IMG/VR virus record: IMGVR_UViG_3300049927_000087
Coordinates: 1 to 40,204 of that record
DNA from: a virus
Length of the DNA: 40,204 nucleotides
Direction: 5' to 3' (one strand)
The notes beneath the pieces were generated by a model, which was not told the origin of the DNA, searched no databases, and was given only the letters and a program-made list of their open reading frames with translations. The position numbers and the translations under genes were made by a program. Of the stretch, positions 1 to 40,204 are shown piece by piece. Position 1 is the first letter of the stretch. Each line of letters begins with the position of its first letter.

Positions 1-127
1 CCGCGCCGATATAACCCGTCAGGCGCACGGTGGGGCACCGCCTAAGTCTGTTCGCAGTAGTTGATAAACCCGGCCGCTTCGGCGTCGCTGGCGAAACCGT
101 ACGTCGAAAAATTATTGCGTATATCGA
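1..127. repeat. Terminal direct repeat, left copy (contig circle overlap)
   Basis: Bases 1-127 are identical to 40078-40204. An exact repeat of 127 bases at both ends is what an assembler using 127-mers leaves on a circular or circularly permuted molecule. It falls inside the leftward operon rather than at a gene boundary, so it probably does not mark the physical virion end. P22-type phages package by headful and have permuted ends. Confidence 0.9.
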
Positions 128-290
128 TGTTGACTTGCAGCGGCTTGTTATCCTTGTCGATATGGTGTTTGCTCATGATGAATTGGAACGCGGCGTGGCG
201 CGCGTCAACCGTGCCGGGCGGCGGGAGCGCCGCCGCTTTCAGTCGCATGAACTCGGCAAGGTCCGCATCCGTGATTCGTGATCCGCTCAT
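42..290 (-). CDS. Conserved hypothetical protein, 82 aa
   Basis: The ATG at 288-290 was chosen over an upstream one because TGGAG lies at the right distance before it. The product is acidic to neutral, with FQFIMSKHH and a Gly/Phe-rich C-terminus, and has no signal peptide or membrane segment. I do not recognise the family. It begins two bases after the winged-helix-like gene and belongs to the leftward operon. The repeat makes its last part reappear at 40119-40204. Confidence 0.7.
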   Translation of the reverse strand: MSGSRITDADLAEFMRLKAAALPPPGTVDARHAAFQFIMSKHHIDKDNKPLQVNIDIRNNFSTYGFASDAEAAGFINYCEQT

Positions 291-292
291 TT

Positions 293-634
293 TTACTCCA
301 ATCTGTGCATTCGCCCCGCGCACTGGACGGGTAGAGCCATCAGCCCGAGCGCGGAGCAAAGCGGGCTGTCGTCAAATCGTTTCGGTCCTGATTGCCGCGT
401 CCGCAAGTATGCGCGCCCTTCGTCAGTTAGTACATTCCACGGCCGGGCGGTCGGGCTGAATTCATCGAGCGCAAGGTAGCCGGTGGCGCGCATCCTAGCG
501 AGCCGCTTGGCCGCGCTATGCAACGTCAGATCGAAATGGTCGCGCACTTGCGCCGTCGTCACGCCGCCGGCCGACAGCGCGCGCTCTAACGCCCAGTGCC
601 GGATTACTACGTCCGTTTTTATTCGGCGATTCAT
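293..634 (-). CDS. Winged-helix-like DNA-binding protein, 113 aa
   Basis: Residues about 20-75 look like a winged helix: a helix with TTAQVRDHFDLT, a recognition-type helix SAAKRLARM, then a turn and a beta wing leading to LTDEGRAYL, as in MarR-like or small phage regulators. The start at 632-634 has GAAGGGAA upstream and overlaps the Lar-like stop as ATGA. Longer in-frame starts would add an unlikely Pro/Arg-rich leader. The position at the end of the early arm would suit a late or feedback regulator, but that is inference. Confidence 0.65.
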   Translation of the reverse strand: MNRRIKTDVVIRHWALERALSAGGVTTAQVRDHFDLTLHSAAKRLARMRATGYLALDEFSPTARPWNVLTDEGRAYLRTRQSGPKRFDDSPLCSALGLMALPVQCAGRMHRLE

Positions 635-1407
635 TTCGTATTCCCTTCGGCGGCTTGGGCGGATTGGCGGGCGATTCGGTCCAGCCGTTCCAGTTCCGCG
701 ACGATCAGCGCACCAGCCCGGATGAGGTCGCGGCGCGGCAGTTTTGGATTCCACCATTCCACATCGAACGGCCAGAATGACGGCGGCTCGTTCGCGTAGG
801 CGTCGCGGTTCGGGTTGACCATGTCGCCAGCATTGAGCGCGTAAGCCGCTGCTGCGGTAGCAAGTGCGCCTTGATAGCCGATGCGGTCGTCATGCTCCGC
901 CGTCCAACCCTCGGCGCTGATCTGCCGCGCCCGCTCTGCCGCAATTTCGCCAACCGGGCCGTCCAGTTTGGCGCGTAGGCTGGCGTTCTCGGCGCGCAGC
1001 TTTGTTTCCAAGCAACACGAACACGGACGGCATATCGGCAAGTGCACGGCGCAGTCGTGCGAATGAACAAGATTCGCTTCCTCGCGCGCGACAATACCAG
1101 CCACGTTCTTACGTGCCTGTTCCACGATTTCAAGGAACTTCTTGTCATCCGCCACATCCTCCGGCGGCTCCGCTCCTCGGGATGCGCGGCGGTTCCAGTT
1201 TGCTATTCCGTCTGCAATGCTGTCAGAGGAATACGATAAGCCGATGCCCCAGATGCGAGCCGGCGGTCCAGCGGCATCGCACTCTTGACAAACAGCGAGA
1301 GGGAACTCGCCATCGTCGGTGCAATGATCCGAACCGTGCGGATCAATATCGACCGACCCACAAAACGGGCACGGCAGCAGCGGAGGAGTAACGGAGGAGG
1401 CGGTCAT
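631..1407 (-). CDS. Lar-like zinc-ribbon protein with phage C-terminal domain, 258 aa
   Basis: Near the N-terminus CPFCGS, then CQECDAAGP and a following NWNRR, matches the Lar restriction-alleviation zinc ribbon (CPFCG...CxxC-GA...WNxR). A second cluster (CAVHLPICRPCSCC) lies mid-protein, followed by a short coiled coil. The C-terminal third (ERARQISAEGWTAEHDD ... WPFDVEWWNPK ... DLIRAGALIVAELERLDR) is a domain common in phage proteins and of unknown function. Lar of Rac modulates type I restriction; whether this protein does so is inference. ATGA overlaps join it to both neighbours, and GAGGAGAG precedes the start. Confidence 0.75.
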   Translation of the reverse strand: MTASSVTPPLLPCPFCGSVDIDPHGSDHCTDDGEFPLAVCQECDAAGPPARIWGIGLSYSSDSIADGIANWNRRASRGAEPPEDVADDKKFLEIVEQARKNVAGIVAREEANLVHSHDCAVHLPICRPCSCCLETKLRAENASLRAKLDGPVGEIAAERARQISAEGWTAEHDDRIGYQGALATAAAAYALNAGDMVNPNRDAYANEPPSFWPFDVEWWNPKLPRRDLIRAGALIVAELERLDRIARQSAQAAEGNTK

Positions 1408-1559
1408 CGCCCTCTCCTCACAACCCAAGCGGCGACGACCGCGATCAGCAGCAATGCGAAAACGCTCGGTTCTGGCACCGACTGCGGCGGCGTGTTGTGC
1501 CACGGCTGGCATTGCCCGGGACCGGGTGGCGAGAAACAAATCTCCTCGATCGTCGTCAT
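1404..1559 (-). CDS. PEP-CTERM-like tail-anchored small protein, 51 aa
   Basis: The C-terminus reads VPEPSVFALLL, a hydrophobic run, then VVRRGR. This is the three-part PEP-CTERM signal (VPEP motif, transmembrane helix, Arg-rich end) used by exosortases. There is no N-terminal signal peptide, so as it stands it would be tail-anchored with about 30 residues in the cytoplasm. Two cysteines (C8, C17) and several prolines precede the motif. The start is fixed by a 4-base ATGA overlap with the gene before it, and its stop overlaps the next start the same way, so the gene is almost certainly translated. Function unknown. Confidence 0.75.
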   Translation of the reverse strand: MTTIEEICFSPPGPGQCQPWHNTPPQSVPEPSVFALLLIAVVAAWVVRRGR

Positions 1560-1924
1560 GGCCTGTACACCTGTGATTGCCATTGCATCGTCGGCCGCTT
1601 GTGCGCGCCCTTGTTGAGCGACGGCGCGTAGCCGTCCGGCTTGATGATGAAGTCGCGCCGGCACTTGACTGCTACCGCGCCCCATGCCCTCGGATCAGGT
1701 GCCGCCGGCAGCCCGCGGGCTTCGGCATAGTCGCGCACCGTTTCGAGCGCAAATCGCTGATGGTGCCGGGCGAATGTGAGCAGATGCGCCCGAGCGAGCA
1801 AAATCCAGCCGCGGACTTCGCGGTCGGCATGGGCCGCCGCCCGCGCTATGCCCTCGTCACGCTCCGCAGCGCCCGGCGACCTATCCACGATGCTCCGGCC
1901 GGTTTGAACGATGCCAGCGGTCAT
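1556..1924 (-). CDS. Conserved phage protein, 122 aa
   Basis: Sits directly after the recombinase with an ATGA overlap. The middle and C-terminal parts (ALETVRDYAEARGLPAAPDP, RAWGAV, ending SQVYRP) resemble a small phage family often found beside recombination and replication genes. The GLP.P.D.RAWG segment followed by a basic stretch could be a winged helix. No catalytic motif is visible. Function unknown. Confidence 0.7.
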   Translation of the reverse strand: MTAGIVQTGRSIVDRSPGAAERDEGIARAAAHADREVRGWILLARAHLLTFARHHQRFALETVRDYAEARGLPAAPDPRAWGAVAVKCRRDFIIKPDGYAPSLNKGAHKRPTMQWQSQVYRP

Positions 1925-2943
1925 TTTGCGCCCTCCAGCTCGATCCGGCGGAGCTTGGCGGCGTCGCGGAGCTGCGCGAAGTCCGGCGGCCCGAGCTTGT
2001 CGCCAAGGGACAGCGCCAAGTCGACCGCATCGGCGTTGATCGACTGCTCGACCATCGTTAGCAGCTCGGCCAGCGTCGGCGCTGGCGGCGCCGGCTGCCG
2101 GCTCCCCTTCGCGCGCTCGGCGACGCGGGCACGGGCGGCGTCAAAGTCCGGCCCTTTTTGCGGTGCTGGCTCCGATTTTTCGACAGTCGCTTCGACCGCT
2201 GTTTTTTCCGGCCCCGCCTGCGCATCGGGAAGTTTCTCGCCCGCCGGTTTGTCCGTGAGCTGCGCGGGCTCGCCGTCGCCGATAGTGCGCTCGCTCACAA
2301 TCTCCGCGTTGATCGTTTCGAGCTTGCCGCCCGTCGGGCGAGCTGCGCGATCGCCCTCGATGATCCGCTCGGCTTCATCCTCGTCATAGATGCCCGCGAA
2401 TCCGAACGCCATGCGCGCACACTGGATCAGCGCTTTGTGCCGCAACATGCGCGACGGATGCGATTTCCACGGACCAGACGAATCGCGAAAGCACTCCGCC
2501 AAAAACTCGCGCGCCTTGGTCGGGTGCTCGCGATCGCGCCGGTAGATAACGGCCTCGATCCATTGCGGCGAGCCCTTATGCTTTTCGCCTTCACTCGGCG
2601 GCCCATATTCGAATTCGACGCCGTTATACGTTTCCTGTTCATTGATAATGCGCAGCCAGCCGTCGACGGACACGACGGGCACGATCGCACCGCCCTGCCC
2701 CTCGAATGCGAAAATCTCGCGGGTAAACGGATTGAGCTTGTGCTGATCGGCAACGACCATGACGGCCGCGATCTGCGCGTTGCTCGCTTCGCGATTGTTC
2801 GGCAGCTTGAACACCGTCGCTTTTAGCGTTTTCCAAAGCGCATCCTGATCGATGCCAAAGCGTTGCGCGAGCCGCGCGACGAGCAACCGCTGTTCACCTT
2901 GTACCATCGCCGTCGCTTCGACGGGTTTCGCTGCGTCATTCAT
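1921..2943 (-). CDS. bet: Phage recombination protein Bet / RecT-type single-strand annealing protein, 340 aa
   Basis: Residues about 20-200 match the Bet/RecT annealing family: DALWKTLKATVF, a region with QIAAVMVVADQHKLNPFTRE, VVSVDGWLRIIN, WIEAVIYRRD and the conserved PSRMLRHKALIQCARMAFGF. The last 140 residues are a low-complexity Ala/Pro/Glu tail ending in a short helical region. Such proteins anneal complementary strands after a partner exonuclease has resected DNA. The YqaJ/RecE-like exonuclease is immediately upstream (15-bp gap), giving a complete two-gene recombination module. Confidence 0.92.
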   Translation of the reverse strand: MNDAAKPVEATAMVQGEQRLLVARLAQRFGIDQDALWKTLKATVFKLPNNREASNAQIAAVMVVADQHKLNPFTREIFAFEGQGGAIVPVVSVDGWLRIINEQETYNGVEFEYGPPSEGEKHKGSPQWIEAVIYRRDREHPTKAREFLAECFRDSSGPWKSHPSRMLRHKALIQCARMAFGFAGIYDEDEAERIIEGDRAARPTGGKLETINAEIVSERTIGDGEPAQLTDKPAGEKLPDAQAGPEKTAVEATVEKSEPAPQKGPDFDAARARVAERAKGSRQPAPPAPTLAELLTMVEQSINADAVDLALSLGDKLGPPDFAQLRDAAKLRRIELEGAK

Positions 2944-2958
2944 TGTCGGCCCTCCGGG

Positions 2959-3813
2959 TTAAGCGTCAAAGCGCGTCGCCCAAGTGGGCAGCACGAGCGT
3001 CGTGATTCGTTCATCGTATCCGATCCATTTCCCGGCAGCGAGCGCGTCGCGGTAGCGCGCATACGCTTCGTCCATCAGCCGCTTGCCGGCCATGATCGCG
3101 GAGCGGTCCAAGTCGTACACCGCAACCGCGTGCGGCTCCTCCGACTCGACGCAAATCATCGCGAAAAACTCCGGCGTCTCGTTGAACACGGCTTCATGCG
3201 CATTGTGGTATTGCGCGCCCTGCAAGTGATATTGGAAATTCGCGGCCGACTTGCGGAATTCCTGCGGCGATGCATCCTTCGTCGTTTTAACATCTAGAAT
3301 GCCGCCGAAGTTGATCGCGTCGAGCCGCGCCTTGCACGGTACATCGTATTGTCCGTCGCGCCAGAACAGGGAGACTTCGGTATAGGCGCCGCGCAACAGG
3401 CGACGAGCTGCCGGGCTGGCGCGGATCGCTGCGATGCACTTCGCCGCCGCCGCGTGCTCGGCCGGCGCGAGCACGATCTTGCCGGCGTGCTCGGCGCAGA
3501 ACGCGGCAAACTCCGCCTTGCCGGCGTTGCTGCGCTTGTTGAACGTCGGCGACAGCACGACGCGCGACACGTAGCGGTCAGGCTCCAGCACGCCGCAGTG
3601 TACGGCCGTGCCGAATTCCATCGTCTCCGTTGGCTCGCTCGGCTGATCGCGCATCAGCTTGTAATGCATCGGCGAGCGGAGAATTTTCTTCGCTCCGCTC
3701 GCCGATATTGCTTCGATTGCATGGTACGTCGTCTCCGGCATCCGATAATAAACGCCGTCGTAAATCGGCGGGTCATCGATCGGTCCGACAACTTCGGCGA
3801 TCGCTTCGCTCAT
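2959..3813 (-). CDS. YqaJ/RecE-like PD-(D/E)XK exonuclease, 284 aa
   Basis: The PD-(D/E)XK core is visible: H72 in FGTAVHCGVL, E146 in TEVSLFW, D165 in CKARLDAI, D174-V-K176 in GILDVKTT, and the QYHLQGAQY helix near 195-203. This is the layout of RecE/lambda-exonuclease-like enzymes (DUF3799/YqaJ type) that degrade one strand of duplex ends. It lies just before bet and should supply the 3' overhangs for it. The ATG at 3811-3813 was chosen because it overlaps the small membrane gene as ATGA; the upstream 76-residue extension is Arg-rich and non-protein-like. Confidence 0.9.
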   Translation of the reverse strand: MSEAIAEVVGPIDDPPIYDGVYYRMPETTYHAIEAISASGAKKILRSPMHYKLMRDQPSEPTETMEFGTAVHCGVLEPDRYVSRVVLSPTFNKRSNAGKAEFAAFCAEHAGKIVLAPAEHAAAAKCIAAIRASPAARRLLRGAYTEVSLFWRDGQYDVPCKARLDAINFGGILDVKTTKDASPQEFRKSAANFQYHLQGAQYHNAHEAVFNETPEFFAMICVESEEPHAVAVYDLDRSAIMAGKRLMDEAYARYRDALAAGKWIGYDERITTLVLPTWATRFDA

Positions 3814-3983
3814 TTCGTCGTCGCGATCGCGACCATGACGGCGACGAAACCGAGCAGCATTCCAATAGCGAACGCGATTATCGGCGGCGGGTGCAACGTC
3901 GCTGATACAGCGACGGACACTGCGGCGGCGCCGATGCCCGCGATAATCGTGCGTGCGCCGAGTCGCGCCATGTACGATTTCAT
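3810..3983 (-). CDS. Small two-helix membrane protein, 57 aa
   Basis: Reading 3983 to 3810 gives a 57-residue protein with a basic start (MKSYMARLGARTIIAG), a first hydrophobic helix at about 13-30, an HPPP turn, and a second at about 35-54 (IIAFAIGMLLGFVAVMVAIA). Start and stop both form ATGA overlaps with neighbouring genes, which is strong evidence for a real gene. It may be a membrane-directed early factor such as an exclusion or host-takeover peptide; this is inference. Confidence 0.75.
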   Translation of the reverse strand: MKSYMARLGARTIIAGIGAAAVSVAVSATLHPPPIIAFAIGMLLGFVAVMVAIATTK

Positions 3984-4210
3984 TCTGGCTCCGCGCTCGC
4001 GTCGTCGACCGGGAATTGCGCGCCGTGTTTGATAAGTGCATCCTGATCCGCGATCGGCGCTTCGTAAATCTTTTTCGTGTAGAAACGGATCGCCGCCGCT
4101 TCGCTCGCCGCGCGAATCAGTGCAACCGCGATGCCGTTTTCGAACAGCACGCGAATCGGGGTCTTGCGCGCCGGTTTTGCTTCCGGCGTTGCTGCCGTTG
4201 TGTTTGCCAC
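3980..4210 (-). CDS. Hypothetical protein, 76 aa (GTG start)
   Basis: GTG at 4208-4210 is preceded by GGAGGG six to seven bases upstream, far better than the ATG at 4294. The product has an Ala/Thr/Pro-rich N-terminus and a compact domain (IRVLFENGIAVALIRAAS ... YTKKIYEAPIADQDALIKHG). No membrane segment. I do not recognise it. The stop overlaps the next start as ATGA. Confidence 0.65.
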   Translation of the reverse strand: MANTTAATPEAKPARKTPIRVLFENGIAVALIRAASEAAAIRFYTKKIYEAPIADQDALIKHGAQFPVDDASAEPE

Positions 4211-4303
4211 GTCATACCCTCCAATGTGAATGATCGGGCGACGGCGCCCGGAGACGCCAATCCCCTCGCACGGGCAGCGCCGCCGCTCGATCATTCGTTG
4301 CCG

Positions 4304-4567
4304 CTACGCGAAGCGCAGCGGTTTGTTCTTATGCTGGACGCCGACCTTGAAAAAAAGCCAATCGTCTCCGAGCAATTTAACCGAGCGTCGCCATTTCCGG
4401 CGGTGCGATTGCACTTGCCGCCAGCTCATGCCGCGGAGCAGCGGGAACGCGAAGCGCGACCAGTGCCGCAGCTCGCGCTCTGACAGTGCGGACAAACGCG
4501 ACGGCCGCTCGCTCGGCGCGAGCGCGGGCGCTTCGGGCGACAGCTTCAAGCTGACTCTGTTGCGCAT
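4304..4567 (-). CDS. Basic hypothetical protein, 87 aa
   Basis: ATG at 4565-4567 has GGAGAAG just upstream. The product is strongly basic and tryptophan-containing (ELRHWSRFAFPLLRGMSWRQVQSHRRKW, shown in part), with a core like a small nucleic-acid-binding fold. Its composition is more protein-like than the competing frame. It overlaps the 3' end of the 183-aa gene by 191 nt in another frame. Function unknown. Confidence 0.6.
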   Translation of the reverse strand: MRNRVSLKLSPEAPALAPSERPSRLSALSERELRHWSRFAFPLLRGMSWRQVQSHRRKWRRSVKLLGDDWLFFKVGVQHKNKPLRFA

Positions 4568-4928
4568 TTTGCTTCTCCGTTTCGAGTCGAATAACGCGGC
4601 GGATAAGATGCAACGCGATTTCCTTCGCGTGCGAATCAACGTACAGTATCGGCATACATAGCATCGCCGCGTCGACCGGCTCGACTCCGTAAAACGCGAC
4701 GAACGCGGCAAGCCCGACGTACCGGCGATACCGCATCCCGCCGCTCAGAGTGCCGCGCCATTCCGCCGGCAGCTTGAGCCCCGCCGGCTTTACACCGTCC
4801 GCGACAAACTCTGGAATGCGCGACGTGATCCCGCAGAGACAATGATTCCAATCCGAAACATCAAATAGCGTGCTCGGCTTCGCCACTTCCGCCGCCAACC
4901 GTTGCAGGCGATCGATTCTGACTTGCAT
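4377..4928 (-). CDS. Hypothetical protein, up to 183 aa
   Basis: ATG at 4926-4928 has a very good GGAGGGAG site. The first 120 residues look like a folded domain with a Cys pair (WNHCLCGI), GGMRYRRYVGLAAFVAFYG and LCMPILYVDSHAKEIALHLI. The last 60 residues become Ala/Arg-rich and lie over the next gene in another frame, so that part may be loosely constrained. No family recognised. Confidence 0.6.
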   Translation of the reverse strand: MQVRIDRLQRLAAEVAKPSTLFDVSDWNHCLCGITSRIPEFVADGVKPAGLKLPAEWRGTLSGGMRYRRYVGLAAFVAFYGVEPVDAAMLCMPILYVDSHAKEIALHLIRRVIRLETEKQNAQQSQLEAVARSARARAERAAVAFVRTVRARAAALVALRVPAAPRHELAASAIAPPEMATLG

Positions 4929-5052
4929 AGCGCTCCCTCCATTGTTGACACACTCCCGCGCCAATCAGGTGCGGATACTTGTATGCGCTGCATTCGCACG
5001 TCTGCCGCGAAAGTGGCGCAGCCTTCGACGAAATGTACGGTAGAACTGTCAC
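4861..5052 (-). CDS. Small Cys-containing protein, 63 aa (GTG start)
   Basis: GTG at 5050-5052 overlaps the stop of the 84-aa gene as GTGA, suggesting coupled translation. The product contains CEC-(x)6-YPHLIGAGVCQQW, reminiscent of short phage proteins with C-x-C...YP...GxGxC metal-binding patterns. Its last third runs over the start of the 183-aa gene (68 nt), including that gene's ribosome-binding site. Confidence 0.5.
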   Translation of the reverse strand: MTVLPYISSKAAPLSRQTCECSAYKYPHLIGAGVCQQWRERYASQNRSPATVGGGSGEAEHAI

Positions 5053-5303
5053 GCGGCCAGCTTCGGGCCGGGCGGCGGCTCGTCGTCGCGCTTTTTCATG
5101 CGCTCGACGAGCATCGCATCGGCCATCGCGTACGATGCGGCGGCCGTCGTCTCGACGGATATCCCGGGCGTCTTTAGGATCGCGCTCGCCGCAATCAGCT
5201 CGCGCAAAACAACGATCGCGAAAGCATCGCGCAGCGTCATGCCTGGATGCAGCGGGCTCGGGAATGCCGGGCCGCCTTTGCTTGTGGGCTGTTGTGGATT
5301 CAT
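5049..5303 (-). CDS. Conserved phage protein, 84 aa
   Basis: The core reads PLHPGMTLRDAFAIVVLRELI ... AAASYAMADAMLVERMKK, a pattern shared by many short phage proteins of unknown function (GMTLRDxFA...AYxxADAML). It is predicted helical and soluble. The ATG at 5301-5303 overlaps the upstream stop as ATGA. Longer starts would add an Arg-rich, non-protein-like leader. Confidence 0.75.
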   Translation of the reverse strand: MNPQQPTSKGGPAFPSPLHPGMTLRDAFAIVVLRELIAASAILKTPGISVETTAAASYAMADAMLVERMKKRDDEPPPGPKLAA

Positions 5304-5944
5304 GCCGGCACCAGCATCATTGCGCGCCCGTATTGAAAATGCAGCTCGCGCTCGGCGTCCCGCCCAACTTCTCGCGCCATCGATTCGAGTATCGGCATTC
5401 CGCTGTCGATCGATTGCAAAATCTCTGCCCGCGTCGCTTCGCGGCCCTCCGCGTACCACAAGCATTCGACCGGATCGCCGAGCCGGATAAGCCAACCGTT
5501 GTCGGTGCGGAACGTCTCAAAGCTCGTCGTCAGCCATACGAGCGTGACGCCGGGATTGCGCGCAAGCATGATACCGCCGGGCTCCACGACGCCGCTCGGC
5601 ATGTTTGCGTCGCGCCGCTGCGCCTTCGGCAGCGTCAGGAACGGGCAGGCCGTCGCGCCGAATACCGCGCAGTCGCGATGACTCGGCGGCTCGCTCGATA
5701 CACGATTGACGGCGCACATCGGCCCGATGACGAATGCTCGGCGACCGCGCAGCTCTTGTCCGCAGAGCCAACACAAGCTACGGGCGACACACTCCACGCG
5801 AAAATCCCCGCGCATTACACGAAAATCGGGAACGCCATCGATCCATTCGACGAACGCCGGAACGGGATACCCGCGTGCATCGATCGGCAACCGTTGCATA
5901 CGCGGCGGCACTGGCGGCAATCCCTTGCGCAGCTCCGGCCTCAT
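5300..5944 (-). CDS. Conserved phage protein with zinc-binding motifs, 214 aa
   Basis: The conserved features are MQRLPIDARGYPVPAFVEW, CWLCGQELRGRRAFVIGPM, CAVNRVSSEPPSHRDCA and ACPFLTLPKAQRR. This is a widespread phage family whose Cys and His residues probably bind zinc. The C-terminal half is alpha/beta and carries ECLWYAEGREATRAEIL. Its biochemical role is unknown. ATGA overlaps join both neighbours. Confidence 0.8.
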   Translation of the reverse strand: MRPELRKGLPPVPPRMQRLPIDARGYPVPAFVEWIDGVPDFRVMRGDFRVECVARSLCWLCGQELRGRRAFVIGPMCAVNRVSSEPPSHRDCAVFGATACPFLTLPKAQRRDANMPSGVVEPGGIMLARNPGVTLVWLTTSFETFRTDNGWLIRLGDPVECLWYAEGREATRAEILQSIDSGMPILESMAREVGRDAERELHFQYGRAMMLVPA

Positions 5945-6156
5945 GGGCGCCCCTTGCGATGCTCCGCGATATATTCCTCGCGCGTCGCAACGCTCACGAC
6001 GTACGGCGCCGGCTTGCCCGCCTTATCCTTGTACTCCAGACCTTGCGCGACTTGCGACGCAATGAACAGCTCGGCGTCCCATGCGCGGAAATGCTGCACC
6101 GGGCCGCCGCCGTGCCGCAGAAAAACGTCGCGCCCGCTCAATCCTTGCTCGTCCAT
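5941..6156 (-). CDS. Hypothetical protein, 71 aa; first gene of a leftward sub-cluster
   Basis: ATG at 6154-6156 has an excellent GGAGGGAG site. The product is soluble (FRAWDAELFIASQVAQGLEY, then VVSVATREEYIAEHRKG). No family recognised. The 105 bp upstream are AT-richer and contain a palindrome, so this may be the first gene of a separately transcribed block. Confidence 0.65.
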   Translation of the reverse strand: MDEQGLSGRDVFLRHGGGPVQHFRAWDAELFIASQVAQGLEYKDKAGKPAPYVVSVATREEYIAEHRKGRP

Positions 6157-6182
6157 CGTGCTCCCTCCAAGCTAGCGACTAT

Positions 6183-6200
6183 CTTGCGGCTTTCCGCAAG
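6183..6200. promoter_or_regulatory. Inverted repeat, candidate operator in a gap between leftward genes
   Basis: CTTGCGG-CTTT-CCGCAAG is a perfect 7-bp inverted repeat, 26 bp upstream of the 71-aa gene. Read leftward it contains TTGCGGAAA, also present in the spacer of the predicted leftward early promoter near 11852. A weak leftward promoter (TTGCGT, 17 bp, CAAGAT) would hold it in the spacer. Operator function is inference; an RNA hairpin is the alternative. Confidence 0.4.
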
Positions 6201-6261
6201 CAAACGCAATAGGCTTTTGTCGATTTCCCGAAAAGATTTCAGATTCCCCGGCGATTTTTGG

Positions 6262-6591
6262 TCACGCGCCATCGCGCATAGCTCGGGCAATCAGCTCCCG
6301 ACAAATCGCCGTCAGCTCTTGCCCGGCGCCGGCTGTCGTCAGCTCGTGCAGCGCGAGCCGCGCCGCATCCGTCAGCTCGTCGAACAGCAACACGCGGCCG
6401 AGCGCCTTAGTCAGCAGCCCGACATTCTGCCCCGCGTCGAACATCAGAGCGTTAAAGTCGTCGGTCGGCGGCACGCCTAGCGCCATCGTCTCCCGCACGC
6501 GCACGTTCGTCTGATCGACCTTTTCCGCGATGACTGTCGCCAGCGCCTTGCGCATTGCTTCCGTACGTTGTTGTGCTGTTACTTCGCTCAT
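6262..6591 (-). CDS. Hypothetical protein, 109 aa
   Basis: ATG at 6589-6591 follows a GGGAGCGG site. The product is mostly helical: EAMRKALATVIAEKV, then VPPTDDFNALMFDAGQNVGLLTKALG and a C-terminal helix ELTAICRELIARAM. No transmembrane segment. It resembles the gene immediately upstream in size and in having a helical C-terminus, but I cannot claim homology. Function unknown. Confidence 0.65.
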   Translation of the reverse strand: MSEVTAQQRTEAMRKALATVIAEKVDQTNVRVRETMALGVPPTDDFNALMFDAGQNVGLLTKALGRVLLFDELTDAARLALHELTTAGAGQELTAICRELIARAMRDGA

Positions 6592-6592
6592 A

Positions 6593-6838
6593 CTATCCGC
6601 TCCCTTTGTAATCGACCGCGCGGCCCTCAAGCCTCGCGATCAGCTCGTGCAGCGCCGCGATCATGTCCGCTCGCTCCGCGTTGCTGATGTAGTTGAGCCG
6701 GCCCGCGTCGCCAAAGTCGAACATCAGCACTACGAATCCAGTCTTGCGCGGGCGCACGTCGCCGTTTAATTCATCGTCGATCGCCCGGCCAAGCGCGCGC
6801 ATCGTAGCAATATACTTCGGCTCGATCGGCTCGCCCAT
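6593..6838 (-). CDS. Hypothetical protein, 81 aa
   Basis: ATG at 6836-6838 shares one base with the TAA of the 34-aa peptide gene (TAATG). The product has RKTGFVVLMFDFGDAGRLNYISNAERADMI, shown partly, a pattern seen in small phage proteins (VVL.F.FG..GR.NYISNA.R.DM). Probably a soluble alpha/beta protein; function unknown. Confidence 0.7.
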   Translation of the reverse strand: MGEPIEPKYIATMRALGRAIDDELNGDVRPRKTGFVVLMFDFGDAGRLNYISNAERADMIAALHELIARLEGRAVDYKGSG

Positions 6839-6942
6839 TAGCCGAGCCCGAGCACGCGCATCAGCAACAGCACGACACGCGCCCAAATGTAGACGTTCAA
6901 CAACGACAGCATCGTCGCCGCGATGCGCCAACCGATCGTCAT
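6838..6942 (-). CDS. Single-pass membrane peptide, 34 aa
   Basis: ATG at 6940-6942 overlaps the upstream stop (ATGA) and the stop at 6838-6840 shares a base with the next ATG. The peptide is MTIGWRIAATMLSLL then a hydrophobic helix ending LLLMRVLGLG. One membrane helix of about 20 residues with flanking Arg. Coupling at both ends supports it despite its size. Function unknown. Confidence 0.65.
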   Translation of the reverse strand: MTIGWRIAATMLSLLNVYIWARVVLLLMRVLGLG

Positions 6943-7079
6943 TGCGGCACCGTGCCGAACGTGTATACCGTCAACACGATTACCGCGACGAGGACCGCGC
7001 ATTCGAGCGCCCATAGGATCAGCGCGCGTCGACTGTTCAAGCCGGCGCGCTCTAGTTGCGAACGGAAGCCGGGCGTCAT
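6939..7079 (-). CDS. Single-pass membrane peptide, 46 aa
   Basis: Start and stop both form ATGA overlaps. A basic N-terminus (TPGFRSQLERAGLNSRR) is followed by a hydrophobic helix from about 20 to 40 (ILWALECAVLVAVIVLTVY) and a short tail. The charge pattern predicts the N-terminus in the cytoplasm. It directly precedes the 34-aa membrane peptide, so the two could act together; this is inference. Confidence 0.68.
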   Translation of the reverse strand: MTPGFRSQLERAGLNSRRALILWALECAVLVAVIVLTVYTFGTVPQ

Positions 7080-7450
7080 GTCGCCGCCAGATGATTGAGC
7101 TTGTCGAATTCGGCGACATATTCCGCCGTCGATCGGAGCCCGGGAGTCGGAAACTTGCGCAAGTCGAAGCGCGCCTGACAAGTGAATAGGTGCGCCGTCA
7201 GACGCCAGAGCCGCGCCTTGTACGACGGCTCGCCCTCGTGGCGCTCGCGCATGAAGCGCGAACGCTCGGCATATTCGCTAGCAAGGGCCAGCATCGGGCG
7301 CGTGCGGGCCGCGAGTTGCGCGGGCGATAGTCGGACACGATCGCGGAGCTTGAGCCGTTTGGCGGCCGGCGGCGCTATCGTCATGGCATCGTACGCGAGT
7401 TGCGCGCGCTGGTACTCGATGGCGCGCTGCCGCTTCTGTTGATAGGTCAT
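7076..7450 (-). CDS. Basic helical hypothetical protein, 124 aa
   Basis: Rich in Arg, Lys, Gln and Ala with long predicted helices (QQKRQRAIEYQRAQLAYDAM, then LALASEYAERSRFMRER). No membrane segment or catalytic motif. ATGA overlaps at both ends. Nucleic-acid binding is possible from its charge, but unproven. Confidence 0.65.
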   Translation of the reverse strand: MTYQQKRQRAIEYQRAQLAYDAMTIAPPAAKRLKLRDRVRLSPAQLAARTRPMLALASEYAERSRFMRERHEGEPSYKARLWRLTAHLFTCQARFDLRKFPTPGLRSTAEYVAEFDKLNHLAAT

Positions 7451-7596
7451 GACTCACCCCGCGCTAGCTTGATGATTTTTTCGGCCAACGGATCGGCCGC
7501 CGCTTGTAGATCGCTCGTCGGAAGCTCCGGCCAGAGCGCCGCGAAGTCGAGCAATTCCTCGACGATCGCGGCGCGCACCTCGTCGCGCTCACTCAT
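7447..7596 (-). CDS. Small acidic protein, 49 aa
   Basis: Reading from the ATG at 7594-7596 gives 49 residues: MSERDEVRAAIVEELLDFA, then LWPELPTSDLQAAADPLAE and a basic C-terminal helix KIIKLARGES. Both ends are ATGA overlaps with flanking genes. Predicted all-helical and soluble. No family recognised. Confidence 0.65.
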   Translation of the reverse strand: MSERDEVRAAIVEELLDFAALWPELPTSDLQAAADPLAEKIIKLARGES

Positions 7597-7859
7597 GACG
7601 GCGCCTTCATGCGGTCAATCGCGGCGGCCGTCGCTTCGCTCGCGCGCTCGTCGGCGCGTTCTATTTCCTCGATGCGCTGCGTCGCCAGCATCATAAGCAG
7701 GGAAACGTCGCCGAGCGCGTCGACCGGATCGCGGCGACTCAATGCTAAGACTGCGCGCTTGAGCCAATCGCTTACGCTCGGATCGTTCATAAAATCGGCG
7801 CACTGGCGCGAGTAGGACGCGTCGCCGCTTTCTATCTGTATGCTAATGGTCAGTTTCAC
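7593..7859 (-). CDS. Hypothetical protein, 88 aa (GTG start)
   Basis: GTG at 7857-7859 follows GGAGACGCCAAA, the leader also used by the 264-aa gene at the head of the arm. The N-terminus is a beta-strand (KLTISIQIES); the rest is helical, with DWLKRAVLALSRRDPVDALG and a C-terminal helix IEEIERADERASEA. Function unknown. Confidence 0.65.
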   Translation of the reverse strand: MKLTISIQIESGDASYSRQCADFMNDPSVSDWLKRAVLALSRRDPVDALGDVSLLMMLATQRIEEIERADERASEATAAAIDRMKAPS

Positions 7860-7880
7860 TTTGGCGTCTCCGGTTCGTTC

Positions 7881-7918
7881 GATGCGAAAACCGCATCGGC
7901 AACGCGCGCAGCGTTGCC
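7881..7918 (-). other. Two tandem stem-loops after the secreted-protein gene
   Basis: On the leftward transcript GGCAACG/CGTTGCC (7898-7918) and GATGCG/CGCATC (7881-7897) form two adjacent perfect hairpins between the stop at 7933 and the next ribosome-binding site. There is no U-tract, so intrinsic termination is doubtful. They may stabilise or process the mRNA. Confidence 0.45.
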
Positions 7919-7932
7919 GCTGAATTCTCCGC

Positions 7933-8259
7933 TTATAAATTGTCGAGAATAAATACGGCAGCGTCGCCGCGCCAAATGATCGTGCGGCCGGTCGTGTTAC
8001 CGCGCATCGGCAGCCCGACGAAACGGGCCTTTATCGCGTCCAGCTCCGCGCCGTTCGCCGCGCACGTTACAAATTGCTCCGGGCCGACGTTCAGATCGGG
8101 ACCGGGTTGCCCAACGTACCAGTATGCATAGTTAATCGTGCCCGGCGCCCCGCCGTCTGGATCGTCGTAATTGTCGTCCGCGCTCGTGCAGACGAGCACG
8201 GCCGATGCCTGCGAAGCGAACAGCAACAGCGCGAGCGCTGCAATGGTATTGCGTAGCAT
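7933..8259 (-). CDS. Secreted (periplasmic) protein with signal peptide, 108 aa
   Basis: MLRNTIAALALLLFASQASA is a textbook Sec signal peptide with predicted cleavage after ASA, leaving about 88 residues. The mature part is acidic, has two cysteines that could form a disulphide, and includes YAYWYVGQPGPDLN and a short C-terminal strand AAVFILDNL. GGAG precedes the chosen ATG. A secreted product in the early arm rather than the lysis cassette suggests a role at the envelope such as superinfection exclusion; that is inference. Confidence 0.7.
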   Translation of the reverse strand: MLRNTIAALALLLFASQASAVLVCTSADDNYDDPDGGAPGTINYAYWYVGQPGPDLNVGPEQFVTCAANGAELDAIKARFVGLPMRGNTTGRTIIWRGDAAVFILDNL

Positions 8260-8291
8260 GATGGCGTCTCCAATATCGTGCAAAGCGCACG

Positions 8292-8311
8292 GGCCGGGCC
8301 GAAGCCCGGCC
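8292..8311 (-). other. GC-rich hairpin with UUCG tetraloop
   Basis: On the leftward strand GGCCGGGC-TTCG-GCCCGGCC forms an 8-bp stem closed by a C(UUCG)G tetraloop, just after the 30-aa peptide gene and before the secreted-protein gene. A small GTGC...GCAC hairpin follows. No T-run, so it is more likely an mRNA-stabilising or partial terminator structure. Confidence 0.5.
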
Positions 8312-8319
8312 GCTGCGTT

Positions 8320-8412
8320 CTACAGCAACAGCAACAACAATAACCAAAGCGGCAGAGCAGATGCGACCTTGAAACAAATCCAGACGAGCGCGAGCGCGAG
8401 TAAGATTTTCAC
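8320..8412 (-). CDS. Hydrophobic 30-aa membrane peptide (GTG start)
   Basis: GTG at 8410-8412 overlaps the upstream stop as GTGA and has GGAGACG before it. The peptide starts MKILLALALVWICFKVAS and ends in seven leucines encoded by a TTG/CTG run. It is either a signal-peptide-like or a transmembrane micro-protein. It precedes the secreted protein, so the two may be functionally linked. The leucine run could also vary in length by slippage. Confidence 0.6.
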   Translation of the reverse strand: MKILLALALVWICFKVASALPLWLLLLLLL

Positions 8413-8699
8413 GGCCGCGTCTCCAATATCTGCTCGACGGTGCGCCCCGTTGCCTTTTCAAGATTCGCGCGCAGCCCGGCCACGCTGTTATTCGCGTTTT
8501 CCATTTCGCGCACGCGTAGCGCCGTCAAGCGATCGCCGAGCGCGCGCGCTTCGTCTGCCCGTTCAAGCGGCACGCGCAGCCCGAGCGCTTGCAACACTAG
8601 CATTGCATCGCGCTTATTGAGCTTGAATTCCCACAACTGCACAACATGCAATTCCGAGCGCGGGCCGCTGTCGTCGTCGTGTTCGTTCGTGCTGCTCAT
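8409..8699 (-). CDS. Hypothetical protein, 96 aa
   Basis: The ATG at 8697-8699 overlaps the upstream stop as ATGA. The N-terminus is acidic (NEHDDDSG), then VQLWEFKLNKRDAMLVLQAL, and the C-terminal half is a long helix or coiled coil (ADEARALGDRLTALRVREME ... LRANLEKATGR). Soluble; function unknown. Confidence 0.65.
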   Translation of the reverse strand: MSSTNEHDDDSGPRSELHVVQLWEFKLNKRDAMLVLQALGLRVPLERADEARALGDRLTALRVREMENANNSVAGLRANLEKATGRTVEQILETRP

Positions 8700-8944
8700 G
8701 ACTGCACCTTGGCGGCGTAGTATTTCCGGCTGCGCTCTAGCTTGGCGAGCGCACGATGCGCGCGGGCTTGCTTGCGTGCCCATCGTACAATTGCGGCGTC
8801 GAGCTTGGCGAGCTTCGCCGCCTGCCGCTTGCGCAGCGCGTCGCCAGCGATCGGCCGCACGGTCTGCACATGCTCGACGGCGGCCGATAAGTCCAGCCCG
8901 TCAAAGCGGCTGCCTGCCTTTGCGTTCAGTTTGCGCGGTTTCAT
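8696..8944 (-). CDS. Basic helical protein, 82 aa
   Basis: ATG at 8942-8944 follows AAAGGATACGATC, nearly the same leader as the AAA+ ATPase. The product is Ala/Arg/Lys-rich and almost entirely helical (RKRQAAKLAKLDAAIVRWAR, AHRALAKLERSRKYYAAK). It may bind nucleic acid. No family recognised. Confidence 0.65.
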   Translation of the reverse strand: MKPRKLNAKAGSRFDGLDLSAAVEHVQTVRPIAGDALRKRQAAKLAKLDAAIVRWARKQARAHRALAKLERSRKYYAAKVQS

Positions 8945-8960
8945 GATCGTATCCTTTGTC

Positions 8961-8973
8961 GGGCACTGTGCCC
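8961..8973. promoter_or_regulatory. 13-bp palindrome, candidate operator
   Basis: GGGCAC-T-GTGCCC is a perfect 6-bp inverted repeat around one base, 17 bp before the 82-aa start and next to the 14-bp hairpin. The symmetry and length suit a dimeric regulator, but no -35/-10 pair is evident nearby, so it may only be an RNA structure. Confidence 0.35.
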
Positions 8974-8974
8974 C

Positions 8975-9008
8975 GCCAGCGCTCTAGGATCGTCCCTAGA
9001 GCGCTGGC
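8975..9008 (-). terminator. Perfect 14-bp stem-loop after the AAA+ ATPase gene
   Basis: GCCAGCGCTCTAGG (8975-8988) pairs perfectly with 8995-9008 across a 6-base loop, 11 bp past the ATPase stop. It is one of the longest intergenic stems in the genome. No T-tract follows on the leftward strand, so it is a factor-dependent or partial terminator, or a 3'-end stabiliser, rather than a classical terminator. Confidence 0.5.
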
Positions 9009-9018
9009 AGCGTCAGCG

Positions 9019-10605
9019 CTAGGCAAGGTCCAAGGCGCGCTTACCTGTCGCCTTGGCGGCCGTGCTGACGGCTTCGGAGCGGGCCGCCGGGCGCGCACGT
9101 CCTACACTCCAATCGCGCAGCCGCTTGACCTTTTCCGCTGCTGTCTTAGTCAACGGCACGACGGTCCCGGCAGCGGCGAGCAGGTCTTTTGTGCGAATCT
9201 CGCGCGCGCCATCGTTAAACGCTTCGAACAATGCGTCCGGCACAATGGCGGCGATTTCGCTGCCAGTGAAACCCTCGCACGCCGCGCTGATCGCGTCCAG
9301 GTCGACCGGAATGCTGCCGCGCCCGTGCGCCTTCATTGCCGCCTTGACGACGGCCGCGCGCTCGTCTGCATTCGGCACGTCGACAAACCATAATTCATCG
9401 AAGCGCCCCTTGCGCAACAACTCGGGCGGCAAGCCTTCTACATCGTTCGCTGTCGCGACGACGAACGCTTCGCCCTGGCGCTCCTGCATCCAGCTCAGAA
9501 TAGAGCCGAGCGCATCAGACGAAACGCCGCCATCAGCCGAGCCGGATGTTGCACCTTGCAACGCTTTTTCGATTTCATCGAACCAGACAACGCAGCGGCC
9601 GATCGCTTCTATAACCTTGAACGCCTTGCGCAGATTCGACTCAGACTCGCCGACAAACTTCGACTTGAGCGCGCCCAGGTCGACGCGCAACAGCGGCACG
9701 CCCCAAGCGGTCGCGATCGCTTTGGCGGTCAAGCTCTTGCCGCAGCCCGGCACGCCGACGAGCAACACGCCACGCGGCGCCGGCAAGCCGTATTCCCGGG
9801 CCTTAGTGCTGTACGCCGTCCGGCGGGCGCCGAGCCATGCTTTCAGGTTTTCGAGCCCGCCAACGGCTTCTAAACCGCCGGGGATCGGGTCGTACCATTC
9901 GAGCACGCGCTCGCGAGCGATGACGCGCTTTTTCTCGCCCGCCACGATGGCCGGGTCAATCTTGCGCGACTGCACGAGCGATCGCGCATAGCAACTCGCC
10001 GCTTCCTCGCCCGACAGGCCGATTGCCGCATCGATCGCCGCGTCACGCGCGCCGTTCGGCGCTGCGGTCTTTTGCATGTCGTCGGGCAATCCAGCGATCG
10101 CGCCGTCAAGTATGGCGGCGATTTCCGCGCGGTCAGGCATCGGCCATTCCAACACGGTCGTATGTCCGGCCAGCTCGGGCGGCACGTCGCCGCTTGGGCT
10201 AATGACGATGATCGCTTGCGCGCTCGCCCTGGCGGCCGTTGGCAAGCTCCGCGCAAGGTTGCGGAGCTGGCGCAGCGTGACGGCGCCGGATGAACCGCCG
10301 AGCCACGCGGGCAAGTCGCGCATGATCCAGACGCCGCGCTCGTCACCGTTCTGCGACTTGCCGCCGATCAACGTCAGCATGGCGGCCGGATCGTTCAGGT
10401 CGCTACCGTAGCGTGCGCCGTTGATATCGGCCGCGCCTTGCGCAACGTCCCATGTCCGCGCGACGTAGCCCGCCGATGCGGCCGCCTCGAACAGCGAACG
10501 CTCGACGCGCGCTTCTTCGCGCGTCACTATCCACAAAAGCGAATTGCGAGCGCGGAGCAGTGCGGATACATCGGCTGCGGCGCGTATTCCGTTGTTGCTT
10601 TCCAT
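9019..10605 (-). CDS. Ycf46-like AAA+ ATPase, 528 aa
   Basis: The whole length follows the Ycf46 architecture: a degenerate N-terminal AAA domain (RNSLLWIVTREEARVE ... LRQLRNLARSLP ... IIVISPSG..VPPEL ... VLEWPMPDRAEI) and an active C-terminal AAA domain with Walker A GVPGCGKS (284-291), Walker B VVWFDEIEK (339-347), sensor-1 ATAND (384-388) and LRKGRFDE (397-404). Such ATPases remodel protein complexes; the substrate in phages is unknown. AAGGA precedes the start. The 113-aa and 264-aa genes upstream probably form one module with it. Confidence 0.88.
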   Translation of the reverse strand: MESNNGIRAAADVSALLRARNSLLWIVTREEARVERSLFEAAASAGYVARTWDVAQGAADINGARYGSDLNDPAAMLTLIGGKSQNGDERGVWIMRDLPAWLGGSSGAVTLRQLRNLARSLPTAARASAQAIIVISPSGDVPPELAGHTTVLEWPMPDRAEIAAILDGAIAGLPDDMQKTAAPNGARDAAIDAAIGLSGEEAASCYARSLVQSRKIDPAIVAGEKKRVIARERVLEWYDPIPGGLEAVGGLENLKAWLGARRTAYSTKAREYGLPAPRGVLLVGVPGCGKSLTAKAIATAWGVPLLRVDLGALKSKFVGESESNLRKAFKVIEAIGRCVVWFDEIEKALQGATSGSADGGVSSDALGSILSWMQERQGEAFVVATANDVEGLPPELLRKGRFDELWFVDVPNADERAAVVKAAMKAHGRGSIPVDLDAISAACEGFTGSEIAAIVPDALFEAFNDGAREIRTKDLLAAAGTVVPLTKTAAEKVKRLRDWSVGRARPAARSEAVSTAAKATGKRALDLA

Positions 10606-10657
10606 GATCGTCGATCCTTTTTTGTGCGCCAGTTATAGGCGCGGATTGTGTTGCGGG

Positions 10658-10999
10658 TTAGTGCCCGTGATGCCACGACTTGCCGCCGTCGTGCGAATGC
10701 AGCCCGGCGCCGACCGCTTGCTTATCGATCGTGCGGCCGGCCATCTGCTCCGCCTTCGCGATCGCCGCCTTAGCAAGCGGCGAGCCGCTTACCATGATGC
10801 GACGATAGGCGCACGCGTCCGTTACGCTGTCGCGCTCGCTATCGCTGATGCCTTCGAACGCTACGCCGCCATTCGAGCCGACGCGCGCCTTGATGCGGCC
10901 CGCGATCAGCCCGGCGCTAAAGCGCTCAACAGCGGCGCGCACTTCGGCGATGCGCTCGCTTATCGTTTGCTGCGGTTTTAACTTTGTGTCGCAAGGCAT
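10658..10999 (-). CDS. Conserved phage protein, 113 aa
   Basis: Contains FEGISDSERDSVTDACAYRRIM, shown partly, a helical segment SPLAKAAIAKAEQMAGRTID and a His-rich end (GLHSHDGGKSWHHGH) that could bind metal. It lies between the 264-aa gene (2-bp gap) and the AAA+ ATPase (52-bp gap), suggesting a partner or substrate of the ATPase. GGAG lies upstream of the ATG. I do not assign a function. Confidence 0.72.
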   Translation of the reverse strand: MPCDTKLKPQQTISERIAEVRAAVERFSAGLIAGRIKARVGSNGGVAFEGISDSERDSVTDACAYRRIMVSGSPLAKAAIAKAEQMAGRTIDKQAVGAGLHSHDGGKSWHHGH

Positions 11000-11001
11000 G
11001 A

Positions 11002-11796
11002 TTAAAGCTCCGGGTTAGGTTGCGAAACGGCCGGCGCATCGAGCGCGATCGCTGGCGAGTCAAGGTCCAACACGCGCGGCGCCTGTTCGCTGCGTTCAAC
11101 TTGCAAGGGCGTTTCGTCAAGGTCAAGAAACGACGTGCGTGCCGCTGCAATCTTGCGCGCCACTTCGCCATCGATCGCCACGGCCGCCACTTCGCCCGCC
11201 TTCGCTGCGCGCACGATCTCGCGCGCTGCACGTCGCGCCGCGTCGACAGCACCCTTGACGCGGTTTGCGCCGTCGGCCGTCAACATCGTTGCGATTTCCT
11301 GTGCGCGGCGCGCAGCATCGCGCACCTTGCCCGGATCGAGCGCGGTAACGCCCGACTCCATCGCGGCGAGTATATCGGCCAGCTCGGAGCGGATCGCGCG
11401 CGCCGCCTGAACGTCGTCTTGCGCAACGCGGCCCGCGATCATGTACACCGAAACGCGCGTCATCTTGGCAGTGCTGTTGAACGCGTCGACCATCGCGAGC
11501 GCTTCGGCCATTGCGGCGTCAAGCTCGGGCGCCTTGTCTTCCGGGCACAGGTGCCCGAACGCAGTTGCAGCGCAGACCTTTGCGACGGTGTATGCCGCTT
11601 CGCGCCGCACCTTGCCGGCCGCTTCGAATTCGACAGCATCGGCGATCGTGCGCTCGGTTTCCCATTTGGCGAAGCGCTCGCCTTCGCCGACTGCATGATC
11701 GGCAACGATATCGCGCTTGGTGTAAGAAACATTCCCGCGCAAGCTCGTCTTGATGGCGACGAGCAGACCGGGGCGAAGTGTAGAAGTGTTGAACAT
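11002..11796 (-). CDS. Conserved phage protein, 264 aa; first gene of the leftward arm
   Basis: The N-terminus FNTSTLRPGLLVAIKTSLRG, then NVSYTKRDIVADH, is typical of a phage family encoded with AAA+ ATPases. The middle is a long Ala-rich helical region and the end an acidic linker. The ATG at 11794-11796 has TGGAG ten bases upstream and lies about 45 bp from the predicted promoter. Being first in the arm and in step with the ATPase, it may be its adaptor or substrate. Function unproven. Confidence 0.75.
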   Translation of the reverse strand: MFNTSTLRPGLLVAIKTSLRGNVSYTKRDIVADHAVGEGERFAKWETERTIADAVEFEAAGKVRREAAYTVAKVCAATAFGHLCPEDKAPELDAAMAEALAMVDAFNSTAKMTRVSVYMIAGRVAQDDVQAARAIRSELADILAAMESGVTALDPGKVRDAARRAQEIATMLTADGANRVKGAVDAARRAAREIVRAAKAGEVAAVAIDGEVARKIAAARTSFLDLDETPLQVERSEQAPRVLDLDSPAIALDAPAVSQPNPEL

Positions 11797-11841
11797 TTTG
11801 GCGTCTCCAGTTGGCGGCCGGCGGTTTACCGACCTATGCCT

Positions 11842-11870
11842 ATTTTCCGGGTTTCCGCAACACCTGTCAA
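11842..11870 (-). promoter_or_regulatory. Leftward sigma70-type early promoter
   Basis: On the minus strand a perfect -35 TTGACA (11865-11870) is followed by a 17-bp spacer and the -10 hexamer GAAAAT (11842-11847, 4/6). Transcription would start near 11835, giving a leader of about 40 nt before the 264-aa gene. The spacer contains TTGCGGAAA, repeated near 6190. Confidence 0.65.
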
Positions 11871-11878
11871 CCCCCCTC

Positions 11879-11894
11879 CTACGCCCGGGCGTAG
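11879..11894. promoter_or_regulatory. Perfect 16-bp palindrome between divergent promoters
   Basis: CTACGCCCGGGCGTAG is its own reverse complement, with no spacer. It sits 8 bp upstream of the leftward -35 and 20 bp upstream of the rightward -35, where an activator or repressor could control both. Its sequence differs from the inverted repeat over the rightward promoter, suggesting a second binding protein. Confidence 0.5.
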
Positions 11895-11911
11895 CCCTTG
11901 CCGGGCGCCCT

Positions 11912-11943
11912 GACTTGCCACGGTTTGCGGCAAGTCGTACCAT
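11912..11943 (+). promoter_or_regulatory. Rightward promoter with embedded operator
   Basis: TTGCCA (11915-11920), a 17-bp spacer and TACCAT (11938-11943) form a plausible sigma70 promoter. Between them GACTTGCC (11912-11919) and GGCAAGTC (11929-11936) form an 8-bp perfect inverted repeat with a 9-bp centre. A dimeric repressor such as the Cro-like product could block RNA polymerase here. The start would fall around 11950, two or three bases before the cro-like ATG. Confidence 0.55.
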
Positions 11944-11952
11944 GCCCGGACT

Positions 11953-12147
11953 ATGACCTATGACGAGCTGGTGAAGTACTACGACGGGCTGACGCCGGCC
12001 GCTGCGGCGCTGCGCCGGCCTATCTCGACCGTGTTCACTTGGAAGGCAAGCGGCATACCGCGTGCCGTGCAATTTGAAATCCAAGTGCTAACGGGCGGCG
12101 GGCTGCGCGCATCGAACAAACCGCCAACGCGACAGCGCGCAGCGTAG
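11953..12147 (+). CDS. Cro-like helix-turn-helix repressor, 64 aa
   Basis: MTYDELVKYYDGLTPAAAAL, then a turn, STVFTWKASGIP and FEIQVLTGGGL match small phage Cro proteins (helix-turn-helix at about 13-32, tryptophan of the recognition helix, then the QxQxxTGG segment). It is divergent from the leftward arm and probably regulates both promoters. No Shine-Dalgarno sequence is visible; the predicted transcript starts two to three bases upstream, so the mRNA may be leaderless. Confidence 0.75.
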   Translation: MTYDELVKYYDGLTPAAAALRRPISTVFTWKASGIPRAVQFEIQVLTGGGLRASNKPPTRQRAA

Positions 12148-12167
12148 CGCAACCCGGAGGGGCGAGC

Positions 12168-12638
12168 GTGGCGGATAAAAAGCACGATGACATGCGCGAG
12201 CGCTTCGCCGGGCTCGACATTGATCCGTACATCGCGCCGCCGAAACCCGCGCCAGCTCCGGCAACGCCGGCCGCGCCGAAGCGCGAGCAATTCGCCGACG
12301 CTACCGCATATCAGCGGGCCGAGGAGCAAGCGCGGCTTCGCGCGCTCATGGGCGGAGCGCAGTGGACGCCCGAACAGATAGCGCGCGCACAGCTCGCGCA
12401 GCAAGTCGCCGCGAAGCTCGACGATCCCTGGCGCATTGAGCCGTATCAGCAAGGGCTCGGCAATCAAGCGATGAACCCGCCCGGCGGCAGTGGCAGCGCC
12501 AACATGTTTGGGTCCGGCCCCGGGAAAGTTTTTGAATGGAACACGTCGCCGACGCTGCCGCCGGTCGACGCGCCGCCGGAAGCAGTCGCGGCACTGCTCG
12601 CATGGATCGTGAGCAAGAATAAAAAGGCGAAGCGTTGA
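12168..12638 (+). CDS. Hypothetical protein, 156 aa (GTG start)
   Basis: GTG at 12168 follows CCGGAGGGGCGAGC, a strong site. Residues 20-40 are Pro/Ala-rich; the middle is helical (WTPEQIARAQLAQQVAAKL); a Gly/Asn-rich stretch follows, then a C-terminal helix ending in a basic KNKKAKR. No catalytic motif. The stop shares a base with the next ATG. Function unknown. Confidence 0.65.
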   Translation: MADKKHDDMRERFAGLDIDPYIAPPKPAPAPATPAAPKREQFADATAYQRAEEQARLRALMGGAQWTPEQIARAQLAQQVAAKLDDPWRIEPYQQGLGNQAMNPPGGSGSANMFGSGPGKVFEWNTSPTLPPVDAPPEAVAALLAWIVSKNKKAKR

Positions 12639-13219
12639 TGGCGCGTTGGCGCATACCCGCGCAGCCGACACCGCAGCCGGGCGACGTGCTGACGGTCAAG
12701 CTCAACGGTAAGGCGGTGCGACTCACGCTCGGCGACCACGGCCGAGCCCGCGTCGAGCCCGCACCGTTCAAGCTGAAACCGCCCGCCAAGCCCCGCAAAC
12801 GGACCAAGGCGCCCGCCGGGCACCGCACAAGCTACGCCGGCATGGCGCCGCTGTTCAAAGCGTGCGGGCTGCCCGTCCCGGTCTTCGAACACTACCCGCT
12901 GAAACCGCGCTTCTGGCGGCTCGACGTCTCCTGGCCGGAGCTGATGATCGCGATCGAAATCGACGGCGGACTATTCAACCAGGGCGCGCACACGCGCGGC
13001 GCGTTCATCATGCGGACACACGAGAAGCTCAACGCCCTGGCGGCCGCCGGCTGGCGCATGTGGCACTACACCCCGCAGACCTTGAAACGAGCGCCGGTCG
13101 ACATGGCGGGCGCACTGCAAGCGGCCGCCCGTCAGCTCGCCGAGCACACGCACGGCCCGCGCGTCGCCGCTCTGCTCGACGACATTCGATCGCTCTATCC
13201 GCCCGAACGCCCGCCGTAG
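12638..13219 (+). CDS. PD-(D/E)XK-like endonuclease, 193 aa
   Basis: The core FWRLDVSWPELMIAIEIDGG, followed by a HTRGAF segment, EKLNALAAAGWRMWHYTPQ and a final helix, follows small phage nucleases related to Vsr/DUF559: an Asp in RLDVSW, an E-I-D/E-G-G strand in place of ExK, and the W-R...TP strand. Such enzymes can resolve junctions or nick DNA. The N-terminal 70 residues are basic and Pro-rich. The ATG at 12638 overlaps the upstream stop (TGATG). Confidence 0.65.
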   Translation: MARWRIPAQPTPQPGDVLTVKLNGKAVRLTLGDHGRARVEPAPFKLKPPAKPRKRTKAPAGHRTSYAGMAPLFKACGLPVPVFEHYPLKPRFWRLDVSWPELMIAIEIDGGLFNQGAHTRGAFIMRTHEKLNALAAAGWRMWHYTPQTLKRAPVDMAGALQAAARQLAEHTHGPRVAALLDDIRSLYPPERPP

Positions 13220-13273
13220 AAAGTGCAGCGCATCGCTGCAATTCCGCACCGTCAACAGCGTTTCACATGAAAC

Positions 13274-13321
13274 AAAGGATAACTGTTAGGTTATCCAAAT
13301 GGATAAGCAAAGATATCCACA
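13274..13321. other. Cluster of DnaA-box-like sites, candidate replication origin
   Basis: Within 45 bp there are four GGATAA/TTATCC elements in alternating orientation: 13277-13283, 13290-13296, 13301-13307 and GATATCC at 13312-13318. TTATCCAAA (13291-13299) and ATATCCACA (13313-13321) each match 8 of 9 positions of the DnaA box TTATCCACA. The array ends exactly at the start of a replication-type gene, and a further GGGATAACC lies at 13683. Origins next to or inside replication genes are usual in phages. Confidence 0.5.
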
Positions 13322-13930
13322 ATGAAGCGCCCCGCGTTCATGTTTTACCCTAGCGACTGGCGAAGTGATGCCGCACTTCAGGCGTGCAAAATCGAGTCGC
13401 GCGGCATATGGCACGAATTGCTGTGCGTCATGCACGAATGCGTCCCTTACGGGCACCTGATCGTCAACGGCGTAGCGCCGACAGATTCACAGGCAGCGCG
13501 CATGATCGGCGTCGAACTGAACAAATACAAGAGTTGTATCAGCGAGTTGCGCGCGGCTGGCGTGCCGAGCTGGAATGACGCGGGCATAATGTATTCGCGC
13601 CGCATGGTCCGCGACGAACGCATCAGAACATTGCGCGCCGACGCCGGAAGTAAAGGCGGCAACCCCGCATTGCTTAAGCAAAGGGATAACCAAAATCCGG
13701 GCAGTAAGGTTAACCAGTTTCCAACCCCTTCACTTGCATTTGCAGTTGACTCTATAAAAAAAGGGGATGTTGTTAGTACAGGCACCCCGCCGGTCGCATG
13801 GTTCACGACACAAGCCGGCATCGTCGCGAAAGCGAAATCGATCGGGCTCGAAATCGGACCGGCCGAGACAATCGAAAGTCTCCGCGATCGTACGCGCGCT
13901 GCGTTGAAAAACTTGCAAGGATCGGGGTAA
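13322..13930 (+). CDS. Replication-initiator-like protein, 202 aa
   Basis: The N-terminus PAFMFYPSDWRSDAALQACK, followed by RGIWHELLCVMHECVPYGHL and YSRRMVRDERIR, matches phage replication proteins of the DUF1376-like/replisome organiser type, with a winged-helix-like DNA-binding domain over residues 1-100. A linker with GSKGGNP follows, then a C-terminal helical part (ETIESLRDRTRAALKNL). The ATG abuts the DnaA-box cluster, consistent with origin binding. The gene is AT-richer at 13660-13790 and holds an A7 run at 13756-13762. Confidence 0.65.
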   Translation: MKRPAFMFYPSDWRSDAALQACKIESRGIWHELLCVMHECVPYGHLIVNGVAPTDSQAARMIGVELNKYKSCISELRAAGVPSWNDAGIMYSRRMVRDERIRTLRADAGSKGGNPALLKQRDNQNPGSKVNQFPTPSLAFAVDSIKKGDVVSTGTPPVAWFTTQAGIVAKAKSIGLEIGPAETIESLRDRTRAALKNLQGSG

Positions 13931-13978
13931 GCGAGCAACATCGCCTGCAACGTCCAACCCCGAGCCGGAGCGCGCACC

Positions 13979-14200
13979 ATGGCAACGCTGAAAGCGATCG
14001 CAAGGCGAGCACTCCCCGCATCGAGCTTCGGACTGCCAGCGCAGCGGAAGTATCCGATCCCCCCAGGCGACAAGGCGCACGCCGCCAACGCGAAAGCCCG
14101 AGCAACGCAACAGGTCAACGCCGGCAAGCTCGCGCCAGCGAGCGCAGCGCGCATCGATGCCAAAGCAAACCGCGTGCTCGGCAAGGGCCGCAAAGCGTGA
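13979..14200 (+). CDS. Small conserved phage protein, 73 aa
   Basis: Contains LPASSFGLPAQRKYPIPPGD followed by an Ala/Lys-rich helix (AHAANAKARATQQVNAGKL) and IDAKANRVLG. This matches a short basic protein found in many phages and mobile elements. GGAG precedes the ATG. Function unknown. Confidence 0.7.
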   Translation: MATLKAIARRALPASSFGLPAQRKYPIPPGDKAHAANAKARATQQVNAGKLAPASAARIDAKANRVLGKGRKA

Positions 14201-14559
14201 GCGCAACACGTCGACGACCGGAGCGGATCGCAGTGCTCGATAACCTTGCCCAAGGCGACGAGCCCGACGGCTTCACGCCGCCGAAATGGCACACCGATCC
14301 GAAGGCAACAACATTACCGCTCGGATATGAGCGCGACGACAGCACAGAGCCCGCCACGCACCGCTTGACACTCGGCGAGCCCTCAGAGCCCCGCCCAGTC
14401 GTCAAGTCGGCGCTATCGCCCGCAGAACTGCCCCGCGAACAGCTTATTGCACTCGCCGCCGGGAGCTTCGAAGCAGCAACGCGCGCGAAATGCTCGCGCA
14501 TCATGGCCGAGACCATCGCAAAAGGCTGGCTCGCCTGCTATCACCGCGCGATGAACTGA
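14197..14559 (+). CDS. Hypothetical protein, 120 aa (GTG start)
   Basis: GTG at 14197 overlaps the preceding stop (GTGA); GTG at 14233 with GGAG upstream is an alternative. The first 75 residues are charged and likely disordered (DEPDGFTPPKWHTDPK); the end is helical (LPREQLIALAAGSFEAATRA ... WLACYHRAMN). Its position before terS is often filled by small packaging or morphogenesis proteins. Function unknown. Confidence 0.6.
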   Translation: MSATRRRPERIAVLDNLAQGDEPDGFTPPKWHTDPKATTLPLGYERDDSTEPATHRLTLGEPSEPRPVVKSALSPAELPREQLIALAAGSFEAATRAKCSRIMAETIAKGWLACYHRAMN

Positions 14560-15128
14560 TGCCCGGCCGCAGCAAAGACCCCGCCGTTAAGCTCGCCAAG
14601 CGCGCGGCGATGGTTGCCCTGCGCGTGCGCGCGCGCGCCCGTGCGGAGCCCGGCGCAGTGACTAACGAACAGATGGCGACAGCGCGCGAAATCATGCGCG
14701 AGTTGGCGGCCGGTTCGAACGTGCGCGCCGCTTGCTTGCGTCGCGACATTCCTGATTATTGCTATTGGGATTGGATCGCACGCGCACCTGTGCTGTTGCC
14801 CGAGCACGAGCTTGCGCTGCGCAATCGCTCGCTCGCGTATGGCGAGCAGCCCGTTGCGCTCGCTGATGCCGATCCGATGACATACACAGATCAGCATGGC
14901 GTGCGCCGCATCGACCCGGGCTACGTGCAATTGCAAAAGCTCCGCATCAATGCGCGTCAATGGGACGCAGAGCGCTTGCGGTCTGAGTCGTACGCTCCGC
15001 CGTCGACTGCGGCCGATCGCGGTCCGGTCGCTGTCACTGTAACGGTCGAGCGATTCATCGAAGCGCCGAGCGATGAACAGCGCGAGCACGCCGAGCGCGT
15101 GCAGCAAGCGCAGCGTGAGCGAGCATGA
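14559..15128 (+). CDS. terS: Terminase small subunit, 189 aa
   Basis: After a basic N-terminus it shows a helix-turn-helix-like stretch (SNVRAACLRRDIPDYCYWDW) and the conserved C-terminal YVQLQKLRINARQWDAERL, as in P22/Bcep-type small terminases that bind the packaging site and feed DNA to the large subunit. The ATG at 14559 shares a base with the preceding TGA, and the stop overlaps the terL start as ATGA. Confidence 0.82.
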   Translation: MPGRSKDPAVKLAKRAAMVALRVRARARAEPGAVTNEQMATAREIMRELAAGSNVRAACLRRDIPDYCYWDWIARAPVLLPEHELALRNRSLAYGEQPVALADADPMTYTDQHGVRRIDPGYVQLQKLRINARQWDAERLRSESYAPPSTAADRGPVAVTVTVERFIEAPSDEQREHAERVQQAQRERA

Positions 15129-16519
15129 GCGCGTTCGTCGACAGTGCCAACGTGTTGCACATACGCCTGCCGTACAAGTGGCGCCCGCGTACCTATCAGC
15201 TCGGCGTGTGGGGTGCGCTTGAACGTGGCGTCAAGCGCGTCTGCGCAATCTGGCATCGTCGCGCCGGCAAGGATGAATTCGCGTTACGCTGGACGTCATG
15301 CGCTGCGCACGAGCGTATTGGCAACTACTGGCATATGCTGCCGAAGGCGAGCCAAGCGCGTAAGGCAATCTGGACCGCTGTCAATCCACACTCAGGTATC
15401 CGCCGCATTGACGAAGCGTTCCCGCTTGAGTTGCGATCGACGACGAACGAACAAGAAATGTTCATCCGCTTTACGAACGGCTCAACGTGGCAAGTCGTCG
15501 GCTCCGACAACTTTAATTCCCTGCTCGGCTCGCCCCCGATTGGGGTAGTCTTCTCCGAATTTTCCCTGGCTGATCCGCAGAGTTGGAGTTTGCTGCGTCC
15601 GATCCTTGTAGAAAATGACGGATGGGCGTTGTTTATCACGACGCCGCGGGGTCGGAATCACGCGCACAAAATGTATGAAGGTGCGAAGGGTGATCCGAAC
15701 TGGTTTTCCGAGCTTTTGACGGTCAAGGATACGGGTGCGATTCCGCTTGCGCGGATCGAGCAGGAGCGTCGCGAGATGACGCGCGAGATGGGTGCGGACG
15801 AAGCGAATGCGATTATTGAGCAGGAGTATTTTTGCTCATTTGACGCGTCGTTTCCGGGTGCTTATTTCGGTGCGCTGATGACGCAGGCGATTGGTGAGGG
15901 TCGGATCATCCCGTTGCCGTACGATCCGCGTGGTGGGGCCGTGACGGCATGGGATATTGGGTTTCACGACTCGACGGCGATTGTAGTTGGGCAGGAAGTC
16001 GGGCCGTGGGTGCATTTCATCGATTACATCGAGCACTCGGGCAAGGGTGCGGACTTTTACGCGAAAGTGTTGCGCGAAAAACCGTATGCATACGACGAGC
16101 ATTTGCTGCCGCATGATGTTTCTGTGCACGAGTGGGGTGCCAATGGCACGTCGCGGAAGCAGGCGTTGCTTGATTTGCAGGTGCGGCCGATTCGCGTCAT
16201 GCCGAAAACGTCGATCATGGACCGGATCAATGCGGCGCGGATGATGATAAATCGGGCGCGTTTCGATGCCGTCAAGTGTGAGCGGCTCGTCAACGCGTTG
16301 CAGCAGTATCACAAGGAATGGGACGATTCGCGCATGATGTGGGGTGACAATCCCGAGCATGATTGGACTTCGCACGGTGCAGATGCTTTTGGCACGTTCG
16401 GGCAGGGTTTTCGCGGTTCGCAGAATCCGCGGTTGAAGCCGAAGGCGCCGAAAAAAGAGCCGATGGCGCGCGAGTGGGGTAATGGGCGTGCTGGCGGCAA
16501 TTCGTGGGCTGGACTTTGA
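15125..16519 (+). CDS. terL: Terminase large subunit, 464 aa
   Basis: ATPase motifs: Walker A-like HRRAGKD (44-50), Walker B VVFSEF with catalytic Glu145, motif III ITTPRGRNH (171-179). Nuclease motifs: D277 in AWDIG, D331 in LLPHD and D420 in HGADAFGTF, the usual Asp triad. It translocates DNA into the procapsid through the portal and cuts it at the end of packaging. Length (464) is normal for the family. The ATGA overlap with terS fixes the start. Confidence 0.92.
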   Translation: MSAFVDSANVLHIRLPYKWRPRTYQLGVWGALERGVKRVCAIWHRRAGKDEFALRWTSCAAHERIGNYWHMLPKASQARKAIWTAVNPHSGIRRIDEAFPLELRSTTNEQEMFIRFTNGSTWQVVGSDNFNSLLGSPPIGVVFSEFSLADPQSWSLLRPILVENDGWALFITTPRGRNHAHKMYEGAKGDPNWFSELLTVKDTGAIPLARIEQERREMTREMGADEANAIIEQEYFCSFDASFPGAYFGALMTQAIGEGRIIPLPYDPRGGAVTAWDIGFHDSTAIVVGQEVGPWVHFIDYIEHSGKGADFYAKVLREKPYAYDEHLLPHDVSVHEWGANGTSRKQALLDLQVRPIRVMPKTSIMDRINAARMMINRARFDAVKCERLVNALQQYHKEWDDSRMMWGDNPEHDWTSHGADAFGTFGQGFRGSQNPRLKPKAPKKEPMAREWGNGRAGGNSWAGL

Positions 16520-16533
16520 TTGGAGGGTTGAAA

Positions 16534-16881
16534 ATGGAGGAGTACGGGAAAGTCGGTGCTGGCGACGTTTATGGACAGCCGCAAAAACTCGCGACGCGCA
16601 GTCACGTCGGCGCGGTAGCCGAAAAAGACGGCCCGAGCGTGCAGGATTATGCCGGGCAGTTACACATGAATGTGGAGCACTTGCGCGATCGCGTGTCGGA
16701 GCTGCGCAACCGCCTGGAGACGGTGTTACGACCTTCCGGGCCAACTCCGGTCGATGATAGGTTGGAGAAACGGCCGCAGGCTGCATTGAGCCCGCTGGCC
16801 GGTGGAATTCTCGCGTCGCACGCGATGGTCGACGAGCTGCACGGCATCGTCAACGATATTTGCCGCCGGCTGCACCTGTAG
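16534..16881 (+). CDS. Hypothetical protein, 115 aa
   Basis: ATG at 16534 has GGAGGG upstream and is better placed than the earlier in-frame ATG at 16504. The middle is a helix (DYAGQLHMNVEHLRDRVSEL) with coiled-coil character and the C-terminus another (ASHAMVDELHGIVNDICRRL). Located between terL and portal, where small head-assembly factors are common. Function unknown. Confidence 0.65.
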   Translation: MEEYGKVGAGDVYGQPQKLATRSHVGAVAEKDGPSVQDYAGQLHMNVEHLRDRVSELRNRLETVLRPSGPTPVDDRLEKRPQAALSPLAGGILASHAMVDELHGIVNDICRRLHL

Positions 16882-16917
16882 GCAGCGTCCGTCCTCAAAC
16901 TAACCGGAGTCGTCATC

Positions 16918-17088
16918 ATGCTCGAATTCGTCTTGTTCGCCATTCTCGGGTTTACGGTGTTTGCCGGCTGGCCGCAGCCGGCGCCGCAGTGGCGTTGGTT
17001 TCTGGCCGTCATCTATGTCGTGCTGATGGTGATCTGGGCGTTCGGCTCGACGCAGGGCTGGAACATGGGCTTTCCGCGGATGCATTGA
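16918..17088 (+). CDS. Small two-helix membrane protein, 56 aa
   Basis: ATG at 16918 follows CCGGAGTCGTC. The product has a first hydrophobic helix (LEFVLFAILGFTVFAGW), a PQPAPQW turn and a second helix (FLAVIYVVLMVIWAFG), then GWNMGFP. It fills the whole gap between its neighbours. A membrane protein between terminase and portal is unusual; a holin-like or envelope role is possible but unproven. Confidence 0.65.
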   Translation: MLEFVLFAILGFTVFAGWPQPAPQWRWFLAVIYVVLMVIWAFGSTQGWNMGFPRMH

Positions 17089-17091
17089 CGC

Positions 17092-19488
17092 ATGGGTAAC
17101 GGGCCGATGTTCAATTTTCCGGCTGTTCCGGGCACGCCGCTGAATGGTGGTATCGGCGGCGGCCCGGCGCAGGGCAATGGCGTGATCCCTCCGGTGGACG
17201 CGGACGAACGTCCGGCACCGGAGGGGATCGTCAGCACGTCGCTTGAGCCGGAGGATGAAGGATTCGACCCGCGCGAGTATGGCGATGTAGTCGAGCGCGC
17301 GAAAGAGCGCTTCGAGTATGTATGCGATGTTGACGCGGAGAATCGCAAGAATCAGGCCGATGATATGCGCTTCGCCTGGGAGCGTGGGGCGCAGTGGCCG
17401 GAGGAAAATCGTCGTGCGCGCGAGACGGCCAACCCGAAGCGGCCGTGGCTCGAATTCAATCAGACCGGCCCGTACATCAAGCGGATTACCAATGAGCAGC
17501 GGCAAAACACGCCGGGGCTTACGGCGCGTCCGGTTGGCAGTGGTGCATCGAAAGCGGTCGCTAACATCTACTCCGGTCTTATTCGTAGCATTGAGTATTG
17601 TTCGAACGCGCCGTCGATCTATGACAATGCGATCGAGCAAGCGGCGACGGGCGGAGCCGGATACTTTCGAGTGATAACGCGCTACGAGCGCGAAGATTCG
17701 TTCTATCAGTCGATCGAATTGCGGCCGATTCCGAATGCGCTTGCGGCGTTCCTTGATCCCGATGCGCAGCTCCCCGACAAGTCGGACGCAAAGTACGGCT
17801 TCGTGTGCGAGTGGATCGACAAGGAGACGTACAAAAAGGAGTGGCCGGATGACGCGCGCAACCCGTGCTCTTGGGAAGCGCAGCCCGATTCGACCGATGG
17901 CCGCTGGTATAACGGCGATCTGATCTGTGTTGCCGATTATTATGAAGTGGTCGAGGAAAAAATCGATCTCGTGCGTCTTTCGGATGGGCGAACGATGTGG
18001 GCCGACAAGTTCGACGCCGAGCAAAAAGACTTGCTCGAAAAGGCGAAGGCGAATCTCCCGCTTGGCGTCGGGCCGGATGCGTTGCCGATGCCGCCGAAGG
18101 TCTTGCAGCGCGAGGAGCGCACGCGCTCGCATGTCGACTGGTTCAAAATATCCGGCAACGATTATCCGCTCGCAAAGTACGGATGGGCCGGCAAGTATGT
18201 GCCCGTCATCATGGTTCCCGGCGACGAAATCGATATCGACGGGAAAAAGGTCAGGCAAGGCGTGATCCGCCGGCTGCGCGACGCGCAGATGATGTACAAC
18301 TACTGGTTCACTCTGGCGACGGAGCGCATCGCGCTCGCGCCGAAAGCGCCGTACGTCGCGATTGCCGGAACTTTCGAGGGCCATGACGAATGGAACTCGC
18401 TCAACACCGACAATCATCCGTATTTGGAGTTTGAGCCGGTCGAATTGGCCGATGGCACGTTTGTAACGCAGGCGCCGCAGCGCACCGAGCCAATCGCGCT
18501 CGATCAAGGGCTCGTGACGATGTTGCAGCTCTGCTCGCAGAATTTGCGCGATATCACGGGCCAAAAAGACGCCGCGCAGCCGAATCCTAACGTGCCATGG
18601 CGAGCAATTCTCGCCGAACAGCGCAAGGGCGACTTGGCGACGTTCCACTATGGCGACAATCTCGCGCGCGCGATCCAGCTTTTCGGGAAGATGGCCGTCG
18701 ATCTGATTCCAAAGGTCTATGACACGCAGCGGGCGCTGCGCATCATCGACGAAGACGGAACCGACAAGCAAGTAACCGTCAATCAGGCCGGTGTGCCCGG
18801 CACGCCGCCGATCAACGATCTGACGACGGGCGAATATGAGTGCGTCGTCACGGTCGGGCCGGCATACGCGACGCGTCGCGTCGAAGCTGCCAACGAAATG
18901 CAGCAATTCCTCGAAGCGATGGGTGAGGACAAGGCGGCACTGATCGGCGATATCTTCGCCGAAATGACGGATTGGCCGAACGGCGTCGGCGACAAGATTG
19001 CGCGACGCCTTAAAGCGATGTTGCCGCCGCAAGTGCTCGCTGCCGACGAGGTAGGCTCGCAAGACCCCGCGGTTGCCTCGATGCAAAACTCGATGAAGCA
19101 ACAGGGGCAACAATTTCAGCAACAGATGCAGCAGGTCATGCAGCACGTTCAACAGCTCACGCAGGAAAATCAGAAATTGCAGAGCGAGATTTACACCGAG
19201 CGCGTCAACAGCGCGAAAAACTCGCTCGCCGCCATGCAAAAGGTCGCTGCGTCGGATCGCTCGCTGCAAATTCAGTCGTTGGAGACGCAAGATACGCAGA
19301 TTCATGCCGCGATGGATGCTAAGGAGCTGAACGCGAAAATCAGCAACGACAAGATCGCCGCGCTGATCGATTTTCTCGCGCGTGTTGTTGTTCCCCTCGT
19401 CGACGCTCAGCAAAAGCAAATGCAGCCCGTCGGCGCCGAAACGAATCAGATCGCGAGCGAAGTATCGCCGCAAGGGGCTACCGCATGA
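17092..19488 (+). CDS. P22-type portal protein, 798 aa
   Basis: Residues about 60-600 follow the P22 gp1 portal family: ADDMRFAWERGAQWPEENRR, then WLEFNQTGPYIKRITNEQRQ, GGAGYFRVITRYER, a long stem/wing region and LRDITGQKDAAQPNP. The last 150 residues form a Gln-rich coiled coil (about 660-720) like the barrel of P22 portal (725 aa). Twelve copies form the DNA channel at the capsid vertex and bind terminase, gp4 and gp10. Start: GTG/ATG options exist; ATG at 17092 is the longest. Confidence 0.92.
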   Translation: MGNGPMFNFPAVPGTPLNGGIGGGPAQGNGVIPPVDADERPAPEGIVSTSLEPEDEGFDPREYGDVVERAKERFEYVCDVDAENRKNQADDMRFAWERGAQWPEENRRARETANPKRPWLEFNQTGPYIKRITNEQRQNTPGLTARPVGSGASKAVANIYSGLIRSIEYCSNAPSIYDNAIEQAATGGAGYFRVITRYEREDSFYQSIELRPIPNALAAFLDPDAQLPDKSDAKYGFVCEWIDKETYKKEWPDDARNPCSWEAQPDSTDGRWYNGDLICVADYYEVVEEKIDLVRLSDGRTMWADKFDAEQKDLLEKAKANLPLGVGPDALPMPPKVLQREERTRSHVDWFKISGNDYPLAKYGWAGKYVPVIMVPGDEIDIDGKKVRQGVIRRLRDAQMMYNYWFTLATERIALAPKAPYVAIAGTFEGHDEWNSLNTDNHPYLEFEPVELADGTFVTQAPQRTEPIALDQGLVTMLQLCSQNLRDITGQKDAAQPNPNVPWRAILAEQRKGDLATFHYGDNLARAIQLFGKMAVDLIPKVYDTQRALRIIDEDGTDKQVTVNQAGVPGTPPINDLTTGEYECVVTVGPAYATRRVEAANEMQQFLEAMGEDKAALIGDIFAEMTDWPNGVGDKIARRLKAMLPPQVLAADEVGSQDPAVASMQNSMKQQGQQFQQQMQQVMQHVQQLTQENQKLQSEIYTERVNSAKNSLAAMQKVAASDRSLQIQSLETQDTQIHAAMDAKELNAKISNDKIAALIDFLARVVVPLVDAQQKQMQPVGAETNQIASEVSPQGATA

Positions 19489-19790
19489 AGGTCGACAATT
19501 TTGTTCCGGCGATGGGCAATAAATCGATTACTTACGCCGTCGGCGTGGCCGCGTCGTCTGCCGCGCTCCCGGTCGGCGGCTCGTCGCTGGAGCTGACGAA
19601 TCCGGGCACGGCGGCCGTTTTCATCGAGCTATTCGGTGATACGGCGCAAGCCGCGACCGTGGCCGGCAGCTATCCGATCCTGCCGGGACAGACGAAGGCG
19701 ATCGATCGCAAGTTGGGCGATGTGTCGATATCGACGATCAGCGGCAGCGCTGCGCAATCGTTGATCGTCTCGCCCGGCATCGGGAGCTGA
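19485..19790 (+). CDS. Small structural protein candidate, 101 aa
   Basis: Beta-rich and Ala/Gly/Ser-rich with no charge clusters (SSLELTNPGTAAVFIELFGD, SYPILPGQTKAIDRKLGDVS), typical of phage virion accessory proteins. ATGA overlap with the portal stop. No specific family is recognised; a head decoration or portal-associated role fits its position. Confidence 0.65.
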   Translation: MKVDNFVPAMGNKSITYAVGVAASSAALPVGGSSLELTNPGTAAVFIELFGDTAQAATVAGSYPILPGQTKAIDRKLGDVSISTISGSAAQSLIVSPGIGS

Positions 19791-19792
19791 CG

Positions 19793-20104
19793 ATGCTGCG
19801 CGGAGCCGCCAACTTCCAGAATCCGAATACGGCGCTCGTCGCCGCGTTCACCGATATTTCAGGCGTGCCTGGCAACGGCACGATCAACACGCCGAGCGGA
19901 CGCTTCGCGATCGCTGCGGCGGCGAGCGCGGCGACGATAACGTGCGCGCTCTGCACGGCGAACAGCAAGATTCAGCTTCAAGTCGAAACGAACGATGGCA
20001 CCTTGAAAAGCGCGACCGTCGTGCCGGGCGCCGGATCGTTCGTTGTGACGGGGAACGCCGCCGCGACGGGAAACACGAATATCAGTTTTGTGCTGATGAA
20101 TTGA
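19793..20104 (+). CDS. Small structural protein candidate, 103 aa
   Basis: Follows the 101-aa gene after 2 bp and has similar composition and length: LRGAANFQNPNTALVAAFTD, strands and a C-terminal FVVTGNAAATGNTNISFVLM. Probably a beta-sandwich virion protein. An intrinsic terminator follows. Function unknown. Confidence 0.65.
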   Translation: MLRGAANFQNPNTALVAAFTDISGVPGNGTINTPSGRFAIAAAASAATITCALCTANSKIQLQVETNDGTLKSATVVPGAGSFVVTGNAAATGNTNISFVLMN

Positions 20105-20111
20105 CGTAGCG

Positions 20112-20136
20112 CCGATCAGACGTTGATCGGTTTTCT
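20112..20136 (+). terminator. Intrinsic terminator after the small structural genes
   Basis: CCGATCA (20112-20118) and TGATCGG (20124-20130) form a 7-bp stem with a 5-base loop, followed by TTTTCT. It lies 8 bp past the 103-aa stop and would reduce readthrough into the scaffold and coat block. Confidence 0.75.
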
Positions 20137-20184
20137 CAATCGCCCGGAGTTGTCTGTTGGGCGCCAACGTAGTGAAAGGCACAC

Positions 20185-20949
20185 ATGAGCACGGAAATTC
20201 GCACGCTAGCAGTCGGAGTACCGCAGGTGTTTCGCTCGCCGCAAGGCCGATCGTTTCTCGCAATGCCGGCTGGCGGCGCGGGCGGCGGCACGGTCTTGCT
20301 GGAGTGGTCGCAAGACGGCGTTTCGTTCCTGCCGGCCCCGCAAGGCGCGTCGGTCAACCCGTATTCGTTTTGCCCGCAGACGCTAGGCATCCAGCAAGCC
20401 GGATACGTTCGCGCGACGGCGGCGGTTGCGGCGGGCGCGGTAGCAGCATCGGACGTGACGCAGATTCCGAATCAATCGTTCAGGCAAGAGCTTGTTCAGA
20501 TGATCGCACTGCCCTGGACGGCGCAAGCATCGGTGACGACGGAACAGATTTTGAACTCGATCCGTTTCCCGGCGGGCGCGCTGCCGTCGAACTGGTCGGC
20601 CGAAATGGATTTCGAATTTTCGTGCAGCAACAACGCCAACGTCAAGACGCTCAAGGCGTATTTCGGGCCGACGGGCAACGGCGGTACTTTCCTCGCGTCG
20701 GTCCCGATTACTTCGTTGCTCAACGGTCGCGTCAAAGTGTGGGCGCGCGGCCAGAATGACAATGTAACCGTCGTCGGCGGCTCGGTCGGTTCGGGGCTCG
20801 GCGAAGGCGGCGGCGCGACTGCGCTGGTGTCGACGACGATCGCCGATTACACGAAGGCGGAGCAGGAATTTTGCTTGACGCTGACGAAGGCAACGGCCGG
20901 CGACGTGGTATCGATCAATCGGATGCACACGCGTCTGTTCACGCAATAG
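20185..20949 (+). CDS. Structural protein candidate, 254 aa
   Basis: Beta-rich, with an N-terminal FRSPQGRSFLAMPAGGAGGG and a C-terminal half like virion proteins: PSNWSAEMDFEFSCSNNANV, LKAYFGPTGNGGTFLASVPI, then CLTLTKATAGDVVSINRMHT. Two neighbouring beta-rich genes and the scaffold gene frame it. A decoration or head-fibre role is plausible but unproven. AAAGG precedes the ATG. Confidence 0.65.
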   Translation: MSTEIRTLAVGVPQVFRSPQGRSFLAMPAGGAGGGTVLLEWSQDGVSFLPAPQGASVNPYSFCPQTLGIQQAGYVRATAAVAAGAVAASDVTQIPNQSFRQELVQMIALPWTAQASVTTEQILNSIRFPAGALPSNWSAEMDFEFSCSNNANVKTLKAYFGPTGNGGTFLASVPITSLLNGRVKVWARGQNDNVTVVGGSVGSGLGEGGGATALVSTTIADYTKAEQEFCLTLTKATAGDVVSINRMHTRLFTQ

Positions 20950-21061
20950 AAACCAAAAAATTGGGAGACGACGAAATCGAGTGTGGCAGCGGGCCGTCCC
21001 TCCACGGCAAAAAGCAGCGCTCGAAAGTAATCGTCGCCCATTCACTTAGAAAGGTAACACT

Positions 21062-22018
21062 GTGCCATCTGATCTAATGCTGCCGGGTATCACTGATACC
21101 GGCACGGCCGCGCCAGCGCCGGGCTCTACGCCCGCAGCGCCGGATGACACTTCGGGACAGCCGGCGACTCCCGACGCACCTTCGCGCGCAGCGGAGCCCT
21201 CGGCGCCTGATCCAGCCGCGCCCGACGCAAACGACGACGATCCGAACGCGCAACAGCGGCCGGATCGCGGTCGACGCACTCGGGATAATCGGATAGACCA
21301 ATTGACGGCGGAAAAGCGCGATTATCAGCGCAATTTCGAGCGCGTCCAAGCGCAAAACGACTTTCTGATGCGGGCTGTTCTCGAAGGGAGAATGGCTCCG
21401 CAGCGAGCCGCAGAGCAGGCGGGCGTGACGGGTGATCTTGTTCCTCCCGACGAGTCAAAGTACGCGGATTGGCGTGCGTATAACCGCGATCTTGCACGGT
21501 ACGAAGCTCGCGTCGAGGTACGCGATCAGCTCAAGGCGTTGGCGCAGAACCAGCAACGCCACTTCGAGCAGCGACAAACGCAACAGACGAATGTTCAGCG
21601 TGCGCAGGCGACCGAACAACTGCATGGCGTGTTGAGCGTGCAGATGCAAGAGGCCGCGGCGAAGTATCCCGATTATGTCGACGTGATCGAGTCGGGCGGC
21701 GCTGGAGACTTGCCGATCAACATCGAAGCTGCAATGGCAGTGACGGGCTTCGGTGGAGATATTGCGTACTATCTCGCGAAATACCCGCATGTTGTGCGGC
21801 AGCTCGCGCAACTTCCCGATGTTGCACTCGGCAATCAGATGGCGATCATCGCCAACTACATGCGCACGAACGCCGCCGCTATCTCAAACGCGCCGGCACC
21901 CGGGCGACCGGGCGGAAGTCGTGGCTCTGCTCCTGCGGGATATCCCGAAAATGCTACGCCCGAGCAGCATCTTGCTTGGAAAGAGCGGACAGCGCCGCGC
22001 AAGGAAAAAAGGCAATAA
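21062..22018 (+). CDS. Scaffolding protein, 318 aa (GTG start)
   Basis: Acidic, Ala/Pro-rich first 70 residues, then an extended charged helical region with QLTAEKRDYQRNFERVQAQN and KALAQNQQRHFEQRQTQQTN, and a C-terminus AWKERTAPRKEKRQ that is basic, as in P22 gp8 (303 aa) whose C-terminal helix-turn-helix binds coat protein. Position directly before the coat gene is the standard scaffold position. GTG at 21062 follows AAAGGTAACACT. Confidence 0.8.
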   Translation: MPSDLMLPGITDTGTAAPAPGSTPAAPDDTSGQPATPDAPSRAAEPSAPDPAAPDANDDDPNAQQRPDRGRRTRDNRIDQLTAEKRDYQRNFERVQAQNDFLMRAVLEGRMAPQRAAEQAGVTGDLVPPDESKYADWRAYNRDLARYEARVEVRDQLKALAQNQQRHFEQRQTQQTNVQRAQATEQLHGVLSVQMQEAAAKYPDYVDVIESGGAGDLPINIEAAMAVTGFGGDIAYYLAKYPHVVRQLAQLPDVALGNQMAIIANYMRTNAAAISNAPAPGRPGGSRGSAPAGYPENATPEQHLAWKERTAPRKEKRQ

Positions 22019-22020
22019 CC

Positions 22021-23244
22021 GTGGCGAATCAAATCCTCACTCCGGTCATGATAACGAACGAAGCCGTTATCGTGCTGGAGAATCAATGCAACGGCGTGCG
22101 CTTTTTCGACTCGTCCTACAGCGATCAATTCGCAAAAGACGGCGCGAAAATCGGCGCAGTGCTGAACATTCGCAAGCCCGCTCGGTACAAGGGGCGGCAG
22201 GGCGCGACGCTTCAAGTCGAGGATCAAACCGAGACGATGGTCCCGCTCGTGCTGACGACGCAATTCGGCGTCGACGTGCAGTTTACGTCGCAAGACCTGA
22301 CGCTATCGTTGCAGGACTTTTCGAAGCGTGTGCTCATGCCGCAAATGGCAGTGATCCGAAATCGTGTTGACTTCGATTGCTGCCTGCAAGCGCAGAACAC
22401 GCCGAATCAGGTTGGCACGCCGGGCACTCCGCCGGCAACGCTGGCCGTGCTATTGGCCGTGAAGCAAAAGTTGCTCGAAATGGGCGCGCCCGACGACGGT
22501 CAGTTGTATCAACTGCTCGGCCCGGCGGCGAACACGTCGCTGGTCGGTGGTCTGTCGACGCTGTTCAACGCGCAAGCCAGGATATCTGAGCAGTACGAGG
22601 ACGGCGTAATCGCGAATGCGGCGGGGCTGAACATCGCCCTGGACCAAAACACGATGACGCAAGTTGTCGGACCGCTCGGCGGCTCGCCTGTTATCAACGG
22701 CGCGGGGCAAGGGCAGGCGACGGGTTGGGCGTATTCGCAAAATCTGCTCGTCAACGGCTGGACCGCAGCGGCAGCGGCGCGACTGAATGCCGGCGATATC
22801 TTCACCATCGTCGGCGTGTTTGCAGTCAACCCGCAGAATCGCCAAAGCACTGGCTCGCTGCAACAGTTTGTCGTGCAAGCGAACGTGTCGAGCGATGCAA
22901 CCGGCGCAAGCGTTATTCCGATCGTTCCCGCTATCATCTTCGGCGGTCAATTCCAGAACGTGACGAACTCGCCAACGTCGGGCAATGCAATCACTGTTGC
23001 CGGTGCAGCGAATGCGAATCTGCCGCAAAATCTGGCGTTCCACAAGTCGGCGTTCACGATCGCGTTTGCCGATCTGATTCTGCCGAAGGGTGTCGATATG
23101 GCAGAGCGCAAGGTGTACAAGAAAGTCAGCTTGCGAATCGTGCGTGCATTCGATATCAACAACGACCGATTCCCATCGCGGACCGACGTGCTCTATGGCA
23201 TCAAGGCGGTCTACCCCGAGCTGGCTGTTCGACTCACGAACTGA
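22021..23244 (+). CDS. Major capsid protein, P22 coat-like, 407 aa (GTG start)
   Basis: MANQILTPVMITNEAVIVLENQ, shown in part, and CNGVRFFDSSYSDQFAKDGA, IGAVLNIRKPARYKG and TTQFGVDVQFTSQDLTLSLQ match the P22 gp5 coat family. The C-terminal TDVLYGIKAVYPELAVRL closes the HK97-like fold. Length 407 against 430 in P22. GTG at 22021 follows AAGGAAAAAAGGC at good spacing. P22 coat mutants depend on GroEL/GroES for folding, which is relevant to the co-chaperonins encoded just downstream. Confidence 0.92.
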   Translation: MANQILTPVMITNEAVIVLENQCNGVRFFDSSYSDQFAKDGAKIGAVLNIRKPARYKGRQGATLQVEDQTETMVPLVLTTQFGVDVQFTSQDLTLSLQDFSKRVLMPQMAVIRNRVDFDCCLQAQNTPNQVGTPGTPPATLAVLLAVKQKLLEMGAPDDGQLYQLLGPAANTSLVGGLSTLFNAQARISEQYEDGVIANAAGLNIALDQNTMTQVVGPLGGSPVINGAGQGQATGWAYSQNLLVNGWTAAAAARLNAGDIFTIVGVFAVNPQNRQSTGSLQQFVVQANVSSDATGASVIPIVPAIIFGGQFQNVTNSPTSGNAITVAGAANANLPQNLAFHKSAFTIAFADLILPKGVDMAERKVYKKVSLRIVRAFDINNDRFPSRTDVLYGIKAVYPELAVRLTN

Positions 23245-23267
23245 TCGGGTTTGCTGTTCATGGTTTG

Positions 23268-23294
23268 ACCCGGGGAGCGATCCCCGGGTTTTTT
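23268..23294 (+). terminator. Strong intrinsic terminator after the coat gene
   Basis: ACCCGGGG (23268-23275) and CCCCGGGT (23282-23289) form an 8-bp GC-rich stem with a 6-base loop, followed by TTTTTC. It would lower expression of the neck and co-chaperonin genes relative to coat, a common arrangement downstream of capsid genes. Confidence 0.85.
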
Positions 23295-23306
23295 CGGAGC
23301 TAAAAA

Positions 23307-23774
23307 GTGGGACTCGAAAAACTTTCGAAAATGTCGGACGAGGATTACAAGCGTCTGACGCCGCAAGACTTGCTCATGTACAACCGCGAGCTGCCGGAAA
23401 TGGATTACAGTCGGCAGTACGCTCACATTCCATACCCGAAAGCGAAGTATCAGCTTCGCGATATGCCGGGCGGCGGCCAACGGCTCGTCTCAATCGAAGT
23501 GGCGAGCGCAGAGATCGAAGCGAAGCTCGTCGGCGATTGGCGCGACTCCCCGAGCGCATGGGGCGTCGTCACGCATCCCGAGGCTGATCCTGTCTCGCTG
23601 GAAAGCGGATTTTCGTTCGACGTGCCGCAGCCGATCGAGCCACAAGTCGCGCATACGCCGCAACCGGGCGATGCGGAGCCCGAGCCGGAGCCGGACGACA
23701 AAGCTCCGATGCGCGAGCCCGGCAACGATGACGAGGGCAGCGGTGCTACCGCTCGGCCCGCGCGTCGCCGTTAG
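23307..23774 (+). CDS. Hypothetical neck-region protein, 155 aa (GTG start)
   Basis: GTG at 23307 follows CGGAGCTAAAAA. The N-terminal 95 residues contain MSDEDYKRLTPQDLLMYNRE and YPKAKYQLRDMPGGGQRLVS; the C-terminus is a Pro/Glu/Asp-rich tail ending in RPARRR, likely disordered. The gene overlaps the single-domain GroES gene by 32 bp. Function unknown; possibly a head-completion accessory. Confidence 0.65.
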   Translation: MGLEKLSKMSDEDYKRLTPQDLLMYNRELPEMDYSRQYAHIPYPKAKYQLRDMPGGGQRLVSIEVASAEIEAKLVGDWRDSPSAWGVVTHPEADPVSLESGFSFDVPQPIEPQVAHTPQPGDAEPEPEPDDKAPMREPGNDDEGSGATARPARRR

Positions 23775-24018
23775 GCGCGGCGTCGTTGAGCGCACGCTGC
23801 CAAGTGGCATTGTTCTACCGGCACCGGACACGCGAGATTCGTTTTGCGGTGAAGTAGTCGCCGTCGGCGGTCCGCATCGCGTGCGCAACAAGCGCCTGCC
23901 GCTCGAAGTCAGAGCGGGGCAGCGCATCGTCTATTCGTCTCGCGTCGACACTTACCAAGTCGGCGACGATGACGTTGATATCGTCGACGAAAATTCCATC
24001 ATCGGGGTGCTCGAATGA
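23743..24018 (+). CDS. GroES-like co-chaperonin, single domain, 91 aa
   Basis: The Cpn10 fold is clear: an N-terminal strand LGPRVAVRRGVV, a mobile-loop segment TLPSGIVLPAPD carrying the GIVL hydrophobic tripeptide that binds GroEL, GEVVAVGG (36-43), AGQRIVY (58-64) and a C-terminal SIIGVLE. Host GroES has the same strand order and length (97). The GTG at 23743 follows GAGGG and gives the usual Cpn10 length; ATG at 23728 is an alternative. T4 gp31 is the known precedent of a phage co-chaperonin that helps capsid folding. Confidence 0.85.
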   Translation: MLPLGPRVAVRRGVVERTLPSGIVLPAPDTRDSFCGEVVAVGGPHRVRNKRLPLEVRAGQRIVYSSRVDTYQVGDDDVDIVDENSIIGVLE

Positions 24019-24728
24019 CGACAGCGACGACAACCGCCAGCGAAATAATAACCGACGCGTTCGGTTTTGCCGGCATCGGCGATCAGTACAACCCCCTAGA
24101 TGGCACGACGATCGCAGGCGCATTGCGCTCGCTGAACGATCTGATCGATAGCATGTCGACGGAGGAAATGACAATTTTCGGCTACACCGAAGGAACTATT
24201 GCTTTGACCGTCGGCGTGTCGCCGATCCTCGTCGGCCCGGGGCAAGGGCTCGGCTTGCGTCCGTCGTCGGTGCAGTCCGTAGCGATTGTCGACTCGGGCA
24301 ATGTCACGCATCCGGTCGCGATCATCGGCACGCAGCAATACGCCGATATCACCTATAAGCCGGCGCCGGGGCGGCCGGAAATGCTCTACAACGACGGCAA
24401 CGCGCCTGTCGCGAATTGGTATTTGTGGCCGCTGCCGGCGATGGTCGGCGATGTGTTGCACGCGTGGTATTGGGCGCAGATACCGCAGTTTAACGCTGTC
24501 AACAATCTGCTCGTCTCGCCGCCTGGATACTCGCTGTTCCTGAAAACAGCGCTCGGCGCTCTGCTCGCGGCGATGAACGGGCGCGAGCTGACGCCGGCCA
24601 ACGCGAGGATAGCGCGCAACGCCCGCAACAATGCGCGGCGCCTATCTAATCAGCCAAAGGTGCTTTCGCTTGACGTGCCGATGCCAAGCGCGCCTTGGTT
24701 CAACATATACACCGGAGGGCCGTTGTGA
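24015..24728 (+). CDS. Head-tail connector, P22 gp4-like, 237 aa
   Basis: Begins TASEIITDAFGFAGIGDQYN, followed by an all-helical core (SLNDLIDSMSTEEMTIFGYT) and WYLWPLPAMVGDVLHAWYWA, the layout of P22 gp4-type tail-accessory proteins (166 aa in P22, longer in relatives). It should bind the portal ring and the gp10-like hub to close the filled head. ATGA and GTGA overlaps tie it to both flanking GroES-like genes. Confidence 0.75.
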   Translation: MTTATTTASEIITDAFGFAGIGDQYNPLDGTTIAGALRSLNDLIDSMSTEEMTIFGYTEGTIALTVGVSPILVGPGQGLGLRPSSVQSVAIVDSGNVTHPVAIIGTQQYADITYKPAPGRPEMLYNDGNAPVANWYLWPLPAMVGDVLHAWYWAQIPQFNAVNNLLVSPPGYSLFLKTALGALLAAMNGRELTPANARIARNARNNARRLSNQPKVLSLDVPMPSAPWFNIYTGGPL

Positions 24729-25336
24729 GTCTGCCATTTCGTCCGATTCAAGACATTATCGTTTGCCGCAAGGATCATACGGAGCGATTGAGCGCCGCCG
24801 GCTTGCTCATTCCGCACGTCAACGATCCGGAGCGCGAGGAGTCAGACGAGCGCGATGTTGCCGAAGTGCTCGGCGTTGGCGACGGCCGCTTGCTCGCGAG
24901 CGGAATGCGGCGGCCCATGAGTGTTCGCGTCGGCGATCGCATCATCTTCGGACGCAACAAGGGGCAGTCGATCCGGCTCGATGCGCTCGACTATTGCGTG
25001 CTGCGCGAGGAGCACGTCATAGGCCGGATCAACGGGCACGGCTTCGAACCGCTGAACGGCGTGATCGCGGCCGAGCCGATCCACGAGGAGCGCACGTTAG
25101 ACTCAGGCGTGATCGTGCCGGAGTCGGCCGACGAGCGTGACGAAGCAATCGTCGTCGCGGTCGGGCCGGGCGATATCGGCGATGACGGCGAGCTTGAGCC
25201 GACAAGCATTCGCGTCGGCGATCGCATCCTGTACAACGTGCGCATGGGCGAGCCGTTCCGCCACGGCGAGCGCGAGCTTGTCGCGCTGCGCGAAAAGCAC
25301 GTCGTATGTATCGTTGAGCGAGCCGACGATGCCTAG
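24725..25336 (+). CDS. Tandem GroES-domain co-chaperonin, 203 aa
   Basis: Two complete Cpn10 domains in one chain. Domain 1 (about 5-102): FRPIQDIIVCRKD, mobile-loop AGLLIP (25-30), AEVLGVGDGRLLASG, VGDRIIFGR, YCVLREEHVIGRI. Domain 2 (about 108-198): FEPLNGVIAAEP, mobile-loop SGVIVP (127-132), AIVVAVGPGDIGDDG, VGDRILYN, LVALREKHVVCIVE. Both mobile loops keep a hydrophobic tripeptide. Its fusion resembles plastid Cpn20 but should be independent. GTG start with GGAGGG six bases upstream, overlapping the connector stop. Confidence 0.88.
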   Translation: MSLPFRPIQDIIVCRKDHTERLSAAGLLIPHVNDPEREESDERDVAEVLGVGDGRLLASGMRRPMSVRVGDRIIFGRNKGQSIRLDALDYCVLREEHVIGRINGHGFEPLNGVIAAEPIHEERTLDSGVIVPESADERDEAIVVAVGPGDIGDDGELEPTSIRVGDRILYNVRMGEPFRHGERELVALREKHVVCIVERADDA

Positions 25337-26768
25337 CGGCGGCTCAATCGTTCCGCTGTTCGGCACCGGATTTTTCCGCAAGTCGGCGAACGTCGTCGCG
25401 CAGACGCTTATCAATATGTATCGCGAACCGCAACCGCCGACGCCGGACGGTACGCCGATGGCGTTCTACAGCACCGTTGGCAAGACGCTATTCTCGGCGA
25501 TCGGAATTCTCCCATCGCGCGGCGCGCGGCAAGTCGGTTCGTTCTTTTTCTATACCGTCCACGGCAACACGCTTTATTCAGTCAATGCCGTGGGCACGTA
25601 CACCGCGATCGGAACGCTGTTGTCGTCGAACGGCCGCGTCGACATGACGGATAACGGCCGGCAATTGCTGATTGTCGACGGGCTCGCGGGCTACGTGCTC
25701 ACGCTGGCGACGAACATTCTCGCGCAGATAATCGACCCGGATTTTCCGGCCAATCCAACGACGTGCACGACGCTCGGCGGCTATGGCATCGTCGACAACA
25801 ATGCCGCGCGCATCGGTCAATTCAACTGGAGTGCGCAGTACGACTATACCGCATGGGACGGTCTGGACTTTGCCAACGCCGAAGGCAATCCCGATCCGCT
25901 CGTGCGTGTCTTCGCCAACGCTGGCGACCTTTATCTATTCGGAACGGTGTCGACGGAAGTGTGGGCGCTGTCGGGCGATACAGCGATATTCCGGCGCGTC
26001 GGCGGCGCCGCGATGGAGTGGGGGCTTGCCGCGGTCTGGTCGCTCGACAAATTCTCCGATACGTCGCTCGCCTTTCTCGGAAAAAACAAGCTTGGGCAAG
26101 TGCAGCCCATTCAGATCGTCGGGTACACGACGAAGATTCTCGTCGACCTTTCCGTGCCGAGCGGACCCGACGTTGCGAATGACATAAACAGTCGCGTTCC
26201 AGCGAGCGCGACGGGGTATGCATTTGTCCGCGACGCGCACACGTTCTATCAACTCAATTATCCCGATCGATCGTATCTGTACGATGCGCTCTCGAATTCA
26301 TGGTCGCTCGTCATGACAGGCGTCGTCGCTCCGGCGCGCGACAGCGGAGAGATTCGCGTCGAAATGTTCGGCGTGCCTTACGTCAGCGATTACGCAACCG
26401 GGAATTGGTACGCGCAATCGGACGGCGTGTTCACCGACAACGGCAATCCGATCCTACGCGAAATCACGACGCGACATTCGATCGCGAATATGGATCGGTT
26501 TGCGGTCAATGAGCTGTTTATCGAAGTCGAGCCCGGCGTCGGTCTGGCGACCGGGCAGGGCAGCGATCCACAGGCGATGCTGTCGTGGTCGAAGGACGGC
26601 GGCCAGACATTCGGCGTCGAAGTGTGGCAACCGATCGGCAAGATGGGGCAGTATCAGAATCGCGCCGTGTGGCGCAATCTCGGCATCGCTCGCGATTGGG
26701 TTTTTCGGCTACGATTTACTGATCCATGTACTTTCGTGCTCATCAATGCGGCAATGAGGGTTTCGTGA
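25329..26768 (+). CDS. Packaged DNA stabilisation / tail hub protein, P22 gp10-like, 479 aa
   Basis: Begins MPSGGSIVPLFGTGFFRK, then LINMYREPQPPTPDGTPMAF and a beta-propeller-like body with FNWSAQYDYTAWDGLDFANA, GDLYLFGTVSTEVWALSG, and DKFSDTSLAFLGKNKLGQVQ. This is the P22 gp10 family (472 aa) that binds gp4 and forms the tail hub. ATG at 25329 sits inside the end of the tandem GroES gene (8-bp overlap). Confidence 0.85.
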   Translation: MPSGGSIVPLFGTGFFRKSANVVAQTLINMYREPQPPTPDGTPMAFYSTVGKTLFSAIGILPSRGARQVGSFFFYTVHGNTLYSVNAVGTYTAIGTLLSSNGRVDMTDNGRQLLIVDGLAGYVLTLATNILAQIIDPDFPANPTTCTTLGGYGIVDNNAARIGQFNWSAQYDYTAWDGLDFANAEGNPDPLVRVFANAGDLYLFGTVSTEVWALSGDTAIFRRVGGAAMEWGLAAVWSLDKFSDTSLAFLGKNKLGQVQPIQIVGYTTKILVDLSVPSGPDVANDINSRVPASATGYAFVRDAHTFYQLNYPDRSYLYDALSNSWSLVMTGVVAPARDSGEIRVEMFGVPYVSDYATGNWYAQSDGVFTDNGNPILREITTRHSIANMDRFAVNELFIEVEPGVGLATGQGSDPQAMLSWSKDGGQTFGVEVWQPIGKMGQYQNRAVWRNLGIARDWVFRLRFTDPCTFVLINAAMRVS

Positions 26769-27730
26769 ATGTCACGCCCGTCGGCCGACAGCTACAATCG
26801 CTTTTGCAGGGCGATTTTCAATCGTCGCTGCAATTGCTCGGCCAGCTCCGCGACGCGGCGCTTACGCTCTGGATGTTCGGCACGACTGCGCAACGGCCGA
26901 TCAATCCGGTACTCAGTCAGCTTTATTTCGACACGACGCTCGGCGCATTCGTGTATTGCAGCGCGGTTCGCAACGGCGCGATCGCGGCCGTATGGTCGAC
27001 CATCGGCATGACGACGCCGATCGCCGGCACGACGTTTGCCGCTGTCACGGCTGCCGGTGCATTTGCATTGCCGGCATCGCCAGCCTGGGCGAACGCGATC
27101 GAATTCGTCATGCAGGCGGCCGGCGGCAGTACCGTTGCGAGCAACGCTACCGGGGCAGTCGGCGGCGCAGGATCGGGCGAGTACATGCACCGCATAATCC
27201 CTATCACGCCGAGCACGGTCTACAGCGGCGTGGTGGGTGCAGCAGTCGCCAACTCCAACGGAGGAAATACAACTTTTACCGGCGACGGTGGCATCGTTTT
27301 TACCGCGCTCGGTGGCGGAGCCGGCGGGCTCTCTGCCGGCGGTACTGGTGGCGGTCGCCTCGGCGGTGCCGGCGGCGTGCGCGCAACTCCTGGCGGCGTT
27401 GGCGGCCCCGCAGCGTTGGAGGGCATCGACGCAATCAGTGGCGCTGGCGGCGGCGGCCCGGGATCGATCAGTGTAGCCACGCCGGGCGGTGCTGCCGGTC
27501 CGTGCGAGGAGCGTGCTGGTTCGGCCGGCGGTAATGGTGCTGGCGGGCTACCCGGCGGCGGCGCCGGGGCGCCGTCGCGCTTCGGGGCTGGTCCGGCTGG
27601 AGGTAACGTCAATGCGCCGGGCGTTTCACCCGCCGCCGACGCATGGGGCGCTGGCGCGAGCGGCCCGGGAGCAGGAACGCAAGCCGGCGCGCTCGGAATT
27701 CTAGGCGTCTTTTTCTACAGGTTCGTCTGA
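26765..27730 (+). CDS. Glycine-rich tail tip / adhesin-like protein, 321 aa
   Basis: The first 100 residues contain LQSLLQGDFQSSLQLLGQLR and LSQLYFDTTLGAFVYCSA, a fibre N-domain. From about residue 120 on it is dominated by Gly-rich runs (GGGAGGLSAGGTGGGRLGG, AGGGGPGSIS, AGGNGAGGLPGGGAG) like the polyglycine-II sandwich of phage adhesins (S16 gp38). It ends in GILGVFFYRFV. It takes the place of the tail needle gp26 in the P22 order. GTG start overlaps the previous stop. Confidence 0.7.
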   Translation: MNVTPVGRQLQSLLQGDFQSSLQLLGQLRDAALTLWMFGTTAQRPINPVLSQLYFDTTLGAFVYCSAVRNGAIAAVWSTIGMTTPIAGTTFAAVTAAGAFALPASPAWANAIEFVMQAAGGSTVASNATGAVGGAGSGEYMHRIIPITPSTVYSGVVGAAVANSNGGNTTFTGDGGIVFTALGGGAGGLSAGGTGGGRLGGAGGVRATPGGVGGPAALEGIDAISGAGGGGPGSISVATPGGAAGPCEERAGSAGGNGAGGLPGGGAGAPSRFGAGPAGGNVNAPGVSPAADAWGAGASGPGAGTQAGALGILGVFFYRFV

Positions 27731-28662
27731 TGACGACGCTTGCTGACTTGCTCAAACCGCAGAACGTGTCGAGCTACTACGATACGAGGCTCGGCTTGAC
27801 CGATCCGAGCAACACGTCTCAGCTCGACGCGCTCAATGCCGCGAAAACTTCCGCGGCGTCGCCGCTCGATCCGGCAATGGTCAATCAAATTTGGTCCGTG
27901 CTCGCCGCCGGCCCAGTTGGAACCGGCGCCGATCCGCAATTAGCGGCGGCGCGCGACTACCTGATGCAGAATGGTCTGTTGCAGGATGTGCCCGCGAATA
28001 CCGGCGACGCCAACACGGCGGAGCGCTATCAGCTCGGGATCAACGCCCCGCACAATTTTTCCGGCTACGCTTTGACTGGCGACACGCCCGACGAAGGGCT
28101 GCGTCTATCGAGCGTGCAGCAAATGACCGGCAACGGGCAGACGCTTGTCAATCCCGACATGCACGCGGTCGACCCGCTCTACGGCGACTTGACCTTGCAG
28201 GCCAACGTCAAACAACCAAAATCGGCGATGGATACGTTTTGGAAAATCGCTCCGATGCTGCCGGGCCTATTCGCGTTCGGTCTGCCATCGTTGCTCGGCG
28301 AGGGATTGTCGGCGGCCGGCGGCGCGACGGCCGGTGCGCTCGCTGGCGATCAGACGCTATCCGATATTGGCGGCGGCGCGCTCAGTGGTACGGCGAGCGC
28401 GAGCGATGCGTTGTCGTCGCTGCCGTCGTGGATTCAAAGCCAAGTGCCGAACGCGATCAAAGGCGGTATCGGATCGCTCAACAGCAACGACGGAAAATTT
28501 AACCCGCTCGGCACGCTATCGTCATTTGCCGGAGCAGGGCTCGGGCAGCTTGGCGTTCCGTCGTGGCTCACGCCGGCACTTTCTGCCGCGATGAACGCAA
28601 ACAAATCACCGATCGGCGCGGCTACTTCGCTCGCGTCGATTTTCGGAAGGGCGGGCCAATGA
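27730..28662 (+). CDS. Virion/ejection protein candidate, 310 aa (gp14-position)
   Basis: Mostly helical Ala/Gly/Leu-rich with an N-terminal TLADLLKPQNVSSYYDTRLG, a Pro/Gly-rich LPGLFAFGLPSLLGEGLSAA segment of hydrophobic character, and a C-terminal SWLTPALSAAMNANKSPIGA. It lies where P22 encodes gp14. Membrane-interacting hydrophobic patches suit a channel-forming ejection protein, but this is inference. TGATG overlap at the start. Confidence 0.6.
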   Translation: MTTLADLLKPQNVSSYYDTRLGLTDPSNTSQLDALNAAKTSAASPLDPAMVNQIWSVLAAGPVGTGADPQLAAARDYLMQNGLLQDVPANTGDANTAERYQLGINAPHNFSGYALTGDTPDEGLRLSSVQQMTGNGQTLVNPDMHAVDPLYGDLTLQANVKQPKSAMDTFWKIAPMLPGLFAFGLPSLLGEGLSAAGGATAGALAGDQTLSDIGGGALSGTASASDALSSLPSWIQSQVPNAIKGGIGSLNSNDGKFNPLGTLSSFAGAGLGQLGVPSWLTPALSAAMNANKSPIGAATSLASIFGRAGQ

Positions 28663-29234
28663 GTGACGGCAGCGGCGGATTTTTCAACGGCGTCGATCTG
28701 AGCAATATGTCGGACGCCGATTGGTCGAATCTGATGGCGGGACTTAATACGCCGAATCTCGATCTGACGAGCGGCGGCACGCTTTCGCCTGATGAAACGG
28801 GCGGCGTTGGATTCAACGCGCCGGGGTTGCCCGCTGGCGGCGGCGGTCTGCCGGGCGCTGGCGGCGGCGGTATCGGCTCGATCCTGCAAGCGCTCGGACT
28901 CGGCACTGCCGGCGGCGGGATGAATTTGCCGTTACTGTTATCGATGCTCGGCGCTGGCGTCGGCGGTTTCATGAATAAGAGCGCGACGGGCACGGCGACC
29001 GATCAAGTGTTGCAGTCGATCAAGGATGCGAACACGCAAGTAACCGGCATTCTCGGGCCGGGCGGCGGCGCGCAACAATCGATACAACCGTATCTTGCCG
29101 GCGGGGCGGCGGCGATGCAGGCTGCGCCCGGAATGATTTACAAACCCGCCGGTTCGGCGTTTACTTCTCCGATCAACGCAAACGTCAATCTGCCGCCCGT
29201 GTCGCTCGCGGCGATCATGCGCAAAGGGAAATAA
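28659..29234 (+). CDS. Virion/ejection protein candidate, 191 aa
   Basis: ATGA overlap with the previous gene. Gly/Pro-rich N-terminal half (GGGGLPGAGGGGIGSIL), a hydrophobic helix NLPLLLSMLGAGVGGFM and a C-terminal domain with DQVLQSIKDANTQVTGILGP. The family is not recognised with certainty; the position and hydrophobic helix suggest an ejection-complex component. Confidence 0.6.
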   Translation: MSDGSGGFFNGVDLSNMSDADWSNLMAGLNTPNLDLTSGGTLSPDETGGVGFNAPGLPAGGGGLPGAGGGGIGSILQALGLGTAGGGMNLPLLLSMLGAGVGGFMNKSATGTATDQVLQSIKDANTQVTGILGPGGGAQQSIQPYLAGGAAAMQAAPGMIYKPAGSAFTSPINANVNLPPVSLAAIMRKGK

Positions 29235-29235
29235 C

Positions 29236-30372
29236 ATGGCGTCTCTTTCTACCATCTATCAGAACGCCGGCCCCGGCGTCGGAGCGCGCAGCGGCAACGT
29301 CGTGCAGAGCTACGTCGATCCTCGCGCCGCGGCGTTGCGCGCGAACATGCCGACCGATCCGAACCAGGCTGTCGCGTACGCCATGGCGAACCGCATCGAT
29401 CCGACGCAGCTCGGGCTCAATGCCGGCCAAATCAACTACGGCGAGCAGGGCAACATGGGCGCGGTCTGGAATCTGGCGACGGGGCAAATGGAGTCGACGA
29501 CGGGGCAACCGTACATGGCGAACGCTGGCAACGGCGGCGGTGCGTATCCCGCGGGACCAACGGCCGGCTACGATATGACGGGCGCCTCGCAACCGCAGGG
29601 CGGCGTACCCGGCTGGCAGGCGTACAACGCCGCTAATCCAGCGAGCGGCAGCACTCCGCTCGGCGCACCGGGATTCGGCACACTGCCGCCGGGCGATCCG
29701 AACGCGCCAACGGCGGGTATCCCAACTGGCGAGCAACCGAACGGGCCGGGATATAGCGGGCTAGGCGGCCCCGCGCCCGCGCCGCTCGGCGGCGGTATGG
29801 CGACGGCCGGCATGGGCCTCGGCACGCTCGATCCGAGCGGCACGAGCCTTGCGACGCCGGGCGCCGGATCGTCGAGCCCATACGATGTTGCCAATTTTCT
29901 CGATCCGTCGATGGGCTTTCAGATGGATCAGGGAATGCGCGCGCTCGGATCGAGCGCCGCCGCCGGAGGGCAGACGTTCAGCGGCAACACGCTCAAGGAT
30001 ATTCTGAATTACTCGCAAGGGCTCGCGTCGACCGACTACGGAAACGCATTCAATCGCGCGCAACAGCAACAGCAATTCGGATACGGCGTGCAAAAAGACA
30101 ATCAAACAATTCCGTTCCAACAGGAAATGCAGCTCGCCGGCCTCGGGATGCAAGGCAACGCGATCAACGCCGATCTATCGAAGTCGCTCGCTGGCTTGAT
30201 ATCCGGCAACACGATCGCTGGCGGGCAAGCGGCCGGCGCCGGTACGATCGGCGGCAACAACGCGATAACGCAAATGCTCACGAGCATTTTCGGGAACCTT
30301 CAAGGGAATAGCACGCTGCAACAAATTCTCGCGCGCGCTGGCGGCACGCCAGCCCCGGCGACGACGGCTTGA
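29236..30372 (+). CDS. DNA ejection protein, gp7-like, 378 aa
   Basis: The first 200 residues are Gly/Pro/Asn-rich. From about 225 on DPSMGFQMDQGMRALGSSAA, GGQTFSGNTLKDILNYSQGL, ASTDYGNAFNRAQQQQQFGY is the motif found at the C-terminus of podoviral ejection proteins (DPSYxFRxxxGxxAxxxxAAxxGxLxSGxxxxxxxxYxQxxAxxEYxxAFNR). These proteins leave the head with DNA and form a conduit across the envelope. ATG at 29236, one base after the preceding stop. Confidence 0.75.
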   Translation: MASLSTIYQNAGPGVGARSGNVVQSYVDPRAAALRANMPTDPNQAVAYAMANRIDPTQLGLNAGQINYGEQGNMGAVWNLATGQMESTTGQPYMANAGNGGGAYPAGPTAGYDMTGASQPQGGVPGWQAYNAANPASGSTPLGAPGFGTLPPGDPNAPTAGIPTGEQPNGPGYSGLGGPAPAPLGGGMATAGMGLGTLDPSGTSLATPGAGSSSPYDVANFLDPSMGFQMDQGMRALGSSAAAGGQTFSGNTLKDILNYSQGLASTDYGNAFNRAQQQQQFGYGVQKDNQTIPFQQEMQLAGLGMQGNAINADLSKSLAGLISGNTIAGGQAAGAGTIGGNNAITQMLTSIFGNLQGNSTLQQILARAGGTPAPATTA

Positions 30373-30375
30373 CCT

Positions 30376-32040
30376 ATGCCTGATTATTCGTTTCTGATGG
30401 GTGCGAAGCCGGTCGAGCTGCCGAATCCGCTCGACTTGGCGACGAAAGGCGTTTCGCTCGCCGGCCTGATGCAAAACGTCGATATGAACGCGCTGACGCT
30501 GCAACAGAAACAGCAAATGATGGCGCTATTTAAAGACCCGCGATACGTCTCGATGCTGTCGAGCATGATCGCTCCGGGCGGCGGCAACGCCGGGCAGCTC
30601 GGCGGCGGCCCCGGATCAGCGCCGGCCGCTCCGGGCGGATCGGCCGACCTGTCTGTGCTAAGCGATTATCCGGCCGCGGCGCCCGATGCGTTGCAGGGCA
30701 TCTTGAAAATGAAAATCGAGGGCGCGCAAGCGTACGAGAACACGCAGCGCGGGCTCAATTATCAGCAAGACGTGCTCGACAAGCGGCTCGCGAAAACGGC
30801 CGAAGCTGCGAACGCCGTCATGCAAAACCCGACGGCGCAAACAATCACGGCGTATGTGCACGCTCACGCGTTCACCGGCGCAGCTCCCGATGCCTTCGGC
30901 ACGCCGCCGTCGACGATGGACCCGAAGGCGTGGGGCGACTACGCGAGCAACGTATATGCATCGCTGTCCGATCCGAAGGTGCGCGCGGAGACGGCGAAGA
31001 TGCTCGTGGAAACTAAACTCGCACCGCAAAAAGTTGCGATCGAGCAACAGCAAGCCGATACCGCTTCGAAAGCGCAAGCGCTCAAGCAGGCGGAGTATTA
31101 CAAGGGCGAAGCGGTACAAGACCCCGACAGCAAGCAATGGTTCGTCAAAGTGCCGAACCCGAACGGCGTCGGCTTTACCATCATCAACGCCAACACCGGA
31201 CAGGTTCAGCTCGATAAAAATGCGCTGCCGCTATCTCCGGCAGACCGCGCCGCGGCGCAGCGCGACGCGGCGGCTACCGGGGCGGCATCGCCAACCGAGC
31301 CGAGCGGCGCGGGCGGCATGGTTCCATTGGGAACGGCCGGCGCCGTCCCGACTTCGCCGAGCGGGGCGCCAGTGACAGGGCCGGACTTCAAGGCAAAGGA
31401 GCTGTTCAAGTCCGCAGTGCCGGAAGTCGAGCACCTTACGGCGCAATCGAACGCGGCGTCGACAATGAAAGCGATGATCGAGGATTTACGCAAGGGCGAG
31501 GCACAGGGTATTTTTTCGGGAGGAATCGCTGGCACCGAATTTTTCCGCAAAGTCGCGAACATCGCGGCGGCCACTGGCGCGCTGTCGACGGATCAAGTCA
31601 ACAAGCTCGCCAACACTCAGGCATGGACCGCAGAGACGGGCAACCTTGTCGCGCAAGCCGTATCGCAATTCGCCGGCAGTCGCGTTGCTGCACGCGAGAT
31701 TCCGTTTTTCCAAGGCGTGAAGCCGGAGACGTTGCAGACGCCGGAGGGACGCGAGAAGTTGTATCAATCGTTGTGGAATATCAGCTCTCGCGTGCAGCAA
31801 ACCGCGGCGCAGGCGGGGCAGCACCTTGCGAAAAACCCGTCACTTCTCGGCTTCGCTCCGCAATTCAAGGATGAAAAGCTGCCGCCGATCCAGCTCGACG
31901 CGTTGCCGAACGCTCGGACGTGGCCGGCCGGTAAGGCGCTGCAAGACGACAGCGGGAATATCTGGCGAGCCGTCGGCGGCAAGTGGCAGAACACGGGCAA
32001 GGCTCCGGCGCCGGGGCTTGCCGATCAGGTTCCGCAATAA
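30376..32040 (+). CDS. Ejection/internal virion protein candidate, 554 aa
   Basis: Predicted to be mainly helical: MGAKPVELPNPLDLATKGVS at the start, QGILKMKIEGAQAYENTQRG, a charged coiled-coil part (about 160-250), then FKSAVPEVEHLTAQSNAAST and the C-terminal QVPQ. It is the counterpart by position of P22 gp20 (471 aa). No motif is specific enough for a firm name. One base of the stop overlaps the next ATG (TAATG). Confidence 0.65.
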   Translation: MPDYSFLMGAKPVELPNPLDLATKGVSLAGLMQNVDMNALTLQQKQQMMALFKDPRYVSMLSSMIAPGGGNAGQLGGGPGSAPAAPGGSADLSVLSDYPAAAPDALQGILKMKIEGAQAYENTQRGLNYQQDVLDKRLAKTAEAANAVMQNPTAQTITAYVHAHAFTGAAPDAFGTPPSTMDPKAWGDYASNVYASLSDPKVRAETAKMLVETKLAPQKVAIEQQQADTASKAQALKQAEYYKGEAVQDPDSKQWFVKVPNPNGVGFTIINANTGQVQLDKNALPLSPADRAAAQRDAAATGAASPTEPSGAGGMVPLGTAGAVPTSPSGAPVTGPDFKAKELFKSAVPEVEHLTAQSNAASTMKAMIEDLRKGEAQGIFSGGIAGTEFFRKVANIAAATGALSTDQVNKLANTQAWTAETGNLVAQAVSQFAGSRVAAREIPFFQGVKPETLQTPEGREKLYQSLWNISSRVQQTAAQAGQHLAKNPSLLGFAPQFKDEKLPPIQLDALPNARTWPAGKALQDDSGNIWRAVGGKWQNTGKAPAPGLADQVPQ

Positions 32041-33953
32041 TGGCCTTCACCGTCATTCCCGACAGTCCGGCCCCGGCGTCGCCTGCCGGCTTTACCGTCG
32101 TGCCCGATACTGGCGCCGCGGCGCCGCCGGCAGCTCCGGCCGGCGATCGGCCGCCATTGTGGGCCGTCGGGCTCGCGATGGCGACGGGCATTGACCCGCA
32201 GTTTTTCACCGATCCAGAGCAAGGACCGGCGGCCCTGAAAGCGCTCGCCCGGCAAGGCGGTCTGGCGGGCCGCTACGCGCTGCAAGGGCTCGCGAGCATC
32301 ACCGACCCGATCAATGCCGCTGTCGGCCTGCCACGAGCCCGAGACGTGGTTAAAAAGGGGCTCGACGTGGCCGGGCTGCCGGAGCCGCAGACGCCGATGG
32401 AGAATTTCGTCGGCGACGTGACGGAGGGCAGCGTGCCGTTGCTCGCGACCGGCGGCGCCGGAGCCGCCATGAAGGCGGCGGCCGGCCCGGTCGCGCGCGG
32501 CGTCGGCGCGGCGCTTACGGCCAACCCGGGAGCTCAAGCGGCAGCGGCCGGCGCATCGGCTGGCGCCGGCAGCGTTGGCAACCGGCAGCTCGAATTGAGC
32601 CCGATGCAAAACCTATGGTTTTCGCTGTTGACCGGCACGCTAGCGCCGACGGCCGCTACGGCCGCGTCCGAGATCGCGAGGGGCGGAGCGCGCGCCTTCG
32701 GTGCCGCAGTGCGGCCGTTCACGGAGAGCGGCCAAAAGACCAGCATCGGCCAACTGCTCAACCGCTTTTCGACCGATCAACCGTCGGCGCTGGCCGGCAT
32801 CGAGGGCGCACGCGAATTCGTGCCGGGCTCGGTCCCAACGACGGCCGAAGCCGCGGCCGATCCTGGCCTAGCCGGATTGCAACGCGGGCTGCAAAACACG
32901 CCGGAGGGCGCGGCGGCGTTCTCGACCAAAGCCAACGCGCAGAACAAAGCTCGGCTCGACTATTTGACGCAGACCGCGAAGACCCCGCAGGAATTGCAAG
33001 CGGCGATCGCCGATCGCGAATCACAAGCGGCGGCCGAATACGGTACGGCGTTTTCGTCCGGCGGCGAAATCAACCCGCAGACCAATCGCATGTTGAGCAA
33101 CGTACTCGATCGCCCGGCGATCATGAAGGCATGGCAGCAAGCGGAAACGCTCGCGGCAAACGACGGAATGAAGCCGCAGGCGATGGACCCGAACAACCCT
33201 CAGTTTTTGCATTACATCAAGCTCGCGCTCGACGATCAAATCGGAAAGTCGGCGGCGTCGGAAACATCGTTCGGTAAAAACGAAATGCGCATCATGACCG
33301 CGCCCGGCGGAGTCAAGGATAAATTTCTCGACGTGCTCGACAATATCTCTCCGTTGTACGGTATTGCGCGCGGCAACTATCAACAGGCGAGCGGGCCGAT
33401 CAATCGAATGTCGACGTTACAAGACATTATGAAGCGCGCGCAGCTCGCGACGCCGAACATCGAGCAAGACCCGGTTATGTCGGTTGCCGGCTGGAAACGC
33501 GCGCTCGCGCATCCAGACGTGACTGATCCTCTAAGCGGGTTGCTGCCGGAGGATCAGGCCATGCTCGGCAACGTCACGAGTGATCTGTCGCGCTCTGCGG
33601 CGACGGCAACGGCCGGCTCGCCGATCAAGTCGGACACTGCGCAGAATCTTGCCACGAGCAACGTAATCGCTGCCGCGCTCGGCAAGGGCGATCCGACGAG
33701 CCCGATCGGGCGCATACTCGCGTATCCTCTGAAAAAAGCGTACGAATGGAGCGGGGCGAATTCGGATATGTTCGAATTGTTGACCAAGGCGGCGCTCGAT
33801 CCAGCGTTGGCGGCGGAGCTGATGCGCCGGGCGCCGACGACCGCGGCCCGAACGTCGCTTGCGAAACTGCTCGCCGACCGCTCGCGTGCCTTCGCGATCG
33901 GCACGGGCGTCGGCTCTATGCCAGCCGCAGAATCAATCGGAGCAGGGCAATGA
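32040..33953 (+). CDS. Ejection/internal virion protein candidate, 637 aa
   Basis: The N-terminus is Pro/Ala-rich (FTVIPDSPAPASPAG), followed by hydrophobic helices near 120-200 (SVPLLATGGAGAAMKAAAGP, WFSLLTGTLAPTAATAASEI) and a soluble helical body. Position and length parallel P22 gp16 (609 aa), which acts in DNA entry. The hydrophobic section could insert in the membrane. No catalytic motif visible. TAATG overlap with the preceding stop. Confidence 0.65.
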   Translation: MAFTVIPDSPAPASPAGFTVVPDTGAAAPPAAPAGDRPPLWAVGLAMATGIDPQFFTDPEQGPAALKALARQGGLAGRYALQGLASITDPINAAVGLPRARDVVKKGLDVAGLPEPQTPMENFVGDVTEGSVPLLATGGAGAAMKAAAGPVARGVGAALTANPGAQAAAAGASAGAGSVGNRQLELSPMQNLWFSLLTGTLAPTAATAASEIARGGARAFGAAVRPFTESGQKTSIGQLLNRFSTDQPSALAGIEGAREFVPGSVPTTAEAAADPGLAGLQRGLQNTPEGAAAFSTKANAQNKARLDYLTQTAKTPQELQAAIADRESQAAAEYGTAFSSGGEINPQTNRMLSNVLDRPAIMKAWQQAETLAANDGMKPQAMDPNNPQFLHYIKLALDDQIGKSAASETSFGKNEMRIMTAPGGVKDKFLDVLDNISPLYGIARGNYQQASGPINRMSTLQDIMKRAQLATPNIEQDPVMSVAGWKRALAHPDVTDPLSGLLPEDQAMLGNVTSDLSRSAATATAGSPIKSDTAQNLATSNVIAAALGKGDPTSPIGRILAYPLKKAYEWSGANSDMFELLTKAALDPALAAELMRRAPTTAARTSLAKLLADRSRAFAIGTGVGSMPAAESIGAGQ

Positions 33954-34089
33954 CCGGGGTGTACAGCAGCCCAAGGGCGACGGTGAGCGCGATGATTCCG
34001 AGCGACGAAGCGATGCCTTGGAAGATTGACGGCGGCGGCGGATTCATCGGATCAAACGGCTCCGTGATCCGATCCATTTTTTCGCGCAT
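33916..34089 (-). CDS. Antisense small membrane protein, 57 aa
   Basis: Within the gap between the ejection and tail-fibre genes the minus strand encodes MREKMDRITEPFDPMNPPPP followed by about 30 hydrophobic residues (IFQGIASSLGIIALTVALGL, then LYTPVIALLRLILRLA). Codons end mainly in G or C. The charge and membrane pattern are protein-like. It overlaps the ejection gene by 38 bp. The competing plus-strand reading (33950-34114, 54 aa) is less protein-like but begins with ATGA, so the call is uncertain. Confidence 0.42.
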   Translation of the reverse strand: MREKMDRITEPFDPMNPPPPSIFQGIASSLGIIALTVALGLLYTPVIALLRLILRLA

Positions 34090-34115
34090 GGTCTTGTCCA
34101 CAAAGGAAGCATAGC

Positions 34116-35690
34116 ATGGCCGCTGCGATAGGGTACTACCCGCGCTTTCGCTCTTATGTGCCAGCGACAGGGCTCCCGAATGTTGGCGGCACTGTGCAGT
34201 TTTTCGTCGCCGGCACGGCGACGCCTTCGCCAGTGTATAGCGATGCAACGCTAACGGTTCCACTCGCCAATCCGTTGACATTGGATGCGAACGGCGAAGC
34301 TCTGTTCTACACGGGGGCCGGCGTCGCCTATAAGGTAACAGTCAGGGATTCGCTCGCCGCGCTGATCTGGACCGAAGATAACGTCATTTTCGGCGGCGGC
34401 TCCGGCACGAGCATCGCCGGAAGCTCTGGCGAATGGACGCAAGTTTCCGGCGCCCCGACGTTCATCGATGCGACGCACTTCGCGTACGTCGGCGATCAGA
34501 CGGCGACGTTCGATGCCAAGCGTCGCTTGAAGTCAACCGTCACGGCTGGCACCACGTATTCAACTGTCGTCTCGTCGCTATTCGCCGCCGGCAACACGAC
34601 GGTCACGGTGCTAAACGACGCAGGCAATTCACTAGATGCCGGGCTGTCTGTCGTGCAAGTTGGCATCCTCGATCCGGCGCATCCGTCGATACCGAACATC
34701 AGTAATTTTTTCCGCAAAAACTTTCTGCTCAATGGCGCTATGCAAGTAACGCAGCGCATCGCTGGCGGAGTGGCGAACACAGTTGTCGGATCGGTGCAAA
34801 CGCTCGATCGCTGGCAAGGGCGCATTGGCGCCGCTGGCAACGTCAACTATTCGCAAGTCGGGACCGTTGGATTGCTCGACGGATTGCCGTTCGCCTTGCG
34901 CATGCAGCGCGTGGCGGCGAACAACTCCGTTACCCCGATCCTGCTCGGGCAAAGCCTGGAGACGAACGATGCGACTCCGCTCGCCGACCAGTTCGCTACG
35001 CTTTCGTTTTGGGCCAAGGCCGGCAGCAATTTTTCCCCGGCCGGCGGCCTGCTCAATGCGTCGGTCAAGATTGGCACCGGAACCGACGAAAACATTTTCC
35101 TGCCGTATACCGGGCTCGCGACGCCGCTTAGCTCAAACTTCGCGCTGACCGCGCTATGGCAGCGCTTCCAAGTCGTCGGCCTGATACCGGCGGGCACGCC
35201 AATGGAAGCAGGCGTCCAATTCAGTTGGACGCCGACGGGCGTCGCTGGCGCCAACGATTTTTGCGACGTAACCGGCGTGCAGCTTGAAGTCTCTAACGCC
35301 GCGACGGACTTCGACCAGCGTCCGTTCTCGGAGACGGTTGCTCGGTGTCAGCGCTATTTTCAAAAGTCGTTTGCATACGGAACGGCGCCAGCGCAGAACG
35401 CCGGCCTTGCCGGCGCGTCCGCTGGAGTCGCCGGCAAGGCCGGCGCCCTTGCCGAGCACGTTCTTATCCCGCTGTCGGTGACTATGCGCGTGACTCCGAC
35501 GCCGGCTACATTCAATCCGAGCGCCGCTAACGCGCAAGTGCGCGACGTGGACGCGGCGGCGGATTGCAGCGCGACGGCGCAGAGCACAGTATTCGGCAAT
35601 TCGCTGATGGTGTTCAATGCTACTGGCAACGCTGGCACTGCCGTCGGCAATTTGCTCGCGATGCACTGGACAGCGGACGCGGAGCTGTGA
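34116..35690 (+). CDS. Tail fibre / receptor-binding protein, 524 aa
   Basis: The N-terminal 90 residues (GGTVQFFVAGTATPSPVYSD, ANPLTLDANGEALFYTGAGV) are the common virion-anchoring domain of phage fibres. After a linker the body (about 200-420) is a carbohydrate-binding jelly-roll: FLLNGAMQVTQR, LDRWQGRIG, LSFWAKAGSNFS, VQLEVSNAATDFDQRPFSET and CQRYFQKSF. The last 100 residues form a variable tip. The DNA at 35399-35445 forms a nested inverted repeat just where the variable tip begins. Confidence 0.85.
   Translation: MAAAIGYYPRFRSYVPATGLPNVGGTVQFFVAGTATPSPVYSDATLTVPLANPLTLDANGEALFYTGAGVAYKVTVRDSLAALIWTEDNVIFGGGSGTSIAGSSGEWTQVSGAPTFIDATHFAYVGDQTATFDAKRRLKSTVTAGTTYSTVVSSLFAAGNTTVTVLNDAGNSLDAGLSVVQVGILDPAHPSIPNISNFFRKNFLLNGAMQVTQRIAGGVANTVVGSVQTLDRWQGRIGAAGNVNYSQVGTVGLLDGLPFALRMQRVAANNSVTPILLGQSLETNDATPLADQFATLSFWAKAGSNFSPAGGLLNASVKIGTGTDENIFLPYTGLATPLSSNFALTALWQRFQVVGLIPAGTPMEAGVQFSWTPTGVAGANDFCDVTGVQLEVSNAATDFDQRPFSETVARCQRYFQKSFAYGTAPAQNAGLAGASAGVAGKAGALAEHVLIPLSVTMRVTPTPATFNPSAANAQVRDVDAAADCSATAQSTVFGNSLMVFNATGNAGTAVGNLLAMHWTADAEL
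35399..35445. repeat. Nested 17-bp inverted repeat within the tail fibre gene
   Basis: CGCCGGCCTTGCCGGCG (35399-35415) and CGCCGGCAAGGCCGGCG (35429-35445) are exact reverse complements around a 13-bp loop, and each arm is itself a 7-bp inverted repeat about CTT or AAG. It encodes an Ala/Gly-rich linker (GLAGASAGVAGKAGA). Confidence 0.85.
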
Positions 35691-35969
35691 TTGGACGAGC
35701 ACTCTCTAACTTTGACGCTTTCGGCGCGTCTTTTTCTCGCTATAGCCGCGCCGCTTTTGGTCGCACTGATAGGATTTTTCGTATGGCTTGCAACGATATC
35801 GACGCGAGTAACCGTGCTGGAGGAAACGTCGCGCGTGCAGTCAGCGGCAAGCAAAGAAGTAACCGACCGCATCGAGCACGAGCGCGAAGCGAATGACGCA
35901 CGAGTGCGCGATGATCTTCGGGAGTTAAGGGCAAGAGTTTTTCCACCATTGACCGGAGCGCAACAATGA
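35691..35969 (+). CDS. Single-pass membrane protein with coiled coil, 92 aa (TTG start)
   Basis: TTG at 35691 follows the fibre TGA directly, with GGAG six bases upstream. Residues about 15-35 (LFLAIAAPLLVALIGFFVWL) form one membrane helix; the rest is a coiled coil rich in Glu and Arg (VLEETSRVQSAASKEV, RIEHEREANDARVRDDLREL). This resembles small lysis-cassette proteins such as XhlA-type. A holin or accessory role is inferred from position. Confidence 0.65.
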   Translation: MDEHSLTLTLSARLFLAIAAPLLVALIGFFVWLATISTRVTVLEETSRVQSAASKEVTDRIEHEREANDARVRDDLRELRARVFPPLTGAQQ

Positions 35970-36397
35970 AGCGACTTATCGCATTATGTTTTTCGCTGTT
36001 GGCAAGCATTGCCGCGGCGCAGCCGTTCGACGAAAAGCTATGCACGACGATTCTTGCTGACGGCAAACCTCATTCCGAGGGATGCGTCACTTTTCACGGC
36101 CTGACGCTGCAAGATTTACAGCAACACCGGGCGCGACTCGTGCCGATCATGAAGGCTGCCAGCAACATGAAGGATTCGGGCGGCCCGTACACCGTGACGC
36201 TAACGGAGACGACTATCGACACGGCGGCAGGAACGAAGGGCGGCGCTGGCGACATGACGTTTACCGGGCTCAAACTGCAAGAGGCTGCGAAGCTGGCGCG
36301 GCTCGGTTTCAAAGCGAGTGATACGGCAGCGGCTGCCGCCGAAGCGAGCGGGCTGAAAGGACACAAGCATCCGTGGGGTCCGAATAAGGACGGCTAA
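35966..36397 (+). CDS. Secreted protein of unknown function, 143 aa
   Basis: MKRLIALCFSLLASIAAAQ is a Sec signal peptide with cleavage after AAA. The mature part has two cysteines, a beta-rich region (GPYTVTLTETTIDTAAG) and an Ala-rich helical end with GHKHPWGPNKDG. ATGA overlap at the start. Being in the lysis cassette suggests a periplasmic accessory to lysis or exclusion; inference only. Confidence 0.6.
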   Translation: MKRLIALCFSLLASIAAAQPFDEKLCTTILADGKPHSEGCVTFHGLTLQDLQQHRARLVPIMKAASNMKDSGGPYTVTLTETTIDTAAGTKGGAGDMTFTGLKLQEAAKLARLGFKASDTAAAAAEASGLKGHKHPWGPNKDG

Positions 36398-36399
36398 CC

Positions 36400-36861
36400 G
36401 TGGCGCCGTCCGAAAATCTGATCGACTTTCTTCGTGGTTGGGAAGGCCGCGGAGGGAAGCCGGCGCTCGACGCCTATCAAGATACCGGCGGCGTGTGGAC
36501 GATCGGCTACGGGCATACGCTGAGCGTTAGAGCCGGCAGCACTTGCACGGCCGAACAGGCGGAACAATTGCTTGCTGCCGACCTGTCGTTGCCCGCGTCA
36601 AGTGTCGAGCGCATGGTGCTCGTGCCGATGACGCAATGCCAGTATGATGCATTGTGCGCATTCGCGTTCAACGTCGGCGCCGCAGCTCTGCAAGGATCGA
36701 CGTTGCTGCGATTAGTAAACGCTGCCGCATTCGATCGCGCGGCGTTGCAATTCACCCGATGGGACCATGACCATTCGGGCGCCGAAGTGGAGGGGTTGTA
36801 CAAAAGGCGCGTTGCTGAGCAACGCATGTTCCTCGATGCCGACTATTCAATGCGACCATGA
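36400..36861 (+). CDS. T4-type lysozyme (GH24 muramidase), 153 aa (GTG start)
   Basis: The catalytic region RGWEGRGGKPALDAYQDTGG, followed by VWTIGYGHT, gives E15, D28 and T34 of the GH24 triad (T4 E11/D20/T26). The E-D spacing is four residues longer than in T4 while the D-T spacing is the same. ALCAFAFNVGAAALQGSTLL and FTRWDHDHSGAEVEGLYKRR are the conserved C-terminal elements. It cleaves the peptidoglycan glycan strand. No signal peptide or signal-anchor helix, so a holin must release it. GTG follows AAGGACGGCTAACC. Confidence 0.9.
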   Translation: MAPSENLIDFLRGWEGRGGKPALDAYQDTGGVWTIGYGHTLSVRAGSTCTAEQAEQLLAADLSLPASSVERMVLVPMTQCQYDALCAFAFNVGAAALQGSTLLRLVNAAAFDRAALQFTRWDHDHSGAEVEGLYKRRVAEQRMFLDADYSMRP

Positions 36862-36898
36862 ACATCAATATAACCCGCTGCCCGCCGTGCTCGTTCGT

Positions 36899-36920
36899 GC
36901 ATTGGCTCTGGAGCCAATGC
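36899..36920. other. 10-bp hairpin between lysozyme and the next gene
   Basis: GCATTGGCTC (36899-36908) and GAGCCAATGC (36911-36920) form a perfect 10-bp stem with a 2-base centre. No T-tract follows. It lies 43 bp before the likely start of the 98-aa gene and could control expression within the lysis cassette. Confidence 0.55.
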
Positions 36921-36962
36921 GTGTCCCTCAACCTGAAAGTGCACTTTGAAAGGCACCATAAC

Positions 36963-37259
36963 ATGAAGATTGGCGATACTGGCTCTGCAAAAATCGCTCC
37001 GACCGCTGCCGGGAAACCATCGACGGTGCAGAGCGTCAATTACTCCGTCGCTCCGCCAGGAATCTACAGCGTCACTCCGGCCGACGATGGTCTATCGGCC
37101 GCATTGGCGGCAGTCGGCGGCGGCACCGGAGCGGTACTTACCGTTACCGGCGTCAATGTTGCCGGCGTAACGCTGTCGGAAACTGCGGCGCTGCCAGACG
37201 TTGACGCCGCCGGACCGCCGGCCGCTGACGCGCTGAACCTGACGGTTACTTTCCCGTAG
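36963..37259 (+). CDS. Ig-like domain protein, 98 aa
   Basis: ATG at 36963 follows GAAAGGCACC, a better start than the in-frame ATG at 36858 (133 aa, ATGA overlap), whose extra N-terminus is Cys/His-rich and covers the hairpin. The body is a beta-sandwich, Ig-like (VQSVNYSVAPPGIYSVTPAD, AVLTVTGVNVAGVTLSETAA, ALNLTVTF), a fold common as decoration of phage structural proteins. Function unknown. Confidence 0.65.
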   Translation: MKIGDTGSAKIAPTAAGKPSTVQSVNYSVAPPGIYSVTPADDGLSAALAAVGGGTGAVLTVTGVNVAGVTLSETAALPDVDAAGPPAADALNLTVTFP

Positions 37260-37261
37260 CC

Positions 37262-37756
37262 GTGTTAAAAAAACAAGCGATAGGGGAAATGCTCGACGCG
37301 GCCCGCGTTGCGACGCTGTTCGTTGTCGGCTTTACCCTTTCGCTTGTTGTTGTTGTGCAATATCAAGATGCGCTCTACAAAATAAATTGGGCGCTCGTCG
37401 CGCTTATTTTCCTCGTCTCCGGTGGGTCGTTTATGGTCTATCGGTTCAACATGCGACGCGGAAATACTTACGACGTGCTCGATCTGTTCATGACGAACGG
37501 CATCGCCGATATCGGCAAGCACATGATTCTATTTTTCGCCGGGCTGTCGGCATGGGTTATTGTGCAAAAGATGCTGCTCGATCCGAAGGGCGATATCACT
37601 GGATTGGTCACGATCGTGCTCGGCACGTTCGTTGCAAAAGAAGTGCTCGGGCGCTTTGCCGACGCGATACGCGATCGGCCGGCGGCTCCTCCGCCCTCCG
37701 GCGATCAGAACGTAAACGTGTTACCGGCCGTTACCGGCAACCTGAAAGGCGCATGA
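37262..37756 (+). CDS. Multi-pass membrane protein, holin candidate, 164 aa (GTG start)
   Basis: Three to four hydrophobic helices: RVATLFVVGFTLSLVVVVQ, WALVALIFLVSGGSFMVY, MILFFAGLSAWVIVQ and TGLVTIVLGTFVAKEVLG; the C-terminus is Pro/Arg-rich. The lysozyme has no signal sequence, so a holin is required, and this is the best multi-pass candidate in the cassette. It is larger than most holins (164 aa), so the call is tentative. Confidence 0.6.
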   Translation: MLKKQAIGEMLDAARVATLFVVGFTLSLVVVVQYQDALYKINWALVALIFLVSGGSFMVYRFNMRRGNTYDVLDLFMTNGIADIGKHMILFFAGLSAWVIVQKMLLDPKGDITGLVTIVLGTFVAKEVLGRFADAIRDRPAAPPPSGDQNVNVLPAVTGNLKGA

Positions 37757-37757
37757 T

Positions 37758-38225
37758 ATGGACGCTGATCTGCTCCGATTGCTCTCGATGCTCACGCAAG
37801 GCGGTCGCGGTCAGGCCGGCCCGGTGACGCCGCCGACGCAGCTCCCGCCCGACTTCGCGGCTCGACAACTGCTCGGCGGCGGGATGCTCGGTCCGACGTT
37901 GGCGAATCGCAACGCGCAGCTCGCCGATCCGACGGCCGTCGCGCTCGCCGCGGCGGCGCAAGGCGCCGGAGCCGGCGCAGGCGGATCGCCAATGCCGCAA
38001 GTCAACATGCCGCCCGGCGGCGTGTTTATGCGGCCCGACGATCCGAGCACGATGAATCCGGCGCAGCTCGTCGCGTACATGAAAGCGCACAATATCAAAA
38101 AACCGAGCGCAATCGACGAGCTGATGGCGTTCCTAGCGAAGGCGTCGCAACCGACTACGGCTGCCGCTGGCTCGGGCGCGAAGTCGCTGTCGTCAATCTA
38201 CAACGGCACTACGTCGACGCCGTGA
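37758..38225 (+). CDS. Hypothetical protein, 155 aa
   Basis: ATG at 37758 is one base after the previous stop. Gly/Ala/Pro-rich, with NMPPGGVFMRPDDPSTMNPA, then YMKAHNIKKPSAIDELMAFL and a Ser/Thr-rich end. No signal or membrane segment. It sits between the holin candidate and Rz. Unknown function. Confidence 0.6.
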   Translation: MDADLLRLLSMLTQGGRGQAGPVTPPTQLPPDFAARQLLGGGMLGPTLANRNAQLADPTAVALAAAAQGAGAGAGGSPMPQVNMPPGGVFMRPDDPSTMNPAQLVAYMKAHNIKKPSAIDELMAFLAKASQPTTAAAGSGAKSLSSIYNGTTSTP

Positions 38226-38815
38226 CTATCCCCGGGCTTGGATTGCTCAATCCTTGGGTGCTCGCTGGCGCCCTCGTCGCCGCGATCGTGATCGGGGCCG
38301 GCGGGTATCACCTGGGCGCCCGCGTCACCGCGGCAAGCTACGAAGCGGATATCATCAAGGCGCAGCAACAGAAAGCGCTCGACGATGCGGCCGTAGCCGC
38401 GTCGATCGACAAGACCGCGGCAACATGGGCGGAGAAGTGGCGCTTCGCGCAATCGCAACTCCAAGTCGCGGAGAATACGCACCGCATCATCTATCGCAAC
38501 ATCAAGGAAAAGGTGCCCGTCTATGTCACGCCAAAAGCTGATGCTGCTTGCATTGTGCCTAACGGTTTCGTCGTGCTCTACGATGCAGCCGTCAGTGGGA
38601 ACAAGCCCGAATCTGTTGCCGCCGCTTACGGCGTCGGACCCGGCGATGTGGATCGACCCTCCGGCATACCGCTGTCTAAAATCGGATCAGTGTCCGTCGA
38701 CAACGCCGACGCCTGCTCCGGCTGGCACGACAAGCTCGAAACCTGCCGCGCCTACGTCAACACCGTAACCGGCTTTTACAACGATCTGCGATCGACCGTG
38801 CACGTTTGCAAATGA
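38222..38815 (+). CDS. Rz: i-spanin (Rz-like), 197 aa (GTG start)
   Basis: An N-terminal membrane anchor at about 11-30 (WVLAGALVAAIVIGAGGYHL) is followed by a periplasmic coiled-coil region (about 33-95: YEADIIKAQQQKALDDAAVA, ATWAEKWRFAQSQLQVAENT) and a C-terminal globular part. It pairs with the nested Rz1 lipoprotein to fuse inner and outer membranes in the last step of lysis. GTG overlaps the preceding stop (GTGA). The C-terminal half covers the Rz1 gene. Confidence 0.85.
   Translation: MTIPGLGLLNPWVLAGALVAAIVIGAGGYHLGARVTAASYEADIIKAQQQKALDDAAVAASIDKTAATWAEKWRFAQSQLQVAENTHRIIYRNIKEKVPVYVTPKADAACIVPNGFVVLYDAAVSGNKPESVAAAYGVGPGDVDRPSGIPLSKIGSVSVDNADACSGWHDKLETCRAYVNTVTGFYNDLRSTVHVCK
38523..38768 (+). 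CDS. Rz1: o-spanin lipoprotein (Rz1-like), nested, 81 aa
   Basis: Wholly inside Rz in another frame. MSRQKLMLLALCLTVSSC is a lipoprotein signal with lipobox TVSSC and lipidated Cys18, then a short Pro/Thr/Ser-rich periplasmic part (SPNLLPPLTASDPAM ... TTPTPAPAGTTSS), as in lambda Rz1. AAGGAAAAGGTGCC precedes its ATG. It should sit in the outer membrane and bind Rz. Confidence 0.85.
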   Translation: MSRQKLMLLALCLTVSSCSTMQPSVGTSPNLLPPLTASDPAMWIDPPAYRCLKSDQCPSTTPTPAPAGTTSSKPAAPTSTP

Positions 38816-38823
38816 GGGATGCC

Positions 38824-38976
38824 ATGCCGCTAAAAGATGAAGTCGCCAAGCTCGAAACTAAGTCGCAACCCATCCGCGATTGGATCGCTGCGCATCCGAA
38901 ACTATGCTGGACTCTGCTCGGTATCGCGATCGTGCTCGCGATCGGCATTAAGATCGGATCGAAGCTCGCCGCGTGA
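38824..38976 (+). CDS. Small single-pass membrane protein, 50 aa
   Basis: ATG at 38824 follows GAGGGATGCC. A charged N-terminus (MPLKDEVAKLETKSQPIRDW) precedes a hydrophobic helix (LCWTLLGIAIVLAIGI) and a basic tail KIGSKLAA. Such late tail-anchored peptides often affect lysis timing; here function is unknown. The stop overlaps a possible GTG-start peptide. Confidence 0.65.
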   Translation: MPLKDEVAKLETKSQPIRDWIAAHPKLCWTLLGIAIVLAIGIKIGSKLAA

Positions 38977-39050
38977 CTGCTAGACTGTTGCTCGGACTGG
39001 CGATCGGCGCTGCCATCGTGCTCGCGCTCTGGCAGATGCAATCGCCATAG
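38973..39050 (+). CDS. Possible 25-aa membrane micropeptide (GTG start)
   Basis: GTG at 38973 overlaps the previous stop as GTGA. The peptide TARLLLGLAIGAAIVLALWQ forms one hydrophobic helix. It overlaps a minus-strand membrane gene over nearly its whole length, so only one may be real. Confidence 0.35.
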   Translation: MTARLLLGLAIGAAIVLALWQMQSP

Positions 39051-39129
39051 CGAGGAATGCGCAGCCGATCGGCGCGGACCATGCGAACGCGAGCAATGTA
39101 GCGATCAGATAGCATACCGCGCGCATCAT
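38980..39129 (-). CDS. Small membrane protein, 49 aa; last gene of leftward arm
   Basis: ATG at 39127-39129 overlaps the upstream stop as ATGA. MMRAVCYLIATLLAFAWSAP starts a hydrophobic region continuing to GCAFLAMAIASA, then a basic Arg-rich end (RARARWQRRSPVR). It ends the leftward arm and runs against the end of the rightward arm. Function unknown. Confidence 0.6.
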   Translation of the reverse strand: MMRAVCYLIATLLAFAWSAPIGCAFLAMAIASARARARWQRRSPVRATV

Positions 39130-39329
39130 TCCGCCGGAGCGGCAAGTTCGCCGCTGCGCCCCTCGCAATTGTCGCCTTTCGCATTCATTCGATCCGCTCG
39201 GGCGTCGATCATTGCTTTCATATCGGGTCGTATTTTCAAGCAGCGCCAGCCTTCGGCGCCGACCGCAAGATACCGACAGCACGCCGCACCCTGCCCGATC
39301 TTGCAAACGTCGTCGATTATGCGATTCAT
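39126..39329 (-). CDS. Conserved Cys-rich phage protein, 67 aa
   Basis: CKIGQGAACCRYLAVGAEGW, then RCLKIRP and AKGDNCEGR form a family seen across phages, with about five cysteines likely binding a metal. Function unknown. ATGA overlaps at both ends support the start at 39329 over the longer reading frame. Confidence 0.75.
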   Translation of the reverse strand: MNRIIDDVCKIGQGAACCRYLAVGAEGWRCLKIRPDMKAMIDARADRMNAKGDNCEGRSGELAAPAE

Positions 39330-39541
39330 AGATCGCCGATGATCCCATCGAATCCCGTGACCGCTTTGACGTACACCGTATCGGGCCACTTGCAGACTTT
39401 CTTAACTTCGCGCTCGAAATCTTCGGCCGCTTCGCGAACGTCAAATTTTCTCGACAACGCGACCAATCTCGGAGTTTTTACCGGATTGGAATCGTCGGGC
39501 ACACCGTACACGCGCCAGCCCTTGATGACTATTTTTGACAC
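39326..39541 (-). CDS. Hypothetical protein, 71 aa (GTG start)
   Basis: GTG at 39539-39541. Strand-rich N-terminus (KIVIKGWRVYGVPDDSNPVK), then a helix (REAAEDFEREVKKVCKWPD) and a C-terminal YVKAVTGFDGIIGDL. No strong Shine-Dalgarno. Unknown. Confidence 0.6.
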   Translation of the reverse strand: MSKIVIKGWRVYGVPDDSNPVKTPRLVALSRKFDVREAAEDFEREVKKVCKWPDTVYVKAVTGFDGIIGDL

Positions 39542-39559
39542 GGTGCGCCCGACTTCGCT

Positions 39560-40024
39560 CTACTGAACGTCGACGACAACGGCCGCGATATTCGGCGGCG
39601 GCAGCGTGATCGAATTGTGATCGAACGTGCCCTCCCAATTGCCGAAGTCGCCGTTCCCGCTGGCGTAATACGCCCACACGAAACCGCTGCGACGTGATCC
39701 GCCTGGGCCGAACGCTGCGCCCTGTCCGAGCTGCCCGTATTTGTTGAAATAGGCGTTAACGCCTTCGATGCCAATCGTCAGCATCAGGGCATTGTAAGCG
39801 TCGTTTTGCGGAGTGCCGACGGCGTTGTGATTCGCGAGCCATGCGTATGCTACGCGCTCGTCGCGCTGCTCGATCCGGCGGAACCGATCGAGCGCACTTT
39901 GCTGTTCGCCCGTCAGCTTTGCATTCGGATCGGGAGCGCCCGGGCCTTGGTAGACCTGATGCTGGCCGCCGTGTTGCTTCGCCGCTGGCGGCGCCGCAGT
40001 CGTTTTGCTGCCCTTAATTTCCAT
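39560..40024 (-). CDS. Hypothetical protein, 154 aa
   Basis: ATG at 40022-40024 follows CGGAGCGTACACAAA. Gln/Asp/Ala-rich N-terminus, then ERVAYAWLANHNAVG and TIGIEGVNAYFNKYGQLGQG, aromatic FVWAYYASGNGDFGNWEGTF and a final ITLPPPNIAAVVVDV. No motif. It is the first leftward gene after the contig junction and is preceded by a strong hairpin. Confidence 0.6.
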   Translation of the reverse strand: MEIKGSKTTAAPPAAKQHGGQHQVYQGPGAPDPNAKLTGEQQSALDRFRRIEQRDERVAYAWLANHNAVGTPQNDAYNALMLTIGIEGVNAYFNKYGQLGQGAAFGPGGSRRSGFVWAYYASGNGDFGNWEGTFDHNSITLPPPNIAAVVVDVQ

Positions 40025-40054
40025 TTTGTGTACGCTCCGAAATTATCAGAAGTT

Positions 40055-40079
40055 GGCCGGCGCCGAAGTGGCGCCGGCC
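40055..40079 (-). terminator. GC-rich 10-bp hairpin in the leftward operon near the junction
   Basis: GGCCGGCGCC (40055-40064) and GGCGCCGGCC (40070-40079) form a perfect 10-bp stem with a GAAGT loop, between the 82-aa and 154-aa genes. There is no clear T-run, so partial or factor-dependent termination or mRNA processing is more likely. TGATAAT lies beyond it and could be a weak -10 for the 154-aa gene. Confidence 0.45.
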
Positions 40080-40204
40080 GCGCCGATATAACCCGTCAGG
40101 CGCACGGTGGGGCACCGCCTAAGTCTGTTCGCAGTAGTTGATAAACCCGGCCGCTTCGGCGTCGCTGGCGAAACCGTACGTCGAAAAATTATTGCGTATA
40201 TCGA
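40078..40204. repeat. Terminal direct repeat, right copy
   Basis: Exact copy of bases 1-127, closing the circle. It contains a duplicate of the 3' portion of the 82-aa gene (40119-40204, minus strand), which should not be counted as a separate gene. Confidence 0.9.

Follow-up and report, generated by a model that had tools for sequence, protein, structure and literature searches.

The stretch of DNA analyzed here (the window) is IMG/VR record IMGVR_UViG_3300049927_000087, which is complete at 40,204 bases and classed as linear. The record is that of a P22-like phage: it encodes a P22 portal (PF16510, 4e-152 with Pfam), a scaffold, a terminase large subunit (PHROG), and a terminase small subunit. 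Portal, coat, and terminase establish that the two co-chaperonin genes of the window are phage-encoded. We refer to these genes as S, for a stand-alone GroES, and D, for a chain with two GroES domains in tandem. Both lie in the stretch between the coat gene and the gene for the head-closure protein Hc3 (Table 1).

Table 1. Genes and domains around the co-chaperonin genes of the window.
Feature	Positions	Strand	Evidence
P22-like coat protein	22021..23244	+	PF11651, E=5.6e-28; phrog_283 major head protein, 1.6e-68; 45% to coat of Xanthomonas phage PBR31
155-aa gene, function unassigned	23307..23774	+	similarly placed genes in relatives L011, L078, L079, L117
S, stand-alone GroES (Cpn10), 91 aa, tripeptide IVL	23743..24018	+	PF00166, 41 bits; six-frame match; model resembles GroES structures; conserved start, upstream GAGGG
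gp4-like head-tail connector, between S and D	24015..24728	+	phrog_12985, 9e-22; distant tblastn similarity
D, tandem GroES, 203 aa, two Cpn10 domains	24725..25336	+	PF00166, two stretches, 104.9 bits; fold match 7ekq
D N-terminal Cpn10 domain, tripeptide LLI, long mobile loop	24737..25027	+	profile and alignment
D C-terminal Cpn10 domain, tripeptide VIV	25046..25315	+	profile and alignment
gp10-like head-closure protein (Hc3)	25329..26768	+	phrog_578, 1.2e-73; start taken from sequence

The GTG start of the coat gene was set by comparison with relatives. The GTG at 23743 is most likely the start of S, because its counterparts in relatives have their first residue at the same point (MLPLGPR or MVPLGPR). 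For the gp4-like gene no Pfam family was detected, and its assignment follows from gene order and from distant tblastn similarity to genes annotated as tail adaptor or tail tubular protein A; its position between S and D is as described in the initial annotation. The 155-aa gene has no match in Pfam or PHROG. From this gene onward, neighboring genes overlap, by 32 nucleotides (155-aa gene and S), 4 nucleotides (S and the gp4-like gene), 4 nucleotides (the gp4-like gene and D), and 8 nucleotides (the D stop and Hc3), which suggests translational coupling.

A search of the 40,204-base record found no encoded GroEL. The left part carries minus-strand genes, among them an AAA+ ATPase (9022-10605; PF00004, 9e-29, with AAA_lid_3), a recombination pair of a RecT-like annealing protein and an adjoining DUF3799 PDDEXK nuclease (1924-4041), and a gene with a weak match, under the Pfam cut-off, to the restriction alleviation protein Lar (634-1539; PF14354, 8.7e-05). 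Contig scans for a lead to the host were empty in one case and in the other returned a distant Bradyrhizobium gp10-like gene with no GroES nearby.

All three domains are members of the Cpn10/GroES family. S scores 41.0 bits (E=2e-10) against the Pfam Cpn10 model PF00166, whose curated cut-off is 21.1 bits, and D scores 104.9 bits (E=2.4e-30) over two stretches, with 54.9 bits (E ∼9e-15) for either half alone. PHROG 3188 (“co-chaperonin GroES”) matches each of the three domains, and the NCBIfam GroES models concur. To phrog_13932 (200 aa, “co-chaperonin GroES”) D matches over only 36 positions of that family (E=0.046). A six-frame search of the record yielded exactly three Cpn10 domains, the one of S and the two of D, so that the three domains that had been proposed within 1.6 kb are present as open reading frames, all above the Pfam threshold. 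The two domains of D are joined head to tail in one chain by a linker of ∼5 residues, an architecture of the Cpn20 type.

Each domain possesses a hydrophobic mobile-loop tripeptide, as the initial annotation had read from the sequence. IVL of S, LLI of the D N-terminal domain, and VIV of the D C-terminal domain align with the GIVL position of Escherichia coli GroES and have conserved equivalents in relatives. The loop of the D N-terminal domain is long, and its model falls below a pLDDT of 50 at residues 32-42. The aromatic residue that is typical of GroES after the GDxxxF strand (FGKYAGT) is replaced in all three domain types. The replacement motifs are each conserved separately: FGRNKGQ in the N-terminal domain and NxRM(G/A)EPF in the C-terminal domain (each in seven of eight lineages, with L079 as the exception for both), and YSSRVD in S. 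We take the segment after the GDxxxF strand to face the GroEL cavity in GroES, and the aromatic position altered in S and D presumably lines it. On this basis, the three domain types may line the GroEL chamber differently.

Template-free AlphaFold2 models, built from shallow alignments of 8 and 9 sequences, are of moderate confidence for both D (mean pLDDT 79.8, pTM 0.75) and S (mean pLDDT 77.6, pTM 0.68). In Foldseek both models match GroES structures with a probability of 1.00, in line with the fold expected for them. In the PDB, D comes closest to the Chlamydomonas tandem chains in 7EKQ, ahead of single GroES chains. D aligns with 7ekq_R (Cpn20) over 202 columns (TM 0.66/0.69) and with 7ekq_Q (Cpn23) over 211 columns, the TM scores ranging from 0.65 to 0.69. 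This match over the full length bears out the likeness to plastid Cpn20 that had been noted from the sequence, and it suggests that the two predicted domains of D are placed like neighbors in a co-chaperonin ring.

We gathered relatives by scanning viral contigs with D, the gp4-like protein, the portal, S, and alignments thereof, and checked them record by record with the Pfam Cpn10 model. The order S, gp4-like gene, D, Hc3 recurs in 17 further IMG/VR records from about eight lineages. S and D co-occur in all 17 of these other records that span the region, and records with part of the set end at a contig edge (e.g. L010 and L012). Across lineages, D shows 86, 77, 59, 59, 56, 56, and 44% identity to the D of the window. 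All three Cpn10 domains are under purifying selection: dN/dS is ∼0.1-0.25 in most pairs, as estimated by a simple counting method, with dS close to or exceeding 1 for several of them. For the window and its two nearest lineages, the ratios are 0.15 and 0.16 for S, 0.15 and 0.13 for D, 0.09-0.11 for the N-terminal half of D, 0.14-0.21 for its C-terminal half, and 0.17-0.26 for gp4. The recurrence of the arrangement and the purifying selection rule out chance or misassembly as its source.

The relatives present five states of Cpn10 content. No Cpn10 is found in five complete phages of the same coat family (MW202483, KP792623, JQ801337, OK041467, and MW202655) or in the partial record JF412294. 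One GroES near terminase and portal is carried by PBR31 (orf017) and DSL-LC05, annotated by the depositors as co-chaperonin GroES. One GroES directly downstream of gp4 is found in L099 and L102, and likewise in L100, which is ended by the contig edge. Two single GroES genes flank gp4 in L072 and L117. The window and the 17 records combine a single with a tandem gene. The order of these states is undated, and loss could explain some of them.

In domain trees the upstream S forms one clade (100/99), and the N- and C-terminal halves of D fall together with the single GroES that L072 and L117 encode downstream (92/90 with every row included, 94/96 without long branches). Together with the simpler relatives, this grouping makes a duplication within the downstream gene the likeliest origin of the tandem. 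A fusion of S with a second GroES, in which the C-terminal half would derive from S, is less likely, though not rejected by the two trees (p-AU 0.196 and 0.20). The two halves of D share 35% identity in the window and 24-35% across eight lineages, and no DNA tandem repeat was found, which rules out a recent tandem duplication in this contig.

The upstream single GroES differs in some relatives. In L072 (6855-7136) and L117 (1712-1978) it has a divergent, shortened mobile loop with YIWV or VLIL instead of GIVL, and, judged by this loop, its ability to dock on GroEL may be fading in these lineages, whose downstream gene is a single one. In L019 (677-940) and L032 (5558-5821) it is four residues short at the roof hairpin; Arabidopsis plastid single-domain Cpn10s have also been reported without the roof loop (PMC4242682).

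The reading that we favor, with a probability of roughly 0.55, is that S and D form a mixed seven-domain lid on host GroEL that serves a phage morphogenetic client. S and D would be made as GroES-type co-chaperonins from the late morphogenesis operon and would co-assemble into one lid of seven Cpn10 domains, likeliest from three D and one S, arranged like the chloroplast Cpn11/Cpn20/Cpn23 ring. The lid would dock through its mobile loops on the GroEL of the host, which is the expected partner since the record encodes none. Once docked, it would alter the folding chamber for one or more morphogenetic proteins, most plausibly from the same operon (gp4-like, Hc3/gp10-like, or coat).

A mixed lid is favored because D is always accompanied by S in the tandem lineages and because plastids provide a precedent. 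In 7EKQ, a heterotetramer of CPN11, CPN20, and CPN23 (PMC8889267), two Cpn20, one Cpn23, and one single-domain chain add up to seven domains. Plastid Cpn10 and Cpn20 combine into working hetero-oligomers with seven domains (PMC5780408), and Arabidopsis Cpn10(1) is functional only together with Cpn20 (PMC4242682). The suggestion of a mixed ring in the initial annotation thus has a close parallel, and the composition of the phage ring would follow by analogy. The accompanying argument, that a seven-fold ring cannot be built from two-domain chains only, holds for a strict seven-domain ring. It does not hold for working lids in general, because Cpn20 tetramers and concatemers of six to eight domains work with GroEL (PMC5780408, PMC3542282). 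Ribosome-binding sites offer weak evidence in the direction expected for an excess of D: its Shine-Dalgarno sequence (GGAGGG) is strong, and D has a stronger site than S in six of the seven tandem lineages scored. Against this, in lineage L078 a site is recognizable for S but not for D.

The precedents for lids without seven domains also lend weight to another reading, in which S and D are both co-chaperonins that form separate rings, S a homo-heptamer and D an eight-domain tetramer or a six-domain trimer, for different clients or infection stages. Cpn20 from Arabidopsis and from Plasmodium is mainly a tetramer and serves GroEL in the absence of Cpn10 (PMC3542282), so that D may be able to do without S. 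The S clade marks S and D as old and distinct lineages, and L099 and L102 use one single-domain GroES alone. It also tells against the mixed lid that these two records, and L072 and L117 with their two single genes, manage without a tandem chain, which the function, whatever it is, therefore does not require. We nevertheless regard separate rings as rather unlikely, since S always accompanies D in records with the tandem and plastids with both types favor mixed seven-domain rings (PMC5780408). Less probable again is a role for S, D, or both in the virion neck, as structural or assembly components that have put the Cpn10 fold to a use independent of GroEL. Such a role would suit two overlapping genes among those for coat, gp4-like protein, and Hc3, and the divergence of the upstream S domain in L072 and L117, but mobile-loop features and Cpn10 scores of the N-terminal, C-terminal, and S domains are kept across eight lineages. 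Moreover, cultured relatives with the same neck genes manage without these proteins at this place, some of them with a single GroES elsewhere.

Two further readings retain a lid and change its purpose. As nonproductive GroEL lids, S and D would shut down or redirect host folding without folding a phage client, a role to which their distance from host GroES (24-38% identity to the Paraburkholderia protein) and the altered residues at the aromatic position could point. We consider this improbable, because the genes belong to the late operon, at a stage in which the phage itself depends on folding, and because the studied phage precedent, T4 gp31, assists the coat protein of its phage in folding (PMC9576892). 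Least probable of all is that the ring targets another host machine, e.g. the ClpP protease, which it would cap and block in the manner of the chloroplast Cpn11/20/23 ring. The closest full-length match, 7ekq, is indeed a co-chaperonin ring bound to ClpP, and the title of the cited preprint states that the chloroplast ring inhibits ClpP proteolysis. However, the likeness concerns the lid itself and predicts nothing on ClpP, whereas the tripeptides suit docking on GroEL and ordinary GroES genes occur in related phages.

Within the favored reading of a mixed lid on GroEL, coat folding in the manner of gp31 is an unproven reason for the presence of S and D. The initial annotation had stated that P22 coat folding is known to need GroEL/ES. 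This is too strong, because the published dependence concerns temperature-sensitive coat mutants (PMC2267774) and because record-wide searches found no Cpn10 in the five complete phages with the same coat family (coat identity 32-42%). The coat fold itself thus does not demand a phage GroES. A single GroES was found elsewhere in the genome in 4 of 10 cultured relatives by record-wide search, and inspection by eye of the small genes between coat and gp4 in cultured relatives revealed no hidden GroES. Single GroES genes near terminase and portal occur in the P22-like phages MT119766.1 (6891-7214), OR003940.1 (29730-29978), MW202674.1 (11032-11316), and MW202520.1 (about 7-270). In deposited P22-like phages a single GroES is a recurrent, little-discussed group trait, and some copies are very divergent.

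The initial annotation knew of no well-described tandem GroES in a phage, and our searches agree. A tblastn search with D against 50,697 deposited phage records gave, within the sensitivity of tblastn, single-domain GroES only, at one place in each record matched; two-piece matches that had been joined lay on the same stretch of <300 bases. No description of a tandem GroES in a phage was found in the open-access literature searched. Two-piece matches on bacterial plasmids were rejected as tandems, because both halves of D hit one single-domain gene, as checked in S. meliloti. Until its discovery in Plasmodium, cpn20 had been described only from algal and plant chloroplasts, according to the report of that discovery (PMC3542282, 2013).

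A mixed lid that this phage lineage had evolved independently would be a Cpn10/Cpn20-like system without precedent outside plastids, and living intermediates (none, one, two singles around gp4, single plus double) would display its build-up. For plastid Cpn20 it has been debated how chains of two domains can fit a GroEL ring of seven-fold symmetry. Small phages would add a second case of apparently separate origin, and their single-domain intermediates at the equivalent site would make it a compact comparative test of the mixed 3+1 ring as a selected state. It also raises the question why some P22-like phages own a GroES and others of the same coat family do not, and so bears on the purpose of phage co-chaperonins. 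A fuller proposal, which we hold tentatively and at somewhat below even odds, is that this phage lineage independently evolved a chloroplast-type hetero-oligomer of three tandem chains and one single chain, with its three different and separately conserved domain types in fixed seats, an uneven chamber lining, and a dedicated morphogenetic client.

Compared with known systems, the head-to-tail Cpn10 pair beside a single-domain Cpn10 resembles chloroplast Cpn20/Cpn23 with Cpn10/Cpn11 (Chlamydomonas and Arabidopsis; 7EKQ) and apicoplast Cpn20. Chain identity between D and Cpn20/Cpn23 is nevertheless only ∼21-22%, and in a tree without plastid rows D is nested among phage GroES domains (the L072/L117 singles). 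Because its two halves group with phage single GroES from the same place, the architecture of D most likely evolved separately from plastid Cpn20. With bacterial GroES, S and D share the Cpn10 fold and profile and the hydrophobic mobile-loop tripeptide. They differ from it by their low sequence identity, the longer mobile loop of the N-terminal domain, the loss of the aromatic residue after GDxxxF, and the absence of an adjoining groEL. Like T4 gp31 (fold match to 1g31 with E 1e-3 for D and 0.049 for S), they are phage-encoded co-chaperonins, but gp31 is one single-domain gene, whereas here three domains are distributed over two genes inside a P22-like neck operon. Phage-encoded GroES is also shared with the cultured P22-like podoviruses PBR31, DSL-LC05, ctn9Y15, and cta1H496, the former two of which have the coat family of the window as well, and with the jumbo phages BcepSaruman, XaC1, and CBB. 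In all of these, GroES has one domain and is encoded near terminase and portal or elsewhere, and not as a pair around gp4 as in the window.
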